Shown here piece by piece: positions 1-64,000 of a stretch of 64,000 nucleotides of DNA (the stretch's first letter is position 1; the number at the start of each line of letters is the position of its first letter). The notes below the pieces were generated by a model. That model made no database searches. It saw nothing but the letters and a program-made list of their open reading frames with translations, and was not told the DNA's origin. The DNA comes from Coriobacteriaceae bacterium EMTCatB1. Its GTDB lineage: Bacteria > Actinomycetota > Coriobacteriia > Anaerosomatales > Anaerosomataceae. Position numbers and translations under genes: made by a program. Where the stretch lies: NCBI GenBank assembly GCA_001950395.1, contig BDLO01000001.1, forward strand, positions 1,401,979-1,465,978, written 5' to 3'.

Positions 1-950
1 TTGAACAGGTATCCCGTCGCGGTGATGGTGACGAATCCCACCGCCGCGTAGATGGCGATGAGTTTCGGCTTCATGACCTTGCGCAGGATGATGGACTCGG
101 GCAGCGAGAGCGCGGTGACCGCCATCATGAAGGCGAGCACGGTGCCCATCGCCACGCCCTTCTCGGTGAGCACGCTCACCAGGGGAATCACACCGGCGGC
201 GTTGCTGTAAAGCGGGATGCCCATGAGAACTGCGACCGGCACCGCGAACGGGTTGGTGGGACCGGCGATGTGCGCGAGCGCATCGGCCGGGATGTATCCG
301 TGCATGAACCCGCCGATCGCGATGCCGACCACGATGTACGGCCACACCTTCTTCACGATGTCGCCGACGTACCCGCGCGCGTACGACAGCCGCTCGGGCC
401 ACGTCATCGTCGGGACCTCGGCCTCTCCCATGCGGATCTGCCGAACGTAGTCCTCGATCTGGTCTTCCAAACCCAGCCGCCCCATGACGATGCCGCCGAC
501 GATCGCCACCGTCAGGCCGGAGACGAGGTACAGCGCGGCGATCTCCCAGCCGAACATGCCGAAGAGCAAGATGAGCGCGACCTCGTTCACCATCGGGCTC
601 GCTATGAGGAACGAGAACGTCACGCCGAGCGGCACGCCTGATTCCACGAACCCGATGAAGAGCGGCACCGCCGAGCACGAGCAGAACGGTGTGACGACGC
701 CTAAGAGCGCCGCGAGCACATTGCCGACGTATTCGCGCGAGTGAGAAAGGTACTTGCGCGTCTTCTCGGGCGGGAAGAACGACCGGACTATCGCGACGAG
801 GAAGACGATGACGGACAACAAGATGAGAATCTTCGGTACGTCGTAGAGGAAGAATGCGAGCGCGGAGCCCAGGCGGCTGTCGGCCGTGAGCCCGATGAGA
901 TCGAACGTGATCCAGTCGGCGAGCCACTGCAGAGGAGCGAAGACGTCCAT
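1..950 (-). CDS. ArsP/YraQ-family (DUF318) permease, 3' end cut by window edge
   Basis: The reading frame starts at an ATG (948-950) and runs off the left edge, so about 316 residues are seen and the C-terminus is missing. The protein is a polytopic membrane permease. The family signature TPFCSCSAVPLFIGF followed by PLGVTFSFLIASPMVNE is present, with the Cys-x-Cys pair typical of DUF318 permeases; some members (ArsP) export trivalent organoarsenicals. It lies directly downstream of an arsR gene on the same strand (35 nt gap), which supports a role in arsenic or metalloid efflux. The exact substrate is inference; other DUF318 members are uncharacterised. Confidence 0.85.
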   Translation of the reverse strand, partial: MDVFAPLQWLADWITFDLIGLTADSRLGSALAFFLYDVPKILILLSVIVFLVAIVRSFFPPEKTRKYLSHSREYVGNVLAALLGVVTPFCSCSAVPLFIGFVESGVPLGVTFSFLIASPMVNEVALILLFGMFGWEIAALYLVSGLTVAIVGGIVMGRLGLEDQIEDYVRQIRMGEAEVPTMTWPERLSYARGYVGDIVKKVWPYIVVGIAIGGFMHGYIPADALAHIAGPTNPFAVPVAVLMGIPLYSNAAGVIPLVSVLTEKGVAMGTVLAFMMAVTALSLPESIILRKVMKPKLIAIYAAVGFVTITATGYLF

Positions 951-985
951 GCCTTCCCTTTCGTGTGGTCGAGAGCAGGGCGGGT

Positions 986-1303
986 CTACAACTCAGCGAT
1001 GGCGCGAGCGATTTCTCGCAACCGATCCCGGTCGAGCGAGTAGTACACCCACGTCCCTTCCTTTCGAGCGCGGACCAGACCCGCTTCGCGCAAGAGCGCC
1101 ATGTGATGCGAGATGGTCGACGGCGCAAGCCCGAGTCGCTCGGAGATCTTGCACGCGCAGACCTCGCCGATTCCGCAACACGTCTTCCCGGACTCGTCAG
1201 ACCGCGCAGAGAGCGCACGCACGATCTCGCGCCGCTGGGCGGACGCGAGCGCCTTGAGACCGGCGTCGAGCTCGGTCTCGGTGATAGAGCGCATGGTGAC
1301 CAT
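986..1303 (-). CDS. arsR: ArsR/SmtB-family metalloid-responsive repressor
   Basis: A 105-residue winged-helix repressor. The recognition helix region reads LAPSTISHHMALLREAGLV, and just before it lies a cysteine cluster (CC-GIGEV-CAC), the position where ArsR proteins bind As(III) or Sb(III). I chose the ATG at 1301-1303 because AAAGGAG sits 6 nt upstream; the frame stays open further upstream but that stretch holds the promoter and operator. It is followed by the ArsP-like permease and is divergent from a second arsR. The promoter (-35 TTGCGC, -10 TATACT) is overlapped by a palindromic operator, so autorepression is likely. Confidence 0.9.
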   Translation of the reverse strand: MVTMRSITETELDAGLKALASAQRREIVRALSARSDESGKTCCGIGEVCACKISERLGLAPSTISHHMALLREAGLVRARKEGTWVYYSLDRDRLREIARAIAEL

Positions 1304-1322
1304 GGGTGTCTCCTTTAGTTCG

Positions 1323-1338
1323 ATACTTGTCGAAGTAT
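1323..1338. promoter_or_regulatory. Palindromic ArsR-type operator
   Basis: atactt-gtcg-aagtat is a perfect 6+6 bp inverted repeat. It covers the -10 element of the leftward arsR promoter. A related site (14 of 18 positions over cgatNNNNgtcgaagtat) lies upstream of the MFS gene at 6150-6167, suggesting a small shared regulon. Confidence 0.75.
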
Positions 1339-1362
1339 ATGTGGCCGAAAGGCTTCGCGCAA
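1334..1362 (-). promoter_or_regulatory. Promoter of arsR-arsP (leftward)
   Basis: On the minus strand -35 TTGCGC (1357-1362) and -10 TATACT (1334-1339) are separated by exactly 17 bp. The -10 lies in the palindromic operator at 1323-1338. Confidence 0.7.
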
Positions 1363-1380
1363 GCCCGAATCTCCGGAGTC

Positions 1381-1409
1381 TTGACCCGCGGGCGCGCACA
1401 ACGTATCGT
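1381..1409 (+). promoter_or_regulatory. Promoter of arsR2-acr3 (rightward)
   Basis: -35 TTGACC (1381-1386) and -10 TATCGT (1404-1409) with a 17 bp spacer. A separate palindrome follows at the expected start point. Confidence 0.7.
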
Positions 1410-1411
1410 CT

Positions 1412-1427
1412 ATCGGCGATTGCCGAT
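1412..1427. promoter_or_regulatory. Operator-like palindrome for arsR2-acr3
   Basis: atcggc-gatt-gccgat is a perfect 6+6 bp inverted repeat located at the predicted transcription start of the rightward promoter. Its sequence differs from the leftward operator, so the two ArsR proteins may read different sites. Confidence 0.6.
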
Positions 1428-1445
1428 TGAGCCGTGGAGGCCGAC

Positions 1446-1763
1446 GTGGACGCCGACCGCATCGCTGAGATCGCCAGAGCGCTTTCGCATCCAGCTCGCG
1501 TGCGCATCGTGCGACTGCTCGCTTCTCAGCCCGAGTGTGCGGGCAGGGAGGTCTTCGCGAGCCTCCCGCTCGCCCAGTCGACGGTCTCTCAGCACCTCGC
1601 TGCGCTCAAGCAGGCCGGAGTCGTCTCGGATCATGCTGTCGGGACTTCGCGCGTCTACTGCTTGAATGCCGATGCCCTCGTCGAGCTCGCACGAAACCTC
1701 GAAGGCCTGGCCGACTTGGCCGCCTCGTGCACAGCACCTGCAGCGCCGACCGTGGAAGGATGA
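1446..1763 (+). CDS. arsR: ArsR/SmtB-family repressor of acr3
   Basis: A 105-residue winged-helix repressor with an [14 protein letters not shown] dimerisation helix and the recognition helix [19 protein letters not shown]. Cysteines occur near residue 30 (PECAGR) and near the C-terminus ([14 protein letters not shown]), which could bind metalloid at a different site from the first ArsR. The GTG at 1446 is preferred because GGAGG lies 5 nt before it; an upstream in-frame GTG at 1434 has no such site. It is followed 2 nt later by acr3 and forms an operon with it. Confidence 0.88.
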
Positions 1764-1765
1764 CC

Positions 1766-2878
1766 ATGCCTGCAACCAGCAAGAAGCTCTCGTTCCTGGA
1801 TCGCTACCTCACGCTGTGGATCTTCCTCGCGATGGCGGCCGGCGTCGCGCTCGGCGCGCTGGCGCCGTCGATGCCGAAGTTCATCGACGCGCTGTCCGTC
1901 GGCACGACCAACATCCCGATCGCCATCGGGCTGATCTTGATGATGTATCCCCCGCTCGCGAAGGTGAAGTACGAGGAGCTGCCAGACGTCTTCCGCAATA
2001 GGAAGGTCATGGGGATCTCGCTCGCGCTGAACTGGATCGTCGGCCCAGTCATCATGTTCGCGCTCGCCACGACGCTTCTGCGCGACAAGCCCGAGTACAT
2101 GGTCGGGCTGATCCTGATCGGCCTTGCGCGCTGCATCGCGATGGTGCTCGTGTGGAACGACCTCGCGCGCGGCGACTCGGAGTACGGCGCTGGGCTGGTC
2201 GCCCTGAACGCGATCTTCCAGGTGCTGTTCTACGCGCCCATGGCGTGGCTCTTCATCACCGTGCTTCCCCCTCTCGTGGGATTGCAGGGCATGGCGGTTC
2301 ACATCTCGCCCTGGGAAATCGCCAAGAGCGTTCTCGTCTACCTCGGCATCCCGTTCGTCGCCGGCGCCGCGTCGCGCTTCTTCCTCGTGCGAGCCAAAGG
2401 TGAAGACTGGTACGAGAGCGCGTTCGTGCGTCGCATCTCGCCGATCACGCTCGTCGCGCTGCTGTTCACGATCGTCATGATGTTCTCGCTCAAAGGCGAG
2501 CTCATCGTCCAGATACCGTTGGGCGTGGTGCGGATCGCGATCCCTCTCGTCGCATACTTCGTGCTGATGTTCTTCTCGGCCTTCTGGCTGAGCCACCGGC
2601 TCGGGGCAGACTACCCGAAGGCGACGTCCGTGTCGTTCACAGCAGCGGGCAACAACTTCGAGCTCGCCATCGCCGTCGCCGTGGCGACCTTCGGACTGGG
2701 TTCGGGCCAAGCGTTTGCTGCAGTCGTGGGGCCGCTCGTCGAGGTGCCGGTGCTGATCACCCTCGTCAACGCGGCACTCGCGCTTCGTCGCAAGTGGTGG
2801 CCTGAGGCGCTCGAGGCCGAAGCGGGGGTTTCGGGGTCGGCTCCTGCGCTCGAGGCTGAAGCGGAGGCCGCGGGGTAG
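1766..2878 (+). CDS. acr3: Acr3-type arsenite efflux permease
   Basis: A 370-residue membrane protein of the bile acid:Na+ symporter superfamily with about ten hydrophobic segments. It matches Acr3: [11 protein letters not shown] at the N-terminus, a family-typical [18 protein letters not shown] stretch carrying the essential Cys, and the [19 protein letters not shown] segment. It exports As(III) from the cytoplasm. Two in-frame ATGs exist (1760 and 1766); AAGGA at 1755-1760 fits the second. The C-terminal ~25 residues are an Ala/Glu-rich tail not expected in the family core. It is co-transcribed with the preceding arsR. Confidence 0.92.
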
Positions 2879-2929
2879 GATCCGCTCCGGACGCCAGACG
2901 CAGACAGCCGGCTTTCGCAGCGGGGGCGC

Positions 2930-3778
2930 TCAGGCGCGTCGCAGCGCCTCCGCGAGCGTCTCCGGCAGCCCGACCGCGGCCATCGCGCGAGCGACCTGCT
3001 CGACGTCGTAGCTCACGCGGTGGAAGACCGTCGCGAGCCACACCTCCGTCTCGCCGACGGGACCTGCGGCCACGTCGTCGGGCGCGGCCTCGCGCACCTC
3101 GTCCTCGTCGCCCAGCGCCAGCTCCACCCAGCACGCGCGCGGATCGCCGTCCTTGGGCTTGCCGACAGACCCGCTCGAGACGTAGTGGATGCGGCCTTCG
3201 ACGGGCGTGAGCGACGATGTTCCCCGTAAGCGCACGTCTGCTGCGGCCGCTGCGTCGAACGATCGGTGGTACGGGATGTGGATGTGCCCGTGGCACACGA
3301 CGTGCGCACCGGCTTCGATCGCGAGGCGAGCAAGCTGCGCCTCGGTGCGGTCGAGCAGCAGGTACTCGTTGAGCCGCCGCGGGCTGCCGTGCGTGAGAAG
3401 GATCACGGCCCCCTCGTGCTCCAACCACAGGTGCTGCGGCAACGCGAGCAACCACTGGGCGTCACGCTCGTCGAGAAGGCGCTCGGTCACGCGGTAGCTC
3501 GCCTCGCCGTCCGACTTCGCCTGCTCGGTGCCGTAGTAGCACCCGCACTGGCCCCGGTGCGCTGCAACGCCGTCGTCGTAGTTGCCGACGATCGTCGGAA
3601 CCCCGAGCGCTCGCACGCGCTCGACCACGCCGCCGGGATCAGGCCCGTACCCGATGAGGTCGCCGAGGCAGTACCGTTCGCTGCCCTCGCCGAAGCCTGA
3701 GCGCGCCATGTCGGCCAACACCGCGTCGAGAGCGGGGAGGTTGCCGTGGACGTCAGAGAAGAGCGCGATGCGTCGCAT
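2930..3778 (-). CDS. Calcineurin-like metallophosphoesterase
   Basis: A 282-residue phosphoesterase. Motifs of the family are visible in order: SDVHGNLPAL (metal-binding Asp and His), GDLIGYGPDP, GNYDDGV (GNxD in place of GNHD, with Asn and Asp kept), LTHGSP and CHGHIHIPY (GHxH). This is the YfcE/MJ0936-like branch. The start MRRIALFSDVHG at 3778 is chosen because the metal-binding motif normally starts near residue 8; the longer upstream frame has no family similarity. The substrate is unknown. It converges with acr3, 51 nt apart. Confidence 0.85.
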   Translation of the reverse strand: MRRIALFSDVHGNLPALDAVLADMARSGFGEGSERYCLGDLIGYGPDPGGVVERVRALGVPTIVGNYDDGVAAHRGQCGCYYGTEQAKSDGEASYRVTERLLDERDAQWLLALPQHLWLEHEGAVILLTHGSPRRLNEYLLLDRTEAQLARLAIEAGAHVVCHGHIHIPYHRSFDAAAAADVRLRGTSSLTPVEGRIHYVSSGSVGKPKDGDPRACWVELALGDEDEVREAAPDDVAAGPVGETEVWLATVFHRVSYDVEQVARAMAAVGLPETLAEALRRA

Positions 3779-3910
3779 ACGAGGATTGTGGCAGCCGAAG
3801 CGGCTTACAGCAATGCTCGCGTGTTGCAGCAACGTGAACTGCTGCGTCACTCGGCGAGGCGGAACCTCGCGTAGCGAAGGATCGGTCGAGGCGCCACTCC
3901 GACGTGTCGG

Positions 3911-4912
3911 CTACGCCTTCCAGGCCTCCTCGTGAGGGAGCACGCACTGCGCCCCGGCGCACTCGCCGCCGGCGCACTCCAGCTCGAGGGTGCTGTGGGC
4001 GATGCCGTGGTGAGTCCTCAGCTCGGTCTTGATGCGCGCGATGGATGCTGAGAGCGCCTCCAAGTCGGTACAATCGGTCACCACGTGCGCAGAAAGCGCG
4101 CGCTCCGTCGAGGAGAGCGACCACACGTGCAGGTCGTGCACCTCGACGACGTGCTCGGCGTCCAGAATCGTCCGCTGCACCTCTCCGAGCACGACGTCTG
4201 CGGGCACAGCATCCAACAGGACGTCGGTCGACGCCTTCACGATGCCGAACGACTCGCGGATCATCCACGCCGCAAGCGCCATGGACACGACGGCGTCGAC
4301 CGCGCCCCACCCGGTCAGCAGCATCACGACGCCACCTGCAAGCACGCCAAAGGAGGTCACGGCATCCGCCACCAGATGGAGGAACGCGCTTCGCACGTTC
4401 AGATCGTGCCCGCCTCTCAGCAAGACGGCGGCGCCCGTGTTGGCAAGAAGGCCGACGCCCGCGAGCACCGCCACGACGCCGCCTTCGACTGGTTGCGGAT
4501 GCAGCAGGCGGCCGACGCCCTCGATGAGCACCCACACCGAGACCGCCAGCAGCCCTGCGGCATTCACGAATGCTGCGAGCACCTCCGCGCGCTTGAAAGC
4601 GTAGGTGCGACGCTCGGTCGCAGGCAGCCGCCCCGCTCGGTTCGCAGCGTACGCGAGAACGAGGCCGAGCACGTCGCTCGCGTTGTGCGCGGCGTCCGAG
4701 AGCAGCGCGAGACTGCCGGCGAGCACGCCGCCCACGACCTGCGCCGCGGTGATGGCGACGTTGACGACGACGCTCGCCAGCAGCCGCGCGCTCAGGTTCT
4801 CCGGCGCAGCGTGGACGTGCACGCCGTGCGTGTGCTCGTGTCCGGCGTGCTCGTGCCCATCGCTCTCAGGGCGGGCCTGGTCGCTCGGCATCGCGTCCGT
4901 CCTCTCGTCCAC
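3911..4912 (-). CDS. Cation diffusion facilitator (CzcD-like) metal exporter
   Basis: A 333-residue CDF transporter that likely exports Zn2+, Co2+ or Cd2+ by proton antiport. The N-terminus is His-rich (HEHAGHEHTHGVHVH, residues ~20-34), about six membrane segments follow, and the two metal-site helices carry SDAAHNASD and HLVADAVTS (HxxxD pair). The cytoplasmic C-terminal domain with VHDLHVWSLSS is complete. The last ~25 residues hold four Cys (CAGGECAGAQC), unusual for the family and possibly a metal sensor. An alternative start lies 21 nt downstream. Confidence 0.92.
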   Translation of the reverse strand: MDERTDAMPSDQARPESDGHEHAGHEHTHGVHVHAAPENLSARLLASVVVNVAITAAQVVGGVLAGSLALLSDAAHNASDVLGLVLAYAANRAGRLPATERRTYAFKRAEVLAAFVNAAGLLAVSVWVLIEGVGRLLHPQPVEGGVVAVLAGVGLLANTGAAVLLRGGHDLNVRSAFLHLVADAVTSFGVLAGGVVMLLTGWGAVDAVVSMALAAWMIRESFGIVKASTDVLLDAVPADVVLGEVQRTILDAEHVVEVHDLHVWSLSSTERALSAHVVTDCTDLEALSASIARIKTELRTHHGIAHSTLELECAGGECAGAQCVLPHEEAWKA

Positions 4913-4940
4913 GGCCCGCAGTCTACCAGAGCGCCTGAGC

Positions 4941-6131
4941 TCAGGCTACCTCGGCAGCGACGGACGGCTGGCTTGCTGCCGCGCGCAGGGCCGGCAACGC
5001 GATCACGCTGAGAGCCGCAAGGCCCACGCCGTACGCAAGGTAGAGCGTGTCGAGCGAGCTCGCCGCGACGAGCTTGCCGCCCAACCCGGTTCCCAGCGAA
5101 CCACCGAGCATGAAGCAGAACGTGACGAGCGACATCGCGACCCCGCGCGCCTTGGCGGTGAACTCCGTGGCGATCGTCAGCAGCGTGGAGTGCGCGGTCA
5201 TGAACCCGAAGCCGAGCAGGAAGATGCCGACGCCTGTGACGGCAAGGCTGCTGCCTCCCGCGCGCACCAGAAGGTCAGCGACCGCGGCCAGGCCGAGCCC
5301 CAGCACCACAGTGTTCCGGCGCCCGAGGCGTGATGCGACCTTCCCGCTCGTGCGGCCGGCGACGACGGCTGCGATGCCGAACGCGGTCATGACGGCGCCG
5401 ATTGCGAGGAACGAAAGTCCGAACCGCGCCGCGAGCGTCGCGCCCAGGTAGCTGAAACTACCGAGCAAGAACACGCCTTCACCGAGGATGGTGAGGTACG
5501 TCCGGAGGCTCGCGCCGTGGCTGAGCAGCTTGCCGTACGGCGCCAAGAAACGCGCTTCCGGGTTCCTGCTCTCGCTCGCGCGCACGCTTGACAGCCCGCG
5601 CCACAGCACGACGGTTATGACGGCCGAAAATGCGGCGTACGCAACGAAGACCCCGCGCCAGTTCAAGAAGTATGCGATCGCACCGCCGATGCCCATAGAG
5701 AGCGCCTGCCCCAGGAACGCGATGCCCATGAACGAGCCGACCGCCTGCTGGCGACGCTCGACCGGAACGACGTCCCCGATAAGAGCAAGGGAAATCGGCA
5801 TCGTCGCAGCGGCGAAGACGCCCGTGAGTGCACGATACACAGCAAGCCCCGTGATCGTGGCGCCCGTCGCGCACAGCGCCGTCGCCACAGTGAACACCGC
5901 GAGCGTCCCAAGCACGATGCGGGACTTGCCGTACCGGTCGGCAAGCGGGCCGAAGACCAGCTGGAACAATCCGAAGGGCAGCATGTAGGCGGCTATCAGG
6001 ATCCCAGCCTGAGCCGGCTGCACGCCAAGGGTCTTGGCAATCGCCGGCAAGATCGGCGACACCACCCAGTTGTCCGCCATGACGATGAAGCCTGCCAACC
6101 CGAGCAAAACGACGAGCCGATTGGTTTTCAT
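4941..6131 (-). CDS. MFS efflux transporter (AraJ/DHA1-like)
   Basis: A 396-residue major facilitator with 12 hydrophobic segments and the motif-A loop GPLADRYGKSRIVL after helix 2. The start MKTNRLVV at 6131 has AAGGAG about 8 nt upstream and sits after a well-formed promoter. The family exports drugs or small solutes; the substrate cannot be told. The upstream region carries a site related to the ars operator and another inverted repeat, so it may belong to the metalloid response. It is not the ArsJ type, since no gapdh partner is present. Confidence 0.85.
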   Translation of the reverse strand: MKTNRLVVLLGLAGFIVMADNWVVSPILPAIAKTLGVQPAQAGILIAAYMLPFGLFQLVFGPLADRYGKSRIVLGTLAVFTVATALCATGATITGLAVYRALTGVFAAATMPISLALIGDVVPVERRQQAVGSFMGIAFLGQALSMGIGGAIAYFLNWRGVFVAYAAFSAVITVVLWRGLSSVRASESRNPEARFLAPYGKLLSHGASLRTYLTILGEGVFLLGSFSYLGATLAARFGLSFLAIGAVMTAFGIAAVVAGRTSGKVASRLGRRNTVVLGLGLAAVADLLVRAGGSSLAVTGVGIFLLGFGFMTAHSTLLTIATEFTAKARGVAMSLVTFCFMLGGSLGTGLGGKLVAASSLDTLYLAYGVGLAALSVIALPALRAAASQPSVAAEVA

Positions 6132-6149
6132 GGACGACACTCCTTGTTT

Positions 6150-6167
6150 CGATGACCGTCGAAGTAT
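6150..6167. promoter_or_regulatory. ArsR-operator-like site upstream of MFS gene
   Basis: cgatgaccgtcgaagtat matches cgatacttgtcgaagtat at 1321-1338 in 14 of 18 positions; the right half (gtcgaagtat) is identical. It lies between the predicted transcription start and the start codon. Confidence 0.55.
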
Positions 6168-6177
6168 GACAGCCGAG

Positions 6178-6206
6178 AGGATACCCAGGTGGGTATCTCT
6201 TGTCAA
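6178..6206 (-). promoter_or_regulatory. MFS promoter with inverted repeat in spacer
   Basis: On the minus strand -35 TTGACA (6201-6206) and -10 TATCCT (6178-6183) are 17 bp apart. The inverted repeat gataccc-aggt-gggtatc (6180-6197) fills the spacer and overlaps the -10, a position where a bound repressor would block polymerase. Confidence 0.7.
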
Positions 6207-6254
6207 CTGGTGTGCGGACTGGCGAGCGCGCCTCGCGACGGCGCCACAAGCCTG

Positions 6255-7670
6255 TCAGGCCTGCGCGCGCAGCTCCTCGATGACGCGCTCCACCGCAGCG
6301 GGCGTCGTGTGCGAGTCCTCGGCCAGGAACGCCACGTCCTCCGGCGTAGGCTCGTATCCCTCCGGCGCGTGCTCGAGCGCGTTGCGCACGTAGGAGCGGC
6401 GCAGCCGGTCGAGGTCGATCTCGCGCACCGCGATCTGCTCCGGACGCTCCGGAATCACGATGCTCGTGCCCGGGACGTTGTCTGCAGGGTCGCCGATGCG
6501 CACCTCGATGCCGTTCTCGCGCGCGAACGCGAGCTGCGACCAGTGGTGCTTGCCCGCGCCGGTGTACTCCGTCTCCTGCACGACGACGGTTGCGTCGCGA
6601 GGCAGCTCGCGCGCAAGCGCGATTGCCGCCGCGAGCGCCGTGTTGCCGCTCGGCCCGCGCTCCAGCCCCTCCAGCTTCGCGAGCGCCTCGGTGGCGTAGA
6701 AGACCTCGCCTTGGCTCACGGTGACGTACCGATCCATGTAGCGGAGCGCCCGCGCCGCGTTGCGCGGCACGTCGGCGCGATCAGGCCAGGTGGCGAAGGG
6801 AACCCCGAAGCCGGTGTGCCCCGTGGTGAAGCTCTTGCGGTTGAAGTCGGTGTCGCTCGCCATGTGGAGGCCGGTGAGGTCGACTGACGCGCTCACGACC
6901 TTCGTCTCGTGGGCGCCTGCCTTCCGCAGCCCGCGAGCGGTGCCCGTGGTGTTGCCGCCGCCGGCGTGTGTGATCACCACGTGGGTCGGCGGCGCACCTG
7001 TGAGCTCACGCATCTGCTCGGCGATCTCGAAGCCGAGCGTCTCGATGCCCGCGATGCCGAAGGGCGAGTAGAGCGAGGCGGCGAAGTAGCCGGTCTCTTC
7101 GAGCAGCTCCAGCATCACAACGAACAGCTCCGGGCCGACGGTGAGCTGCACGACCTCGGCGCCGAACGCCTCGCACAGCCGCGACTTCTCGATGATCTCC
7201 GGCTGGCCGACGTGCCGGGAGTCGAACGCCTCCTGCACGATGATGCACTTCAGCCCCGCCCGAGCGGCCTGGCTCGCCACGGCGGCCCCGTAGTTGCCCG
7301 AGGTCGCAGCGATGACGCCCTCGTATCCGCGCTCCTTCGCGACGTGGATGCTCACACTCGCCCGGCGGTCTTTGAACGAGCCCGCGAGGTTTGCCGCCTC
7401 GTCCTTGACGAAGATCCGCGCGCCGAACCCGGGTTCCGCATACGAGCGCACAAGGTCGGTGAGGTTGCGAAGCTCGATGATCGGCGTGCCGCCCACACCC
7501 GCTGCTCGCTGGATCGCGCGCACGTCGTCGATCGTCAGCCCGTGGGAAGCCATCAGCCCCTCGTAGTCGAACGCGATCGGCGAGCGCTCGAAGACCGCGT
7601 AGTCGAACCCGAGCGCGGCCTTCATGATCTCGCCGCGCCGCGCGAGCACGTCGGCAGACGAGCCGCCCAT
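6255..7670 (-). CDS. ortB: 2-amino-4-oxopentanoate thiolase, beta (PLP) subunit
   Basis: A 471-residue PLP enzyme of the threonine-synthase/cysteine-synthase fold. With OrtA it cleaves 2-amino-4-oxopentanoate with CoA to acetyl-CoA and alanine in oxidative ornithine fermentation. Visible motifs are the PLP-lysine segment NLAGSFKDRRAS, the SGNYGAAVASQAA loop and the HAGGGNTTGTARGL phosphate-binding loop. Start MGGSSADV at 7670 lies one base after the ortA stop, which indicates coupling. Length and order (ord-ortA-ortB) match clostridial clusters. A threonine-synthase-like enzyme is the only alternative, but the neighbours argue for OrtB. Confidence 0.9.
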   Translation of the reverse strand: MGGSSADVLARRGEIMKAALGFDYAVFERSPIAFDYEGLMASHGLTIDDVRAIQRAAGVGGTPIIELRNLTDLVRSYAEPGFGARIFVKDEAANLAGSFKDRRASVSIHVAKERGYEGVIAATSGNYGAAVASQAARAGLKCIIVQEAFDSRHVGQPEIIEKSRLCEAFGAEVVQLTVGPELFVVMLELLEETGYFAASLYSPFGIAGIETLGFEIAEQMRELTGAPPTHVVITHAGGGNTTGTARGLRKAGAHETKVVSASVDLTGLHMASDTDFNRKSFTTGHTGFGVPFATWPDRADVPRNAARALRYMDRYVTVSQGEVFYATEALAKLEGLERGPSGNTALAAAIALARELPRDATVVVQETEYTGAGKHHWSQLAFARENGIEVRIGDPADNVPGTSIVIPERPEQIAVREIDLDRLRRSYVRNALEHAPEGYEPTPEDVAFLAEDSHTTPAAVERVIEELRAQA

Positions 7671-7671
7671 C

Positions 7672-8007
7672 TCAGCGGCCCTCCTTCGCCCGGTAGGCGG
7701 CGACGCGCGCGCGCAGGTCACGCCCGACGGCCACGAGCTCGGCAGGCGGGCGCCCGAAGGTGTGCGTGTAGCCGGGCAGCACGTCGGTGAGCGCCCCTTC
7801 GACGATACGCCCCGTCATGGTCTCGACCTCGACCGTCTCGCCGACGCGCGCGCTCGTGCGCGCGAAGCCCTTCACCCACATCTTCAGGGGCTGGCGAGCG
7901 GTGTCCTCGGGCAGCCCCGCCGCCCGTTCGCTCGGGTCGAGCAGTACGCGCTCGACCTCGACCCAGTCGCCTTGCTTGCACGCGCCTTGACCGCTCACCG
8001 TCCTCAC
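7672..8007 (-). CDS. ortA: 2-amino-4-oxopentanoate thiolase, alpha subunit
   Basis: A 111-residue protein matching OrtA: KQGDWVEVERVLL near the N-terminus, KMWVKGFA and PGYTHTFGRPP towards the C-terminus. It is the small partner of OrtB in the CoA-dependent cleavage of 2-amino-4-oxopentanoate. The GTG at 8005-8007 overlaps the ord stop codon by 4 nt (GTGA); a second in-frame GTG at 7998 is also possible. Gene order and overlap show a single translation-coupled unit ord-ortA-ortB. Confidence 0.88.
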   Translation of the reverse strand: MRTVSGQGACKQGDWVEVERVLLDPSERAAGLPEDTARQPLKMWVKGFARTSARVGETVEVETMTGRIVEGALTDVLPGYTHTFGRPPAELVAVGRDLRARVAAYRAKEGR

Positions 8008-9023
8008 CTCGCGCTCGTCGACGGCGTCCAGAACCGCGGCACCGGCATGTCCGTGACCGTGAGCAGGCCGGGCGGTGCATCCACGATGAGAGGGATGTAG
8101 TTGCCGGTGCTCGCGTAGGTGCCCTTGCCGCCTGGCACCTCGGGTTCGTTGCGGACGTGGAGCTCCGGGTCGCCGAAGATGTGGATGTAGTCTCCCGTCG
8201 CCACGCCTTCTGCTTCCGGCCTGATCTGCTGCGGATGGACGAGCTCGATGCGGAGCACGTCGCCCTCGTACACCCGCCCCACGTGGCGGCACCCGGCGAC
8301 CTGCCCGGGCGACACGCGCACGTGCGGCGTGGATCGCTCGACTGACGAGACGATGGGCTCGCGCGTCTCTTCGACGCGGTCGATGTTCCAGCCGAGCGCG
8401 TCTGCAATCAGCCCGATCGACTCCGGGAACCCGATGTGCCCGACGATTCGGCCCTCGGCTACACCGCGCTCGAACTCCTCGACGGTCGTGCCGACGCCTT
8501 GGCTCGCCATGACGGTGGGGCCGAACGGCGAGAGATCGTTCACGCGCTCCGCGACGATGCGATCGACACGCAAGCACACCGAGGTGAGGGTGACGATCAG
8601 CGCGTCAAGCACGAAGCCGGGGTTGATGCCGCAGCCGAGCACGCTCACGCCGTGCTCCTCCGCGAGCGCGTCGATGCGCTGCGCCCAGTCCGCGTCGCTC
8701 GCCCACGGGTACGCCAGCTTCTCAGCGATGCACAAGACGTTGCAGCCCGCCTCGATCGCCGGCACGATCTGCCCTTCGACCTCGTAGAGGTTGCTCTGGG
8801 TGCACACGCAGACAACGTCGGGCCGCTTGGCAAGCACGGAGGCGGCGTCGGTGGTCATCTCGACGTCGCAGTCCCTGCCGAGGAGCTCGCCCACCGTCAT
8901 GCCGTCCTTGGCGGGGTTGGTGACGATGGCGCCGACGATCTCCACGTCCGAGGGCCGATCGAGCAGGTAGCCGAGCAGCCCCTGCCCCATCATGCCGGTG
9001 CCCCACACAGCGACCCTGATCAT
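8004..9023 (-). CDS. ord: 2,4-diaminopentanoate dehydrogenase
   Basis: A 339-residue dihydrodipicolinate-reductase-like oxidoreductase with an N-terminal Rossmann motif VWGTGMMGQGLLGYL. It oxidatively deaminates 2,4-diaminopentanoate to 2-amino-4-oxopentanoate with NAD(P)+. Family segments VLGCGINPGFVLD and HIGFPESIGLIADALGW are present. It is the first gene of ord-ortA-ortB. The upstream enzymes of the pathway (ornithine racemase Orr, D-ornithine aminomutase OraS/OraE) are not in the window, so the substrate may be made from elsewhere on the chromosome or by another route. Confidence 0.9.
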   Translation of the reverse strand: MIRVAVWGTGMMGQGLLGYLLDRPSDVEIVGAIVTNPAKDGMTVGELLGRDCDVEMTTDAASVLAKRPDVVCVCTQSNLYEVEGQIVPAIEAGCNVLCIAEKLAYPWASDADWAQRIDALAEEHGVSVLGCGINPGFVLDALIVTLTSVCLRVDRIVAERVNDLSPFGPTVMASQGVGTTVEEFERGVAEGRIVGHIGFPESIGLIADALGWNIDRVEETREPIVSSVERSTPHVRVSPGQVAGCRHVGRVYEGDVLRIELVHPQQIRPEAEGVATGDYIHIFGDPELHVRNEPEVPGGKGTYASTGNYIPLIVDAPPGLLTVTDMPVPRFWTPSTSAR

Positions 9024-9042
9024 GGCTGACCCCCTCTCGTCG

Positions 9043-9071
9043 TATGCAATACCCGTACGATGCTATGCAAT
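9043..9071. repeat. Direct repeat TATGCAAT x2 upstream of ord
   Basis: tatgcaat occurs at 9043-9050 and 9064-9071, 21 bp apart (two helical turns), in the 78 bp gap before ord. The spacing suits a dimeric regulator binding one face of the DNA. No recognised motif. Confidence 0.45.
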
Positions 9072-9101
9072 CACACGGGCAGCCGGGGCGCCAGCGCGCG
9101 T

Positions 9102-10487
9102 CTACCTGTTGCGCAGGATGGCGCGCGCCGCGTGGATTCCGCTCGCACTCGACTGCAGAAGCCCGCGCGTGACGCCCGCGCCGTCGCCGATTGCGTACAG
9201 ACCGGCTATCTGCGTCTGCAGGTCCGCGTCGAGCTCCAGGCGCGACGAGTAGAACTTCACTTCGACGCCATACAGCAAGGTGCCGTCAGAGGCGACCCCC
9301 GGCGCGAGCCGGTCCATCGCGTCCAAGAACTCGAGGATGTCGGCAAGGTGGCGATACGGCAGCACGAACGATAGGTCGCCCGGCGTGGCCGAGGGCATCG
9401 TCGGCTCGACGACAGACTGGGCGACGCGCTTCGCGGTCGAGCGGCGTCCGGCACGCAAGTCACCCAGGCGCTGGACGAGGATGCCGCCGCCGAGCAGGTT
9501 CGCAAGACGCGCGATCGACTGCCCGTAGGTGATGGGGTCGTTGAACGGGTGCGTGAAGGTCTGGCTCACGAGCACCGCGAAGTTCGTGTACGCGGTGCGC
9601 TCCTCCGCATACGAGTGGCCGTTCACCGTCACGATGTCCCCATACGATTCGGTGGTGACCTCCCCGTACGGGTTCATGCAAAATGTGCGGACTTGGTCGC
9701 CGAACCGCTTCGAGTAGTAGATGAGCTTCGCCTCGTACAGCGGCTCCGTGAGCGGCTCCATCACCGGCGCAGGCACCTCCACTCGCACACCGATGTCGAC
9801 CGCATTGCTCGCAAGCCCGATGCCTAGCTCGCGAGCCTGTGCCGCCAGCCAATCGGCGCCATCTCGCCCCGGAGCGAGCACCACCGTCTCCGCACGGAGC
9901 ACGCTGCCGTCAGCCAGCTCCACACCGGTCACGTGGCCGGACTGCACCAGCACCCGCGACGCCTCGACGTTCAGCCGTACGTCGACGCCCTGCTCGACGA
10001 GACGGTCGTGCATGGCCTGGAGCACAGCCGGCGAGCGGTCGGTCCCGATGTGACGCACCCGCATCGGGACGAGCCTCATCTCCGCGAGCGTAGCGGCGCG
10101 TATCAGCCGCTCGGCGGTCTCCTCGTCGGGACCGTGCACCTCTTCGGTTGCCCCGAACTCCACCCAGATGCGATCCGCATCGCCGAGCAGTCGTTCGAGC
10201 GCGTCGCGCCCCACGAAATCGCCCAGCCAGCCGCCGACCTCGGCAGAAAGCGTGAGCTTCCCGTCGGAGAACGCGCCGGCGCCGCCCCACCCGCTCATGA
10301 TGGCGCAGGTCTCGCAGCCAACGCAGTGCGTCTCGCGCGCGGGACACCGACGCTTCTCGATCGGCTTCCCACGGTCGACGATCGCGATGCGAGCGACGCG
10401 ACCTGAGCGCGCCAGTTCCAGTGCGGCGAAGATGCCAGCGGGGCCGGCTCCGACGATGACTGCGTCGTATCGCTCGGCTGCTGTCAC
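9102..10487 (-). CDS. FAD-dependent oxidoreductase (uncharacterised NAD(FAD)-dehydrogenase family)
   Basis: A 461-residue flavoprotein. The FAD-binding motif VIVGAGPAGIFAALELA starts near residue 10 and the C-terminal FAD-contact segment is GLYAIGDGAGVTRGLLQSS. A Cys cluster CPARETHCVGCETC near residue 50 is followed by MSGWGGAGAFSDGKL, the hallmark of this widely conserved but functionally unknown family. Start is a GTG with GGTGA about 5 nt upstream. It sits between dnaB and ord on the same strand; the 78 nt gap to ord with its own repeat suggests separate control. Confidence 0.85.
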   Translation of the reverse strand: MTAAERYDAVIVGAGPAGIFAALELARSGRVARIAIVDRGKPIEKRRCPARETHCVGCETCAIMSGWGGAGAFSDGKLTLSAEVGGWLGDFVGRDALERLLGDADRIWVEFGATEEVHGPDEETAERLIRAATLAEMRLVPMRVRHIGTDRSPAVLQAMHDRLVEQGVDVRLNVEASRVLVQSGHVTGVELADGSVLRAETVVLAPGRDGADWLAAQARELGIGLASNAVDIGVRVEVPAPVMEPLTEPLYEAKLIYYSKRFGDQVRTFCMNPYGEVTTESYGDIVTVNGHSYAEERTAYTNFAVLVSQTFTHPFNDPITYGQSIARLANLLGGGILVQRLGDLRAGRRSTAKRVAQSVVEPTMPSATPGDLSFVLPYRHLADILEFLDAMDRLAPGVASDGTLLYGVEVKFYSSRLELDADLQTQIAGLYAIGDGAGVTRGLLQSSASGIHAARAILRNR

Positions 10488-10508
10488 AACGTCACCCCCG
10501 AAGTGCGC

Positions 10509-11906
10509 TTACGGTTCGTGTTTCGCCAGCGGGACGAACTTCGTGTACCGGTCGAGGTACGAGACGCGGCACAACCCAGTCGGTCCGTTTCGGTGCTTCG
10601 CGACGATAATCTCCGCCTCTCCCTTCGGCGGGACGTCGTCGCGGCTGCGCGCATCGTCTTCGTCCGAGCCGCGCGGCATGGTGTCGCGGTGGATGAACAT
10701 CACGACGTCGGCATCCTGCTCGATCGCACCGGACTCCCGCAAGTCGGAAAGGACCGGGCGGCCCCTGCGCTGCTCCACGGCACGCGAGAGCTGCGACAGA
10801 GCGAGCACTGGGACGTCCAGCTCCTTAGCGAGGATCTTCAGACCCCGAGAGATGTCGGCCACGTCTTGCTGCCGGTTCTCGGAACGACGGTTCTGGGGCT
10901 GCATGAGCTGCAGGTAGTCCACGACGATCAGCCCGTCTTGCTTGTCGCGGAAGAGACGGCGCGCCTTCGCGCGGACCTCCACGATCGACGTCGAAGCCGT
11001 GTCGTCGACCCACAGCGGCATGTCGCCCAGCCGGCCCGCGGCATCCACGAGCGCCGGCCAATCGGAGTCGTTCAGGTAGCCGGTGCGCAGGCGGTGCGAA
11101 TCGACGCGCGCCTCGGCGCAGAGCAGCCGCTGGACCAGTTGCTCGGAGGACATCTCCAGGCTGAAGATCGCCACTGGATAGCCCTTGCGAGCAGCCTCCA
11201 CCGCGATGTTGAGCGCAAGCGCCGTCTTGCCCACAGACGGTCGCGCGGCGAGGATGATGAGGTCGCCCTTGTGAAGCCCGGCAAGGATCTTGTCGAGCTC
11301 AGGGAAGCCGGTCGGGACGCCCGTGACGTGCTCCTTGCGCTCCGCGAGGACCTCTATCTGCTCGAAGCTCGTCTTGAGCAAGTCCCGCATCGGCTTGAAG
11401 TTGCTCGACACGCGCTTCTTCGTCACGTCGAACAAGCGCTTCTCTGCGGCCTCGATCGCCTCGTCCAGATCGTCTCCGCGTTCGTAGCCGAGCGTGGCGA
11501 TGTCCGTGCCGGCACGAATGAGCTCGCGGAGCGTCGCTGTCCGCTTCACGATCTCGGCGTAGTGGGCGGCGTTGGAGTACATCGGCACGCGACCCACGAG
11601 CTCGATGAGGTACGGCTTGCCGCCGACGTCCTCGAGCCGCCCTGTGGACGCGAGTCGGTCGGCCACCGTTATCTGGTCCACGGCCTCGCCGCGGTTGTAG
11701 AGGTCCTGGATAGCACCGAAGATGACGCCATGGCGCGGCAGAGCGAAATCGGACGGCTCCACCGCGCTCAGCCCGACCTCGACCGCCTCGGACGACAAGA
11801 GCATCGCCCCGAGGAGCGACTGCTCCGCCTCCTCGTTGTACGGAGCCTCTCGCCCGCCGCGGTTCACGGGCGTCGGGTCGTCTCGCTCCTTCGCTGCACG
11901 CGCCAC
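10509..11906 (-). CDS. dnaB: Replicative DNA helicase DnaB
   Basis: A 465-residue hexameric replicative helicase. The N-terminal primase-binding domain (EAEQSLLGAMLLSSEAV) is followed by the RecA-like domain with Walker A ARPSVGKTALALN, Walker B LIVVDYLQLM, and the arginine-finger/sensor region. There is no intein. The GTG at 11906 is chosen because GGGGTGAG lies just upstream, 16 nt after the rplI stop; the family core begins about 20 residues later. It is the last gene of the rpsF-ssb-rpsR-DUF2232-rplI-dnaB series, an order common in Gram-positive bacteria. Confidence 0.97.
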   Translation of the reverse strand: MARAAKERDDPTPVNRGGREAPYNEEAEQSLLGAMLLSSEAVEVGLSAVEPSDFALPRHGVIFGAIQDLYNRGEAVDQITVADRLASTGRLEDVGGKPYLIELVGRVPMYSNAAHYAEIVKRTATLRELIRAGTDIATLGYERGDDLDEAIEAAEKRLFDVTKKRVSSNFKPMRDLLKTSFEQIEVLAERKEHVTGVPTGFPELDKILAGLHKGDLIILAARPSVGKTALALNIAVEAARKGYPVAIFSLEMSSEQLVQRLLCAEARVDSHRLRTGYLNDSDWPALVDAAGRLGDMPLWVDDTASTSIVEVRAKARRLFRDKQDGLIVVDYLQLMQPQNRRSENRQQDVADISRGLKILAKELDVPVLALSQLSRAVEQRRGRPVLSDLRESGAIEQDADVVMFIHRDTMPRGSDEDDARSRDDVPPKGEAEIIVAKHRNGPTGLCRVSYLDRYTKFVPLAKHEP

Positions 11907-11922
11907 GCGCTCACCCCAGCGT

Positions 11923-12474
11923 CTACTCGGCTGCCGCCTGCTCCTCGGTTGCGTCTTCGGCCTCGACAGCCGTCTCTTGATCGCTGCCAGGCGCAGCGGC
12001 GGCTTCTGCGATGGCCGCTGCGCCTTCTCCAGCACGCACCACGCGGACGACGACCTCGGCCTCGACGTCGGCGTACAAGTGCGCCGTGACCGGGTAGTCG
12101 CCCAAGGTCTTGATGTGCGTGTGCATGTCGAACTTCCTGCGGTCCAGATCGACGCCGAGCTGCGCGTTCATCGCCTCAGCGACCATGCCGGCAGTGACGG
12201 AACCGAACAGCTTGCCCTCGTCGCCCGCCTTCGCCTCCACGACGATCGTCTTGCCGGCGATGGCCGCGGCGACGCGCTCGGCCTCTGCTCGCCGCTCCGC
12301 CTCACGCTTCGCGATGTTGTGCTTGCGCGCCTCGAGCTGCTTGAGGTTGCCCGGCGTCGCCTCCACCGCCATCTTGCGCGGCAACAGGTAGTTGACCGCG
12401 AATCCGCGGGCGACCTCGATCACGTCGCCTTCGGACCCGCGACCCTTCAGATCAGTCAACAGGATGACCTTCAT
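11923..12474 (-). CDS. rplI: 50S ribosomal protein L9
   Basis: A 183-residue L9 with the signature GRGSEGDVIEVARGFAVNYLLP at the N-terminus, the long connecting helix, and the C-terminal RNA-binding domain (KLFGSVTAGMVAEAM). Typical L9 is about 150 residues; here an extra ~35-residue Ala/Glu-rich acidic tail is present, as seen in some actinobacteria. L9 binds 23S rRNA near the L1 stalk and helps maintain frame. Confidence 0.96.
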   Translation of the reverse strand: MKVILLTDLKGRGSEGDVIEVARGFAVNYLLPRKMAVEATPGNLKQLEARKHNIAKREAERRAEAERVAAAIAGKTIVVEAKAGDEGKLFGSVTAGMVAEAMNAQLGVDLDRRKFDMHTHIKTLGDYPVTAHLYADVEAEVVVRVVRAGEGAAAIAEAAAAPGSDQETAVEAEDATEEQAAAE

Positions 12475-12585
12475 CGTCTCTCCTACTCCGTCCCCATGGC
12501 CCGCATCATGGGCCGTGCGGCACATTACACTCTAGTGCTGCTCGAGCGCCTCCGCCACCAGTACGCGACGGATGCGCCGAGACTT

Positions 12586-13560
12586 TCAGCCGGACGGCTG
12601 GGTCGCGTCCGTTCGTCCATCCCGCGGCAGCCGCCTGAAGTTCAGCCAGACGTCCACCAGCCCCGTGAGGCTGACCAGCGGAAGGATCGCCTCGGTTATG
12701 GCGAGAGTCGCATACCCTAACGCTCGGCCTGCCCGAGACATCTTCGCTCGCTCGTACAGGCCCGCGAACACTGCCACGCCCTGCGCGAAGAGCACCCAGC
12801 GCATCGTGAGCAGCAGATTCTCGCCGATCACACCCAGCAACCCGTCGCGCCACCCGCGGCTGAACTTGTCGACCGCGATCAGCACCACCGCCACGATCAG
12901 CGGCCACACGGCGCGCGGATCGAGGTCGAACTCCGCGAGAGGCGGGACGCCTGCTACCTCCACGCCAATACGCCGAAGGACCACGACAGCGGCGCCCACC
13001 GAGCCGACAGCGGTCACGCCCGCGAGAAACGCCAGCACTGCGGGCAACACGCGCACCACTGCTTCCACGAGCTCGTCGACCTGGCGCTGCGCTTCCGCCG
13101 TGTCAGCGCTCGCACTGCGAGCGTCCAGCAAGCCCTGGCTCACTGCCTGCCGTGTGGTGGACCGGAACATGCTCGCCACATCCGTTCCTTGCGCGGCAGC
13201 CGCACCGACGACCGCGCCTCCCCACACGACAGCGACCAGCACGGCGATGCCGAGGACGACCGACTCGAACCGAGACCGCTTGAGCAGCGCGGCCGCCGCC
13301 GGACCAACGGCCAACAGCCAAAGCGTCACGTACAGCGGCCCAGTCGGGTCGACCACGAACGTCGCGGCGCCTGCCACCAACGACGCGATCACCGCCGCCA
13401 GCGGCCCCCGCCGAGCATGCAGCCAGGCGAGGCCAGCCGCCGCCACGGGAAGCCCGAGCGGCGGGAGCCCCAGGCTCGCGAATCCGCCAGCCACCACGGC
13501 GAGCGCCGCTGCGAAAGAGCGCGCCCGTCCTGGATCGCCGCTATCAGCGACGACGGCCAT
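12586..13560 (-). CDS. DUF2232 (YybS-like) integral membrane protein
   Basis: A 324-residue membrane protein with about eight hydrophobic segments. Its size, topology and position between rpsR and rplI match the DUF2232/YybS family, which lies there in many Gram-positive genomes and is of unknown function, possibly an S-component-like transporter. The ATG at 13560 lies inside the end of rpsR (17 nt overlap), so the two are probably translationally linked. The protein ends with an Arg-rich tail. Confidence 0.75.
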
Positions 13561-13804
13561 CGACCCTTCCGCTCACGACCGGGACCGTGTACGGCACGAG
13601 CGCCATCTCACGGGCGCGCTTGATCGCCGTCGCCAGCTGGTGCTGGTGCTGGGCGCAGTTGCCGGACACGCGTCGCGGCTTGATCTTCCCGCGGTCGGTC
13701 ATGAACTTCTTGAGTGTGTTGACGTCCTTGTAGTCGATGTACTCGACCTTGTCCTTGCAGAACTGACAGTACTTCCGCTTGGGCTTACGAGCATAATCGC
13801 TCAC
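13544..13804 (-). CDS. rpsR: 30S ribosomal protein S18
   Basis: An 86-residue S18 with [17 protein letters not shown] (CxxC, the zinc-binding C+ form), then [17 protein letters not shown] and [19 protein letters not shown]. The GTG at 13804 has AAAGGAGG about 9 nt upstream. The C-terminus is about ten residues longer than usual and overlaps the start of the DUF2232 gene. S18 pairs with S6 on the 30S platform; their genes are in one operon here. Confidence 0.96.
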
Positions 13805-13894
13805 GTGTGCTGCCTCCTTTCGCACGGCTCCATACGAGCCGCTTGTGCGCCACGCCGGGGCGGGAGGGGCCCGCACCTCGGCTGGCATCCGTCC

Positions 13895-14302
13895 CTAGAA
13901 GGGGATCTCTTCTCCGTCGATGTCCTCCACCGGCATCGGCGCTTTCGCGGGCGACGCCGCGGAGCTTTCGTCGCGCGAGGAGAGGAACTCTATCTCCTCT
14001 GCCACGACCTCGAGCTTGCTTCGCTTGTCGCCATGCGGCGTCTCCCACTGGCTCCAGCGCAGACGGCCCTCGATGGCCACTTTCGTGCCCTTCTTCAGGT
14101 ACCGGCTCAGCGCATCAGCGCGCGTGCCGAAGAGCGTGACGTCGATGAAGTTCGGTACGTCCTCCCACTCGCCAGTGCTCGGGTTCTTGCGGCGGTCGTT
14201 CACCGCCACACCGAGCTTGAGCACGCTCATGCCTCCGGACGTCGCCCGAAGCTCTGGATCGCGCGTGAGATTGCCTGAGATGACGACTCTGTTGATGCTC
14301 AT
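13895..14302 (-). CDS. ssb: Single-stranded DNA-binding protein
   Basis: A 135-residue SSB: N-terminal OB fold (INRVVISGNLTRDPELR, FIDVTLFGTRADALSRYLKKG), a short linker, and the acidic partner-binding tip DIDGEEIPF. The linker is short compared with the long glycine-rich linkers of many actinobacteria. It protects single-stranded DNA and recruits replication and repair proteins through its tip. It lies between rpsF and rpsR in the classic order. Confidence 0.97.
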   Translation of the reverse strand: MSINRVVISGNLTRDPELRATSGGMSVLKLGVAVNDRRKNPSTGEWEDVPNFIDVTLFGTRADALSRYLKKGTKVAIEGRLRWSQWETPHGDKRSKLEVVAEEIEFLSSRDESSAASPAKAPMPVEDIDGEEIPF

Positions 14303-14356
14303 GTGTTCCCACCTCGTTCGTGCGGCGCAAAGCCGCTTCTGGTCCGCTCCCGACCG

Positions 14357-14650
14357 TCAGTCGAGGTCGTCGCGACGGATGATCTTGAAGCGGACGACCG
14401 GATCCGTGATCTTCAGGACGCGGTCGAGCTCGGCCACTGTGGGTGCGTCGGCGTGGAACATGAGCACGTGGTAGTCGGCCTCGGCGAGGCCCGCGATCTC
14501 GTACGCGAGCTTCCGCTTGCCCCACGCGTCCTCGGAATCGACGACGCCGCCGTCGGCGGTGATGACCCCGCGGACCTTGCTCAAGAGCGCCTCGCGACCA
14601 TCGTCGTCGAGCGAGGGGTCGATGATGAGCATGACTTCGTACGCCTTCAT
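14357..14650 (-). CDS. rpsF: 30S ribosomal protein S6
   Basis: A 97-residue S6 with the YEVMLIIDPSLDDDGREALL start and WGKRKLAYEIAGLAEADYHVLMF core. GAGGAGGTGAACGA precedes the ATG. It is the first gene of the operon; the promoter and a GC-rich hairpin lie in the 68 nt leader. Confidence 0.97.
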   Translation of the reverse strand: MKAYEVMLIIDPSLDDDGREALLSKVRGVITADGGVVDSEDAWGKRKLAYEIAGLAEADYHVLMFHADAPTVAELDRVLKITDPVVRFKIIRRDDLD

Positions 14651-14676
14651 TCGTTCACCTCCTCTGGGCTAGACGG

Positions 14677-14705
14677 CCCCGGGACTCGAAGGCGTCAGCC
14701 CGGGG
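14677..14705 (-). promoter_or_regulatory. Hairpin in rpsF leader
   Basis: ccccggg (14677-14683) and cccgggg (14699-14705) form a perfect 7 bp stem in the 5' untranslated region of rpsF. rpsF leaders in many bacteria carry an S6:S18-binding autoregulatory RNA; the position fits, but I could not match its conserved loop with certainty. Confidence 0.4.
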
Positions 14706-14724
14706 CAGGAAATGAAGCCCCCGC

Positions 14725-14753
14725 AGTGTATCAGAGTCCCGCCGCGTCCACAA
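14725..14753 (-). promoter_or_regulatory. Promoter of rpsF operon
   Basis: -35 TTGTGG (14748-14753), 17 bp spacer, -10 TACACT (14725-14730), minus strand; start predicted near 14718. Confidence 0.6.
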
Positions 14754-14792
14754 TTCCAATACCCCTCGGCTCTGACACGCTGCGCTTTCCCC

Positions 14793-15740
14793 CTAACCGA
14801 TCCTCTGTGCTATCGCCGCCCACCGTCTGGTGACGCCTGCTGCACCGAGCACGAGCGCTCCGAGCGCGCCCGATACCCACAGATCCGGCATCGGGATCTG
14901 CGGCGCCGTGCCGCCCGAAGCGAGGGCTGGCTGCTCCGTGCCGGACACCGCCACGACCTTCGGGCCGCACCTGACAGCCGCGCTCGCCCGCCGCATCGCC
15001 TGGGTTGCCCGGAAGATGCCGTCCCGCAGGTCACCGGCACGGACGCTCGGAAGAGAGACGGCGGCTGACTTCGGCACGCCCGCTCGTACGTCTGCCGGCG
15101 AGCTGCACACGCCCGCGGCCTCGCTGCGCCAGGCGCTCGCCCCGGACCGGACTGCGGCCTGGCTCGCACCTGCCGCTGCGCCGGCCGGTTGCACGTCTCC
15201 CGCTGCTTCCAGAGGCTGCTTCTCGCGTGGCTCGGCAAGCGTTGCGGCTCCCTCTTCGACCCCTGCGGCCAAGAGCGGCTCCGGATCCACGTATCGTCCA
15301 GCGACCCTGACGCTCACATGCACGTGAGGCCACTTCGAGGACGCATCGCCTCGTGCCGCGAGCTCGCCGAGGGTCTCACCTGACGTCACGTCGGCTCCTG
15401 CGGTGACCCAGACCTCTCGCAGCGGCATGACTGTCACGAGCGCACCGTCGGACGCCTCCACGGTGACGGCCACGCACCGGCCACCGTCGTCGGCTGGAAC
15501 CAGGCCAGCGAATCGCACGCGCCCCGAGCACGGCGCGACGACCACGTCGCCTTCAGCCCCTCGGATGTCGAGCCCGCGATGCGTGCACCGGACGCCGGCC
15601 GCGACGTAGTCCTGCCCGAACCGCAGGAGCACGTCGCCTGGAGCCGGCTTGGTCAGCGGCTCTCCCGCCCATGCGGAGACAGGCGCGACCAACGCCACGA
15701 GAATGAGAGCGACAGCCGCTCTGAACGAGAAACCCCCCAT
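14793..15740 (-). CDS. Secreted M23-family (LytM/peptidoglycan) metallopeptidase
   Basis: A 315-residue exported protein. A signal peptide (residues ~1-25, ending SAWAG) is followed by an M23 domain with the zinc motifs THRGLDIRG (HxxxD) and WPHVHVSV (HxH). After residue ~165 comes an Ala-rich region of low complexity with several single Cys and a C-terminal hydrophobic stretch with Arg residues (LWVSGALGALVLGAAGVTRRW), suggesting membrane anchoring. It probably cuts peptidoglycan cross-links. It is a lone gene between rpsF and the tRNA. Confidence 0.85.
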   Translation of the reverse strand: MGGFSFRAAVALILVALVAPVSAWAGEPLTKPAPGDVLLRFGQDYVAAGVRCTHRGLDIRGAEGDVVVAPCSGRVRFAGLVPADDGGRCVAVTVEASDGALVTVMPLREVWVTAGADVTSGETLGELAARGDASSKWPHVHVSVRVAGRYVDPEPLLAAGVEEGAATLAEPREKQPLEAAGDVQPAGAAAGASQAAVRSGASAWRSEAAGVCSSPADVRAGVPKSAAVSLPSVRAGDLRDGIFRATQAMRRASAAVRCGPKVVAVSGTEQPALASGGTAPQIPMPDLWVSGALGALVLGAAGVTRRWAAIAQRIG

Positions 15741-15880
15741 CGCGCACCTCCGCCGCTAGGTCGCCGCGGAGACGGGAGAGAGGGGCGACACGAACACGTG
15801 TTCGCATGATAGCGTTGAGGCAGCGCTCGCGCAAGTGGGGACCGACGGACGGCAGCACGCGATGACGAGCGGCACGAGAA

Positions 15881-15900
15881 CGGCCGCCCGAAGGCGGCCG
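15881..15900 (-). terminator. Terminator hairpin after tRNA-Gly
   Basis: Perfect 8 bp stem with a 4-nt loop; on the minus strand the loop is TTCG and the hairpin is followed by TTCTCGT. It lies 10 nt beyond the tRNA 3' end. Confidence 0.65.
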
Positions 15901-15910
15901 GTCGTGGCGC

Positions 15911-15986
15911 TGGAGCGGGCGACGGGTCTCGAACCCGCGGCCTAGAGCTTGGGAAGCTCTCGCTCTACCAACTGAGCTACGCCCGC
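15911..15986 (-). tRNA. tRNA-Gly(CCC)
   Basis: On the minus strand the 76-nt cloverleaf is complete: acceptor arm GCGGGCG/CGCCCGC, D arm GTAGCTCAGTTGGTAGAGC, anticodon stem AGAGC/GCTCT with loop TTCCCAA (anticodon CCC), T arm with GGTTCGAACCC, discriminator T and encoded CCA. It decodes GGG. It stands alone with its own promoter and terminator. Confidence 0.95.
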
Positions 15987-16001
15987 GTCTGGCACCCGCG
16001 T

Positions 16002-16030
16002 ATTCTACGGCACCGGGCCGCGCCTCGCAA
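16002..16030 (-). promoter_or_regulatory. Promoter of tRNA-Gly
   Basis: -35 TTGCGA (16025-16030), 17 bp spacer, -10 TAGAAT (16002-16007); predicted start about 8 nt before the mature tRNA. Confidence 0.65.
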
Positions 16031-16050
16031 CGAGCACGCTGCCGCCGACT

Positions 16051-16542
16051 CTACAGCAGCCTCGCGAGGACCACCACGTCGACGGGCGCGCCATCTCGCC
16101 TGATCGCGGAGCGCAGCACGCCCTCTCGCTCGAACCCGAGGCGCTCGTACAGGGCGATCGCGCGCGAGTTGCTCGCCCACGCGCGTGCCTCGACGCGTTC
16201 AATCCCGTGCGCGGGCGCCCACGCGAGGAGCGCTTCGATGAGCGCGGTGCCGATGCCGCGCCCGCGCCAACCGCGCCGGACGCTCACGCCGAACACACCC
16301 GCATGCCGGTCTTCCACAAGCGTGCCGCCGACGAAATCGAGGAGCCCTACCGCGACGCCGCTCTCCTCGGCCACCAGCAGCGTGGAGTTCTCGGGCTCGA
16401 TGCGGCTGCTGATGAAGGCGATCTCCTCCTCGAGGCTCGGCGCCGATCGCGAGAAGATTCCGGGCAGCCCCTCGGCGAAGAGCTCTGCGGCGTACTCCGC
16501 GAGCGCCGCCGCGTCCTCGACCGTCGCCTCTCGGATGATCAC
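16051..16542 (-). CDS. GNAT-family N-acetyltransferase
   Basis: A 163-residue acetyl-CoA-dependent transferase with VIIREATVEDAAAL at the start, the acetyl-CoA pyrophosphate loop VRRGWRGRGIGTALIEALL (R/Q-x-x-G-x-G/A) and NSRAIALYERLGFEREG near the C-terminus, as in RimI/PhnO-like enzymes. Start is the GTG at 16542 with AAAGGGGAA just upstream; an earlier ATG at 16620 lacks a ribosome site. The substrate is unknown. Confidence 0.85.
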   Translation of the reverse strand: MIIREATVEDAAALAEYAAELFAEGLPGIFSRSAPSLEEEIAFISSRIEPENSTLLVAEESGVAVGLLDFVGGTLVEDRHAGVFGVSVRRGWRGRGIGTALIEALLAWAPAHGIERVEARAWASNSRAIALYERLGFEREGVLRSAIRRDGAPVDVVVLARLL

Positions 16543-16586
16543 GGGTTCCCCTTTCGTCGTGACTCGCGCGCTTGGCCGCTTTCCTC

Positions 16587-16606
16587 TGGACACGATAGCG
16601 TGTCCA
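16587..16606. promoter_or_regulatory. 20 bp inverted repeat between GNAT and sdpR
   Basis: TGGACACG-ATAG-CGTGTCCA is a perfect 8+8 bp inverted repeat in the divergent promoter region. It is a good operator candidate, for SdpR or a regulator of the GNAT gene. Confidence 0.55.
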
Positions 16607-16659
16607 TGATATTTAGACATTTGACAAAACTTCTAATCTAACGACCTGAAGCGAGCCTG

Positions 16660-16944
16660 GTGTCCGGCGACGTGTTCAAAGCGCTGTCCGACCCGACGCG
16701 GCGGGAGATCCTGCGGCTGCTGCGTGATGGCGACCTCACGGCGGGCGCTATCGCCGAGCGGTTCAGCATCTCGAAGCCGTCCATCTCGCACCACCTCGCG
16801 ATCTTGAAGCAGGCCGGGCTGGTGACGGCCGAACGGCGCGGGCAGGAGATCGTCTATTCGCTCGACGCCACGCTCTTCGAAGAGCTGATCGCCTACTTCC
16901 TCGACCTCGTGGGCGACCGCACCGGACACGGAGACGCCACGTGA
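16660..16944 (+). CDS. ArsR-family autorepressor, SdpR-like
   Basis: A 94-residue winged-helix protein beginning [19 protein letters not shown] with the recognition helix [19 protein letters not shown] and no metal-binding cysteines. It resembles Bacillus SdpR, which represses sdpRI until the SdpI-type immunity protein sequesters it at the membrane. Start is GTG at 16660; TTGACA lies at 16621-16626 and TTAGA/TCTAA half-sites at 16613-16617 and 16632-16636 could be the operator. It overlaps the next gene by 4 nt. Confidence 0.8.
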
Positions 16945-17651
16945 ACCCGAAAGAGATGCCGAAGCTTCCCCTCGTGCTGATCGCGGCGATGTTCGTCGCG
17001 GGAACGATCGCCTACCCGCACTTGCCGGCACGCATCCCGACCCACTGGAACGCCGCCGGCGAGATCGATGCGTGGGCCGACCGCTCGTTCGTGACCGTCT
17101 ACTCAGAGCCCTTGATGGCGCTCGGGTTGTACGTGCTCTTCATGGTCATGCCGTACTTCGACCCCCGCAGGCGCAACGTCTTGCGGTCGAAGCAGGTGTA
17201 CTTCCTCGTGCTCGAGCTGGTGACGGGCCTGCTCGCTGTCGTGTTCGCCGGCACCCTCCTCGCAGCGTTCGACCCATCGTTCCCGATGGATCGCATCATC
17301 CTCGTCGGCACCGGCGTGATGTTCCTCGTGCTGGGCAACCACCTGGGGCGCGTCAAGCCGAACTGGACGATGGGCGTCCGGTACTCCTGGACCCTCTCCG
17401 ACGAGGTGGTGTGGGTCAAGACGAACCGGCTCGGCGGACGGTTGTTCGCCGCGGGCGGCGTGCTCACGATCGCGTGCGCGTTCCTTCCCGCTCCCGCCAA
17501 CGTCATCGTGATTCTGGGGTGGATCCTCGCGATCCTCCCCGTGACCTACGTGTACTCGATGGTGCTCTACAAGAAGCGGCACCCCGAGGAGATGGCGCCA
17601 CCCGCCGAACGCGACGCTCAGGCAGCCGACGAGGAGCCGGACGCCGACTGA
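16941..17651 (+). CDS. SdpI/DUF1648-family membrane immunity-type protein
   Basis: A 236-residue membrane protein with DUF1648 at the N-terminus ([18 protein letters not shown]) and the SdpI signature [22 protein letters not shown], plus about six hydrophobic segments. In Bacillus, SdpI gives immunity to the SdpC toxin and signals to SdpR. GTG start overlaps the SdpR stop (GTGA). No sdpABC toxin genes are nearby, so this is an orphan immunity pair. The C-terminus is charged and Ala-rich, and its last 34 nt overlap the convergent VanW gene. Confidence 0.85.
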
Positions 17652-18481
17652 GCCGCTTCCGGCAGGAACGGCGCGTACATCATCCGCGCGTCGTTCACGG
17701 CGACGAGCTCCGTCTCGGTGCGTCCGTCGGGATACGCCGCCTCCCGCCACAGCTCGTTGTGTCGCACGTAGACGCCGGGACCCTCGTGCGTGATGCGATG
17801 GCCGCGCTCCTCGATGCGGTACCGTGCGGGCGCTGGCTCTGGAGCGGTCCACGCGCCGACGAGGTGCGTGTCCGTCACGGCGATCGAAAGCTGATACGGC
17901 ACTGACGTGCGGTTCTCGATCTGCAGGTCGAGCATCGGCCACGCCACCGTCGCGCCGCTCCCGAACGGCTGGGTGCGACCGGCATCGGGGAAGACGTCGT
18001 AGGAGTGCCGCCACCGCTCGACGACCGTAAGGGGTGTGTGGAGCGTCATCCAGAACAGCAGGTTCGACATCTGGCACAGCCCGCCGCCGACGCCTGTGCC
18101 GAGGCGACCCTGGCTGAGCACGAGCCCCTCGACGAAGCCCCGGCGCCGGGTGGGCTTGCCGACCTCGCGCCAGAACGACAGACGCTGCCCCGGTCCGACG
18201 ACGACGCCGTCCAGCCGCGCCGCGGCGATCCTCAGATTCACGGCCTTGTTGCGCTGAAGGCGCTCGTCCACCCCCGCGAGCCGCCGCATCAGCGGGGTGG
18301 CGTGCTCGGCCACCACGTGCTCGAACGGCGCAGCGCCGTGAGCCACCTCGAAATCGACGCTTCCGTCGCGCCACTGCAGCTCGCGACGAAGCCGACGGAC
18401 GGCCGCTCCCGCCGTCGCGCTCGCCACACCCCTGACGACTTCCGAGACCCGGGACTCTTCAGCACGCCGCGCGGATCGCAT
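17618..18481 (-). CDS. VanW-family protein
   Basis: A 287-residue protein with the VanW domain: NKAVNLRIAAARLDGVVVGPG, FSFWREVG-like RLSFWREVGKPTRRRGF, and GVGGGLCQMSNLLFWMTLHTPL. VanW is found in some vanB-type vancomycin clusters and widely elsewhere; its function is unknown. No vanHAX-like genes are present, so resistance should not be inferred. Start MRSARRAEE at 18481 has GAGAGGGGG upstream. No signal peptide is seen. Confidence 0.85.
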   Translation of the reverse strand: MRSARRAEESRVSEVVRGVASATAGAAVRRLRRELQWRDGSVDFEVAHGAAPFEHVVAEHATPLMRRLAGVDERLQRNKAVNLRIAAARLDGVVVGPGQRLSFWREVGKPTRRRGFVEGLVLSQGRLGTGVGGGLCQMSNLLFWMTLHTPLTVVERWRHSYDVFPDAGRTQPFGSGATVAWPMLDLQIENRTSVPYQLSIAVTDTHLVGAWTAPEPAPARYRIEERGHRITHEGPGVYVRHNELWREAAYPDGRTETELVAVNDARMMYAPFLPEAAQSASGSSSAA

Positions 18482-18580
18482 CGCATCCCCCTCTCTTGGC
18501 ACCCGCGTTCCCCTGGGAAGACACGCTACTCCGCGGCGGCGACGTCCGGCCGACGGCACGGGCACAAGACGGCAACGGCT

Positions 18581-19225
18581 CTAGAGAGCAGCGATCCCGA
18601 AGGCCACGAGCAGTTGCCCCGCGTAGTACGCGGGCAGCCCGACTGCCTTCGCGCGGATGCCGCGCCCGAAGAAGCGCTCCGCCGCGACCGCGAGGTCCGA
18701 CCCGACGACCAGGGCAGCGCCCGCCCCGAGCTGCCAGGCGTGCGTCGCAGCCCCGGCCCCGCACGCCGCCGTCGCCATCGCGAGAGCCACGCATGCGTAC
18801 GCGCCCGCCGCGACTCCCAGCGCTCCCTTCGCGCGCTCGCGAAGCCAGCGCCGGACCGCCGCTCCACCGATCGCTCCGAGGGCGATCCCCCAACCGAGCC
18901 ACCCGAAACCCGCCCGGATCGCGAAGCCGCTCCCCGCAAGCGCGTGCGCGAGCGCGAAACCCCCCATTCCCGCGACGAGGCCCTTACGGCCCGGGAAGGC
19001 GAGCGCGACGTCGGAGACCGCCGCCGTCACGAGCCCGGCGAGCACCAGCGTGGATGGAAGCCCTCCGTGCGCGCGTCCGACAGAGGCCAGCGCGACCACG
19101 ACGAAGCCCGCGCTCGCTGCCGTCTTCGCCGCGCCGTACGCGAACGGGCGCTTCGCGCGCGCTGCGACGAGCGCGGCCGCGGTGCCCGCGACAGTCAGCG
19201 CAACGCCGACCGCCGAGAACGGCAT
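18581..19225 (-). CDS. YhhN/TMEM86-family membrane protein
   Basis: A 214-residue membrane protein with about eight hydrophobic helices and the family-typical AAVSDVALAF and GAALVVGSDLAVAAERF segments (conserved Asp in helices). Animal TMEM86 and some bacterial members are lysoplasmalogenases that hydrolyse the vinyl-ether bond of lysoplasmalogens, which would fit an anaerobe, but the activity here is not proven. The ATG shares one base with the stop of the upstream lipoprotein gene (TGATG), so it is translationally coupled to the trk operon. Confidence 0.75.
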   Translation of the reverse strand: MPFSAVGVALTVAGTAAALVAARAKRPFAYGAAKTAASAGFVVVALASVGRAHGGLPSTLVLAGLVTAAVSDVALAFPGRKGLVAGMGGFALAHALAGSGFAIRAGFGWLGWGIALGAIGGAAVRRWLRERAKGALGVAAGAYACVALAMATAACGAGAATHAWQLGAGAALVVGSDLAVAAERFFGRGIRAKAVGLPAYYAGQLLVAFGIAAL

Positions 19226-19803
19226 CACGCCCGCAAACCCCCGGCGATCGCGCGGTCGGCCACGAAGAGCGCGCCTGCTACGAGCGAGAGTGCGATGGCC
19301 CATGCCAGCTTCGCGCGCTTGGGTTCGTCGACCACCGTGTGCCCGCGCTGGACGACGTCGAGCGACTCGGCGTGGATGTCCGTGTCGCCGCCGTGCTCCG
19401 GGCACGCGGCGTGGAACACGCCCGTGACGCGAACGACATCACCCTCGTGCTTGTAGTCGCCGAAGGTCGTTATCTTCCGGGCAAGGTCAGCGCTCACCCA
19501 CACGGGCATGCCGCTGTTCTGGCCCCCGAGCGGCGCGCCCTCCTCGATGTTCTTCTCGTAGTACGCGTCGTCGTTGAGGTGGATCCACGCATGATCGCCG
19601 CGCAGCATCGCCTCGCCGATCGCCTCGCCCGTGAAGCTGACGCTCATGCCGTCGTACTCTCGCATGCGCTCCACGAGGTCGCCGCTGGAAAGCTCGTTCG
19701 GGTTCTCGGGCGCGCCGCCGCCCGCGTGCTGCTCAGCGCAGCCAGCGGTGAGCACGAGCAGCGCTGCCGCGAGAGCCCCGAGCCATGCTCGTCTCAGCCG
19801 CAC
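19225..19803 (-). CDS. Lipoprotein with OB-fold-like domain and C-terminal membrane helix
   Basis: A 192-residue protein. The N-terminus is a lipoprotein signal with lipobox LTAGC (Cys ~22). Residues ~40-150 (GMSVSFTGEAIGEAML, AWIHLNDDAYY, GDVVRVTGVFHAACPEHGGD) look like a small OB-fold/beta-barrel domain. The C-terminus is a further hydrophobic helix (KLAWAIALSLVAGALFVAD), so both ends would be in the membrane. GTG start is 1 nt after the trkH stop. I do not recognise a named family; context suggests a link to the Trk system. Confidence 0.65.
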   Translation of the reverse strand: MRLRRAWLGALAAALLVLTAGCAEQHAGGGAPENPNELSSGDLVERMREYDGMSVSFTGEAIGEAMLRGDHAWIHLNDDAYYEKNIEEGAPLGGQNSGMPVWVSADLARKITTFGDYKHEGDVVRVTGVFHAACPEHGGDTDIHAESLDVVQRGHTVVDEPKRAKLAWAIALSLVAGALFVADRAIAGGLRA

Positions 19804-19804
19804 G

Positions 19805-21307
19805 CTACTTCCCCCTCACGATCGACACGCCGTAGCCGATCAGCGCGAAGACCGACATGAACTCGAGGCGGCCGAGCCACATCGCGACCATGTAGGCAAC
19901 CTTCATAGCGGCCGGCATGCTCGGCAGCGTCACGCCGCACGAGAGCCCCGTGTTCGACGCAGCAGACACGCCCTCGAAAGCGGCCTCGACGACCGGATAG
20001 CCGTGCAGCACGCCGACGACCGTGACAATGAGGTACATCACGACGTATGCGAGCGTGATCGTCATCGCCGTCCGGACGATGGGGTCCTCGAGCGCGATGT
20101 CGCGCACGTGATGGTACTTCGTCCGGACGACCGCCGACTCAGGCGAGAGCATCTTGCGTACGTCGTGGAAGAACGCCTTCGCGATGATGCCGACGCGGAT
20201 GCCTTTGATGCCGCCGGCCGTCGAGCACGCCGACGCGCCGATTGCCATCGCGATGGTGGTGGCGAGCATCCCGACAGGCCCCCACTGCGTCACGAACGCG
20301 CGCGAGAAGATGGTGGAGAACCCGGTCGTGGTATGGCCCGAAGCGAGCTGGTAGAAGGACTTGCGGGCGAGTATGACCGCATCCGAGTACACCCCGTTCC
20401 GGGCGAGCACGAAGGTCGCCAGCAGCACGAGCGTCGTCAGCGTGATCGCGAACGACACCGTCTCGATGTTCTTGCGGATCTCTGCACGCTTGCCGGTCCA
20501 CACCGCCCAGTGGAGCGCGAAGTTGAACGAGCCGGCTATGAAGACGATGACGCTCAGGACCTCGAAGACGACTGAGTGGTAGTACATCGTGTTGTACGAC
20601 TGCGGCGCGAACCCTCCGGTCGACCACGCGCCCATGAAGACCCACAGCCCGTGCAGGATCGCGCGAACGGGGCTCTGGCCGAGCGCGAGGCCGGTCACGC
20701 TGAGCGCGATCCACCCGAACGCCAGCCACACCAGCGAGACGAGCCAGATCGCGCGAGCCGTGTTGATGACGTTGGGCAGGAGCCGCTCGTCCTTGCCCTC
20801 GCCGACGTAGACCTTGTACGCGCCCGCCGTGCCGCGGAAGAGGAACGCGAGCGCGATCACCACGATGCCCTGGCCTCCGGCGTAGGTAAGCACGTGGCGC
20901 CACATGTTGAGCCCGTGGGACACGTGATCGAGGTCTTGCAGCAGGTACAGCCCCGTGGTGGTGTACCCGCTCATCACGTCGAACATGGCGTCGAGGTACG
21001 AGCCCTCGTGGCCTGACAAGAAGTGCGGCAGGGCGCCGAGCGCCGTCGCGACGACCCACGAGCCCGACGCCACCACGAGGCCGTGGCTCCACTCGAGGTC
21101 TTTGTCGGTGCGGCACGCGATCTGCGTTCCGAACCCGAAGATGAAACAGGCGGCCATGCCGATCACGAAGTCGATGGCCGTGTCCCACTCGGCGAACGCG
21201 ATCGACGTCAGCAGCGGTATGACCATCAGCAGCCCGACGCCGATGATGACCTTGCCCGTGTACTTCCCGATGACCAGGTGGTCCTCGAGGCGGGGCTTGA
21301 GCATCAT
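19805..21307 (-). CDS. trkH: TrkH/KtrB-family potassium channel subunit
   Basis: A 500-residue K+ uptake subunit with the four pore-loop repeats of the superfamily: SGYTTTGL, GAWSTGGFA, SGHTTTGFS and AASNTGLSCG, each carrying the filter glycine. The length fits TrkH. It forms the membrane pore gated by TrkA rings. Two ATGs are adjacent (21307 and 21304); the first overlaps the stop of the small upstream gene by 3-4 nt. Order trkA-trkA-small protein-trkH-lipoprotein-yhhN on one strand with overlaps indicates one operon. Confidence 0.95.
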   Translation of the reverse strand: MMLKPRLEDHLVIGKYTGKVIIGVGLLMVIPLLTSIAFAEWDTAIDFVIGMAACFIFGFGTQIACRTDKDLEWSHGLVVASGSWVVATALGALPHFLSGHEGSYLDAMFDVMSGYTTTGLYLLQDLDHVSHGLNMWRHVLTYAGGQGIVVIALAFLFRGTAGAYKVYVGEGKDERLLPNVINTARAIWLVSLVWLAFGWIALSVTGLALGQSPVRAILHGLWVFMGAWSTGGFAPQSYNTMYYHSVVFEVLSVIVFIAGSFNFALHWAVWTGKRAEIRKNIETVSFAITLTTLVLLATFVLARNGVYSDAVILARKSFYQLASGHTTTGFSTIFSRAFVTQWGPVGMLATTIAMAIGASACSTAGGIKGIRVGIIAKAFFHDVRKMLSPESAVVRTKYHHVRDIALEDPIVRTAMTITLAYVVMYLIVTVVGVLHGYPVVEAAFEGVSAASNTGLSCGVTLPSMPAAMKVAYMVAMWLGRLEFMSVFALIGYGVSIVRGK

Positions 21308-21462
21308 GGCCAGATCACCCGCGCGGCCAGCGCTATCAGCAGGGCGGCGGCGATGAGCACCAGAGCGTACGCCGCCTCTGTCATCATACCTGCGAGGTAC
21401 CCCGTCCAGCGCTGCGGGTGTGTCAGGGTGCGCGGTATCTCGACGCTGCGCTTGGCAGCCAT
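21304..21462 (-). CDS. 52-residue single-pass membrane protein between trkA and trkH
   Basis: A small frame starting ATG at 21460-21462, 4 nt after the trkA stop, with GGGAG about 9 nt upstream, and ending with a stop that overlaps the trkH start (ATGATG). The product starts MAAKRSVEIPRTLTHP, has a basic N-terminus, GYLAGMM, then one membrane helix (residues ~29-50, AYALVLIAAALLIALAAR). Its tight fit between the two genes is strong evidence that it is translated. It resembles KdpF-like or other small transporter subunits in size only; I know no family. Confidence 0.7.
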   Translation of the reverse strand: MAAKRSVEIPRTLTHPQRWTGYLAGMMTEAAYALVLIAAALLIALAARVIWP

Positions 21463-21466
21463 CGTG

Positions 21467-22132
21467 TCACGCTCCCGTCAGCGCCCGCTTCAGGATCGCT
21501 TCGTGCTCGACGCGCGTGAATGCGATGACGACGTCGCCGGGCTTCAGCGTGGTGTCGCCGTGGACCGTTATCACCTCGTCGCCGCGGATGAGCGCGACGA
21601 GGATGCAGTCCACCGGCAGTTTGAGCTCAGCGACCGCCTTGTCGCACACGACGCATCGGTCGGTGGGAAGCTCGATCTCCACCACCGCCATGTTGCCTTT
21701 GCGAAGCGCCGCGAGCGTCCGTATGTCGCCGATGGTGGCCTCCTCTTCGATCATGCGCGAGATGATCGTCGTCGAGGAGATGCCCTCGATGCCGAGCGCG
21801 TTGAAGATGCGTTCGTTCTTGGGGTTGTTGACGCGTGAGACGGTTCTCGGCACGCCGAACGCCGTCTTTGCAAGCTGGCACGAGACGAGGTTGTCGTCGT
21901 CGTCTCCAGTCGCCGCCACGAAGACGTCCGCGCGGCCCACGCCCGCGTCCTCCTGGTACACCGAGTCGCACCCGTCCCCGAGGATGATGAGCGGGTCCCC
22001 GGGCAGCTCGCCCGCAAGTTTCTCGGCGACCTCGCGACGCTTCTCGATGAGCGCCACGGTGTGGCCGCGCTCGAGAAGCGTCCGGGCGAGATACGAGGCG
22101 ACTTTGCCGCCCCCGTTGATCACCACGTACAC
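21467..22132 (-). CDS. trkA: TrkA-family potassium uptake regulator (second copy)
   Basis: A 221-residue protein with an RCK/TrkA-N Rossmann domain (VVINGGGKVASYLARTLLERGH; here GGGKVAS replaces the usual GxGxxG spacing) and TrkA-C domain (LKPGDVVIAFTR). It binds NAD(H) or nucleotides and gates TrkH. GTG start at 22132 follows the stop of the first trkA by one base, with GGAGG 6 nt upstream. Two single-RCK proteins together replace the double-length TrkA of enterobacteria. Confidence 0.92.
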   Translation of the reverse strand: MYVVINGGGKVASYLARTLLERGHTVALIEKRREVAEKLAGELPGDPLIILGDGCDSVYQEDAGVGRADVFVAATGDDDDNLVSCQLAKTAFGVPRTVSRVNNPKNERIFNALGIEGISSTTIISRMIEEEATIGDIRTLAALRKGNMAVVEIELPTDRCVVCDKAVAELKLPVDCILVALIRGDEVITVHGDTTLKPGDVVIAFTRVEHEAILKRALTGA

Positions 22133-22133
22133 G

Positions 22134-22775
22134 TCAGTCCTCCATGTACGGCTCGATGCGCTGGTATTGGTCCGCGCGAACCGCACCGACGAGTATGTCG
22201 CCCGCCTTGAGCTGCGTGTCCTCGTTCGGCACGATGCTGTCGGGTCCGCGCAGGATGGCAGCGATGCGGAAACCGCGATCGATCTCGACGTCGCGCACGC
22301 GCTTGCCGTCGACTTCGGCGCTGGCCCTGAACTCGACGAGCTCGATGTCCCCGACCGCGTTCAGGTGATGCCCGTGGCCGGCTTTGATCTTCTCGACGAG
22401 CGACTCGGCCACCAGCGTCGTGCCGCACACGTAGTCGAGGCCGAGCTGCTGGTATGTGCGTTCGCGCACCGGGTTGTAGAGCCGCGCGACCACGTGACGC
22501 ACCCCGAAGAGCTTGCGCGCGACCTCGGCGGCCATGAGGTTCGTGTTGTCGAGGTTCGTCACTGCCGCGAACACGTCCGCCTCGCGGATGCCCGCTTCCT
22601 CGAGGACCTCCTCGTCGAAGCCGAGCCCGCGGATGGTGATGCCGTTGAACGTCGTTCCCAGTCGCTTGAACGCGGTCTCGTCTCGGTCGATGACGGTGAC
22701 GTTGTGGCCTTCGACCGACAGCATCGTGGCCAGCTGCGAACCCACCCGTCCGCATCCCACGACGATGATGTTCAC
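22134..22775 (-). CDS. trkA: TrkA-family potassium uptake regulator (first copy)
   Basis: A 213-residue RCK protein: IIVVGCGRVGSQLATMLSVEGH (GxGxxG) with the acidic end of strand 2 (VIDRDE) favouring NAD(H), then a TrkA-C domain (LKAGDILVGAVR). GTG start with AGGAGG 9 nt upstream. It is the first gene of the trk operon. The two copies are clearly related but diverged. Confidence 0.93.
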   Translation of the reverse strand: MNIIVVGCGRVGSQLATMLSVEGHNVTVIDRDETAFKRLGTTFNGITIRGLGFDEEVLEEAGIREADVFAAVTNLDNTNLMAAEVARKLFGVRHVVARLYNPVRERTYQQLGLDYVCGTTLVAESLVEKIKAGHGHHLNAVGDIELVEFRASAEVDGKRVRDVEIDRGFRIAAILRGPDSIVPNEDTQLKAGDILVGAVRADQYQRIEPYMED

Positions 22776-22876
22776 CTCGCGCTACCTCCTGCTGGCGCCG
22801 GCCCCGCCTCGGACATTCCCGCAGACTAGACCTGCCCGCACGCTGCGTCAATAGCCGGCACATCGACTGAAACGCC

Positions 22877-22912
22877 GCGGCGGGCGCCCGCCTTCCGGCC
22901 GACGCCCGCCGC
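22877..22912 (-). terminator. GC-rich hairpin after DUF5679 gene
   Basis: gcggcgggcg (22877-22886) and cgcccgccgc (22903-22912) form a perfect 10 bp stem with a 16 nt loop, 17 nt past the stop codon of the small gene. The T-run is weak (GCGTTTCAG on the minus strand). Confidence 0.5.
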
Positions 22913-22929
22913 CTGCTGCAGGCGTGAAG

Positions 22930-23076
22930 CTACTTGCCGATCTTGAAGATCTTCGTCCCGCACACAGGGCAGACGCCCTGCGTGGCTGGACGGCCGTTCT
23001 TCATCGTGATCTCCTGCGCGTCCTTGATCTCACGCTTCGCCTTGCACTTGACGCAGTACCCTTCCTTCGCAGCCAC
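22930..23076 (-). CDS. Small zinc-ribbon-like protein (DUF5679-like)
   Basis: A 48-residue protein starting at GTG (23074-23076), with AAGGAGG 11 nt upstream. Residues include GYCVKCKAKREIKDAQEI, then PATQGVCPVCGTKIFKIGK: two CxxC pairs about 26 residues apart that would hold one Zn2+. It resembles DUF5679, a short family common in Actinomycetota and of unknown function. It has its own gap on both sides, with an inverted repeat upstream and a hairpin downstream. Confidence 0.75.
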   Translation of the reverse strand: MAAKEGYCVKCKAKREIKDAQEITMKNGRPATQGVCPVCGTKIFKIGK

Positions 23077-23174
23077 TCGACCGCTCACCTCCTTGTTCCG
23101 CTGACACCCGATGCGATCCCCCGAACCGCTCGGGACCTCCTCGAACGAACGTCCCGATGCAAGTGTACATGTTC

Positions 23175-23189
23175 TTCACGCTTTGTGAA
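23175..23189. promoter_or_regulatory. Inverted repeat upstream of DUF5679 gene
   Basis: ttcac-gcttt-gtgaa, a 5+5 bp repeat in the AT-richest part of the 115 nt gap before the small gene. Candidate operator only. Confidence 0.3.
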
Positions 23190-23191
23190 TC

Positions 23192-23878
23192 TTAATCGCC
23201 GAACGGCGCATGCCCAGCGGAGCGGTCACGCTCCTCGAACAGCCTCCGAACGAATCGCGATGCCATCAGCAACACGACGCCAGCGACGGCGATGAGCGCC
23301 ACCAGCGCGGCTCCCGAAAGCGCCCAGAACCGCTCGGGGAACAGACGGATGATGAGCGCATCGTCGGGGAACTGCCACCCGCCCTGCGGGAAGAACACCC
23401 GATGGAACGCCACGAACGCGGAGGTGAAGTCCGCCAGACCGGCGAGGACGCATGCCGCCGCGACCGCGAGCAACGCACGGCCGCTCCACCGCAGGCCCCG
23501 CGCCAGCTCGAACTGGGTGCCGTGCGCCACCGCGTGCGCGACGAGGTTCCACAGCGCGACCAGAGCGACCACGGTGACCCACCGCGCCGCGTCCACTACA
23601 CGGCGAACGTCGTCGAGGTGCGCGGCCGTTGCGGCATCGAAGGCAGCACGGCCGCCGATCTGCTCGGGAAGCGTGTCGTTCCGCCCCGTCGCATACCTCC
23701 GCGCGGCTTCGGCCGCGTCCAGGGCAGCGTGCTTCCCGAGCTCCTGGGTAGCGGGCGCCTTCGCCGCACGGACCCCGACGCTCGTGAACCACGGCATCAG
23801 AAGGATCGCGAGCGCAAGCCCGATGGCCGCGACACTGGACGCGAGCGCCACCAGAAGCGATCGAAGCCGCCCGCTCAC
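23192..23878 (-). CDS. DUF1461 (TIGR01906-type) integral membrane protein
   Basis: A 228-residue membrane protein with a first helix at residues ~8-30, an extracytoplasmic loop rich in Ala and charged residues, and three further helices. The segment FHRVFFPQGGWQFPDDALIIRLFPERFW is the hallmark of DUF1461, written here only to mark the FFPxGxWxFPDD and LFPExFW motifs. Function unknown. The GTG start overlaps the stop of the upstream GGDEF gene by 4 nt. Confidence 0.75.
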   Translation of the reverse strand: MSGRLRSLLVALASSVAAIGLALAILLMPWFTSVGVRAAKAPATQELGKHAALDAAEAARRYATGRNDTLPEQIGGRAAFDAATAAHLDDVRRVVDAARWVTVVALVALWNLVAHAVAHGTQFELARGLRWSGRALLAVAAACVLAGLADFTSAFVAFHRVFFPQGGWQFPDDALIIRLFPERFWALSGAALVALIAVAGVVLLMASRFVRRLFEERDRSAGHAPFGD

Positions 23879-25122
23879 AGAACCGCCTCTTCCTCGCACG
23901 GCTCGCCTGGCACGACGACGCGGTTCCCGCCGCAGCGCGCCGCCTCAGCCAGCCTCGCATCGGCTGCATCGAGCAGCTGGTCGGCAGAGAGCCCGTCGTG
24001 CGGGAAGACTGCGACCGCCACGGAGGCGGTAGCGCTGATGCCGTGCGTGGTCGCGCGTTCCATCGCAGCCCTGAAGGCCTCGGCGATCACAGCGGCTCGA
24101 GAAGCGGCGCTGCTCCACTCGCCGCCCTCCTCCGCGGCAACGGACGGCACGATGACGCCGATCTCGTCTCCACCGACTCGGCACGCGACCTCAGGCGCAG
24201 GCGACCCGTCCGTGCGCGTGGTGGCGATCGCCTCCCGCATCAGCTCGCACGCACGCGCAAGGACCTCGTCGCCGATGTCGATGCCGAAGCGGTCGTCGAT
24301 GTCCGCGAGCCCATCGAGGTCCGCGACCAAAAGCGCGAGCTCGCGTCCGCTGCGCCTCGCTCGCTCGACCTCCGCGTCGAGCACTCTGTGGAAGTACTGG
24401 CGATTGAACAAGCCGGTGAGCTCATCGGTGAACGAGCACTCCTGGAGCTCCTGCTCCCGCTCGCGTATGCGCCGCATCATCAGCATGCCCACGGTGGCCG
24501 CACCGCACAGCATCGTGACCTCCCACAGATACCGCACGAGGACGTACGTGCCGTGGCGCCACAGGTAGTTCTCCACGAACGGCATCTCGACGTGGCGCAA
24601 CCATCCGGCCCACTCCGCGAGCAGCACGCCTCCGTACATGATCGCGGCAACCGCGACGACCAGCCACACGTCGCCGCGCCTCGGCAAGATGAAGGCCGCC
24701 TCGAGCACGAACAGCAGGTACATCGTGGTGAACCACGAGTACACCCCGCCGCTGTAGTACACGAGCACCGTGACCACGACCATGTCCAACAGGAGCTGGG
24801 CGTGGTTCAGGAAGGCGATGTTGCCGAGACGCCGGTACGTGGCCTGGTAGAACGTGTTGTACGCGATCACGAAAACGAGCGCCACGGCGGGCACGATCAT
24901 GTTCTGCAAGAAGACGCTCAGCTCCACCGCACGCGCGTACACGAGCGCGGCGACCACGGAGAAGATGGCGAGCGCGGCCACAATCGCCCAACGCACCCGG
25001 ATGACCGTGCCGACACGCTCGATGTTGGCGCGGATGGCTTCGATGTCGTACTGGGTCGGCTGCTCACGCCACGACACTTTCGCCGCGCGAGCAATGCGCT
25101 TCACGATCCTGCCGGTGACCAA
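23875..25122 (-). CDS. Membrane GGDEF-domain protein (putative diguanylate cyclase)
   Basis: A 415-residue protein with about six membrane helices (residues ~45-220), a short linker (REREQELQ) and a C-terminal GGDEF domain starting DELTGLFNRQYF. The active-site loop reads RVGGDEIG, that is GGDEI instead of GGDEF or GGEEF; the catalytic Gly-Gly-Asp-Glu are kept, so cyclic-di-GMP synthesis is still possible. No RxxD inhibitory site is seen just before the loop. The start is a TTG at 25122 with GGAG 6 nt upstream. It forms a pair with the DUF1461 gene. Confidence 0.85.
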   Translation of the reverse strand: MVTGRIVKRIARAAKVSWREQPTQYDIEAIRANIERVGTVIRVRWAIVAALAIFSVVAALVYARAVELSVFLQNMIVPAVALVFVIAYNTFYQATYRRLGNIAFLNHAQLLLDMVVVTVLVYYSGGVYSWFTTMYLLFVLEAAFILPRRGDVWLVVAVAAIMYGGVLLAEWAGWLRHVEMPFVENYLWRHGTYVLVRYLWEVTMLCGAATVGMLMMRRIREREQELQECSFTDELTGLFNRQYFHRVLDAEVERARRSGRELALLVADLDGLADIDDRFGIDIGDEVLARACELMREAIATTRTDGSPAPEVACRVGGDEIGVIVPSVAAEEGGEWSSAASRAAVIAEAFRAAMERATTHGISATASVAVAVFPHDGLSADQLLDAADARLAEAARCGGNRVVVPGEPCEEEAVL

Positions 25123-25160
25123 GCGTCTCTCCGTTCCGCGGGGATGCTGCCCTTCGGTGG

Positions 25161-26837
25161 TCAGAGCTCGCGCACGACTTCGCTCACGAAGTCCACCACC
25201 GTCACAAGGGCGTCGTCAGTCACGATGTCAGCCGTGTCGCCAAGCGTGTGACGCTTCGCCACCCGGCCGTTGATGTCGAACGCCATGAGCGTCAGCGCAC
25301 GGAAACGGCGCGAGAGCGCTATCGTCGCGTCCGTGACGCCCACGGCAGCGCTGCGCGGCTTCACGGGCAGGTTCCGCTCGCGCACGACGCGCTTGAAGAT
25401 GGATGCGAGCCGCCGGTCGCCGTGATAAGTGCGCGCGTCGCCCTCGTGCTCCAGCCATGCGAGCGACCCCACGCCGACGCTGTCGAGATTGATGATGAGC
25501 GCATCACGGAGGTCCGACCCGTACGCGTCGAGGAACGCTCGCATCCCCCAAACGCCGGGCTCCTTCGCGCCCGTCGCGACGAACCACACCTCTTTCTCCG
25601 CGAGCGCCCGGTCGACGCCTGCCGTCACCTTGCGACGGATGCGGGCGGCCTCTTCAGCAGCGAACGGGTCGGCCCCGGCGGTGCCGCCGCGGAATCCGAA
25701 GTCGTCGTCCTCGTCCTCGTCCTCGAGCTCGAGCCGGTCCCAGCTCTTGATCTTCTTGCCTTCCTGACGGGGATCGAAGCCGCCCGAAAGCCCGAGCCAG
25801 TCGCTGACCCGGTGAGCTCGCTCACCTTCCTCGCCTCGCTTGCCGAAGAGCCGGCGCCGCTTGTGCGCAGCGGTCTCGGGCTGCACAGGCGACGGTGCGC
25901 TTTCATCCTCCGTCGCCGCGTCGAGATCGAGCACGGCCTGACCCGTGGCGGGCTCGACGGGGATCCGCGCGTCATCCCAGTCGACCTCGCCGAACCCCCC
26001 GAAGGGCTCTGGCTCTGGCGAAACGGGCGTGTACTCGAGAAGCGCGTCGTCGATCACGACGTCGGCTTCCTCCGCGGCTTCGGGCGTGCGCCTGATGGGC
26101 GCAGTGTCCATCGCCATGATCGTCGCGGCGTCGGGCTCTGGCACGATCCGCTCCATCACGCCGAGCATCGCCGCAACGCCCGAGGCGTTGTCGTTGCCGC
26201 CGTCGACGGGCGGCGCGATGAGCGCGTGCAGACGCACGGCGAGCGGGAGCAGCAACACCGCTCCCAGGACGAGCGAGACGTACCAGACGATCTCCGATCC
26301 GCCCGCGACCTTGAGCGCCGCAAGCAGCGCTGCAAGCGGGACGAGCGCGGTCGCGCCGAGCGTGAGAGCGCGAATCGCGCCTGCTCGCTTGACGAACGAA
26401 GGCGTCGCGTCCAGAGTGGCGAACCCCGTGTCGTAGTGGGCCACGATCACGACCTTCCGTGGCCGTTCTCCGCGCCGCGCCTTGGGCACGTGGCGGGCGA
26501 TGACGTTCTGGCTGGGACCCTTCGGCAGGAAACGCGCCAGGCCGCGCCGCAGGTCGAGATCCAGCCAGAGCAGGACGGCCGCAGCCACCCCGAGCAACAT
26601 GCTCGCCCACGGCGCCCATCGCACGAGCACAGCAGCGACGATCGACAGCGCGTGCTCGGCCGCGAACGCGAGCGCGTCTTTGCGCGGCGCGTCGAACTCC
26701 TGGCGCTCGACTTCGAGCCCGCGAGCTTTCAACACCCGCTCGATGTAGTCGGCGGCCTGCGCTTCTGCGTCTGTCGTCGCCGGACGCGGACCGATCGTGC
26801 CCGCAAGCTCACGAACGTGCTCGGCAAGCTGCGACAT
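25161..26837 (-). CDS. M28-family peptidase-like membrane protein with acidic insert
   Basis: A 558-residue protein of the Zn aminopeptidase (M28) fold. Metal-site motifs are AHYDTG, GGNDNASG, INLDSVG and KRHTLGDTAD. The expected GEE motif reads GAKEPG: the first Glu, normally the general base, is Lys, so activity may be lost or altered. Two pairs of hydrophobic helices lie within the domain (residues ~60-95 and ~160-205). Between DNASG and GAKEPG there is an insertion of about 190 residues, mostly charged and low complexity (LEDEDEDDDFG). Start ATG at 26837 has GGGGAGG upstream. Confidence 0.75.
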   Translation of the reverse strand: MSQLAEHVRELAGTIGPRPATTDAEAQAADYIERVLKARGLEVERQEFDAPRKDALAFAAEHALSIVAAVLVRWAPWASMLLGVAAAVLLWLDLDLRRGLARFLPKGPSQNVIARHVPKARRGERPRKVVIVAHYDTGFATLDATPSFVKRAGAIRALTLGATALVPLAALLAALKVAGGSEIVWYVSLVLGAVLLLPLAVRLHALIAPPVDGGNDNASGVAAMLGVMERIVPEPDAATIMAMDTAPIRRTPEAAEEADVVIDDALLEYTPVSPEPEPFGGFGEVDWDDARIPVEPATGQAVLDLDAATEDESAPSPVQPETAAHKRRRLFGKRGEEGERAHRVSDWLGLSGGFDPRQEGKKIKSWDRLELEDEDEDDDFGFRGGTAGADPFAAEEAARIRRKVTAGVDRALAEKEVWFVATGAKEPGVWGMRAFLDAYGSDLRDALIINLDSVGVGSLAWLEHEGDARTYHGDRRLASIFKRVVRERNLPVKPRSAAVGVTDATIALSRRFRALTLMAFDINGRVAKRHTLGDTADIVTDDALVTVVDFVSEVVREL

Positions 26838-26865
26838 CGAGCCTCCCCAACGTCGCCTGTACGGA

Positions 26866-26882
26866 GCCGGCCCGAGGCCGGC
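26866..26882 (-). terminator. Hairpin after the hcp operon
   Basis: gccggcc-cga-ggccggc, a perfect 7 bp stem downstream of the heme-protein gene; no T-run. Confidence 0.35.
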
Positions 26883-26944
26883 GACCGCGCGTTCGACGCG
26901 GTCGCCTGCAAGTATACCGCGCACCCAGGGTCCCGAGGCGCCGC

Positions 26945-27262
26945 TCAGTGGCAGGAGGAGCACTCCCGGATGCGCCTGCGAGCGTGCTGGGCTTGCAGCA
27001 CGGGGTCGTCGCTGTGGCACACGCACCCCGGAATCGGCACGACGATTCGTGCAGGGAGCTTCGGCTGCTCGCCTCGCGCAACCATCGCGTCGTACGCCGC
27101 GCGCATCTCGGGCGTCCGCACCCACATGCCCCCGAAGGCGTACAGCAGCGCCGCGAGGGACACGAGCCCGAGCGCCGTCCAGCCGAGCGCGCGCAGCCAG
27201 CGTCGCTTCCGCCTCGGCGAAGCGGAGGCGGCCTCCGGCGTCACGACCGCGTGCTCGCTCAT
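26945..27262 (-). CDS. Membrane-anchored c-type heme protein, novel
   Basis: A 105-residue protein: charged N-terminus, one membrane helix (residues ~25-47, LGWTALGLVSLAALLYAFGG), then a short outer domain. The last residues are RECSSCH, a c-type heme motif CxxCH whose His is the final residue. A further GCVCH and a His (QAQH) lie 10-20 residues before and could supply axial ligands or a second site. The ATG overlaps the hcp stop by 4 nt. Context suggests an electron carrier for, or sensor of, nitrogen oxides. No family recognised. Confidence 0.7.
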   Translation of the reverse strand: MSEHAVVTPEAASASPRRKRRWLRALGWTALGLVSLAALLYAFGGMWVRTPEMRAAYDAMVARGEQPKLPARIVVPIPGCVCHSDDPVLQAQHARRRIRECSSCH

Positions 27263-28896
27263 GCCGCACCGAGGATCTCGCGCAGGTCATCCTCGGCGCT
27301 CGCACCGATCGGCCTGATGCCGAAGCTCTGCACGAGCACGTCGAGCACCGCAGGCGTGATGAACGCGGGCAGCGTCGGGCCGAGCCGGATGTCTCTGATG
27401 CCCAGGTGGAGCAGGGTGAGCAAGACCGCGACGGCCTTCTGCTCGTACCAGGACAGGACGAGCGAGAGCGGCAGCTCGTTCACGCCCACCCCGAACGCGT
27501 CGGCGAGCGCCTGCGCGATCCGGATGGCGGAGTACGCGTCGTTGCACTGGCCGACGTCCATCAGCCGCGGAATGCCGTCTATCTCGCCCAGCTTCTTGTC
27601 GAAGAAGCGGAACTTCCCGCACGCGAGCGTGAGGATGACGGTGTCAGCGGGCGCTTTCTCCACGAGCTCGGTGTAGTAGCTGCGCCCGGGCTTGGCGCCG
27701 TCGCACCCGCCGACGAGCAGGAAGCGCCGGATCGCGCCGCTTCTCACCGCCTCGACGACCTTCGGCGCGACGGAAAGGACGGCCTCGTGCCCGAAGCCGA
27801 CCGTCACGGTGCCGGCGTCGAGCTCGTCGGTGAAACCGGGAAGCTCGAGAGCGCGGTGGATGATGGGGCTGAAGTCGCCGTTCCTCACGTGCGTCGTGCC
27901 GGGGAACGCCACTCGCCCCGTGGTGAAGATGTTGGCGGCGTACGTCTCGCGCGGCGCCTGGATGCAGTTGGTGGTCATGAGGATCGCGCCGGGGAAAGCG
28001 TCGAACTCCTTGCGCTGGTTCTGCCAGGCAGTGCCGTAGTGGCCGAAGAAGTGCGGGTGCTTCTTGAGCTCCGGGTACCCGTGCGCTGGCAGCATCTCGC
28101 CGTGCGTGTACACGTCGATGCCGAGGCCAACAGTCTGCACCAGCAGGTCCTTGAGGTCTTTCAGATCGTGCCCCGAGACCAGGATGGCCTTGCCTGGCCG
28201 ATGCCCCAGCGGCACGTTCGTCGGCACCGGGTCGCCGTACGCGCCCGTGTTCGCGGCGTCCAGGAGCTCCATCGTCCGCAGGTTGACCTCGCCGGTCTTC
28301 AGCGTGAGCCCGACCCAGTCGTCGAGATCCAGTGAACGGTTCGAGAGCGCGTCGAGCAGCTCGTGCATGAAGCGGAACACGCCCTCGTCCTCGTGCCCCA
28401 GGATGTGCGCGTGGTCGGCGTACGCTGCGACGCCCTTCAGGCCGTAGACCGCCGTCTGCTGCAAGGCGCGCACGTCCTCGTCGCGCTCCGCATCAGGGAA
28501 GTGGCCGACCTGCTCGCCTTGCTCGATCAATCCGGCGAGGGTGTCGGCGGGCGTGAACGTCACACCCGGCTTCGACTCGTCGATCGCTCCGCCGGCCGCC
28601 TCGACCGCGGCCCTGAGCGAGCGCTTGACGGCGTCCCCGGTCCGGATGACCTCGGCGAGGTGCTCCGGGTCGAAATCGACGTTGGTGACGGTGGAGAACA
28701 GCGCTTCAGCCGTGAAGACCTGCGCGTCGCGGTCTGAGACGCCTGCCTCGTAGCCTGCCATCGCGATCGACGCGATGCCTTTGAGCTGGTGGATGAGCAG
28801 GTCTTGCAGCGCCGCCGCTTCCGGTGACTTCCCGCACACCCCGACGCGCGTGCAACCGACACCGCCGGAGGTCTGTTCGCACTGGTTGCAGAACAC
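27259..28896 (-). CDS. hcp: Hybrid cluster protein (hydroxylamine / NO reductase)
   Basis: A 545-residue Hcp. The N-terminal cluster motif is C-x2-C-x8-C-x5-C (CNQCEQTSGGVGC then TRVGVCGK), the form that holds a [4Fe-4S] cluster. Hybrid-cluster ligands are visible in GHDLKDLKDLL, HGEMLPAHGYPELKKH, TTNCIQ, GGCDGAKPGRSYY, LACGKFRF and DVGQCNDAYSA. Hcp reduces NO to N2O and hydroxylamine to ammonia. Start is a GTG at 28896, because the cysteine motif normally begins at residue 3-4. It follows the ferredoxin by 16 nt and overlaps the heme protein. Confidence 0.96.
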   Translation of the reverse strand: MFCNQCEQTSGGVGCTRVGVCGKSPEAAALQDLLIHQLKGIASIAMAGYEAGVSDRDAQVFTAEALFSTVTNVDFDPEHLAEVIRTGDAVKRSLRAAVEAAGGAIDESKPGVTFTPADTLAGLIEQGEQVGHFPDAERDEDVRALQQTAVYGLKGVAAYADHAHILGHEDEGVFRFMHELLDALSNRSLDLDDWVGLTLKTGEVNLRTMELLDAANTGAYGDPVPTNVPLGHRPGKAILVSGHDLKDLKDLLVQTVGLGIDVYTHGEMLPAHGYPELKKHPHFFGHYGTAWQNQRKEFDAFPGAILMTTNCIQAPRETYAANIFTTGRVAFPGTTHVRNGDFSPIIHRALELPGFTDELDAGTVTVGFGHEAVLSVAPKVVEAVRSGAIRRFLLVGGCDGAKPGRSYYTELVEKAPADTVILTLACGKFRFFDKKLGEIDGIPRLMDVGQCNDAYSAIRIAQALADAFGVGVNELPLSLVLSWYEQKAVAVLLTLLHLGIRDIRLGPTLPAFITPAVLDVLVQSFGIRPIGASAEDDLREILGAA

Positions 28897-28912
28897 CGCT
28901 CTCGCCCCTCTC

Positions 28913-29296
28913 TCAGCCGTGGATGAGCGCTGGCAGACACCTGGTGCATACCCATTCGCTGCGGCCCTGGTGCCTGATCGGCAGGAGCGGCGCCGAGTCC
29001 TCGTCGGTGCCGCAGCGGAAGCAGGTCTGCGGGATGTACTCGCGCTGCTTCGCTGCCACGATGGGCTCGGCTGCTTCGTGGTCGAACGGAACGGCCTCGC
29101 GCACCTCGATCGTGAGCGCTCCGGTCGGGCACACGCCGAGGCAGAAGCCCGCCCCGTCGCAGAGCTCCTCCCGCACCACGCGCGCCTTGCCGTCCACGAT
29201 CTCGATGGCGCCTTCCGCACAGGGGCTCACGCACAGGCCGCAGCCGGTGCACAGCTCCTCGTCGATCCGCACGATCTGCCGACGTACCGTGTCCAT
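28913..29296 (-). CDS. 2[4Fe-4S] ferredoxin with extra C-terminal CxxC domain
   Basis: A 127-residue protein. Residues ~10-65 form a ferredoxin with CTGCGLCVSPC and CDGAGFCLGVCP; the second motif is Cx4-5C rather than CxxC, so the second cluster may be atypical. Residues ~90-125 add TCFRCG and VCTRCLP, two CxxC pairs about 25 apart that could bind zinc or iron. It starts 2 nt after the ygbA stop. In context it is the likely electron donor to Hcp, taking the place of Hcr. Confidence 0.85.
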   Translation of the reverse strand: MDTVRRQIVRIDEELCTGCGLCVSPCAEGAIEIVDGKARVVREELCDGAGFCLGVCPTGALTIEVREAVPFDHEAAEPIVAAKQREYIPQTCFRCGTDEDSAPLLPIRHQGRSEWVCTRCLPALIHG

Positions 29297-29298
29297 CT

Positions 29299-29751
29299 CT
29301 ACTTCCTCTCCGTCGATGCCGCGCGACGGGCAGCCGCACGGTGCGAACGCGCTTCCAGCGCGTGCCTGACGGCGTCGATGGCGTGGCCCCGCAGCACCGA
29401 GCGCGGTCCGCTGTACCGCATCATCTGACGCTGCCACTCCCGCTCGTCGCTCTTGTAGCAGTGCGTGTCGCAGTGCGCGCAGAACGGCTTCGGGTCCTTC
29501 GGGCACGACGCACGCCGCTTCTCGCCGTAGGCGAGGTGCGCTTCGCACTCCTCGCACAGACGCGGCGGTTTCCTCCCGTAGACGCCGGCCTCGGCCGCGG
29601 CGGTGCGCGCCGGACGCCGCTCGCGATCCTTGTGGTGGCCGGCGCAGTAGATCGCGACGAAATCGCCCAGCGTACGCACGTCGTGAGCGACCTTCGGGTC
29701 GCGCAGACGCGCCGCGATCCTCTCGTCCACTTGCTGGCGTGCTTCCGTCAT
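29299..29751 (-). CDS. ygbA: YgbA-family (nitrous-oxide/NO-stimulated) protein
   Basis: A 150-residue protein matching the YgbA_NO family: IYCAGHHKD, LCEECEAHLAYGEKRRASCP, CAHCDTHCYKSDEREWQRQMMRYSGPR and ILTVRHAL-like AIDAVRHAL. The many Cys could bind a metal. In Escherichia coli ygbA is NO-inducible under NsrR and helps recovery from nitrosative stress. Here it leads ygbA-ferredoxin-hcp-heme protein. ATG at 29751 has AAGGAGG upstream. Part of the long upstream open frame is not real. Confidence 0.9.
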   Translation of the reverse strand: MTEARQQVDERIAARLRDPKVAHDVRTLGDFVAIYCAGHHKDRERRPARTAAAEAGVYGRKPPRLCEECEAHLAYGEKRRASCPKDPKPFCAHCDTHCYKSDEREWQRQMMRYSGPRSVLRGHAIDAVRHALEARSHRAAARRAASTERK

Positions 29752-29808
29752 GCGTGCCTCCTTCGCCTCTGACGCGCGCAACGGTAGCCCGTCCGTTCGC
29801 ATCGTTCC

Positions 29809-29822
29809 TTGACTCATGTCAA
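29809..29822. promoter_or_regulatory. Crp/Fnr/Dnr-type box
   Basis: TTGAC-TCAT-GTCAA, a perfect 5+5 palindrome of the FNR/DNR class, in the divergent gap between ygbA and the regulator gene. A weak -10 (TACCGT, minus strand 29781-29786) puts the ygbA start near 29774, so the box centre would be at -41.5, the position for class II activation. Confidence 0.85.
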
Positions 29823-29855
29823 AATCGGCCGGTCGGATCGGAACGAAGGAGGAGC

Positions 29856-30560
29856 GTGACAGTCCCCCGCACGGATGTGGTCGCGGCGCTGCGCTCGTGC
29901 CGCCTCTGGCGAACGGCGTCTCCTGATGCCGTCGAATGGCTCGCCGCCTCCGCGCGCGTGAGCGACGCGCCGCGCGGCACGGTGCTCGTGACGGAAGGCG
30001 AGCCCGCCGAGAGGTTCGGCGTCGTCGTCGCGGGCAAGGTGCGCGTGTGCCACGTCCAAGCCGACGGCAGGACGGTCGTGCTGGAGACCGTCGGCTCGGG
30101 CGGCGCGTTCGCGGCCGTCTCGGCGCTTGCCGGGGGCCGCTACCCCGCAACCGTCGAGGCCGTCACGCCGGTCACGGTCGCGTGGATCGAGCCTGAGAGC
30201 GTGTTTTCGATGCTCGACGCGGAGCCGCAGGTGCTGCGCTCGCTCGTGGCCGACCTCGCAAGCCGCGTGGTCGACCTCACCTCGGTCGTGCAGACGCTCG
30301 CGCTCGACGTTCCCGAGCGGCTGGCGCGCTACCTCTTCCAGCGCTCGCTTGCGGCAGGCGAAGCGACGCCGGAGGGGCTGCGCGTCCCGCTCGACATGAC
30401 GAAGACCGAGCTCGCCGCGTCGCTCGGGACAGTCCCTGAGACCCTCTCACGCGCGTTCGCGCGCCTGCGTGACGACGGCGTGCTCACCGTGCGGGGCAGC
30501 GAGGTGGTCGTGCACGACGTGGGCGCGCTCGCCCGGCTGGGCTCGCGCTACGAGGAGTGA
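29856..30560 (+). CDS. Crp/Fnr-family regulator (Dnr-like)
   Basis: A 234-residue regulator: cyclic-nucleotide-like sensor domain (residues ~25-120, GTVLVTEGEPAERFGVVVAGKVRV), long dimerisation helix, and HTH with MTKTELAASLGTVPETLSRAF. It lacks the N-terminal Cys set of O2-sensing FNR, so it is more like Dnr/NnrR proteins that sense NO through heme. GTG start with GAAGGAGGAGC upstream. It is divergent from the Hcp operon and shares its box, so it probably activates that operon and itself. The effector is inference. Confidence 0.88.
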   Translation: MTVPRTDVVAALRSCRLWRTASPDAVEWLAASARVSDAPRGTVLVTEGEPAERFGVVVAGKVRVCHVQADGRTVVLETVGSGGAFAAVSALAGGRYPATVEAVTPVTVAWIEPESVFSMLDAEPQVLRSLVADLASRVVDLTSVVQTLALDVPERLARYLFQRSLAAGEATPEGLRVPLDMTKTELAASLGTVPETLSRAFARLRDDGVLTVRGSEVVVHDVGALARLGSRYEE

Positions 30561-30583
30561 ACGGCTGAGGTCGTCCAGCTCCC

Positions 30584-31333
30584 TCACCCTGCGACGGGAC
30601 TCTGTTCCTGCGCGAGCCGCTCCTTGACGGCCTTGGCTCCTTTCTCGAGCGTGCCTGCCATCAGGAAGCCGGCGAGCAGGATCGCGCTCGCCACCATCTC
30701 AGCCGGGTACAGCCCAACCGTGCGGCCGGCGCGCGCCATCGACCCGGCGCCCGCGATGACCAGCGTGCCGACGATGATGAGCACGTTCGCCCACACCCGG
30801 TAGCGGTACTCGCGCTTCGGGAGGAAGCGGATGATCGAGAGCGTCGAGCCCCCGAGCAGCAAGAGCGTCCCCGTGATGTTGAACGGGAGCGACATCACGC
30901 GCGGGAACGAGCCGCCAGGCCCGAGCGCCGTCCCGCCGACCGTGATGCCGGGGACGAGCTTGTCGGAGAGCAGCTCGGTCGTGAACGTGCCGTAGAAGAA
31001 GACCGCGAGGCACACGACCAGAAACGCCAGGTAGGCGTGACCCCAGATCGGGCGCTTGCTGATCAGGTAGAGCGTTCCGAGCCCCAAGAAACCGACGAGG
31101 GACGCGGCGAGCACGATGTAGATGCGGTAGACGGTCGGGTCCCACGCGCCCGTCCGCTCCGACCACGCCTCCATCACCGCCGCCACCGCGTAGAAGAGGA
31201 ACCCGACCGCCCACGCCAGCTGGTGCGGCTTCCTGCGCTGGAGCCACTGCCGCACGAGCAGGCCGACGTACACGAACCCGATGAGCCCCGTCGCGGCAGG
31301 CCACCACCAGCTCGACCAGAACGCGTCCGACAT
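30584..31333 (-). CDS. Seven-helix membrane protein, unknown
   Basis: A 249-residue membrane protein with about seven hydrophobic helices (first at residues ~10-28, WWWPAATGLIGFVYVGLLV). The stretch RRKPHQLAWAVGFLFYAVAAVMEAW and the regular 25-residue helix spacing recall 7TM sensory or histidine-kinase N-terminal modules, but no kinase is fused. The C-terminus is charged (EKGAKAVKERLAQEQ). It is the last gene of the block headed by the degenerate kinase. Function unknown. Confidence 0.6.
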   Translation of the reverse strand: MSDAFWSSWWWPAATGLIGFVYVGLLVRQWLQRRKPHQLAWAVGFLFYAVAAVMEAWSERTGAWDPTVYRIYIVLAASLVGFLGLGTLYLISKRPIWGHAYLAFLVVCLAVFFYGTFTTELLSDKLVPGITVGGTALGPGGSFPRVMSLPFNITGTLLLLGGSTLSIIRFLPKREYRYRVWANVLIIVGTLVIAGAGSMARAGRTVGLYPAEMVASAILLAGFLMAGTLEKGAKAVKERLAQEQSPVAG

Positions 31334-31372
31334 CTGCGCCTCCTTCGTGGAACAGTCCCTGGGGCCTTCCCG

Positions 31373-32293
31373 TCACTCGCCGCTCAGCGACTTCACCAGC
31401 ACGTCGGCCGAGCGCGCACGCTCGCGCGCCTCGAAGTACGCCGTGACGTCGGACTCGACGATGCGCTTGTACGCGTCGGCGAGCACCGAGGCCGGCGTCC
31501 CCGGCAGCCTCTTCGCCTGCTCGGCCACCTGCTTCTCCTTGGCGTTGTACGCACCGAGCATCGCGTTGGCGTCAGCCACCTTGCCCGAAAGCCAGGTGGC
31601 GTCGATCTTCCTCGACTCGGCGAGCAGCGCGCGCTTCGCGTCGACGTAGGACACGAACGGCGCCATGTCCGCCTCAGGCACTCCTGCCGACACGGTCTCG
31701 AGCAGCGAGCGTGCTTCGGCGAGCAACGAATCCGCCTCGGTCGTCAGCTGCGTCGAGCGCTGGACCCCTTCTTCGGTGTGCTTGTTGAACGCGGCGACAG
31801 CATCCTCTGCAAGCTTCTCTGCCCGCACGACCGACGCCCACGCCTCTGTCGCCGAGGCAAGCGCGCGAGCGACCCTCGCGTCCGCCTCAAGGATGGGGCG
31901 GGCGCGCTCGAGCATCTCCAACCGCGCGGCGATCGACTCGTCGAGCGCATCGGCGAGAGGCACGTCCCGCTCCGCGAGCCGCGTCCGCGCCCGACGCACC
32001 GTGTCTTGCGCGCGGCGCAAGGTGTTCTGTGCGGCGTCGATCTTCTCGAGCGCCTGTGCGGCGGTCTCCGTCGCCGCGGTCGTGACCTCGCTTCGCACCG
32101 CCTGATCGATCGCGAGCACCGCGGGCTCCGCTTGCGAGACGAGCCCGGAGGCGTCCGCGAGCTCCCCGCGAGCCAGGTTCGCGGCGTTCGCGCTTCGATA
32201 CACGACGGCGCCCGCTGCCGCCAGCACCGCGACGAGGAGGGCCGCAAGCGCCCAGCGTCCGCGCTTAGGGCTCACATCATCGGAACGAGCCAT
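31373..32293 (-). CDS. Membrane-anchored coiled-coil protein, unknown
   Basis: A 306-residue protein with one N-terminal membrane helix (residues ~14-33, WALAALLVAVLAAAGAVVY) and a long, nearly all-helical, Ala/Arg/Glu-rich outer part with heptad-like spacing (residues ~45-300). No enzymatic motifs. The ATG at 32293 has GAGGAGG upstream and lies within the end of the kinase-like gene (22 nt overlap); a GTG at 32275 gives a 4 nt overlap instead. Possibly a structural or sensor partner of that protein. Confidence 0.6.
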   Translation of the reverse strand: MARSDDVSPKRGRWALAALLVAVLAAAGAVVYRSANAANLARGELADASGLVSQAEPAVLAIDQAVRSEVTTAATETAAQALEKIDAAQNTLRRAQDTVRRARTRLAERDVPLADALDESIAARLEMLERARPILEADARVARALASATEAWASVVRAEKLAEDAVAAFNKHTEEGVQRSTQLTTEADSLLAEARSLLETVSAGVPEADMAPFVSYVDAKRALLAESRKIDATWLSGKVADANAMLGAYNAKEKQVAEQAKRLPGTPASVLADAYKRIVESDVTAYFEARERARSADVLVKSLSGE

Positions 32294-33801
32294 GCGGCCT
32301 CCTCAGGTCCGTCGTGCAGTGGCAGGCGCATCTCGATCCTCGGGACCAGCGAGGAGGCCGGCTCCAGATGGAGCGCGCCGCCGTGCGCCTCCGCCGCCAA
32401 GCGAGCGATGTGGAATCCCACGCCGGCCTCGGTGAGCACGCGCTCTGGCGACGCCTCGCGGTGCAGGGAGCGTTCCCGATCGCGAGCACCCACCGCGACC
32501 GGTGGGTCGAGCGCCACGATCACGGACCTTCCCTCGACGCGGACTGAGACTCGGATCGCGCCCTCGTGTCCCGCCGCGCGGACCATGCATCGTAAGAGCC
32601 CTTCCAGCGCGTGCGCTGCGCAGAGCCGATCGACGAGCACGACGCCTCCCCCGTCGACTTCGATCGGAGAGACCACCTCCGCACCGTGCTCAGCGTTCAT
32701 GAGAGCAGCAGCGTCTGCGACGATCTCGCTGACGTCGCACGCCTCGACGATGAGCCCTCGAGCGCTTTCGAGCCCGGAGAGGACGGCCAGGTCCTTGAGC
32801 AAGCGCTCGATGTCCTGAGCGCGATGTGCGAGCGCCTTCGCCACCCGGCTGCGCTGCGCCGGGTCCTCGGCGATCGACGGTCGCGAGAGCAGCTCGGCGT
32901 AGCCCTTGATCGCCGTGAGCGGACTCGCGAGCTCGCGCTCGACGAGCGAGGCGAGGTACGCCTGCCGAAGCGTGTTCGGGCCTGCCGTCTCAGTCCCCTC
33001 CTGGCACACGACGAGCACGGCCGCCGCGCTCTCGTCCTCTGCTGGGATCGCGACGCCCATCCCGCTCAGGCTCGACACGGTGCCGTCCGCGCGCTCCACG
33101 TCGACGTCGATGCGGAACGGCTCTTCGGTGGCGGCGCCCGTCCGGATCTCGAGCGCCATCCGGTCCGCCCCGCCCTCCGGTACCGGCAGCTTGCGTCCAC
33201 GGACGTCGCGCTCGTGCCATCCCAGGTGCTGGGAAGCGCCGTCGCTCCAGCGCAGCACGCGACCGTCGAGGTCGAGCACGAAGCAGATGGCCCCGCTGTT
33301 GATCACCCCTGAGACCAGACGCCTCGCGGCACCCTCGCTCGCGGCACGCCTGCGTTCGAGCGCCTCAGCTCGGCGGACCCACTCGACGTCGATCGCGATC
33401 GCGTTGCCTGCGAACGCCAACGCTGCGCTCTCTCGGACGGTCGGCTCGCGATCGAAGGTGGCGACCAGCACGCCGACCGGTCCTTCACGGCCTTTGAGGG
33501 GGATCGCCAGGCAGTGCGCGCCCGACCTCGGCAGCGCCCTGCACTCGGCGGAGTCCATCTGTACGGGGCCGTCGGCGTACAGTGCCTCGAAGAGCGGACG
33601 GGCCTGGTCGGGGTCCAGCGCACCCGGGGCGGTGGCGGGAGGCGGGAACGCCTCCTTCAGCCGCAGCCGGCCGTCTCGTCCGAGGAGGAAGCCGAGCACC
33701 GCGCGGCAGCCGAACGCATCCGCCACACGGCGGACGCCGTCGCTCAGCGCCCCCGAGGCGCCGCTCGGTCTTCCCCGGACCCTCTTGAAGCCAGTCGCCA
33801 T
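32272..33801 (-). CDS. Degenerate histidine-kinase-like protein (GAF-PAS-HisKA-HATPase)
   Basis: A 509-residue soluble protein. A GAF-like region spans ~20-150, a PAS region ~175-270 (ICFVLDLDGRVLRWSDGA), then a HisKA-like helix and an HATPase_c-like domain. The H-box reads VERELASPLTAIKGY, where the phospho-accepting His (SHELR) is Arg, and the N-box Asn is not evident; the last G-box (GVGFHIARLAAEAHGG) is recognisable. It is thus probably a pseudokinase used for signal sensing or protein contacts. No response regulator is adjacent. It heads a three-gene leftward block. Confidence 0.75.
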   Translation of the reverse strand: MATGFKRVRGRPSGASGALSDGVRRVADAFGCRAVLGFLLGRDGRLRLKEAFPPPATAPGALDPDQARPLFEALYADGPVQMDSAECRALPRSGAHCLAIPLKGREGPVGVLVATFDREPTVRESAALAFAGNAIAIDVEWVRRAEALERRRAASEGAARRLVSGVINSGAICFVLDLDGRVLRWSDGASQHLGWHERDVRGRKLPVPEGGADRMALEIRTGAATEEPFRIDVDVERADGTVSSLSGMGVAIPAEDESAAAVLVVCQEGTETAGPNTLRQAYLASLVERELASPLTAIKGYAELLSRPSIAEDPAQRSRVAKALAHRAQDIERLLKDLAVLSGLESARGLIVEACDVSEIVADAAALMNAEHGAEVVSPIEVDGGGVVLVDRLCAAHALEGLLRCMVRAAGHEGAIRVSVRVEGRSVIVALDPPVAVGARDRERSLHREASPERVLTEAGVGFHIARLAAEAHGGALHLEPASSLVPRIEMRLPLHDGPEEAAWLVPMM

Positions 33802-33922
33802 GCTGCTCCCTCGTCTGCGCCTGTTGTATCCCGTTCAGCACGAGAGGGCAAGCGCCGTGCGCAGAATCGCGACGCGCCGTCTCTCGCAGTCGTCGTACAA
33901 TCGCGAGGACGAAGGGAGGGCC

Positions 33923-34888
33923 ATGGTCTCGCCTCACGAACGGCTGGTGAACCTCGCGCTGTACCTCGCGTCGCGCACGAAGCCCGTCTCCATCCAGGAG
34001 TGCCGCGACGCGGGGCTCGGGTACCCTGCAGACGCGGACGACGCTGCATTCCAGCGCATGTTCGAGCGCGACAAGGACGCACTCAGGGCGGCTGGCATCG
34101 CGATCGTCGTCGACGAGGACGGCCGCTACTCGGTCGACCCAGACCAGAGCTACGCGGCAGAGATCGAGCTCGACGACGCCGAGTGCGCGACAATCCGGGC
34201 ACTGGCCGCCGCGCTCGTGAACGACCCATCGTTCCCGTTCGCTGAGGACCTTGCGGTGGCGGTGGCCAAGATGGACCTCGGCCCGTTCCCCGACGAACCG
34301 GTGCGCTCGAATCTCGCGGTGGCTGACCCCGGGCGGCAGTCGGCCCAGGCGCGCATCGCTGCCGACGCCGTGTCGCGCCGCAAACGGCTGCGATTCGGAT
34401 ACACCAACGCGCGAGGCGAGCGGAAACGCCACGAGGTGGAGCCGTACGGCGTCGCGTTCCGTCGGGGCCGCTGGTACCTCGTCGGCCGCGACGTCGAGCT
34501 CAACGAGGTGCGCGTCTACGCGCTCCTTCGCGCGGACGCGCTCGAGGTAGAAACGACGCACCCCAAGAACCCGGACTTCGAGGTGCCCGAGGGCTTCTCC
34601 ATCGAGGACTACCTGGTGCTGCCGTTCCAGATCGGGAGCGAACGCTTCGACGCTGCAGCGCTCTTCGGCCCCTCGGCGGCGTGGCGCGCTCCGGCAGCGA
34701 CGGAGGGGAAGGGCCGCCTCGTCCCCAGGCACGACGGGAGCGTCCTGTGGGAAGTCCAGGCCGCCTCGCCACGCGCGTTCGCCGCGTGGTGCGTAGCCAA
34801 CGGCCCCGGCGTGGTGCCGCGTGCGCCGGAGACGGCCGTCTCGGCGTACCGCACCGGCCTCGAGGAGGTGGCTGCTCGGCATGGGTAG
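33923..34888 (+). CDS. WYL-domain transcriptional regulator (PafB-like)
   Basis: A 321-residue protein with an N-terminal winged-helix region (HERLVNLALYLASRTKPVSI) and a WYL domain (RRKRLRFGYTNARGERKRHEVEPYGVAFRRGRWYLVGRD). Start ATG at 33923 has GGGAGGG; TACAAT at 33896-33901 is a likely -10. It overlaps the next, paralogous gene by 8 nt. In mycobacteria the PafB-PafC pair activates the RecA-independent DNA-damage response; here the next gene downstream on the other strand is a DinG-type helicase. Confidence 0.85.
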   Translation: MVSPHERLVNLALYLASRTKPVSIQECRDAGLGYPADADDAAFQRMFERDKDALRAAGIAIVVDEDGRYSVDPDQSYAAEIELDDAECATIRALAAALVNDPSFPFAEDLAVAVAKMDLGPFPDEPVRSNLAVADPGRQSAQARIAADAVSRRKRLRFGYTNARGERKRHEVEPYGVAFRRGRWYLVGRDVELNEVRVYALLRADALEVETTHPKNPDFEVPEGFSIEDYLVLPFQIGSERFDAAALFGPSAAWRAPAATEGKGRLVPRHDGSVLWEVQAASPRAFAAWCVANGPGVVPRAPETAVSAYRTGLEEVAARHG

Positions 34889-35813
34889 GATCCCGTCCTC
34901 TCTTCGCGCTCGCCGGATGCTCGCCCTCATCCCGTACCTGCGCCGGGGCGCCACGGTGCGCATCTCAGACCTGGCGGCGACCCTCGGAACTACCGCCGAG
35001 GAGGTCACCGAGCTGCTGGGAGACCTCGTGATGTGCGGCGTGCCGCCGTTCAGCCCGGATGCCCTCATCGACCTCGACGTACAGGCGGACAGCGTCACCG
35101 TGCTTGCAGACCCGCCCGCCCTCGATCGCCCGCTGCGGCTTACCCACGCAGAGCTGCGCGCGCTCCTCGCCGCGATCGAGACCGCCGGCGTCGGCGCGGA
35201 CGACCCGCTCGCCCGCAAGCTCGCGGACGCTGCCGACAGCGCCTCGCTCGAGCACCTCGCACGGTCGCTTCGCGCACACCCAGAAGTGGGGGCGGCCGAG
35301 ATCTACTCGCTGCTCGCCGACGCGATCGAGTCCTCGTGCAAGGTCCGCATCGCGTACCTCTCCGCCCGCGAGACCGAGCCTCGCAGCAGGGTGGTGCGGC
35401 CGCTCGAGCTGGTGAACCGCAACGGCGTCTGGTACCTCGTCGCGTTCTGTGAATCGGCCGACGGGGAGCGCACCTTCCGCCTGGACCGGATCCACAACGC
35501 CGAGCAGCTCGACGAGCGCTTCTCGCACCCCGTCGACCCCTCGCGCAGCGTGGTGCCGGAGCTTGCTGGCGTACCGACGGCGGTCCTGCGCGTCGCGCCC
35601 GGCTACTCCATCGACAACCGCGATTGGCCGGGGGCGGAGGTCGAGCCGCAGCAAGACGGTTCGCTTCGCGTGCGCCTGCCGTTCGCCTCGCCGCACTGGG
35701 TCGCGCGCGAGGTCTGCTCCGCACTGGGGGCGATCGAAGTCCTGGAGCCCGACGAGCTTCGGGCAGAGGTGCGCGAGATGGCCGAGCGGCTCCTCAGCGA
35801 GCTGCCGAGCTAG
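34881..35813 (+). CDS. WYL-domain transcriptional regulator (PafC-like)
   Basis: A 310-residue paralogue of the previous protein: HTH region (RMLALIPYLRRGATVRISDLAATLGTT), helical middle, and WYL domain (CKVRIAYLSARETEPRSRVVRPLELVNRNGVWYLVAFCE). The C-terminal WCX-type extension is complete. ATG at 34881 overlaps the upstream stop. Its last 20 nt overlap the convergent dinG gene. It likely acts as a heterodimer with the upstream protein. Confidence 0.85.
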   Translation: MGRIPSSLRARRMLALIPYLRRGATVRISDLAATLGTTAEEVTELLGDLVMCGVPPFSPDALIDLDVQADSVTVLADPPALDRPLRLTHAELRALLAAIETAGVGADDPLARKLADAADSASLEHLARSLRAHPEVGAAEIYSLLADAIESSCKVRIAYLSARETEPRSRVVRPLELVNRNGVWYLVAFCESADGERTFRLDRIHNAEQLDERFSHPVDPSRSVVPELAGVPTAVLRVAPGYSIDNRDWPGAEVEPQQDGSLRVRLPFASPHWVAREVCSALGAIEVLEPDELRAEVREMAERLLSELPS

Positions 35814-38682
35814 CCGGGCGCCCGAACCGCGCCGCGATCGTCTCGCGCAGCTCCTCGACCGGGACGAGCTCGACGTCGGACACCGGCAGGGCCTTGAGGA
35901 AGCGGGGGGCGTAGTGCGCCCCCGACGAGAGCCTGCCGTCCGCAAGCACGAGGCAGCCGGTATCCGTGGACGACCTGATGAGACGTCCGGCTGCCTGCTT
36001 GAGCTCGATGATCGCCGCAGGCAGGTAGTACCGCTCCCACCACACGCGGTTCTCGCGCTCCTTGCGCGCTTCCATCAAGGGGTCGTCGGGCTGCGCGAAG
36101 GGAAGCCGGGCCACGACCACGCACCTAAGCGTGTCGCCTTTGGCGTCGAAGCCCTCCCAGAACGACTTGGTGGCGAACAGCGAGAGCCGCTCGTCGCCGA
36201 TGAATTCGTCCGCGATACGTCTGGCCGACGCTCCGCGCGACTGGACGATGAGCCGCAGCCCCTCGCTTCGCAGCCGCTCCGCAAGCCGCCGATAGAGCGT
36301 CTCCATGTCCTGGGCGTTCGTGAAGAGCGTGAGCACCGATCCGCCCATCGCAACGTGGACGTCGAACAGCACGCGCTCCAGGTCTTCCAAGTAGCGCGGC
36401 GAGTTCGGCGGCGCGATGCCCCTCGGGACGTAGACGGTCATCTGGCGGTCGAAATCGTAGGACGACGCCAAGCGCAGAGTGGCGAGCGATCCCTCCGGAA
36501 GCCGATCGAGGCCGACTGCGCGAGCGAAGTACGAGAAGTCCTCGCCGACCGCGATCGTGGCCGAGGTGTAGATCACGCTCATCACTTCGGGATAGAAGCG
36601 CTCGGCGAGCGCCTCCCCGACGTCGTACAGCAACGACTCGGCGGCGACCTCGACCGCCTGACCGCGCTGCTCAGAACGGACGACGTGCACGTACCGCTCG
36701 TCGTCGCCCTCCAAGATGAGCGCGAGCGCCTCGCGCGCATCCGCAAGGGCCGTGAGCTGTCCGACCAGGTCTGCCCGCAGCTCCGCGGTCTCCTCGGACG
36801 CCTCCTCGAGCGCCGTGATCGCTTCCCGCCCTTGGTCGATGATGCGGTCGAGCCTCTTGACGAGCGCCCAGCCCACGGCTGCCGCACGAGTCCACGGGCC
36901 CTCTTCGCGATCGCGCGGCGTGATCCGCTCCGCCTCGCGACCGTAGGCTCCGGGAATCACGAGCTCTCCGATCTCGGAGAAGAACGACGTGGCGATCAGC
37001 GCGGTCTCGTGCACGAGCGGGATGAGACCCTCGACGCGTTCTCGTGCGCTGTCGTCGGCGCCGAGCCGCGCTCGGAGCGATTCGAGGAGCCCGTGACGCC
37101 CGCGTGCCGAAAGCGTCGCGAGCGATGCCGCGCATCCAGACGAGGACACCGCGCTCGAGAGCTGCTCGCGGGCCTCGGACTCCGCGCCGTGGGCTTCGTC
37201 GACCACCCAGTGGCGGATCGGCGGGAGTATCTGGTTGCCCGACACGACGTCCCGGAACAACAGCGAGTGGTTGGTCACCACGACGTGGGCCTGCCTCGCG
37301 CGCCTGCGCTGGCCGTGCACGTAGCAGACCGCGTAGTACGGGCAGCGCTTCTTGGTGCACTCTGCCGCGCTGGCCGCCACTGATCGCCGCGCGCTCGGAC
37401 GCCAGTGCACGTTCACCGCGTCGAGGTCGCCCCAAGAGGTCGAGGCGACCCACGACACGAGCATCGCGGCGATCGCCCGGTCCTCGGCATCCGAGCCGCC
37501 GCCAGAGTCGAGCACGCGTCCGAGCTTCCTCAGACAGAGGTAGCGCTCGTAGCCTTTGAGCCCGACGTAGCGCAGCTCCGGCATCTCGCGAGCCAGAGCC
37601 GGCAGCTCCCGATAGAGCAGCTGGTCCATGAGGGCGTTGGTCTTCGTGGCGACGCCCACGGACACGTCGTTCGCGAGCGCGAACCGCGCCGCAGGCACGA
37701 GGTACGCTACGGACTTGCCGACGCCTGTGCCCGCTTCGACGGCGAGGTGTCTGCCCTCGTTCAGCGCCTCGGTCACAGCTCGAGCCATCTCGACCTGCTC
37801 GGCGCGGCGCTCGTAGTCTTCGTACATGCGGCCCACCGCACCGAGGTCGTCGAACTCGGCAGCCACCTCGTCCACCGGCACGGGCGCGAGCTCGGCCTCT
37901 CGTGCATCCTTCAGGGAGCACTGCCGCTCCTTGCGCAGCCGCTCGTGCCGCAGCCGCTTCAGGTCCAGCCCGACCTGCGGTCGCGCGGCCGCGATGTGAG
38001 CGACCACGCGCGCGAGCGGCCACTGCGGTCCTCCACTGACCCCCAGCACGCCCGCCAAGACGCCGGCAGGCAGGTCGTCCAGCGCCCCCAGCAGCACACG
38101 CCACAACCGCGCGAGCGTCTCGACGTCGGCCGTCGCACGGTGCGCCGGCTCCACGAGAAGCCCGAATGCCCGCGCGAGGTCGACCAGGCGATGGCTCCGC
38201 ATGCGCGGCAGCGCGATGCGAGCGAGCTCCAGGCTGTCTAGCCACGCCGCCTCTCCCCGAGGGTGCTCCCAGCCCGACGCGCTCGCGAAGGCCCGGTCGA
38301 AACTCGCGTTGTGCGCGACGACGTCGCGGTCACCGACGATCTCGGCGACGCCTGCGAGCGCCTCCTCGACGCGCGGCGCATCGGCCAGTATGTCGTCGTC
38401 GATCCCCGTGAGCTCGACGATCTCCAGCGGCACGGGTTGAGAGGGCTTCACGAGCGTCGAGAAGCGCTGCACGACTTCCGGACCGCGCGCCACCACGGCC
38501 GCGACCTCGATGATCTCGTGCCGCGCCGGGTCGAATCCCGTGGTCTCGACGTCGACGAACGCGATTTCGTCCTCGAACCCGAACACCGCGTCGCGGGCGC
38601 GCTCAGCGTACGACGCGTACGCCGCGACGACGTCCGGGTCGGTGCCCGGTTGGACGAGCTCGAGAAGCGCCTCGGTCCTCAT
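35794..38682 (-). CDS. dinG: DinG-family helicase fused to DnaQ-like 3'-5' exonuclease
   Basis: A 962-residue protein. Residues ~40-195 are a DEDD exonuclease (FVDVETTGFDP, HNASFDRAF, HRATADVETLARL). Residues ~300-960 are an XPD/DinG helicase: Walker A EAGTGVGKSVAY, DEAH box VVDEAHGAESE, motif VI AAGRLIRSSTDTG. Four cysteines (YLCLRKL, then C-x4-C-x5-C in ECTKKRCPYYAVC) match the [4Fe-4S] site of the family. It unwinds DNA and probably R-loops or G4 DNA in repair. This fusion is typical of Gram-positive DinG. Confidence 0.93.
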   Translation of the reverse strand: MRTEALLELVQPGTDPDVVAAYASYAERARDAVFGFEDEIAFVDVETTGFDPARHEIIEVAAVVARGPEVVQRFSTLVKPSQPVPLEIVELTGIDDDILADAPRVEEALAGVAEIVGDRDVVAHNASFDRAFASASGWEHPRGEAAWLDSLELARIALPRMRSHRLVDLARAFGLLVEPAHRATADVETLARLWRVLLGALDDLPAGVLAGVLGVSGGPQWPLARVVAHIAAARPQVGLDLKRLRHERLRKERQCSLKDAREAELAPVPVDEVAAEFDDLGAVGRMYEDYERRAEQVEMARAVTEALNEGRHLAVEAGTGVGKSVAYLVPAARFALANDVSVGVATKTNALMDQLLYRELPALAREMPELRYVGLKGYERYLCLRKLGRVLDSGGGSDAEDRAIAAMLVSWVASTSWGDLDAVNVHWRPSARRSVAASAAECTKKRCPYYAVCYVHGQRRRARQAHVVVTNHSLLFRDVVSGNQILPPIRHWVVDEAHGAESEAREQLSSAVSSSGCAASLATLSARGRHGLLESLRARLGADDSARERVEGLIPLVHETALIATSFFSEIGELVIPGAYGREAERITPRDREEGPWTRAAAVGWALVKRLDRIIDQGREAITALEEASEETAELRADLVGQLTALADAREALALILEGDDERYVHVVRSEQRGQAVEVAAESLLYDVGEALAERFYPEVMSVIYTSATIAVGEDFSYFARAVGLDRLPEGSLATLRLASSYDFDRQMTVYVPRGIAPPNSPRYLEDLERVLFDVHVAMGGSVLTLFTNAQDMETLYRRLAERLRSEGLRLIVQSRGASARRIADEFIGDERLSLFATKSFWEGFDAKGDTLRCVVVARLPFAQPDDPLMEARKERENRVWWERYYLPAAIIELKQAAGRLIRSSTDTGCLVLADGRLSSGAHYAPRFLKALPVSDVELVPVEELRETIAARFGRPASSAAR

Positions 38683-38764
38683 GGGCGAAGCGTATCACGC
38701 CGCCCTGACGGAACGGGGCGGCGCAGGTGCGCCGCCCCGGATCGCTCCGTCGGTCGTCGCCGGG

Positions 38765-39322
38765 CTAGTTCATGCCGGGCAGGGTCCGCGACTTGAGCAG
38801 CCAGGTGTCGCCTTCCTTCACGAACGTCCACAGGTACTGGAAGCTGCCGCCCGCCATGGACGCTGTGGCGAGGACCTGCGTCTCGCCGTCCTTCTCGCTG
38901 ACGTCGTCGATCTTGTACGACGTGATGCCGTAGCCCTTCAGCTGCTCGGTGAACGCAGTCTCGTCCTGCGCGGCCTTCTTGTCAGCCGGCAGGAGCTCGT
39001 ACGCCGTGGCGAAGTCGCCCTTCACGACCGCGTCGAAGTACGCCTTCACGTGGTCCTCGGGAGTCTTGCCCGCCGCCACCTTCGTGGCGGTCTTCGGGTC
39101 GAACGGCACGTTCTGCGCGGTGCTCCCCGGCATGCCGCTCGTGCTTCCTGACGTGGTGCCGCCGATCGCCGCGCCGTTCGCGTTCGTGGTGGGAGCCGGA
39201 GTCGCAGGCTTCTTGAAGACGACGAGCCCGACGATCGCGCCGACGAGCACGACGACCACCGCCACCAGCGCGATGACGACTTTGCTCTGGCCGCCGGCGG
39301 CAGCCTGTGGTGCTTCTGACAT
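38765..39322 (-). CDS. Membrane-anchored protein with DUF4878-like outer domain
   Basis: A 185-residue protein: short cytoplasmic start, one membrane helix (residues ~15-37, VVIALVAVVVVLVGAIVGLVVF), a Thr/Ser/Gly-rich linker (~40-75) and an NTF2/DUF4878-like domain (TPEDHVKAYFDAVVKGDFATAYELLPADKK, quoted only for the VKAYFDAVVKGDFATAYELL-type helix pair, ending in YLWTFVKEGDTWLLKSR). Function unknown; such domains often bind lipids or partner proteins at the cell surface. Confidence 0.65.
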   Translation of the reverse strand: MSEAPQAAAGGQSKVVIALVAVVVVLVGAIVGLVVFKKPATPAPTTNANGAAIGGTTSGSTSGMPGSTAQNVPFDPKTATKVAAGKTPEDHVKAYFDAVVKGDFATAYELLPADKKAAQDETAFTEQLKGYGITSYKIDDVSEKDGETQVLATASMAGGSFQYLWTFVKEGDTWLLKSRTLPGMN

Positions 39323-39440
39323 GTTCGTTCCTTTCGATCGCTTGCCTGAACAGCGCGAGATGCGCCGCACGAGCATACGCTCCCGGCCGGCTCTGGGCAA
39401 CTGTGCAGCGCACGGCGCGCTTCGCGAGTACAATCAGCAC

Positions 39441-40112
39441 ATGCCGCGCCAACGCAGTCTGTTCGACATCATCGGCCCCGTCATGATCGGGCCTTCCTCC
39501 AGCCACACCGCGGGAGCGGCGCGGCTCGGGGCGCTCGCTCGCGCGATCGTCGGCGGCACCCCGACGCGAGCGCGCGTGACGCTGCACGGCTCGTTCGCTT
39601 CCACCGGAAAGGGCCACGGCACCGACCGCGCGATTGCCGCCGGCCTGCTGGGGCTGCGGCCGGACGACGAGCGGCTCCCCGAGGCCATCACGCTCGCCGA
39701 GGCCGCTGGCGTCGACATCGCGTTCGTCTCGGGCGACCTCGGAGACGCGCACCCGAACACCGCTCGCTTCGAGCTCACCGACGCTCAGGGTCGCGTCCAC
39801 GTGGTGCAGGGCTCGTCTCTCGGCGGCGGCGACGTCGCGGTGACGCTCATCGACGACTTCCCGGTCGAGGTGACGGGCGAGCTGCCGCTCTTGGTGGTCG
39901 TCCACCACGACCAGCCAGGGGTCGTCGCGGCCGTGACGGCCCGCTTGGCAGCCGACGTCATCAACATCGCGTCCATGCAGGTATCGCGCGAGCGGCGCGG
40001 CGCCCGCGCGCTCATGCTCATCGAGACGGACGAGCGCGTTCCTGACGAGATCATCGCCGGCATCTCGGCGATCGACGGCGTCGCCGAGGTGCGTTCGGTG
40101 CCGGCAGTGTGA
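39441..40112 (+). CDS. sdaAB: L-serine dehydratase, beta subunit
   Basis: A 223-residue subunit with SLFDIIGPVMIGPSSSHTAGAARLG at the N-terminus (the serine-binding SSSHTAG motif) and a C-terminal ACT domain (LPLLVVVHHDQPGVVAAVTARLAADVINIASM). With the alpha subunit it deaminates L-serine to pyruvate using a [4Fe-4S] cluster. No Shine-Dalgarno is visible; TACAAT ends 6 nt before the ATG, so the mRNA may be leaderless. Followed 15 nt later by sdaAA. Confidence 0.94.
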   Translation: MPRQRSLFDIIGPVMIGPSSSHTAGAARLGALARAIVGGTPTRARVTLHGSFASTGKGHGTDRAIAAGLLGLRPDDERLPEAITLAEAAGVDIAFVSGDLGDAHPNTARFELTDAQGRVHVVQGSSLGGGDVAVTLIDDFPVEVTGELPLLVVVHHDQPGVVAAVTARLAADVINIASMQVSRERRGARALMLIETDERVPDEIIAGISAIDGVAEVRSVPAV

Positions 40113-40127
40113 CGGGGAGGCCCGCGG

Positions 40128-41018
40128 ATGTCGTACACGTCGTTTGCAGACCTGCTGGCCGCTGCCCGGCGGCACGGTTCGCTCTCACGGGCGGCGATCG
40201 ACCTGGAATGCGAGGAGACGGGAGCCGACGCCGCAGGTGTCCTCGCACGCCTCTCAGAGGCGCTCTCGGTCATGGAGGAGGCGGTCGAGCGCGGGCTTCG
40301 TGAGGAGCTGCGCTCTCGCTCGGGGCTGGTCGGCGGTTTCGGCCGCGCGCTCGCGGGCGCTCGTCCGCGTCTGACAGACGATGCCTTCGTCGGCGCGCTT
40401 GCGCGCGCGCTCGCCGGCGCGGAGGTCAACGCGTGCATGGGCCGCGTCGTCGCAGCCCCGACCGGCGGAGCCTCAGGCGTCCTTCCCGCAGTGCTGATCA
40501 CCGCCGCAGAGCGTCTGGGCGCGCCGCGCGAGAGCGTGGTCGCGGCGCTCGCGACCGCCGGCGCGGTCGGCGGCGTGATCGCCGCTCGTGCCACCCTCTC
40601 TGGCGCTGCCGGCGGCTGCCAGGCCGAGACGGGCGCGGCGGCGGCGATGGCGGCGGCGGCCGCAGTCGAGCTCGCGGGTGGCACGCCCGAGCAGTCCGGA
40701 CACGCTGCCGCGTTCGCGCTGCAAGGGCTGCTGGGGCTCGCGTGCGACCCGGTCGGCGGGCTCGTGGAGGTGCCGTGCGTCGCTCGCAACGCCACCGCAG
40801 TCGCAGTCTCGCTCGCCGCTGTGGAGATGGCTCTGGGCGGGCTGGAGTTCCCGATCCCGCTCGACGAGGTCATCGACGCGATGGGCCAGGTCGGGCGGAG
40901 CCTGCCGCCGTCCCTCCGCGAGACCGCGCTCGGAGGTCTGGCCGCCACGCCCACCGCGCGTTCGCTTGCATCGCGGCTCGAGAGCGGGTATCGTCCCGAG
41001 CGTGACGAAGGGGAGTAG
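40128..41018 (+). CDS. sdaAA: L-serine dehydratase, iron-sulfur alpha subunit
   Basis: A 296-residue Fe-S subunit. Cluster cysteines are visible in NACMGRVVAAPTGGASG, GGCQAETGAA and LACDPVGGLVEVPC. GGGGAGG precedes the ATG. The final codons and the TAG stop coincide with GGGGAGTAG, the first conserved element of the downstream riboswitch, and a promoter lies inside the last ~17 codons. The pathway feeds serine to pyruvate, a common energy route in anaerobes. Confidence 0.94.
   Translation: MSYTSFADLLAAARRHGSLSRAAIDLECEETGADAAGVLARLSEALSVMEEAVERGLREELRSRSGLVGGFGRALAGARPRLTDDAFVGALARALAGAEVNACMGRVVAAPTGGASGVLPAVLITAAERLGAPRESVVAALATAGAVGGVIAARATLSGAAGGCQAETGAAAAMAAAAAVELAGGTPEQSGHAAAFALQGLLGLACDPVGGLVEVPCVARNATAVAVSLAAVEMALGGLEFPIPLDEVIDAMGQVGRSLPPSLRETALGGLAATPTARSLASRLESGYRPERDEGE
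40966..40994 (+). promoter_or_regulatory. Internal promoter for the riboswitch and P-type ATPase
   Basis: -35 TTGCAT (40966-40971), 17 bp spacer, -10 TATCGT (40989-40994), inside the sdaAA coding region. The predicted start (~41001) is directly before the P1 helix of the riboswitch. Confidence 0.65.
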
Positions 41019-41127
41019 CGCCCTCGCCCAGGCGAGGGAGGCAGGCCGACATTCCCGGGCTACGGCCCCGGCCCTGCCGAAGCGGCACGCGACGCAAGAC
41101 CTTCGGCGGTTGCGCCGGAGGTCTTTT
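41002..41127 (+). promoter_or_regulatory. yybP-ykoY-like (Mn2+) riboswitch with terminator
   Basis: The region holds the hallmarks of the yybP-ykoY class: GGGGAGTAGC (41010-41019) and GCAAGACC (41094-41101). P1 pairs CGAAGG (41006-41011) with CCTTCG (41100-41105). P2 is ccctcgc-ccag-gcgaggg (41021-41038). A third arm pairs GGCAGG with CCTGCC. The 3' strand of P1 is also part of a terminator stem (41098-41120s) followed by T5CT3, so metal binding would favour P1 and read-through. This class senses Mn2+ in known cases and commonly precedes P-type ATPases and TerC/MntP exporters. Confidence 0.78.
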
Positions 41128-41129
41128 TC
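41098..41129 (+). terminator. Intrinsic terminator (riboswitch expression platform)
   Basis: gaccttcggc pairs with gccggaggtc (one G-T pair, loop ggttgc), followed by TTTTTCTTT. Lies 20 nt before the ATPase start. Confidence 0.8.
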
Positions 41130-41147
41130 TTTGACGAGGAGGAACGC

Positions 41148-43886
41148 ATGAGCGAGAACGTGGAGACGGCGTGGCACGTCATGCCCGTGAGCGACGTGGC
41201 CGCCGCGCTCGGCACCGACCCGGACAGCGGGCTGCCGGCCGACGAGGCCACGCGTCGGCTCGCCCAGCACGGACCCAACGTGCTGGCGCCTCCCGAGAGA
41301 GTCCCCTTGTGGCGGAAGTTCCTCGCCCAGTTCAACGACTTCATGATCTGGGTCCTCATGGCCGCTGTCGTCATCTCGGCCGTCGAGGGCCAGATGCTCG
41401 AGGCCTTCGCCATAACCGCCATTCTGCTCCTGAACGGCTTTCTCGGCTTCGTCCAGGAGCATCGGGCCGAGCAGGCGCTCGAGGCGCTCAAGCAGCTCGC
41501 CGCGCCAGCGGCGACCGTCGTGCGTGACGGCGTCGAGAAAGAAGTCCCGGCCGCCGAGCTCGTTCCCGGAGACGTCGTGATCCTGGAGGCAGGCGACAAG
41601 GTGCCGGCTGACGGCCGGCTCGTCGAAGCCGCCGCGCTCAAGATCGACGAATCTTCCCTCACCGGTGAGAGCAGACCGGCCTCGAAGCACGCAGACGCCG
41701 AGTGCGAGCTGCACTGCGCTCTCGGCGACCGCTCGACCTTCGTGTACGCCGGCACGACCGTGGCCGTCGGACGAGGTCGATTCATCGTCACCGAGACGGG
41801 GCAGCGTACGCAGATGGGCCGCATCGCAGACCTCCTCGCCCAGCAGGAGGACGAGGCGACTCCGCTGCAGCGTGAGCTCAAGGGCGTCGGCAAGCGCATC
41901 GCGACGCTCATCCTCGCGATCGCGGCGATCGTTTTCGCCGTCGGCGCGTGGCAGGCGTACCACGCCTCGGGCGAGACGTCGCTGGTCGCCGCTCTCACGC
42001 ACGACGCGTTCCGAGCGCGGCTGACGGTCGCGCTGCTCGTCGCGATCTCGCTGGCGGTCGCCGCCATCCCGGAGGGGCTGCCGGCCATCGTCACGGTCGC
42101 CCTCTCGCTCGGCGTCCGCCGGATGGCCGAGCGCAATGCCATCGTGCGCAAGCTCCACGCCGTGGAGACGCTCGGGTCGACCACGTTCATCTGCTCGGAC
42201 AAGACGGGGACGATCACGAAGAACGAGATGGCGGTGCGGCGCCTCGTCGTCGGCACGGACGGAGCCGACGTCCTGCCGGACTGGGCGCTCCAGCCCGACG
42301 ACCGGACGCCGTCCCCCGCTGACCTCGGCCTCCTGCTCGAGATCGCTGCCTCGTGCAATGACGCGCACTTCACGGCGGATGGGGCGCTCGTCGGCGATCC
42401 CACGGAGACGGCGCTGGTCGTTGCGGCCGACGCCTTGGCCCAGGAGCGGCTCCGCCCGCGCCGCGTAGCCGAGATCCCCTTCGACTCCGAGCGGAAGCGC
42501 ATGACGACGATCCACCTGGTGGACGGCCGGCACGTCGCATACGTGAAAGGCGGCGCTGACGTCGTCCTCGGGCTGTGCTCGCACGCGCTGCTCCGCGGCG
42601 AGCGTGTGCCTCTCGACCACGCCCTCCGCGAGCAGATCCTCGCCTTGAACGCGGATCTCGCAGCGTCAGGTTACCGAACGCTCGCCATCGCCTTCCGAGA
42701 GCTGGACGGCGTCGATGCCGACGACCCCTCGGCTGTCGAGCGCGACCTCGTCTACGTCGGCATCGTCGGCCTCGTAGACCCTCCTCGCCCGGAGGCGGCA
42801 GAGGCCATCGCCACGTGCCGTCGCGCAGGCATCCAGGTGGCGATGGTCACCGGCGACCACGCGCTCACGGCTCGCGCGATCGCGCAGCAGGTCGGGCTGG
42901 ACGCAGAGGCCGGCGTGCTCACCGGAGCGGAGTTGGAGCGCATGACCGACGAGGAGCTCGCCGAAGCCGTCGTTCGCACGCGCGTATTCGCCCGCGTGGA
43001 CCCCGCGCACAAGCTGCGCATCGTCGACGCGCTCAAGCGCCACGGCCACGTAGTGGCCATGACCGGGGACGGCGTGAATGACGCGCCCGCCCTCAAGCGC
43101 GCCGACATCGGCGTCGCGATGGGCCGCGTCGGCACGGACGTGTCGCGCGAGGCGGCCGACATGGTGCTGGCGGACGACAACTTCGCGACCATCGTCGAAG
43201 CGGTTCGGATGGGCCGCGCCGTCTACGACAACCTTAAGAAGTTCATCCTGTTCCTGTTGTCCTGCAACGTGTCCGAAGTCCTCATCATCTTCATCACGAC
43301 TTTCTTCGCTGACCGTCCCGCGCTCCTGCCGCTGCAGATCCTCTGGATCAACCTGATCACCGACGGCTTCCCGGCGCTCGCGCTCGGAGTCGACCCCGCC
43401 TCGCCGCGGGTCATGGAACGCCCGCCTCGGGACGCGAGCGAGTCGGTCCTCGCTCGCAAGCGGCAAGCGCAGGTGCTGTGGCAAGGCGCGCTCATCACAG
43501 TTGCGGGGCTCATCATGTACGTATGGGCCGACCTCTTCATGCCGGGGCATTCCTTCGAGCGCGCGCAGACGATGCTCTTCTCGGCGATGGTGCTCGCCCA
43601 GCTCGTGCACGCCTTCTCGTTCCGATCCGAGACGCGCAGCATCTTCAGCGCCTACACGCTCAAGAACCGTTGGCTGAACGCGGCGTTCGCCGGCTCGCTG
43701 ACGCTGCAGCTGGCCGTCGTCTACCTGCCGCCGCTGCAGCACGTGTTCAAGACCCAGCCGCTGTCGATTTCGGACTGGCTCGCGGTCGTCGCCGCCGCGC
43801 TCGTGCCGACGGTGCTCGTAGACGTGGTGAAGCGGGCTTCAGCGCGCGCATCTCGAACGGCTGTCCCTGAAGCCGCGAGCGCGTGA
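41148..43886 (+). CDS. P-type cation ATPase (Ca2+/Mn2+ class, PMR1/SERCA-like)
   Basis: A 912-residue P2A-type pump. Visible are the N-terminal cation ATPase domain, TGES loop (~172), PEGLPAIVTVALSLG in M4 (~308), phosphorylation site CSDKTGTIT (Asp ~351), MTGDGVNDAPALKRADIGVAMG (~638) and M6 segment NLITDGFPALALGVDP. M4 and M6 residues fit Ca2+ or Mn2+ transport. The yybP-ykoY-like leader argues that the physiological substrate is Mn2+ or that the pump is induced by Mn2+. ATG has GAGGAGG upstream. It exports cations from the cytoplasm. Confidence 0.92.
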   Translation: MSENVETAWHVMPVSDVAAALGTDPDSGLPADEATRRLAQHGPNVLAPPERVPLWRKFLAQFNDFMIWVLMAAVVISAVEGQMLEAFAITAILLLNGFLGFVQEHRAEQALEALKQLAAPAATVVRDGVEKEVPAAELVPGDVVILEAGDKVPADGRLVEAAALKIDESSLTGESRPASKHADAECELHCALGDRSTFVYAGTTVAVGRGRFIVTETGQRTQMGRIADLLAQQEDEATPLQRELKGVGKRIATLILAIAAIVFAVGAWQAYHASGETSLVAALTHDAFRARLTVALLVAISLAVAAIPEGLPAIVTVALSLGVRRMAERNAIVRKLHAVETLGSTTFICSDKTGTITKNEMAVRRLVVGTDGADVLPDWALQPDDRTPSPADLGLLLEIAASCNDAHFTADGALVGDPTETALVVAADALAQERLRPRRVAEIPFDSERKRMTTIHLVDGRHVAYVKGGADVVLGLCSHALLRGERVPLDHALREQILALNADLAASGYRTLAIAFRELDGVDADDPSAVERDLVYVGIVGLVDPPRPEAAEAIATCRRAGIQVAMVTGDHALTARAIAQQVGLDAEAGVLTGAELERMTDEELAEAVVRTRVFARVDPAHKLRIVDALKRHGHVVAMTGDGVNDAPALKRADIGVAMGRVGTDVSREAADMVLADDNFATIVEAVRMGRAVYDNLKKFILFLLSCNVSEVLIIFITTFFADRPALLPLQILWINLITDGFPALALGVDPASPRVMERPPRDASESVLARKRQAQVLWQGALITVAGLIMYVWADLFMPGHSFERAQTMLFSAMVLAQLVHAFSFRSETRSIFSAYTLKNRWLNAAFAGSLTLQLAVVYLPPLQHVFKTQPLSISDWLAVVAAALVPTVLVDVVKRASARASRTAVPEAASA

Positions 43887-43910
43887 CGTTTGATTGACGG
43901 CGTGATTCTG

Positions 43911-43943
43911 CCGATAATCGGCTTGTCGAACGCCGATTATCGG
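43911..43943. promoter_or_regulatory. Twin palindromes, inverted repeat upstream of sensor kinase
   Basis: ccgataatcggc (43911-43922) and gccgattatcgg (43932-43943) form a perfect 12+12 bp inverted repeat with a 9 nt gap; each arm is itself a palindrome (ccgat-a-atcgg). The second arm ends 9 nt before the chosen start codon. Such paired sites suit a cooperative repressor. Confidence 0.65.
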
Positions 43944-43952
43944 GGGTTTGTG

Positions 43953-46082
43953 GTGACCCGGACCCGCACACGGCTGCCATTGCTGCCCGACACCCTGCGG
44001 GCGCGGCTGTCTGGCGCCATCGTGCTTGCGAGCCTGCTGCTCTTTCTCATCGTCTTCGGCGCCACGCGGATCGCGACGGCCGCGTTCACTCGCTCGACCG
44101 TAGCCCACGACGCACGCCGTACCCTGGTGACCGCACGCGCCATCCTCGACGCTCAGGCGGAGGTGCTCGACTCGTACGTCGTCGGATACACGGAGTGGGA
44201 CGAGTTCTACGCCCACACCCTTCGGCCTGACCCCGCGTTCACGTCGTCGGAGCTCGACCCGTGGCTCCGCGAGCGGTCGGGTGCCGATGACGTGTTGTGG
44301 ATGAATGCCGCCGGCACGACCATCTTCTCCTACGGGGATGCGTCCGACCTGGACGCTCTCACGACGCTCGCCCGGCGCTCCGCCGAGCCTTCGGCGGGGC
44401 CGGTGCTCCTGCCGTCCGGTCTCGCCATCGCGTCTGTCCGTCCGATCGTGGGAGATCCGCCCGGCCAGAAACCCGCGGGCTGGCTCGCCGTCGTAAGGCG
44501 CGTCGACCTTGACCAGCTCGCGCAGACACTCGGCGTAGACGCTCGTTTCGAGGCGGTGAGCGAGCGCGTCGGCGGCGAGGGCTCGCTCGGCTCCGTCGCA
44601 GGATTCGCGTCTGCCGCCTCGTGGATCCGCGGCGACGCGTTCGAAGCCCGAGGGACGCTCGTCGGGCTGTACGGGCGACCGGCGGGGACGCTGGTCTTGT
44701 CCGAGCCGCTGCGAGGAGATCCTGTGCTCGCGAGCTGGACGTTCCCGCTCGCGATGGGACTCGTCTCGCTGCTCGTGGGGCTCGCATTCGGCACTGCGCT
44801 TTCCCGGACGGTAGCGCGTCCTCTCGAGACGACGCTCGCCGTGCTCCGCGACGAGGGGCTTCGAGCCGTGCGCGGGGAGCCGCCCGCCGAGCTCGAGCTC
44901 GACGATCCCGCGCTGCCAAGCGAGTTCCGGGAGCTCACGCAGACGGTGCACGACCTCGTGCAGCTCCTCTCCGTCCGCGAGCGCGAGCTGGCTCAAGCGA
45001 CCGACCAGGCGCTCGCCGCGGAGCAAGCGCTACGAACGGTGCTCGACGAGTCGGCCGAGGCCAAGATGCTCGTCCAACGCGGCATCGTGGAGGTCGCGAA
45101 CCCTGCGTTCGCGACGTGCGTCGGTCGTCCGCTGGGGCTCATCCTCCGCAAGCCGCTCGAGGAGCTGCTCGGCGCGATGGACATCGCGAGTCCAGAGGGC
45201 GAGCCGCTCACGCCCGCAGAGCTCATCGAGCGAGCCCTCGAGAACGACGTGGTCGTGCGCTGCAACGCCCCGGAGCACGGCGAGCGGTGGATGGAGGTCC
45301 GCGCTGACACGACCGCCGCTCCGGACGCTTTCGTCCTCTCAGCCCGCGACGTCACCGAGCAGTATCGGCTCGAGAAGCTGCGCTCCGAGATCATCTCGCT
45401 CGTCTCGCACGATCTCCGCGCACCGCTCACGGTGCTTTCCGGCTACGTCCAGATGCTGGAGCGGGACACCACCGAGGAACAGCGCTCGCGCATCGTGGCG
45501 TCCATGCGAGAGTCCACCGAGCGCATGCGCTCGCTGGTCGAGGACCTCCTCGATTCTGCACGCGCTCAGCAGGCGCTCGCACCGAGCGTGGTTGAGCCGG
45601 TGGATCTCGTGACGCTTGCGACGAACGTCGCTCAGGCGACCCGAGTCGCGTTCGGCAGGGACGTCGCGGTCCTGGCGCGCACGCAGGTGGAGGCGGCAGG
45701 CGACGCCAAACGGCTCAGGCAAGCGCTCGACAACCTGGTCGTCAATGCCATCAAGCACACCCGGCCGGACGCCGAGATCCGCATCGTCATCGACCGCTCA
45801 GGCAAAATGGCGACGCTTGCCGTCGAAGACACCGGACCCGGAGTCCCGCCCGAGGCCCGCGAGGCGGTGTTCGACCGCTTCGCTCAGCTTGGCGAGGAGT
45901 CAGGCGGCGTCGGCCTCGGTCTGTACATCGTCCGGACGATCGCGGAGACGCACGGCGGACGCGCGTACGTCGAAGATGCGCCAGGCGGCGGAGCCCGGTT
46001 CGTCGTCGAGCTGCCGCTTGCCTCGAAGCCCCGACAGACGCGCTCCGCTCAGTCGGCTCCCGACGACTCCTCGAGCGCGTAG
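43953..46082 (+). CDS. Membrane sensor histidine kinase with CHASE4-like domain
   Basis: A 709-residue kinase. A first membrane helix (~20-40) and a second (~250-270) bracket an extracytoplasmic domain with VGYTEWDEFYAHTL, the CHASE4-like signature; then HAMP-like region, a PAS-like region (~350-470), HisKA with SHDLRAPLTVLSGY (His ~486) and a complete HATPase (N-box NLVVNAIKHT, DTGPGVP, GVGLGLYIVRTIAETHGG). GTG at 43953 is chosen because GGGGG lies 6 nt upstream and the earlier frame covers the palindromes. No response regulator is adjacent. It overlaps ddl convergently by 34 nt. Confidence 0.88.
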   Translation: MTRTRTRLPLLPDTLRARLSGAIVLASLLLFLIVFGATRIATAAFTRSTVAHDARRTLVTARAILDAQAEVLDSYVVGYTEWDEFYAHTLRPDPAFTSSELDPWLRERSGADDVLWMNAAGTTIFSYGDASDLDALTTLARRSAEPSAGPVLLPSGLAIASVRPIVGDPPGQKPAGWLAVVRRVDLDQLAQTLGVDARFEAVSERVGGEGSLGSVAGFASAASWIRGDAFEARGTLVGLYGRPAGTLVLSEPLRGDPVLASWTFPLAMGLVSLLVGLAFGTALSRTVARPLETTLAVLRDEGLRAVRGEPPAELELDDPALPSEFRELTQTVHDLVQLLSVRERELAQATDQALAAEQALRTVLDESAEAKMLVQRGIVEVANPAFATCVGRPLGLILRKPLEELLGAMDIASPEGEPLTPAELIERALENDVVVRCNAPEHGERWMEVRADTTAAPDAFVLSARDVTEQYRLEKLRSEIISLVSHDLRAPLTVLSGYVQMLERDTTEEQRSRIVASMRESTERMRSLVEDLLDSARAQQALAPSVVEPVDLVTLATNVAQATRVAFGRDVAVLARTQVEAAGDAKRLRQALDNLVVNAIKHTRPDAEIRIVIDRSGKMATLAVEDTGPGVPPEAREAVFDRFAQLGEESGGVGLGLYIVRTIAETHGGRAYVEDAPGGGARFVVELPLASKPRQTRSAQSAPDDSSSA

Positions 46083-47005
46083 CCCACGAGCAAGGCGCAG
46101 AGGTCCGGGAACTCGATGCCGGCTGCCCGGGCCGCGTCGGGCAGGAGGCTCGTCCTCGTCATACCCGGGATCGTGTTCACTTCGAGCACCCACGCGCGCC
46201 CGTCCGGCTCCACGATGATATCGGTGCGGGAGACCCCGGAACACCCGAGGGCCTCGTGAGCAGCCACCGCAAGCTCCTCGCACCGCTTGCGCGCGGCCTC
46301 AGGGATGCGCGCCGGGATGATGTGTCGGCTCATGCCCGGGACGTACTTCGATTCGTAGTCGTAGAACTCGTGCTCCGGGACGATCTCGAGCGTCGGAAGC
46401 GCGAAGGGGGCGCTCGTGCCGAGCACGCCCACCGTCACCTCCGTCCCAGCGATGAAGCGCTCCACGAGCACGACGTCGTCGTACCGGAAGGCGGTCTCGA
46501 TCGCTTCTCGAAGCTCCGAGGGGTCGTGGACGATCGAGACCCCGATCGCGGAGCCCTCCGATGCCGGCTTCACCACGCAGCGCTCCCCCACCGCTGCCGC
46601 CACGTCCTCTTCCCGCCACGGCCGTCCTCGCCGCACCACGACGTACTCCGGCGTCGGAACGCCGCAGCCCGCGAAGACGTGCTTGGAGGCGACTTTGTCC
46701 ATCGCCAGCGCGCTCGCAAGCACCCCCGACCCCACGTACGGCAGATCGAGCAGCTCGAGCAGGCCCTGCACGGTCCCGTCTTCGCCGTACCTGCCGTGCA
46801 GGCAGATGAACACGACGTCCGGCCGGCTCGCACGCACGTCGTCGATGAACGACGCGTCTGCCGTGTCGATCGCGAACGCGTCGGCGCCGCGCTCGCGCAG
46901 CGCCGCGACCACCTGCTCGCCCGTGTTCAGGGACACCTCGCGCTCAGCCGAGCGACCGCCCATCAAGACGGCGACTCGCACGCCCGCTATGTCAGGCACC
47001 TGCAT
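46049..47005 (-). CDS. ddl: D-alanine--D-alanine ligase
   Basis: A 318-residue ATP-grasp ligase: VAVLMGGRSAEREVSLNTG, FICLHGRYGEDGTVQGLLELLDLPYVGSG, KPASEGSAIGVS and EVNTIPGMTRTSLLPDAARAAG. The omega loop FYDYESKY is of the D-Ala-D-Ala type, not the D-Ala-D-Lac (VanA) type, so vancomycin resistance is not indicated despite a VanW gene elsewhere. It makes the dipeptide end of peptidoglycan precursors in the cytoplasm. Start ATG at 47005. Confidence 0.96.
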   Translation of the reverse strand: MQVPDIAGVRVAVLMGGRSAEREVSLNTGEQVVAALRERGADAFAIDTADASFIDDVRASRPDVVFICLHGRYGEDGTVQGLLELLDLPYVGSGVLASALAMDKVASKHVFAGCGVPTPEYVVVRRGRPWREEDVAAAVGERCVVKPASEGSAIGVSIVHDPSELREAIETAFRYDDVVLVERFIAGTEVTVGVLGTSAPFALPTLEIVPEHEFYDYESKYVPGMSRHIIPARIPEAARKRCEELAVAAHEALGCSGVSRTDIIVEPDGRAWVLEVNTIPGMTRTSLLPDAARAAGIEFPDLCALLVGYALEESSGAD

Positions 47006-47029
47006 CGAAGACCTTCCTCCCGCCACAGC

Positions 47030-47401
47030 TCACGCGCCGCGGCAGCAGACGTCGAGCGCGAACAGCGACACCAGCCACAACACCGTCCCCACGAGCGCGG
47101 CGCCGCCGCCTTTCAGCAGCGCGTCTGCGAGCAGGCCCGCCCGCCGCTCTGGCGGACGGCCGGCGCGCGTCACCACCCACACCGCGACCGACAGCGCCGG
47201 CCCCAACGCCGCCAACACCAGCCCGGCGGCGGCGACCCGTCCGTAGTCGAGCGACCAGAGCACCGATCCTGCAGCCGCGTCGTCTTTCAGCACCACGAAC
47301 GAGGCGACCGCGAGCACGACCCACGCGAGGAGGTACAGCGAGAACGGCACGAGGCTCACACCGCGCGAACCCGCTGGCGATTCGACGTCGTCTTCGAACA
47401 C
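47030..47401 (-). CDS. Small membrane protein upstream of ddl, unknown
   Basis: A 123-residue protein with three to four hydrophobic helices (LVPFSLYLLAWVVLAVASFVVL, then two to three more) and ending LFALDVCCRGA with two adjacent Cys. GTG start at 47401 has GAGGAGG upstream; 24 nt separate it from ddl, so the two are probably one unit. No family recognised. Confidence 0.6.
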   Translation of the reverse strand: MFEDDVESPAGSRGVSLVPFSLYLLAWVVLAVASFVVLKDDAAAGSVLWSLDYGRVAAAGLVLAALGPALSVAVWVVTRAGRPPERRAGLLADALLKGGGAALVGTVLWLVSLFALDVCCRGA

Positions 47402-47561
47402 CGTGGCCTCCTCTCGCTTGCGCCAGTCTAGATGAGCGCGGCGGCCGCACACAACTGCACGGGAGGTTGTGGGAATCCTGTGAGTTCGTCGCTGTGCTGA
47501 GGCGACCCGCATCCGCGTCGTGTAGTCTAGTGCTAGTGCGGAACGATCCCGGAGGACGGCT

Positions 47562-48854
47562 ATGGAACACGACACGCCTGTGGCTTCTGGCGATGCCCTT
47601 GAGCCCGAGACGCCGATCGACGTCGGCGCCGAACCGGCCCAGTCGCTGCCGGACTCGAGCGTAGAGCCCCCGCCGGCTTCTTCTCCGGCGCCGCTCCTGC
47701 CCCCGCCGCCGGCTGCCGTCGAGCAGCCGCGCGTGCCGTGGGGCCGCGTGCTCGCGGTAGCCGCGCTCGTCGCGGCGCTGTTCGGCCTCGCGGGCGGCTA
47801 TGGCGGCTGGCTCCTCGCGCGCCGGGCAGGCGTCGCCCCGAGCGCTGGCACGGTGCGCGTCGTCAGCGGCACCACCGAGGAGGCGGTCGCCGCTGCCGCC
47901 GCCGCCGCAGTCCCAAGCGTCGTCAACATCGACGTGACGACCCAGGAGACGTCGGACTCCGGGAGCGGCCTGCCGCAGGACCACCCCGCCGTGCCCGTGA
48001 CGGGCAACGGCTCCGGCGTCGCTTTCAAGCGCACGCCGGAAGGCGGCACCTACATCCTGACGAACCAGCACGTGGTGGCCGGCGCGGACACGATCGTCGT
48101 CACCGATTCGACGGGCGAGCGCCACAAGGGCACGGTCGTCGGCGAAGACGAGGAGACCGACATCGCGGTGGTCGAAGTGGACGCCGAGATCCCGCTCGTC
48201 AAGATCGGCGACTCCGAGAAGCTGGTCGTCGGGCAGCTCGTCGTCGCCATCGGCTCGCCTTTCGGCCTCCAACACTCGGTGACCGCAGGCGTCGTCTCCG
48301 CCATCCACCGCTCGCTGCCTGATTTCGCCGAGAACGCGAAGCGCTACCCGCTCGTCGACGTCATCCAGACGGACGCCGCCATCAATCCCGGCAACTCCGG
48401 AGGCGCGCTCGTCGACCGCACCGGCGCGCTCGTGGGGATCCCCGCGGCTATCTTCACCGACACCGGCGCGGATAACGGCGTCGGCTTCGCGATCCCGGTC
48501 AAGACGGCCGTTCGCGTCGCCACGGAGATCATCGAGACAGGCTCCGCGAAGCACCCCTTCCTCGGCATCGAGGGCATGACCGTCACGCCGGAGCTCGCCG
48601 AGGAGAAGAAGCTCCCCGTCGAGGAGGGCGCCTACGTCGTCAACGTGACGAAGGGCACCGAGGCGGAGAAAGCCCGTCTCAAGCCCGGTGACGTGATTGT
48701 GAAGCTCGACGACACCCCCATCCGCTCGATGGACGACCTGCTCCTCGCGGTCCGCAGGCACGCTATCGGCGACACCGTCACGCTGACGCTGTGGCGCGGC
48801 GGCGAGCAGATGCAGGTCACCATGAAGGTCGGCGTCAAGCCGAAGGACCTCTGA
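47562..48854 (+). CDS. htrA: HtrA/DegP-like serine protease with PDZ domain
   Basis: A 430-residue protease. A Pro-rich cytoplasmic N-terminus (~1-58) leads to a membrane helix (~62-82), then a trypsin-like domain with catalytic His (LTNQHVV), Asp (EETDIAVVEV) and Ser (GNSGGALVD), and a C-terminal PDZ domain (AYVVNVTKGTEAEKARLKPGDVIVKLDD). It is a membrane-bound quality-control protease facing the cell wall. GGAGG precedes the ATG. A 12 bp hairpin follows the stop. Confidence 0.94.
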   Translation: MEHDTPVASGDALEPETPIDVGAEPAQSLPDSSVEPPPASSPAPLLPPPPAAVEQPRVPWGRVLAVAALVAALFGLAGGYGGWLLARRAGVAPSAGTVRVVSGTTEEAVAAAAAAAVPSVVNIDVTTQETSDSGSGLPQDHPAVPVTGNGSGVAFKRTPEGGTYILTNQHVVAGADTIVVTDSTGERHKGTVVGEDEETDIAVVEVDAEIPLVKIGDSEKLVVGQLVVAIGSPFGLQHSVTAGVVSAIHRSLPDFAENAKRYPLVDVIQTDAAINPGNSGGALVDRTGALVGIPAAIFTDTGADNGVGFAIPVKTAVRVATEIIETGSAKHPFLGIEGMTVTPELAEEKKLPVEEGAYVVNVTKGTEAEKARLKPGDVIVKLDDTPIRSMDDLLLAVRRHAIGDTVTLTLWRGGEQMQVTMKVGVKPKDL

Positions 48855-48860
48855 CGCGAT

Positions 48861-48888
48861 ACGGGCCGGCGAGCGATCGCCGGCCCGT
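48861..48888. terminator. Hairpin between htrA and small membrane gene
   Basis: acgggccggcga and tcgccggcccgt form a perfect 12 bp stem with a GCGA loop. It lies between convergent genes and may serve both; no T-run. Confidence 0.6.
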
Positions 48889-48911
48889 CCGCCTCGGCTG
48901 GGTGGTCGTTC

Positions 48912-49052
48912 CTACGCCTTCTTCCTGGCTATCACGACGGCCGCCACGATACCCGCAGCGAGGATGACGGCCGCGGCAACCCAGGTGAGGATGCCGCCGT
49001 CTCCCTGAACCTTGAGCGACGTGCTTCCGAGCGTTCCTTCGGTTCTCGTCAC
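48912..49052 (-). CDS. 46-residue single-pass membrane protein
   Basis: A small frame starting GTG at 49050-49052, with AGAGG 5 nt upstream. The product has a polar start (TRTEGTLGSTSLKVQGDGG) and one membrane helix (ILTWVAAAVILAAGIVAAVVIA) ending in RKKA, so it is probably a Nout-Cin anchor. The open frame upstream of the GTG is a shadow of the rubrerythrin gene. Function unknown. Confidence 0.55.
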   Translation of the reverse strand: MTRTEGTLGSTSLKVQGDGGILTWVAAAVILAAGIVAAVVIARKKA

Positions 49053-49148
49053 CGTCGCCTCTCCCCTCTCGCTCGTCTCCGACTTCGGTTGAGCGGGCGC
49101 GGGTATCATCTGTCGCACAGGAGTATTCCCGAACCGAGAGGAGGCACG

Positions 49149-49658
49149 ATGGTCGAACGGTATCGGTGCAAAGGCTGCGGCTACTACCACGTCGGCCCCG
49201 CCCCCGAGCGGTGCCCGGTGTGCGGCGCGCCGCAGTCGTTCTTCCTGCCGTACGACGGACCCGGCGACCTGACGGGCACCAAGACGCTCGAGAACCTCAA
49301 GGCGGCCTTCGCGGGCGAATCCCAGGCGAACCGCCGCTACACGCTTTTCGCACGGATCGCGCGGCTGGAAGGCGACGAAGCGGCGGCTGCGGCCTTCGAG
49401 CACGCCGCTGAGGAGGAGACCGCGCACGCGCTCGGGCACCTCGCGTACATGGCGGCGTTCGGCTCCACCGCCGACAACCTCAGGGCGGCGGCCGAGGGCG
49501 AAGACTACGAGACGGTCGAGATGTACCCGCAGTTCGCCGAGATCGCCGAGCAGGAGGGCTTCCCGGAGATCGCCCAGTACTTCCGCGCGGTCGGCGGGTT
49601 CGAGCGAAAGCACCGCGACCGCTATCACGAGGTCCTTGGCGAGGAAGGCGGCGAGTGA
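49149..49658 (+). CDS. Rubrerythrin with N-terminal rubredoxin domain
   Basis: A 169-residue protein. The rubredoxin-like iron site is at the N-terminus (CKGC residues 7-10, CPVC 22-25) and a ferritin-like diiron domain follows with AGESQANRRYTLFA, EEETAHALGHL and GFERKHRDRYHEVL. This is the reversed domain order (reverse rubrerythrin) found in anaerobes, where it reduces H2O2 to water. GAGAGGAGG precedes the ATG. Its stop overlaps the rlmN start by 4 nt. Confidence 0.93.
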   Translation: MVERYRCKGCGYYHVGPAPERCPVCGAPQSFFLPYDGPGDLTGTKTLENLKAAFAGESQANRRYTLFARIARLEGDEAAAAAFEHAAEEETAHALGHLAYMAAFGSTADNLRAAAEGEDYETVEMYPQFAEIAEQEGFPEIAQYFRAVGGFERKHRDRYHEVLGEEGGE

Positions 49659-50686
49659 GCCGTCCTGACATCACCGCATACGACCGGGCCGGGCTCGAGC
49701 ACGTCCTCGCCGAGATGGGCGAGCCGCGCTATCGGGCCCGGCAGGTCTTGCGTTGGCTGTGGGCGCGCGACGCGAGCTCCTTCGAGGAGATGACGGATCT
49801 GCCCGCTGCGCTGCGCACCGCGCTGGCTGAGCGCTTCGTCATCGGTCGCCCAGAGCTCGTCGCTCGCGAGACTTCCAGGGATGGCACGCGGAAGTACCTC
49901 TGGCGGCTCGCTGACGGCGCAGCCGTCGAGTCGGTCGGGATCCCGTCCGCCGGGCGGCTGACCGTCTGCTTCTCGACGCAAGCCGGCTGCGCGATGGGGT
50001 GCGCGTTTTGCGCGACGGGCGCCTCGGGACTGACGCGCAGCCTGCACGCCGGCGAGATGGCGGCTCAAGTGGCTGGCGTAGCGCGAGACTTTCGAACCCG
50101 CGTATCGAACGCCGTCGCCATGGGTCAGGGCGAGCCGTTCGCGAACTACGACGCCACGCTGTCTGCGCTCCGGATCTTGAACGACCGTGACGCCTTCGGC
50201 ATCGGGGCGCGCCACATCACGGTGTCCACCTGCGGCATCATCCCAGGCATCGAGCGCTTCTCCTCAGAGCCCGAGCAGTTCACGCTTGCCGTGTCGCTTC
50301 ACTCGGCCGTCCAAGAGACGCGCGACCGGCTCATGCCGGGCGTGCGCCGCTACCCCCTTCGCGCGCTCAGGGCCGCGCTCACGGAGTACTTCGCGCGGAC
50401 CGGCCGACGTCCGACGTTGGAGGTCGCGCTGATCTCCGGAGTGAACGACACGGATGAGGAGATAGCCGCGCTCATCGAGTTCTGCTCCGGGCTGCACGCC
50501 CACGTGAACCTCATCCCGATGAACCCCGTCGGCGAGATCGCGCTTGCTCGTTCGACTGATGAGCGCATCCGCCGTGCGCTCAAAGAGCTCACGGCAGCGG
50601 GCATCGAGACCTCTGTCCGCGCGGAACGCGGAGCCGACATCAGCGCCGCGTGTGGCCAGCTCCGTCAGCGCGTTTCGGGCCTCTGA
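49655..50686 (+). CDS. rlmN: 23S rRNA (adenine2503-C2)-methyltransferase RlmN
   Basis: A 343-residue radical SAM enzyme with CAMGCAFC (CxxxCxxC, residues ~112-119), GQGEPFANYDA, the substrate-methylated Cys near the C-terminus (DISAACGQLR) and the second catalytic Cys in VSTCGIIPG. It methylates A2503 of 23S rRNA and A37 of some tRNAs. GTG start is coupled to rubrerythrin. Its last 47 nt overlap the convergent addA-like gene. Confidence 0.94.
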   Translation: MSRPDITAYDRAGLEHVLAEMGEPRYRARQVLRWLWARDASSFEEMTDLPAALRTALAERFVIGRPELVARETSRDGTRKYLWRLADGAAVESVGIPSAGRLTVCFSTQAGCAMGCAFCATGASGLTRSLHAGEMAAQVAGVARDFRTRVSNAVAMGQGEPFANYDATLSALRILNDRDAFGIGARHITVSTCGIIPGIERFSSEPEQFTLAVSLHSAVQETRDRLMPGVRRYPLRALRAALTEYFARTGRRPTLEVALISGVNDTDEEIAALIEFCSGLHAHVNLIPMNPVGEIALARSTDERIRRALKELTAAGIETSVRAERGADISAACGQLRQRVSGL

Positions 50687-53600
50687 CGGAGCACAGCCCG
50701 CCCAGCGCAGGGCAGCCGACGCACGCCTCGTGCTCGTACTTCTCCAGCGGCCTGAAATCGCTCATCGTGATCCGCTCGATGAGCCCCTGCAGCTCGGCTT
50801 CGAGACCGGGGGCGTCCGTGGCCGTGAACTCCCACTCGGTGCTGATACGCCCTCTGGCGGCTTCGTACACGAGAGCCCTGGCGGTCCTCGCTCCTGACTT
50901 GAGCGCCGCCAGCGCGTAGCAGGCCATCTGTCTGCGGTAGCGCTCCTGGTCGAGCTCGGGTTTCGCCGGTTCCTTCTCGTGCCACTTGAAGTCGACGATG
51001 AGAGCGCTCTCGGCAGATCGCGCCAGAACGTCCATGCGTCCAGAGACAAGCGTCTCGCCCAACACCATTGAGAGGGGCGCTTCCGTGGACACACGGTCGT
51101 ACGCATCGAGCGCGCTGGCCGTTTCGCTTTCCTGGAAGACCTCCACAAGCTCTCGCAGCCGAGCCAGGTCCTCCTCGGAGATGGCGTGCCTCCGTGCAAG
51201 TGCCTCCAGCCGCTCTTCGCTCCACGTCCCCGTGGCCGCGCTTCTCAACGCCTCGTGCACGACCGTCCCGAACGCCGTGGCCCCCTCCCCAGCCGCCGGG
51301 TTCGACAGCTTGAGCACGTGGCTTGCGTAGTACCGGTACGGGCATAGCTCGAAATCCTCGAGCGCTGAGGGCGAGAGACGGCGCGGGACGAAGCCCCGAC
51401 TGGGCACGCCTTCGCCAGCATCGGCTTCTGGAACCCGCTCGCCTCGAGCAGAGCCCGGAACCGCGGCCTCTGGGGTCGCCGAGGCCGCGATCGCCTCGGC
51501 CGGCGCGCGGCGCACGACCGGGATCGTCACGCCGCCTGCCTTCACCGCCTCCTGCTCCGAATCCACCGCGCGCTCGACTCCGAGCGCCTCCAGCACCGCT
51601 GCGCGCGCGGGCCCCGGTCCGCCGCCCGCGGCACCAGTGAGGTACAGCGCCTCCTGTGCACGTGTGAAGGCGACGTACAGCAGCCGCTTTTCTTCCTCTG
51701 CCTGCGCAGCGGCCTCGTTCTCGGCGAGGCGAGCGATGCCGCGCGGCTTGGGGTTCTTCTTGATCTCTCGGCCGCCGAGGAGCCCCTCGGGCAGCGCGCT
51801 CGCGATCCGTGCGGTGTCTCCAGTGCAGTCGACGAGGACGCTCCTGTTCTCTGCATTCTCGCCTTCGGTCATGCCGACCACGAACACCACGGGGAACTCG
51901 AGCCCTTTGGCCGCGTGGATCGTCATGATGCGGACCGCTTCCACGTCCTCGCCGACCGGCGCCTGTCCTATCCCGAGCGATTCGAGCTCCTTGAGCTCGG
52001 CCAAGAACCCGCGCATCCCCCGGCCGGTGAGCTGGTCGCTTTCGTCCACCAGCCTGGCCAGCAGAAGCAGGTTCGCCCACGCCCTTGCTCCCGCTGCGCC
52101 TCGATCTCGCAGCGCAGCGTCGTGCCCCGATCGGCGCAAGGCGTCCACGAGCACGTCGCCCGGCGGCAGGAGGCCCCTGCGGCTCCGAGCTGCCTTTACC
52201 GCGCCTCGCAGGAGACGCACACGCTCGAGGTCGTGCCCCGAGAGCACCGCCTCCGCGTCAAGAATCGCTCGCCACAGCCCATCTTTCGGCGACGCTGCTC
52301 GCAGCCGAGCGAGGCCGCTCGGGCTGACCCCGCCGATGGTGCCTGCGAGCACGTGCACCCACGCTTCGTCGTCCCAGACGTTGTCGATCACCCGAAGCAG
52401 CATGACGCCGTCCGCGACCTCTGCAGTCGAGAAGAAGTCGCTCGCCGTACTCACCGACTCGATCCCGCGTCTTCGCAAGGCCTCTTCGAACATCCGGGCG
52501 CGGTTCACGAGCTGCCGCGAAAGGATCGCGATGTCCGATGGCCTCGCGAGGCCCGACTCGCACAGACGCGAGATCTCCTCAGCCACCACCTCCGCCTCAG
52601 CGCGCCTGGCGTCGTCAGCCGTCGTGCCGCCCTCGGCGATCGCCAGCAGGACGCGGACTCTCGGCTCTTCGTCCGGCCAGTCGAGGCGCCCTTCCTGGCG
52701 CACCGCGCGAAGATGGTCATGCGACGGACCGAACAGCCTCGGGTCGCCGAACACGTGGTTGACGACCTCGAGCACGTCCGGATGCGACCGCCGGTTCTCC
52801 GTGAGCGTTCGTACGAGCCCCGTGCTGGCAAGTTCGTCGAACACACCGACGTCTGCGAAGCGAAAGCGGTAGATCGACTGCCGCTTGTCGCCCACTGCGA
52901 CGAGGCAGCGGCCTGCCAGGGCGCTCACGATGCGGCTCTGGAGCCGGTTCGTGTCCTGGAACTCGTCGACGAGCACCTCTTCGAAACGCTCTCTGAGCTC
53001 GCGAGCGGCGATCTGGTTCTCCGTGAGCAGGCACGCGACGTACGTCTGGAGGTCCTCGAAGTCCATCGCGGCGGCGCTGCGCTTCGCCTTCGCATACTCC
53101 TCTGAGAATCGAGCGACCAGACGCGCTATCCCTCGCTCGACCGGCGCGACAAGCGCCTGGGCGATCATCGCCTTCGCCTCGTCCAGCGTTTGCTGGGCTC
53201 GTTGCGCCGCCTCTTTGAACTCCTCGCATCCCCTCGCCGCCGACGAGCAGGTCGCCAAGGTCTCCAGCACGTCCAGCAGACGGTCTAGGTCTTGGAGCGC
53301 AGTTCCTTCGGACACCGCCTCCAAGGCCTGCGCTGCTCTTTGCAGACTCTCGATGTTGGAGTCTCGGGTGGCCGTCTGCTTGAAACCCGACATCTTCTCG
53401 GCGCTCTCACGGAGCCGACGCGCAAGACCCCGTGCGTCCGCGGGGGTGACGGGCGGCTGCGGTTCCGCGCGCAGCGGATCCAGCCCCGCCGCGACGATCT
53501 GGTCGTATGCGGTCTTCGCCCATTTCGCGACGGTTCCGATGTCTTTCTTGTCCAGCAGAAACAGCACGTCTTCTTCCTGCTCGTCCACGCACGCCTGGAT

Positions 53601-53996
53601 CGCGGACTCCATAGCCTCGCTCGCCAGCATGAGGGCTTCGTGCTGGGAGAGGACTCGGGCTTCTGGATCCATCCCGACCTCGAGAGCGTGCTCCCGCAGG
53701 ATTCGGCGGCACAACCCATGGATCGTGGCCACCCAGGCGTCTGGCACTCGCCGCGCGTCGTCCTTGCGGCCTTCTTCGTGCAGGGCCTCTCGGATCCGCC
53801 GCTTGAGCTCCCCTGCTGCCTTCTCCGTGAACGTGACCGCGGCGATGCGCTCGAGGTCGCACCCCTCTTCGATGCGTCGCAGGAATCGCGCCGTGAGCAC
53901 GCGCGTCTTGCCGGCGCCGGCTCCTGCAGACACCACTACCCGGGGCGCGTCCGCCTCGACCGCCGCACGCTGTTCGTCGGACAAAGAAATCCTCAC
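50640..53996 (-). CDS. addA: AddA-like UvrD helicase-nuclease
   Basis: An 1118-residue SF1A helicase with C-terminal RecB-type nuclease. Visible: Q-motif SDEQRAAVEA, Walker A SAGAGAGKTRVLTARF, VTFTEKAAGELKRRI, DEFQDTNRLQ, GDKRQSIYRFR, TIHAAKGLEFPVVFV and LYVAFTRAQEALYL. The nuclease domain near the end has ALIVDFKWHEKEP and QMACYALA. Cysteines FELCPYRYY and CVGCPALGGLC look like the Fe-S clamp normally seen in AddB. GTG start overlaps the upstream addB-like stop. With the partner it processes double-strand ends. Confidence 0.88.
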   Translation of the reverse strand: MRISLSDEQRAAVEADAPRVVVSAGAGAGKTRVLTARFLRRIEEGCDLERIAAVTFTEKAAGELKRRIREALHEEGRKDDARRVPDAWVATIHGLCRRILREHALEVGMDPEARVLSQHEALMLASEAMESAIQACVDEQEEDVLFLLDKKDIGTVAKWAKTAYDQIVAAGLDPLRAEPQPPVTPADARGLARRLRESAEKMSGFKQTATRDSNIESLQRAAQALEAVSEGTALQDLDRLLDVLETLATCSSAARGCEEFKEAAQRAQQTLDEAKAMIAQALVAPVERGIARLVARFSEEYAKAKRSAAAMDFEDLQTYVACLLTENQIAARELRERFEEVLVDEFQDTNRLQSRIVSALAGRCLVAVGDKRQSIYRFRFADVGVFDELASTGLVRTLTENRRSHPDVLEVVNHVFGDPRLFGPSHDHLRAVRQEGRLDWPDEEPRVRVLLAIAEGGTTADDARRAEAEVVAEEISRLCESGLARPSDIAILSRQLVNRARMFEEALRRRGIESVSTASDFFSTAEVADGVMLLRVIDNVWDDEAWVHVLAGTIGGVSPSGLARLRAASPKDGLWRAILDAEAVLSGHDLERVRLLRGAVKAARSRRGLLPPGDVLVDALRRSGHDAALRDRGAAGARAWANLLLLARLVDESDQLTGRGMRGFLAELKELESLGIGQAPVGEDVEAVRIMTIHAAKGLEFPVVFVVGMTEGENAENRSVLVDCTGDTARIASALPEGLLGGREIKKNPKPRGIARLAENEAAAQAEEEKRLLYVAFTRAQEALYLTGAAGGGPGPARAAVLEALGVERAVDSEQEAVKAGGVTIPVVRRAPAEAIAASATPEAAVPGSARGERVPEADAGEGVPSRGFVPRRLSPSALEDFELCPYRYYASHVLKLSNPAAGEGATAFGTVVHEALRSAATGTWSEERLEALARRHAISEEDLARLRELVEVFQESETASALDAYDRVSTEAPLSMVLGETLVSGRMDVLARSAESALIVDFKWHEKEPAKPELDQERYRRQMACYALAALKSGARTARALVYEAARGRISTEWEFTATDAPGLEAELQGLIERITMSDFRPLEKYEHEACVGCPALGGLCSVRGPKRADGAGHTRR

Positions 53997-56803
53997 GCAC
54001 GGCTCCCTTCGCACCACCACCGTGCTGAGCACGAACCGCACGCCTTGCTCGCGTAGGGCTCCGCACGGATGTCCCCTGCGCGGATGCCCCCGACCGCCTC
54101 CGACGCGCGCTCGATCGCCCGCTCTATGAGCGCCTGCAGCTCCTCTTGGCTCCGGGCGTCTGTCCTGACGAGCCAGGGCGATCTCACGACGTCGCTCAGG
54201 TACGCTCCCCTGTCTTGGGACTTGGCCATCGTGCGGTACAGCATGCCGACCACGTCACGGCCGTAGAGCCGGGCAGCGACGAACGAGTACAGCGGCGCTT
54301 GCAAGACTCGGTCTTCCTCGAAGCGATCCGCTCGCATATCGACAGTTCCAGTCTTGTAGTCGATCACGATGAGCCCAGCGTCTCCGGCGTCGATGCGGTC
54401 GATCCTGCCTCTGAGCTTCCACCCGCCGATGTCGATGGGCTCGCTCTCCCCCGTCCCGAACGAGACCTCGTGAGCGATAGGAGCGAACCCCTCGAAGCTC
54501 TTCGCATCCCTCTCCAGGACACGTCGGACCCCGGCGATTGCTCGCTCGATCTCGGCGCGCTCCTCGATCGACTCTGGTTCCGGCTGCTCAGCGACAAGCG
54601 CCTCGACCACCTCCTCGTGCAGTCGCAGCGCCTCGCGAAGCAGCGCGGGCGTGATCCGCTCGTGACCTCGCGCGTGCCACGCCTCGTAGAAGCACCGAAG
54701 CGCTTCGTGCGCGAGGCGCCCTCTCTCCTGGGCGTCGATCTCGAAGTCGATGCCGTCGGGGCGTAAGCGCCGCTCGTAGAACCACCCGCGCTGACACCGC
54801 AGATACGCCTCCAGCTCGCTCGCCGAGAAGGTGTCGCGGGTGGAGAGTTCCTGGACGAGGTCGTCGTCCAGCAGCCCTCCCCGTCCTCGTGATACGGCAA
54901 CAGCTCCGAGAGACGCACCGGCACTGTGCGTCGGCACGGCATCCCGCCGCGAAGCCTGCGGGGCGCCCCACCGGGCACGGAACCGCTCCACGGATGGCGC
55001 GCGACCGTGTCCGTACGCATCCAGGAGCTCGTCCACGAACAGCGAGCGCTCCTTCGCGTTCCCGTCGTCGTCCGACGCCTGCCAGACGAGGGCCAGCTTC
55101 TGCCGGGCAGCGGTCACGGTCTGATAGAACAGCAGCCGCTCCTCGTCCAACCCAGCTCGTGGCCGCACGTCGATGCCGAGCTGTTCCAGCGCGTGGATCG
55201 TGCGGCGCGGCAGCGCCGGGCCGGCATCGCTGCGCGGAAGCTGATCGGCGCCCACCCCCACCATCACGACGCCGCCGAAACGGCGCGCACGCACGCGCTC
55301 GGGCGTGCTCACGACGACCCCTTCGACGTCGTCCTCCCACGTGAGCCTCACGTCTTCCACCGCCCGTGCGAGGGCGCCGAGGTCGAGATTTCCGGTTGTC
55401 TCCGTCAATGCCCGAGCCGTGTCGACCAGCGCCTGCCGCGCCCTCGCGTCCAGACCCCCTTCCTTGTCCAGGATCGGGGATCCTCCGTGTCGATTCGTGA
55501 GCATGTCGTCCGCTACGCAGCGGGTGGCCTCCGAGGCGGTGTCCGGACTTTCATTCCGGCGCAGCGCGAGGGCCTGACGGATGACGCCTCCTGCGCGACC
55601 CGGCGCGTCCGCAGCCGCCCGCCGCACCTCCTCCCCTGCGGCTGGACGCTGCGACCTGACGGTTCTCATGAAAGCGTCCGCCTCGTCGTGCGAGATCCCC
55701 GCGTATCCGCTCTGCAGAAAGCCCGCGAGGTGCTCACGCGTCCCCTCCTCTGCCAGCCGCAGGAGCGACAGCGCCGCGCGCCCGAACCCGCTGTCTCGGA
55801 ACCCCCACGTCCCCTCGTAACGCCACGGAAGCCCCGCAGCGTCCAGGGCTTCAGCGAGACGACGAATGCCATCGCTCGTCCACCGGGAAACTATCGCTAC
55901 ATCCGTGACGGAAATACCATTATCTACCATTTCTGCGACGGCATGTGCTGCCGCTGACGCCTCTCCACGCGACCCGTCGGCATCAACCAGCACGACGTCG
56001 CCGCTGGCGCATGCGTCTGCCGTCTCGCGAGCCAACGCTGACTGGAGCACCTCGATCTCGGCCGACGACGGCGGCGCCGGGGACTGCGCTTCGACGATCT
56101 TCGCCCCAGCGGATCCGCTAAGACGCCTCACCAGCGGCTCGACTGCTCGGGTGACGCTCGACCCCTCGACGTACGTGAGCGCGACCATGACCTCGCTGCC
56201 CGCCCGCGCTGCTGACTCGATGAATGCGAGCTGCACCGGCGTGAACGTCTCGAACCGGTTGATGCACACCACGTCGGGCAGGGCCTCTCTTGCGATCGAC
56301 TGGGCAGCGCTCAACCGGGCGGCCTCTGCCTCGATCAGGTCGTGGCTTCGCAACTCGGCCTCGTAGGCGTCGACTGCTTCGACGAGCACTCGGGCGATCG
56401 GGTCGTCCGGTCTTGTCAGCCGCGTCTCGCTGCCCCGCTCCGCTGCGCGCTCGACAACCATCGGGAGCATGCGCCTCGCCGAGCTGAGAGGCATGACGCT
56501 GCCCAAAGACGACTCCAGGGATTGGATCACTCGCTCGATGGACGCGAGGCGCTCGACGCGCGTCACGATCCGCCGACCGTCGCCAAGCGTGTCCCACAAC
56601 CCGTCCATAAACGAGTCGAGCGTCTCCACGACGGCCCCTGTGGGCCGCCATGCCCCAAGCTCGCGAGCCGCTCGATCCCGCTCCGGTCCGCTCGGGACGA
56701 GCACCGCCGTGGACAACCCAGCCTCGGCCGCCTCGCGCACGCGCGAGTACAGGATTCCAGTCTTTCCGGCGTTCCGGTCGCCGATGACGATCGTCAGCCC
56801 CAC
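53993..56803 (-). CDS. addB: AddB-like nuclease subunit
   Basis: A 936-residue protein with a degenerate helicase core: Walker A-like GDRNAGKTGILYSRV at residues 8-22, TLDSFMDGLW, and a late VSTPERVRARRFGGVVMVGVG motif. The C-terminal PD-(D/E)xK nuclease has LRGRIDRIDAG and LIVIDYKTGTVD and is closed by Fe-S cysteines (YLRCQRGWFYERRL; ACGSCSARWWC). Order addB-addA with a 4 nt overlap. It is shorter than Bacillus AddB and may represent an actinobacterial AdnAB/AddAB intermediate. Confidence 0.85.
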   Translation of the reverse strand: MGLTIVIGDRNAGKTGILYSRVREAAEAGLSTAVLVPSGPERDRAARELGAWRPTGAVVETLDSFMDGLWDTLGDGRRIVTRVERLASIERVIQSLESSLGSVMPLSSARRMLPMVVERAAERGSETRLTRPDDPIARVLVEAVDAYEAELRSHDLIEAEAARLSAAQSIAREALPDVVCINRFETFTPVQLAFIESAARAGSEVMVALTYVEGSSVTRAVEPLVRRLSGSAGAKIVEAQSPAPPSSAEIEVLQSALARETADACASGDVVLVDADGSRGEASAAAHAVAEMVDNGISVTDVAIVSRWTSDGIRRLAEALDAAGLPWRYEGTWGFRDSGFGRAALSLLRLAEEGTREHLAGFLQSGYAGISHDEADAFMRTVRSQRPAAGEEVRRAAADAPGRAGGVIRQALALRRNESPDTASEATRCVADDMLTNRHGGSPILDKEGGLDARARQALVDTARALTETTGNLDLGALARAVEDVRLTWEDDVEGVVVSTPERVRARRFGGVVMVGVGADQLPRSDAGPALPRRTIHALEQLGIDVRPRAGLDEERLLFYQTVTAARQKLALVWQASDDDGNAKERSLFVDELLDAYGHGRAPSVERFRARWGAPQASRRDAVPTHSAGASLGAVAVSRGRGGLLDDDLVQELSTRDTFSASELEAYLRCQRGWFYERRLRPDGIDFEIDAQERGRLAHEALRCFYEAWHARGHERITPALLREALRLHEEVVEALVAEQPEPESIEERAEIERAIAGVRRVLERDAKSFEGFAPIAHEVSFGTGESEPIDIGGWKLRGRIDRIDAGDAGLIVIDYKTGTVDMRADRFEEDRVLQAPLYSFVAARLYGRDVVGMLYRTMAKSQDRGAYLSDVVRSPWLVRTDARSQEELQALIERAIERASEAVGGIRAGDIRAEPYASKACGSCSARWWCEGSRA

Positions 56804-56849
56804 GCTGCCTCCTCTGCCTGCAGAGGCACGATAGCACGGGGCCGTGACA

Positions 56850-57152
56850 TCAGGGCGCCATGACGGTCCTCGAGTACCGCTGCACCCCGTCCCTTAGGCG
56901 AGCGACCCGCTTCCAGGCCGCTTCCTCTTCACGCCCGAGCGCGTGATCGACCTGGGCGCCGACCGCAGCCGCCAGACGCTCCGCGCGGTCCGCCACAGCG
57001 CGCGCCACGTCTGCGGCACGCCTCGCTTCGTTCGCGATGCGCCGGCGCGTCCGCGCGCCGCTGTCAGGCGCGACCATGAGCCCGATGACCACACCCGCAG
57101 CCAGCCCGCTCAGTACGCCTATGGTAAAATATGTAAGTCTCCGCCCGCTCAT
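56850..57152 (-). CDS. YtxH-like small membrane protein
   Basis: A 100-residue protein with one N-terminal helix (YFTIGVLSGLAAGVVIGLMVAP) followed by DSGARTRRRIANEARRAA, the YtxH pattern of helix then basic amphipathic region. ATG overlaps the parB stop by 4 nt. YtxH proteins are often stress-linked and of unknown function; the coupling to parAB is a point of interest. Confidence 0.75.
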   Translation of the reverse strand: MSGRRLTYFTIGVLSGLAAGVVIGLMVAPDSGARTRRRIANEARRAADVARAVADRAERLAAAVGAQVDHALGREEEAAWKRVARLRDGVQRYSRTVMAP

Positions 57153-58018
57153 TCCGTCGTCTTCTTCCCCTCCTGGCCCGCAAACAGGATACTTGTGATG
57201 CGCTCCAGGTCGCTCTCGTCCTGGAACTCGATCTCTATCTTGCACTTCCCTCTCGCCTGCTTGACCCGCACAGGCGAACCGAGCATCCGCCGCAGCCTCC
57301 TGGCGACCAGCTTGAACGTCCTTGGCATGGGCGGCCGTGGCTCGCGCGGCGTCTGCCCGGCAGCCATCAGCCGAGCCTGGTTCTCGGCCTCCCGGACCGA
57401 CAGTCCCGCTTGGACGATACGCTGCGCAAGGGCGATCCGCTGGTCCTCGTTCGGGACAGACAAGATCGCGCGCGCGTGCCCCGCTGTCAGGCGCCCGTCG
57501 TACACCATGTCCTGCACCTCGTCGGGCAGATCCAACAGCCGCAAGGCGTTGGTGACTGCCGAGCGAGACTTCGAGACCTTGTCCGCCAGCTCCGCCTGGG
57601 TCATCTGAAACTCGGTCAGCAACCTGCGATACCCGCGCGCCTCTTCGATGGGGTTCAAGTCTTCGCGCTGAAGGTTCTCGATCAAGGCCAGCGCCAGGGC
57701 CTCGGTCTCCGAGCATGCGATGATGCGCACAGGCACCTTGTCGAAGCCGGCCGCACGAGCGGCCCTCCAGCGGCGCTCGCCGGCGATGATCTGATAGCCC
57801 TCCGCGTGCGGACGGACGACTATGGGCTGCAGCAGCCCGACTTTGCGGAGCGAGTCGGCCAGCTCGTCGATCTGGTGCTCGTCGATGGCAGTGCGAGGCT
57901 GGTTCGGGTTGGGGCTGATGAGCTCGATCGCCACCTCCTGCGGCTCGCTTCCCGTGAACTCCTGCCCTGCGCCCGGTATCAGCGCGGACAGTCCTTTGCC
58001 GAGACCCCTCTTAGACAC
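57149..58018 (-). CDS. parB: Chromosome partitioning protein ParB (CTP-dependent clamp)
   Basis: A 289-residue ParB: N-terminal KRGLGKGLSALIPG (ParA-binding), nucleotide-binding motifs IELISPNPNQPR and IIAGERRWRAARAAG with ENLQREDLNPIEEA, a helix-turn-helix (TQAELADKVSKSRSAVTNALRLL) for parS, and a C-terminal dimerisation region with KARGKxKIEIEF-like QARGKCKIEIEF. GTG start overlaps the parA stop. Two parS sites lie 1.6 kb to the right. Confidence 0.96.
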   Translation of the reverse strand: MSKRGLGKGLSALIPGAGQEFTGSEPQEVAIELISPNPNQPRTAIDEHQIDELADSLRKVGLLQPIVVRPHAEGYQIIAGERRWRAARAAGFDKVPVRIIACSETEALALALIENLQREDLNPIEEARGYRRLLTEFQMTQAELADKVSKSRSAVTNALRLLDLPDEVQDMVYDGRLTAGHARAILSVPNEDQRIALAQRIVQAGLSVREAENQARLMAAGQTPREPRPPMPRTFKLVARRLRRMLGSPVRVKQARGKCKIEIEFQDESDLERITSILFAGQEGKKTTE

Positions 58019-58817
58019 GGCTCAACACCTCCACAGCAAGGGAGCGGTACGCTTCGGCGCCCCGACCGCTCGGATCGAAGACGGTGACCGGCTGCCCGAA
58101 ACTCGGCGCCTCAGACACGCGAACGCTTCTCGGTATCACCGTCTCGAAGACCTTGTCGCCGAAGAAGTCTCGCACCTCCTCGAGAACGGCTTGCGAAAGC
58201 TTCGTTCTGGCATCGTACATCGTCATGACGACTCCGAAGATCTCCAGTCCGGGATTGAGATGCGTCTTCACGAGCTTGAAGCTCTCGAGCAGCTTGCTCA
58301 GTCCCTCGAGCGCGTAGTATTCGCACTGGACCGGGATGATCACGCCGTCGGCAGCAGTGAGGGCGTTCACAGTCAGCAGCCCCAGAGACGGAGGGCAGTC
58401 GACGAATACGAAATCGAAGTCGTCAAGCACGGGGGAGAGAACGCTCTTGAGCTTCGTCTCTCTGCTGAACGCCGAGACCAGCTCGATTTCAGCTCCTGCC
58501 AACTGTATGGTTGCTGGTACTGCGAAGACGTTCTCGACGGTGACCGGCTCTATAAGGTTCTCGATCGGGGTTCCTGACAAGAGTGCGTTGTACACGCATT
58601 CTTGGCGCTGGTTCTTGTCAAGCCCGAACCCCGAGGTCGCGTTCCCCTGCGGATCGAGATCCACCAGCAGCACACGCTTGCCCAGGTCTCCGAGAGCGGC
58701 CGCGAGGTTCACGGCCGTGGTGCTCTTGCCTACCCCGCCCTTCTGGTTCACCACCGCGAGAACTCTCGCTCTGTGCCTGCGCTCGATGCCTGCACCAACG
58801 TCCTGTTCCGCCGTCAT
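58011..58817 (-). CDS. parA: Chromosome partitioning ATPase ParA
   Basis: A 268-residue deviant-Walker ATPase with VVNQKGGVGKSTTAVNLAAAL, LLVDLDPQGNATSGFG and FVDCPPSLGLLTVNAL. It binds DNA non-specifically when ATP-bound and pulls ParB-parS complexes. ATG at 58817 has GAGGAGCG upstream. Confidence 0.97.
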   Translation of the reverse strand: MTAEQDVGAGIERRHRARVLAVVNQKGGVGKSTTAVNLAAALGDLGKRVLLVDLDPQGNATSGFGLDKNQRQECVYNALLSGTPIENLIEPVTVENVFAVPATIQLAGAEIELVSAFSRETKLKSVLSPVLDDFDFVFVDCPPSLGLLTVNALTAADGVIIPVQCEYYALEGLSKLLESFKLVKTHLNPGLEIFGVVMTMYDARTKLSQAVLEEVRDFFGDKVFETVIPRSVRVSEAPSFGQPVTVFDPSGRGAEAYRSLAVEVLSRV

Positions 58818-58886
58818 AGACGCTCCTCCTCACGCACCTGCGGGCAGTATAGGTCACGCAGGGGTGGTAGGGAAGAGCGGCGCGCG

Positions 58887-59666
58887 CTACCCGAGGGGGC
58901 GCTTCGCGGCCATTCCTGGCCTCCGAGGAAGGGCGACACGAGGCGCGCTCACCTTCTCGTAAACGAGCACGGCTCGCTGCTCGCCCGTTGGCAGCGCGTA
59001 TCGGTGATCGGCGATCCTGTCGAGACCTGCAAGCGCCGCCGCCCTATCGCCCCGCTCGATCTCCTCGCGAGACGGGCGGCCCTTGTAAGCGACAAGCCGT
59101 CCTCCCATCTGCAGAAGGGGAGCCGCGAGCTCCACTATGGTGGCCAGCTCCCCTACACCACGCACGACTGCCACGGCGAATCCCTCGGCATTCGTACGAG
59201 CACATTCCTCGGCCCGCAATCCGACGACCGATACGTGCGAGAGGTTCAGCGCGCCAGCGATGTTCTCGAGAAGCTTCGCCTTCTTCTGGACCGCGTCCAG
59301 CAGAACGCATCGCCTCCCTGTCGCAATCGCGAGGGGTATCCCGGGGAACCCGCCACCGCTGCCTATGTCGATCATCGGGCCGTCCGGGCAGCGCTCAACG
59401 ACCGCAAGCGGTAGGAGCGAGTCGACGACGTGGAGCTTCACAAAATCTTCGGCATCCTTGATCGCAGTCACGTTCATGCGCGCAGATGCCCGAAGGACTT
59501 CACGCGCGTGCTGCGCCAGGGCCTCTGCTTGCACGTCAGATACTGAGACCCCGGTCTCCCGAAGAGCAGCCTGGATCTTCTTGCTCTCGATGGGGACCGG
59601 GGCCTCGTCAGCATGTTTCACGTGAAACCGCCCTGAGCTGCCGTCCGGATGTTTCACGTGAAACAT
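58887..59666 (-). CDS. rsmG: 16S rRNA (guanine527-N7)-methyltransferase RsmG
   Basis: A 259-residue SAM methyltransferase with MIDIGSGGGFPGIPLAIATGRRCVLLDAVQKKAKLLENI and the substrate motif AYKGRPSREEI. The first ~25 residues carry two FHVKH repeats, which are the translation of two parS sites lying in the 5' end of the gene. The ATG at 59666 follows the jag stop by 15 nt; the family core starts only ~25 residues later, so an internal GTG start is possible. It methylates G527 in 16S rRNA; loss gives low-level streptomycin resistance in other bacteria. Confidence 0.93.
   Translation of the reverse strand: MFHVKHPDGSSGRFHVKHADEAPVPIESKKIQAALRETGVSVSDVQAEALAQHAREVLRASARMNVTAIKDAEDFVKLHVVDSLLPLAVVERCPDGPMIDIGSGGGFPGIPLAIATGRRCVLLDAVQKKAKLLENIAGALNLSHVSVVGLRAEECARTNAEGFAVAVVRGVGELATIVELAAPLLQMGGRLVAYKGRPSREEIERGDRAAALAGLDRIADHRYALPTGEQRAVLVYEKVSAPRVALPRRPGMAAKRPLG
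59614..59629. other. parS site (15/16)
   Basis: TGTTTCACGTGAAACC, one mismatch to the consensus parS. Lies inside the 5' coding end of rsmG, 36 bp from the second site. Confidence 0.9.
59650..59665. other. parS site (16/16)
   Basis: TGTTTCACGTGAAACA, a perfect match to the parS consensus. It overlaps the rsmG start codon region, about 2.8 kb left of oriC, where ParB loads. Confidence 0.96.
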
Positions 59667-59681
59667 CCGGCGTCATTCCCG

Positions 59682-60398
59682 CTACTTCGGTGATATGACC
59701 ACCTGGCGCGATGGCTCTTCGCCCTCGGATGCCGTGGTCACTCGCTTGTCATTCCGAAGCGCCATGTGCACCGCTTTCCTCTCGAAAGCGGACATCGGGC
59801 GCAGCGTCACCGGCCGGCCGGTTCTCGCTGCTCGCTCCGCTGCGCGCTTCGCAATCTCCTCGATCTTCAGCCGCTGGCGATACCGATAGCCCGACACGTC
59901 GACCATCAGGGGATGCCGTATCTCGATCGTCCTGTGGAGCACAGAGCTGACCATCACCTGCAGGGCATCGAGCGTGCGCCCGTGCCGACCAATGAGCACT
60001 CCGAGCTCATCGCTGCCCACGATGTCGAGGATGATCTCTCCGTCGTCCCCCTCGTATTCGTCGATATCTGCGGCGATGCCCAGGTGCCCCAGGATTCGCG
60101 CGATGATCTCGCTCGCCGCGTCAGCGAGCAAGTCCAATTCTGCGTCGTCGGTCGTCACGCCGTCTTCAGTGTCTGCGGCCTCTTCGCCAAAAACCTCCGC
60201 TTCCGGCGTTTTCGGCACCTCGATGCCGTCCTTGAGCCACACCCGCACTCTAGCCGGTCGGTCAGCCCCGAACATCCGGTGCCCGCCTTCGTCGAGGACC
60301 TCGTACTCGACCGCGTCTTGCTGAACTCCGAGCTGCTCGAGCGCCGCGTCTACCGCCTCTGCAACTGACGGACCCTCTTGGATGATCTCTCGCTCCAT
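59682..60398 (-). CDS. jag: Jag/KhpB RNA-binding protein
   Basis: A 238-residue protein with Jag-N domain (REIIQEGPSVAEAVDAALEQLG), an acidic linker, KH domain with GRHGRTLDALQ (GxxG loop) and R3H domain (PMSAFERKAVHMAL). KhpB regulates cell division and RNA metabolism with KhpA. The ATG shares a base with the yidC stop (TAATG). Confidence 0.93.
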   Translation of the reverse strand: MEREIIQEGPSVAEAVDAALEQLGVQQDAVEYEVLDEGGHRMFGADRPARVRVWLKDGIEVPKTPEAEVFGEEAADTEDGVTTDDAELDLLADAASEIIARILGHLGIAADIDEYEGDDGEIILDIVGSDELGVLIGRHGRTLDALQVMVSSVLHRTIEIRHPLMVDVSGYRYRQRLKIEEIAKRAAERAARTGRPVTLRPMSAFERKAVHMALRNDKRVTTASEGEEPSRQVVISPK

Positions 60399-61111
60399 TA
60401 CTTGGCGACCTCTTTCTCTGAGTACACGCGAACGACGGCGTATTGCTGAGCGATCTGCAAGATGCTTGACGTAACCCAGTACACGAGCACACCTGCCGGA
60501 ACGCTCCACCCGAAGAACAGCATCATCACTGCCATGTAGAGGCCGATCATCCGCTGCTGACGGTCTTTCGACTGGGTAGCTTGCGGAACGTACACGCTCA
60601 GACCGAAAAGCACCACCAGGAGCAGGTAGGGGAGAGCCCCGACCAGCCCGGCTTCCCCATATACGACCTTCGGGGTTTTCGTGAGGTCCGGCAGGATGAC
60701 CCAGAATCGCTTGGCCGCCTCCGCTTCCGCGGCGCCAAGGGATGCAATGTGCTTTAGGAAGAGACCGGGCTTCTCCGGCGTGCCGCCAAGTGTGCGATAG
60801 AGCGCGATGAGAACGGGGAACTGCAACAGTGTCGGGAGACACCCTCCGAACGGATTGACCTTGTGCTCTTGATAGAACTTGAGGGTTTCCTCCTGGAGCT
60901 TCTCTTTGTTGTTCTTGTACTTCTCCTGGAGCTCCTTCAGTTTCGGCTGGATCCTCTGCAGCTCGTGCATCGACTTGGCCTGCTTCACGGTGAGCGGCAG
61001 CATGACGATCCGCACGGCGACCGTCAGCAAGACGATGGCGAAGCCGTAGTCGTGCACCCACCCATAGAAGTAGTTCAGGATGCCGAACAGGGCATTCTCG
61101 AGGGCTTGCAC
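60398..61111 (-). CDS. yidC: YidC/Oxa1-family membrane protein insertase
   Basis: A 237-residue insertase of the Gram-positive short form, without the periplasmic P1 domain. It has five membrane segments, the conserved Arg in the first (TVAVRIVMLPLTVKQ), the cytoplasmic coiled-coil hairpin (QPKLKELQEKYKNNKEKLQEE) and NPFGGCLPTLLQFPVLIALYR. There is no lipobox at the N-terminus. GTG start with GGAGGAG upstream. It inserts small membrane proteins. Confidence 0.95.
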   Translation of the reverse strand: MQALENALFGILNYFYGWVHDYGFAIVLLTVAVRIVMLPLTVKQAKSMHELQRIQPKLKELQEKYKNNKEKLQEETLKFYQEHKVNPFGGCLPTLLQFPVLIALYRTLGGTPEKPGLFLKHIASLGAAEAEAAKRFWVILPDLTKTPKVVYGEAGLVGALPYLLLVVLFGLSVYVPQATQSKDRQQRMIGLYMAVMMLFFGWSVPAGVLVYWVTSSILQIAQQYAVVRVYSEKEVAK

Positions 61112-61193
61112 CTGTCACTCCTCCATTCGTCTTGCACTCTGGCCCGGCCCTGTCTGAGTCACCTGTGACGGTGTGCGCCGGGCATCGATCCAC

Positions 61194-61415
61194 TCACGGC
61201 ACCGGGTCGTATCCTCCAGGGTGGAACGGGTGGCAGCGGCTCACGCGTCGCACAGCGAGCCACGATCCCTTCAGGAGCCCGTACTTCTCGAGAGCTTCCA
61301 CGGCGTACGCTGAGCAGGTAGGGTAGTACCTGCACGATGGGGGAAGGAGAGGGGATATCGACTTCTGATAGGCCCGGACGCCCAGGACGGCGAAGCGGGC
61401 ACCCAAGGATGTCAT
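61194..61415 (-). CDS. yidD: YidD membrane protein insertion efficiency factor
   Basis: A 73-residue protein with [31 protein letters not shown] and [13 protein letters not shown], the full YidD pattern with three conserved Cys. ATG overlaps the rnpA stop by 4 nt. It helps YidC-dependent insertion. Confidence 0.95.
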
Positions 61416-61762
61416 CGTTCCACCCCTGCCCTCTTGAGCGCGGCGTTGAGAGCAGCGTCGAGGTCTTCGGGTCGCGCTGCGAGAGCCGGCGGCCGAGCGA
61501 TCACAGCGACGTGGTATCCGCTCCACGGTCCGCCCGCCCGCCGTACAGCCTCGCGAAGCACCCGTTTCGCCCGGTTGCGGCGAACGGCGCTGCCTATGCC
61601 ACGACCCGCCACGACCATCACTCGCCCATCAGGGTCTTCCGTCGTGCCCGCTGGCCGGGCGATGACTGTCAGAAAATGGCTCCTGCCCGCGACACCATCT
61701 GCGAACAAACGTTCGATGTCAGACTTCCTGGTAAGCGTCCCCCGCACAGCGGGCACCGCCAA
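61412..61762 (-). CDS. rnpA: Ribonuclease P protein component
   Basis: A 116-residue RnpA with [37 protein letters not shown] (RNR motif) and a basic surface. It assists the RNase P RNA in cutting tRNA 5' leaders. The start is a TTG at 61762 with GGAG 5 nt upstream; a GTG 6 nt further in is possible. Confidence 0.95.
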
Positions 61763-61772
61763 GGCCTCTCCG

Positions 61773-61916
61773 TCAGGCCGCGCTCGGAGCGAGAACCTTG
61801 CGTCCCTTGCGACGCCGGGCCGCGAGGACGGCGCGGCCGCCCCTGGTCTTCATGCGCGCTCTGAACCCGTGGGTCTTCGCCCTCTTGCGGTTGTTCGGCT
61901 GGTATGTGCGCTTCAT
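61773..61916 (-). CDS. rpmH: 50S ribosomal protein L34
   Basis: A 47-residue L34: [21 protein letters not shown] and [17 protein letters not shown]. First gene of the leftward block rpmH-rnpA-yidD-yidC-jag-rsmG that leaves oriC. Confidence 0.97.
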
Positions 61917-61966
61917 CGAGATCCTCCGTTCAAGCCGAGCCTGTGGCTGGCGCGGTAAGCCGCATG

Positions 61967-61996
61967 ATACTACCCGCAAGACTCCTCACTGGTCAA
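61967..61996 (-). promoter_or_regulatory. Promoter of rpmH block
   Basis: -35 TTGACC (61991-61996), 18 bp spacer, -10 TAGTAT (61967-61972) on the minus strand, about 50 nt before the rpmH start. Confidence 0.65.
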
Positions 61997-62039
61997 GAAA
62001 CGTACGCTTCCGCTGCTTTTCGAGTGGCCCTCCGCGTCA

Positions 62040-62632
62040 GCGGATCGGGCACTGCGGCCCAGAAACAAATTCTTCGAAATCTGTGGATACTGGGGAAAAC
62101 GCAGGATTCTATCGTGTGGAACCTGTGGATAACGCTTCACGCGCGATTGTTGGAGGTTTCTGCCCTCTGCTAGAATCGCCGCTGTCGCAGAGCTGGGATA
62201 GATCGGCTCTTGACCTTGAAAAACTGCAGGTAAACGCCCTGTCCATACCGAATGACGCACGGAACTCGCGCAATGCGCCGCATCAGTGGCGCCACATTGC
62301 GCGACCCGGTCGGCCGATTGTCCACCCTATCCACAGTGGTGGTTCGCACAACCGGTCTCGCCGACCCGTTTTCTTGGGTTTTCCATCGCGGCCTCGTTCG
62401 CGCGACGGTGTTCGAGGGTGCTTTCCGGGCCTTGATTCCTCGATTGTCCACAGATGTGGAAACCTCTGTGGATATCGGCGGAAAGCAGCCGCTCGAGGCA
62501 TTCCGCGCCCTTCGGCTACCGGTCGCTGCCGTGGAGGGATCGTTCGTGTCCTTCGTCTCGGTCCGTGCGAATCGATGTGGACAAGTTTGTGGACGGCTTT
62601 GTGGATGCGCACTCTTTCGGAGAGGGGGTTCG
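62040..62632. other. oriC: Chromosomal origin of replication (oriC)
   Basis: The 716 nt between rpmH and the next gene has no convincing gene. It holds DnaA-box-like 9-mers: TGTGGATAC 62082, TGTGGATAA 62124 (perfect), TTGTCCACC 62318, CTATCCACA 62327, TTGTCCACA 62444, TGTGGAAAC 62455, TGTGGATAT 62467, TGTGGACAA 62576, TGTGGACGG 62588 and TGTGGATGC 62600. The last three are exactly 12 bp apart. The stretch 62060-62110 is AT-richer and may be the unwinding element. Genes diverge from here. An open frame running 62252-62632 is in frame with the next gene but lacks a ribosome site and covers the boxes. Confidence 0.92.
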
Positions 62633-63463
62633 ATGAGACAGTTCTACGGCGAGGCGGGCTCGGCGCACGCCAGTACGCTTCTTGATCGCCGATCTCACGC
62701 CCCTACGTCGTATCGCCTTTCCGACACCAGGGGTTCGCTTCGCGCACGGATCGCCGTGTACGACTCGCCCGCAGCCCCGCCGCGCGTGCAGGACGTGTCC
62801 TCAGACGAGCCGTGCGATTTCATCGACAAGCTATCGTCGACCGTGTACGAGTTGTCTCATCAGGCCGGGGGATCCATACCGTTCGTCGTGATCCGAGAGA
62901 TAGCAGAGAACCTCATCCACGCCGACTTCCGCGAGGCCGTCATCACGATCCAGGACGGCGGCAACACTGTCCGCTTCTCCGACCAGGGTCCTGGCATCCC
63001 CGACAAGGAGCGTGCGCTGCTGCCTGGCTTCTCCACCGCGTCTGCGAGCATGAAAACCGTCATCCGCGGGGTCGGCTCCGGTCTCCCGGTTGCGCGAGAG
63101 TGCCTGTCTTTCAGCGGCGGTACGCTGTCGCTTGATGACAACCTTGGACAGGGAACGGTCGTTACGCTGTCTGTCTCTGCACCCGCGACGCATCCTCGCG
63201 CGAGCCAAAGCCGCGAGACCTCGTCGATCCCGCGTCTTTCTACGAGGCAGAAGCAGATCTTGTCGCTCGCCCTCGAGCTCGGCGCCATCGGGCCGTCGGC
63301 TGTGTCGCGCGAGCTCGGCATCGGCCTTTCCACGGCCTACCGCGACCTCGAAACTCTCGAGCGGCTTTCGCTGCTTGCGTGCGACGACACCGGGAAGCGC
63401 TCGCTCACTCCTCTTGGGGAGCGTGTCCTCGTCCAGCTCCTTGAAGGGGGAGCGGGGCTATGA
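62633..63463 (+). CDS. GHKL-ATPase with C-terminal winged helix, coupled to dnaA
   Basis: A 276-residue protein. An N-terminal ~90 residues of unknown fold are followed by a GHKL/HATPase_c domain: N-box [13 protein letters not shown]1 [10 protein letters not shown]2 [11 protein letters not shown], then [19 protein letters not shown]. There is no HisKA or phospho-accepting His. The C-terminus is a winged-helix ([26 protein letters not shown], shown only to mark its helices, with [16 protein letters not shown] as recognition region). ATG at 62633 has GGAGAGGGGG. The stop overlaps the dnaA ATG by 4 nt (ATGA). I infer an ATP-responsive regulator of dnaA or oriC. Confidence 0.8.
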
Positions 63464-64000
63464 CCCTCGTCGATACCACCACCTTGTGGTCGCAAGCTCT
63501 CGAAGTCGTGCGCTCCGAGCTCAACACGCCGACGTTCAAGACGTGGTTCGAGCACACTGCGCCCCTGCGTTTTGTCGAGGACGTCTTTGTTGTGGGGGTG
63601 GCGAACGAGTTTGCTCGCGATTGGCTGGAGTCACGCTACTCAGGGCTGCTGGCCGCGGCCTTGAGTCAAGCAGCGGGCCGGCCCTTGAAAGTCGCGTTCG
63701 AAGTCTCTGAGGTCTCCGCGAACCTCGCAGACAGGGCCGCCGTCGAGACCCAGCACGAGCCCGATCGCATGCCGGGCCCGAGCACTCGTCGCCGGGACGA
63801 TGGGGACGGCGGGTTCAACCCGAAGTACACCTTCGACTCGTTCGTCGTCGGATCCTCGAACGAGTTCGCCTACCACGCTGCTCTCGCCGTGGCCGAGACT
63901 CCCGGCGGTGCGTACAACCCTCTCTACATCTACGGAGGTGTAGGCCTCGGCAAGACGCATCTTCTGCAGGCCATAGGCCACTACGTAGCCGCGAGCTTTC
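63460..64000 (+). CDS. dnaA: Chromosomal replication initiator DnaA, 3' end cut by window edge
   Basis: The first 180 codons are seen. Domain I reads [22 protein letters not shown], followed by a short linker and the start of the AAA+ domain: [27 protein letters not shown] and Walker [17 protein letters not shown]. The ATG overlaps the stop of the preceding ATPase gene, so translation of the two is coupled. DnaA binds the boxes in oriC 0.9-1.4 kb upstream and opens the origin. Confidence 0.97.

Follow-up and report, generated by a model that had tools for sequence, protein, structure and literature searches.

The question raised by this locus is whether the last codons of sdaAA, the gene for the alpha subunit of L-serine dehydratase, also carry the promoter and the 5' edge of a metal-sensing riboswitch that controls the next gene. 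The window, meaning the whole 64,000-nucleotide (64 kb) stretch of Coriobacteriaceae bacterium EMTCatB1 DNA that was analyzed, contains the sda gene pair, an RNA element, an intrinsic terminator, and a P-type ATPase gene, in that order. The RNA element is very probably a Mn2+-responsive yybP-ykoY riboswitch that controls the Ca2+/Mn2+-type P-type ATPase through transcription termination, with its promoter inside sdaAA. The features of the locus are listed in Table 1.

Table 1. Coordinates of the features of the sdaAA-ATPase junction within the window
Feature	Start	End	Strand	Basis
sdaAB, L-serine dehydratase (ammonia-lyase) beta subunit	39441	40112	+	TIGR00719, 212 bits (cut-off 161)
sdaAA, L-serine dehydratase alpha subunit	40128	41018	+	TIGR00718, 265.8 bits (cut-off 243.2)
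-35 element TTGCAT (Leu codon CTT plus Ala)	40966	40971	+	TTG in 4 of 4 species of the genus
-10 element TATCGT (codons TAT CGT)	40989	40994	+	identical in 4 of 4 species; 17 nt past the -35 element
Predicted transcription start	40999	41003	+	placed from the promoter position
yybP-ykoY (Mn2+) aptamer, predicted	41007	41104	+	model R2, 47.3 bits, E 1.6e-10
P1 (P1.1) 5' strand GAAGG, partner 41100-41104	41007	41011	+	minimum-energy fold, aptamer alone
L1 box GGGGAGUAGC	41010	41019	+	sequence; same in G001-G003
P1.2 5' strand GCG, partner CGC 41093-41095	41018	41020	+	fold
P2 hairpin	41021	41038	+	fold
P3 hairpin with internal loop L3 (CGACA, 41047-41051)	41040	41078	+	fold
P1 3' strand CCTTC, also in terminator 5' arm	41100	41104	+	terminator scan and fold
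Intrinsic terminator: stem of 13 pairs (41096-41125) plus a T-rich tail	41096	41132	+	terminator scan
Shine-Dalgarno AGGAGG of the ATPase gene	41137	41142	+	sequence; 3' of the terminator
P2-type cation ATPase gene (PMR1/SPCA and LMCA1-like), putative regulated gene	41148	43886	+	PDB relatives and TIGR models

The gene sdaAB is the upstream member of the sda pair. In SdaAA, the TIGR00718 match spans residues 24-287 of 296, with the last nine residues lying outside it, and the Pfam model SDH_alpha covers residues 22-272. The 3' end of sdaAA reads ...GAC GAA GGG GAG TAG. The gene downstream of the aptamer is a metal-homeostasis gene, coding for a P2-type ATPase whose transported metal is presumably Ca2+ or Mn2+. 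Its best PDB relatives are LMCA1 (lmo0841) and human SPCA1. It scores 750 bits with TIGR01522, below the cut-off of 798, and 520 bits with TIGR01517, above the cut-off of 507. The order sdaAA, aptamer, P-type ATPase is also present in neighboring genera (G006, G008, G010, G017, and G023). A separate arrangement is seen in genome G016, where an aptamer remnant without the GGGGAGUAG box (locus L040) lies between sdaAA and the ATPase gene, and an intact aptamer (L007) lies on a separate short contig near transposase-like ORFs.

When folded in isolation, the aptamer forms P1, P1.2, P2, and P3, with P1 closed and L1 open. The L1 box and the L3 motif by which the class is recognized are found at 41010-41018 and 41047-41051, respectively, the former position being the sole site of GGGGAGTAG in the window. 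The L3 motif has a C and an A that are invariant across 59 aligned aptamers, and both are present here. We take A41051 to be the counterpart of residue A41 of the Lactococcus lactis riboswitch. In L. lactis, A41 contacts Mn2+ through N7 and gives Mn2+ selectivity (PMC9190785).

The helices can be followed in related aptamers. P1 pairs are retained in 13 or 14 of the 14 close aptamers, the P2 hairpin forms in 10 of 10 relatives despite their differing sequences, and the third P1.2 pair covaries (among 80 loci, 49 have T-A, 18 have C-G, and 8 have G-C). Across the 14 distinct close aptamers, standard pairs occupy 85% of pair cells, versus 31-54% when the partner strand is slid. Covariation in this set is modest, with 18 double-changed cells versus 9.1 in shuffles. 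The P1/P1.2, P2, and P3 architecture of the class is present, with pairing kept under sequence change.

A covariance model, R2, was built from the 59 aligned aptamers, all of other taxa, with the window and its close relatives excluded. Its structure (P1, P1.2, P3.1, and P3.2) was taken from reading the sequences. It replaced a first model, R1, in which an automatic RNAalifold structure held just 9 pairs. R2 places the aptamer at 41007-41104; the E-value is 1.6e-10 when the 64 kb window is searched and 4.4e-9 for the genome of 1.84 Mb, in which no second copy appears at E up to 0.01. Because the training loci were selected by two boxes that are both present in the window as well, the boxes give no independent support to this score, and the helices (P2/P3) do. 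R2 matches are present in 34 of the 41 genomes of the order, mostly as one per genome. One genome (G022) contains three matches, on three contigs.

The earlier note on this DNA, made from the letters alone, had assigned the element to the Mn2+-type yybP-ykoY class and had suggested the Rfam model RF00080 as a check. With cmscan, the segment scores 15 bits under RF00080, short of the gathering score of 45 and, by the note's own standard, a result against the assignment; under R2 it scores 47.3 bits. The same RF00080 model reports none of 18 control loci that contain both class boxes (from Clostridia, Acidobacteria, Armatimonadetes, Actinomycetota, and others), so its threshold is uninformative for this aptamer and the model is too narrow to decide the matter. 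The assignment itself is upheld by the R2 score, the single genome copy, and the comparative evidence, and the segment appears to be a real riboswitch whose class and type of location are both familiar. As a separate observation, RF00080 (Rfam release 15, Manganese, 177 positions, cut-off 45 bits) passes in 2 of 14 control genomes. It misses most of the sampled yybP-ykoY riboswitches, a point of importance to genome annotators who use it.

The terminator alone has a ∆G of −23.5 kcal/mol and is conserved in seven genomes (G001, G002, G003, G006, G008, G017, and G020). The CCTTC of the P1 3' strand is shared with the 5' arm of this terminator, which ends in a T-run, just as had been claimed from the letters. 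The terminator lies before the ATPase start codon. P1 and the terminator are mutually exclusive, an arrangement expected of a transcriptional ON switch. When the fold includes the terminator, the terminator state has a ∆G of −68.9 kcal/mol versus −57.0 kcal/mol with P1 enforced, energies from RNAfold that cannot represent Mn2+ or co-transcriptional folding. As the terminator state is better by 11.9 kcal/mol, the default without ligand would be OFF. The Shine-Dalgarno sequence of the ATPase gene lies outside the hairpin, which points to control by transcription.

The locus is best read as an ON switch for transcription that responds to Mn2+, resembling the riboswitches of L. lactis yoaB and Streptococcus pneumoniae mgtA. 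RNA polymerase would start among the final sdaAA codons, some 6 nt ahead of P1. At low Mn2+, CCTTC would enter the terminator hairpin and transcription would not reach the ATPase gene. Binding of Mn2+ between L1 and L3 would keep P1 closed and CCTTC sequestered; the terminator would then not form, and the efflux pump would be made. In the genus with the overlap, the sdaAA frame crosses the promoter, enters the aptamer, and ends at the L1 UAG. The terminator is the only one after sdaAA and should therefore also end the sda transcript, or fail to do so at high Mn2+, in which case a share of the sda transcripts may extend into the gene for the ATPase.

The ligand in this scheme, Mn2+, and the ON direction are what we infer from the class and the fold. 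A yybP-ykoY-fold RNA could instead be driven mainly by another input, such as Ca2+, pH, or co-transcriptional pausing, and the pump belongs to the Ca2+/Mn2+ ATPase group. In favor of such an input, the mgtA riboswitch of S. pneumoniae is reported to sense both Mn and Ca (PMC11434433), and a paper on Escherichia coli (PMC9603457) deals with a circuit through which alkalization acts on the riboswitch of mntP. Set against these is the invariant L3 A, the Mn2+-selectivity residue in L. lactis (PMC9190785), which is retained here, and control mainly by an input other than Mn2+ is judged improbable.

Two of the neighboring genera differ in the form of the junction. Downstream (3') of sdaAA in G010 (locus L027) and G023 (locus L026), the aptamer lies before a different P-type ATPase, 43-44% identical. 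Both aptamers are without a T-run terminator, and their P1 3' strand, CTTCAG(G), is able to pair with the C(C)TGGAG of the Shine-Dalgarno sequence. The pairing and the absent terminator suggest a translational platform within the same gene order.

The preferred reading, a transcriptional Mn2+ switch, also places a promoter within sdaAA. The -35/-10 pair that the earlier note had read there is present with the 17-nucleotide spacing, and the TTG, the spacing, and TATCGT are all retained in the four species of the genus. The pair (TTGCAT-17-TATCGT) matches the consensus at 7 of 12 positions, and a sigma-70 consensus scan, of low power in GC-rich DNA, reports no site, so the support for this promoter is comparative. 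All 31 aptamers taken from the remaining genera of the order have a TANNNT sequence ending 8-17 nt before GGGG; in other upstream 10-nucleotide windows, TANNNT is found in 0-2 of the same 31. The predicted start is approximately 7 nt past the -10 element and approximately 6 nt before helix P1.

Without a promoter of its own, the aptamer would be transcribed solely through read-through of sdaAB-sdaAA, and the sequence resembling a promoter would be coding sequence. The weak consensus match and the empty scan are what such a case would give, but TANNNT is at the same position in the 31 loci of other genera, most of which do not adjoin sdaAA. The rare codons CTT, TAT, and CGT are also fixed in all four species of the genus, with none alike in the sdaAA body. 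Taken with the promoter comparison, this makes the absence of an internal promoter improbable. At another locus (L175 in G007, 1490-1503), the -10 element TAGACT overlaps the end of an upstream gene, which we take to be DUF188-like, with the stop codon 11 nt before the aptamer.

Positions 41010-41018 are the sdaAA codons GGG GAG TAG, with the stop codon at 41016-41018. The first conserved element of the riboswitch is at the same time the last two codons and the stop of sdaAA, as had been read from the letters. In each of the four species sequenced from the genus (G000-G003), which as members of one genus are not independent, the gene ends at the aptamer UAG. In the neighboring genera, the sdaAA stop lies 15, 44, 48, 50, and 52 nt before the aptamer (G006, G008, G010, G017, and G023, respectively). 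In G006 the frame is the same, and the stop TAG lies inside the -10 element TAGCGT; the overlapping genus has TAT at this site. In a tree of SdaAA, the four overlapping species form a fully supported group, and the tree does not resolve which genus is nearest to them.

The genome-wide sample contains 79 other loci, a few of them clipped by the contig start, and among these no convincing coding sequence ending at the aptamer UAG was found. The eight long ORFs examined that end at this UAG have no Pfam match, and all but L095 (GC3 0.84) have a low third-position GC. Within the order, upstream genes terminate before the aptamer. Other ORFs that end at the UAG in the order, a part of which were compared with Pfam, have a non-coding-like base composition, and two of these were inspected and rejected. 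No report of a yybP-ykoY element overlapping an upstream stop codon was found in the part of the open-access literature that was searched. On these comparisons, the overlap appears to be unusual and is conserved within one genus. Its origin was possibly simple and neutral. Since L1 always has a UAG, it would catch any upstream frame that, its own stop lost, reads on into the aptamer in phase with this UAG.

A single gene junction shows how the two-box pattern can be matched by chance. At L008 (G023, position 1501, minus strand), hisC ends in GGGGAG TAG and is followed by hisB. This junction was rejected as an aptamer, having no R2 match, and is a useful negative control. That 41007-41104 is likewise a chance resemblance, made of a Shine-Dalgarno-like GGGGAG, a gene-ending TAG, and an ordinary sda terminator with no ligand-sensing RNA, is barely credible, for although RF00080 falls below its gathering score and the hisC/hisB junction proves that GGGGAG-TAG does arise at gene ends, R2 separates the two sites, the helices P1, P1.2, P2, and P3 and the L3 motif are all present and vary with pairing kept, and the aptamer is conserved ahead of a metal pump.

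The claim that the coding sequence and the regulatory RNA are under joint selection was addressed with codon frequencies counted on the genes of the window. The tail of sdaAA contains rare codons in the promoter (CTT, 6.7% of Leu; TAT, 13% of Tyr; and CGT, 11% of Arg) and one in P1 (GAA, 12% of Glu). Considering residues identical in the four species, an identical rare codon is found at 4 of 9 tail residues versus 0 of 203 in the sdaAA body (Fisher p = 1.5e-6, from a test with nine tail codons and indicative because the four species share ancestry). Both hexamer cores arise in 0.8% of random synonymous recodings of the tail, a likewise indicative value. The part of the claim in which the promoter and RNA fix rare sdaAA codons is borne out, and the reverse is not. 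Between the promoter elements, the residues of the tail change freely, the last nine residues are beyond the TIGR00718 match, and the tail is absent or different in neighboring genera. Joint selection is thus half right, as the constraint appears mostly one-sided, with the regulatory element constraining a dispensable SdaAA protein tail. The locus shows that a riboswitch and its promoter are able to constrain synonymous sites of an upstream gene.

It is also a clean, conserved case in which an invariant riboswitch sequence supplies the gene before it with a stop codon. On read-through transcripts, a ribosome that ends translation at 41016-41018 would lie over L1 and the P1 5' strand. Because ribosomes at the L1 UAG would sit on these segments, translation of sdaAA on such a transcript could block Mn2+ docking and favor the terminator. 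The riboswitch would then be a serine-catabolism-coupled, Mn2+-gated terminator between the genes. This coupling is a speculative proposal that we consider unlikely to hold. The locus is a natural system for asking what effect a terminating ribosome has on aptamer docking.

Several known systems can be compared with this locus. The S. pneumoniae mgtA (formerly caxP) riboswitch is of the same family and is a 5' Mn/Ca-sensing yybP-ykoY element that likewise precedes an ATPase efflux pump (PMC11434433). The two differ in host phylum. The present junction has its own overlap with the gene before it, and the mgtA riboswitch is not known to have one.

The L. lactis yoaB riboswitch is alike in its aptamer boxes and in a P1.1 3' strand shared with an intrinsic terminator (PMC11087558, PMC9190785). 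It is a Mn2+ ON switch that acts by antitermination (PMC11087558, PMC9190785), in which Mn2+ stabilizes P1.1 and transcription passes (PMC11087558), and the same logic probably applies here. Unlike in yoaB, the upstream coding sequence here contains both the promoter and the 5' edge of the aptamer and takes its stop codon from the L1 UAG. The sdaAA-linked aptamers of G006, G008, G010, G017, and G023 share the gene order and the promoter placement, but in these sdaAA ends before the aptamer, without overlap. The B12 riboswitches of Mycobacterium tuberculosis with translated uORFs are alike in having an ORF translated within the riboswitch leader (PMC11260477). Those are short leader ORFs that act on the downstream gene, whereas here a complete enzyme gene lies upstream and only its end enters the riboswitch.
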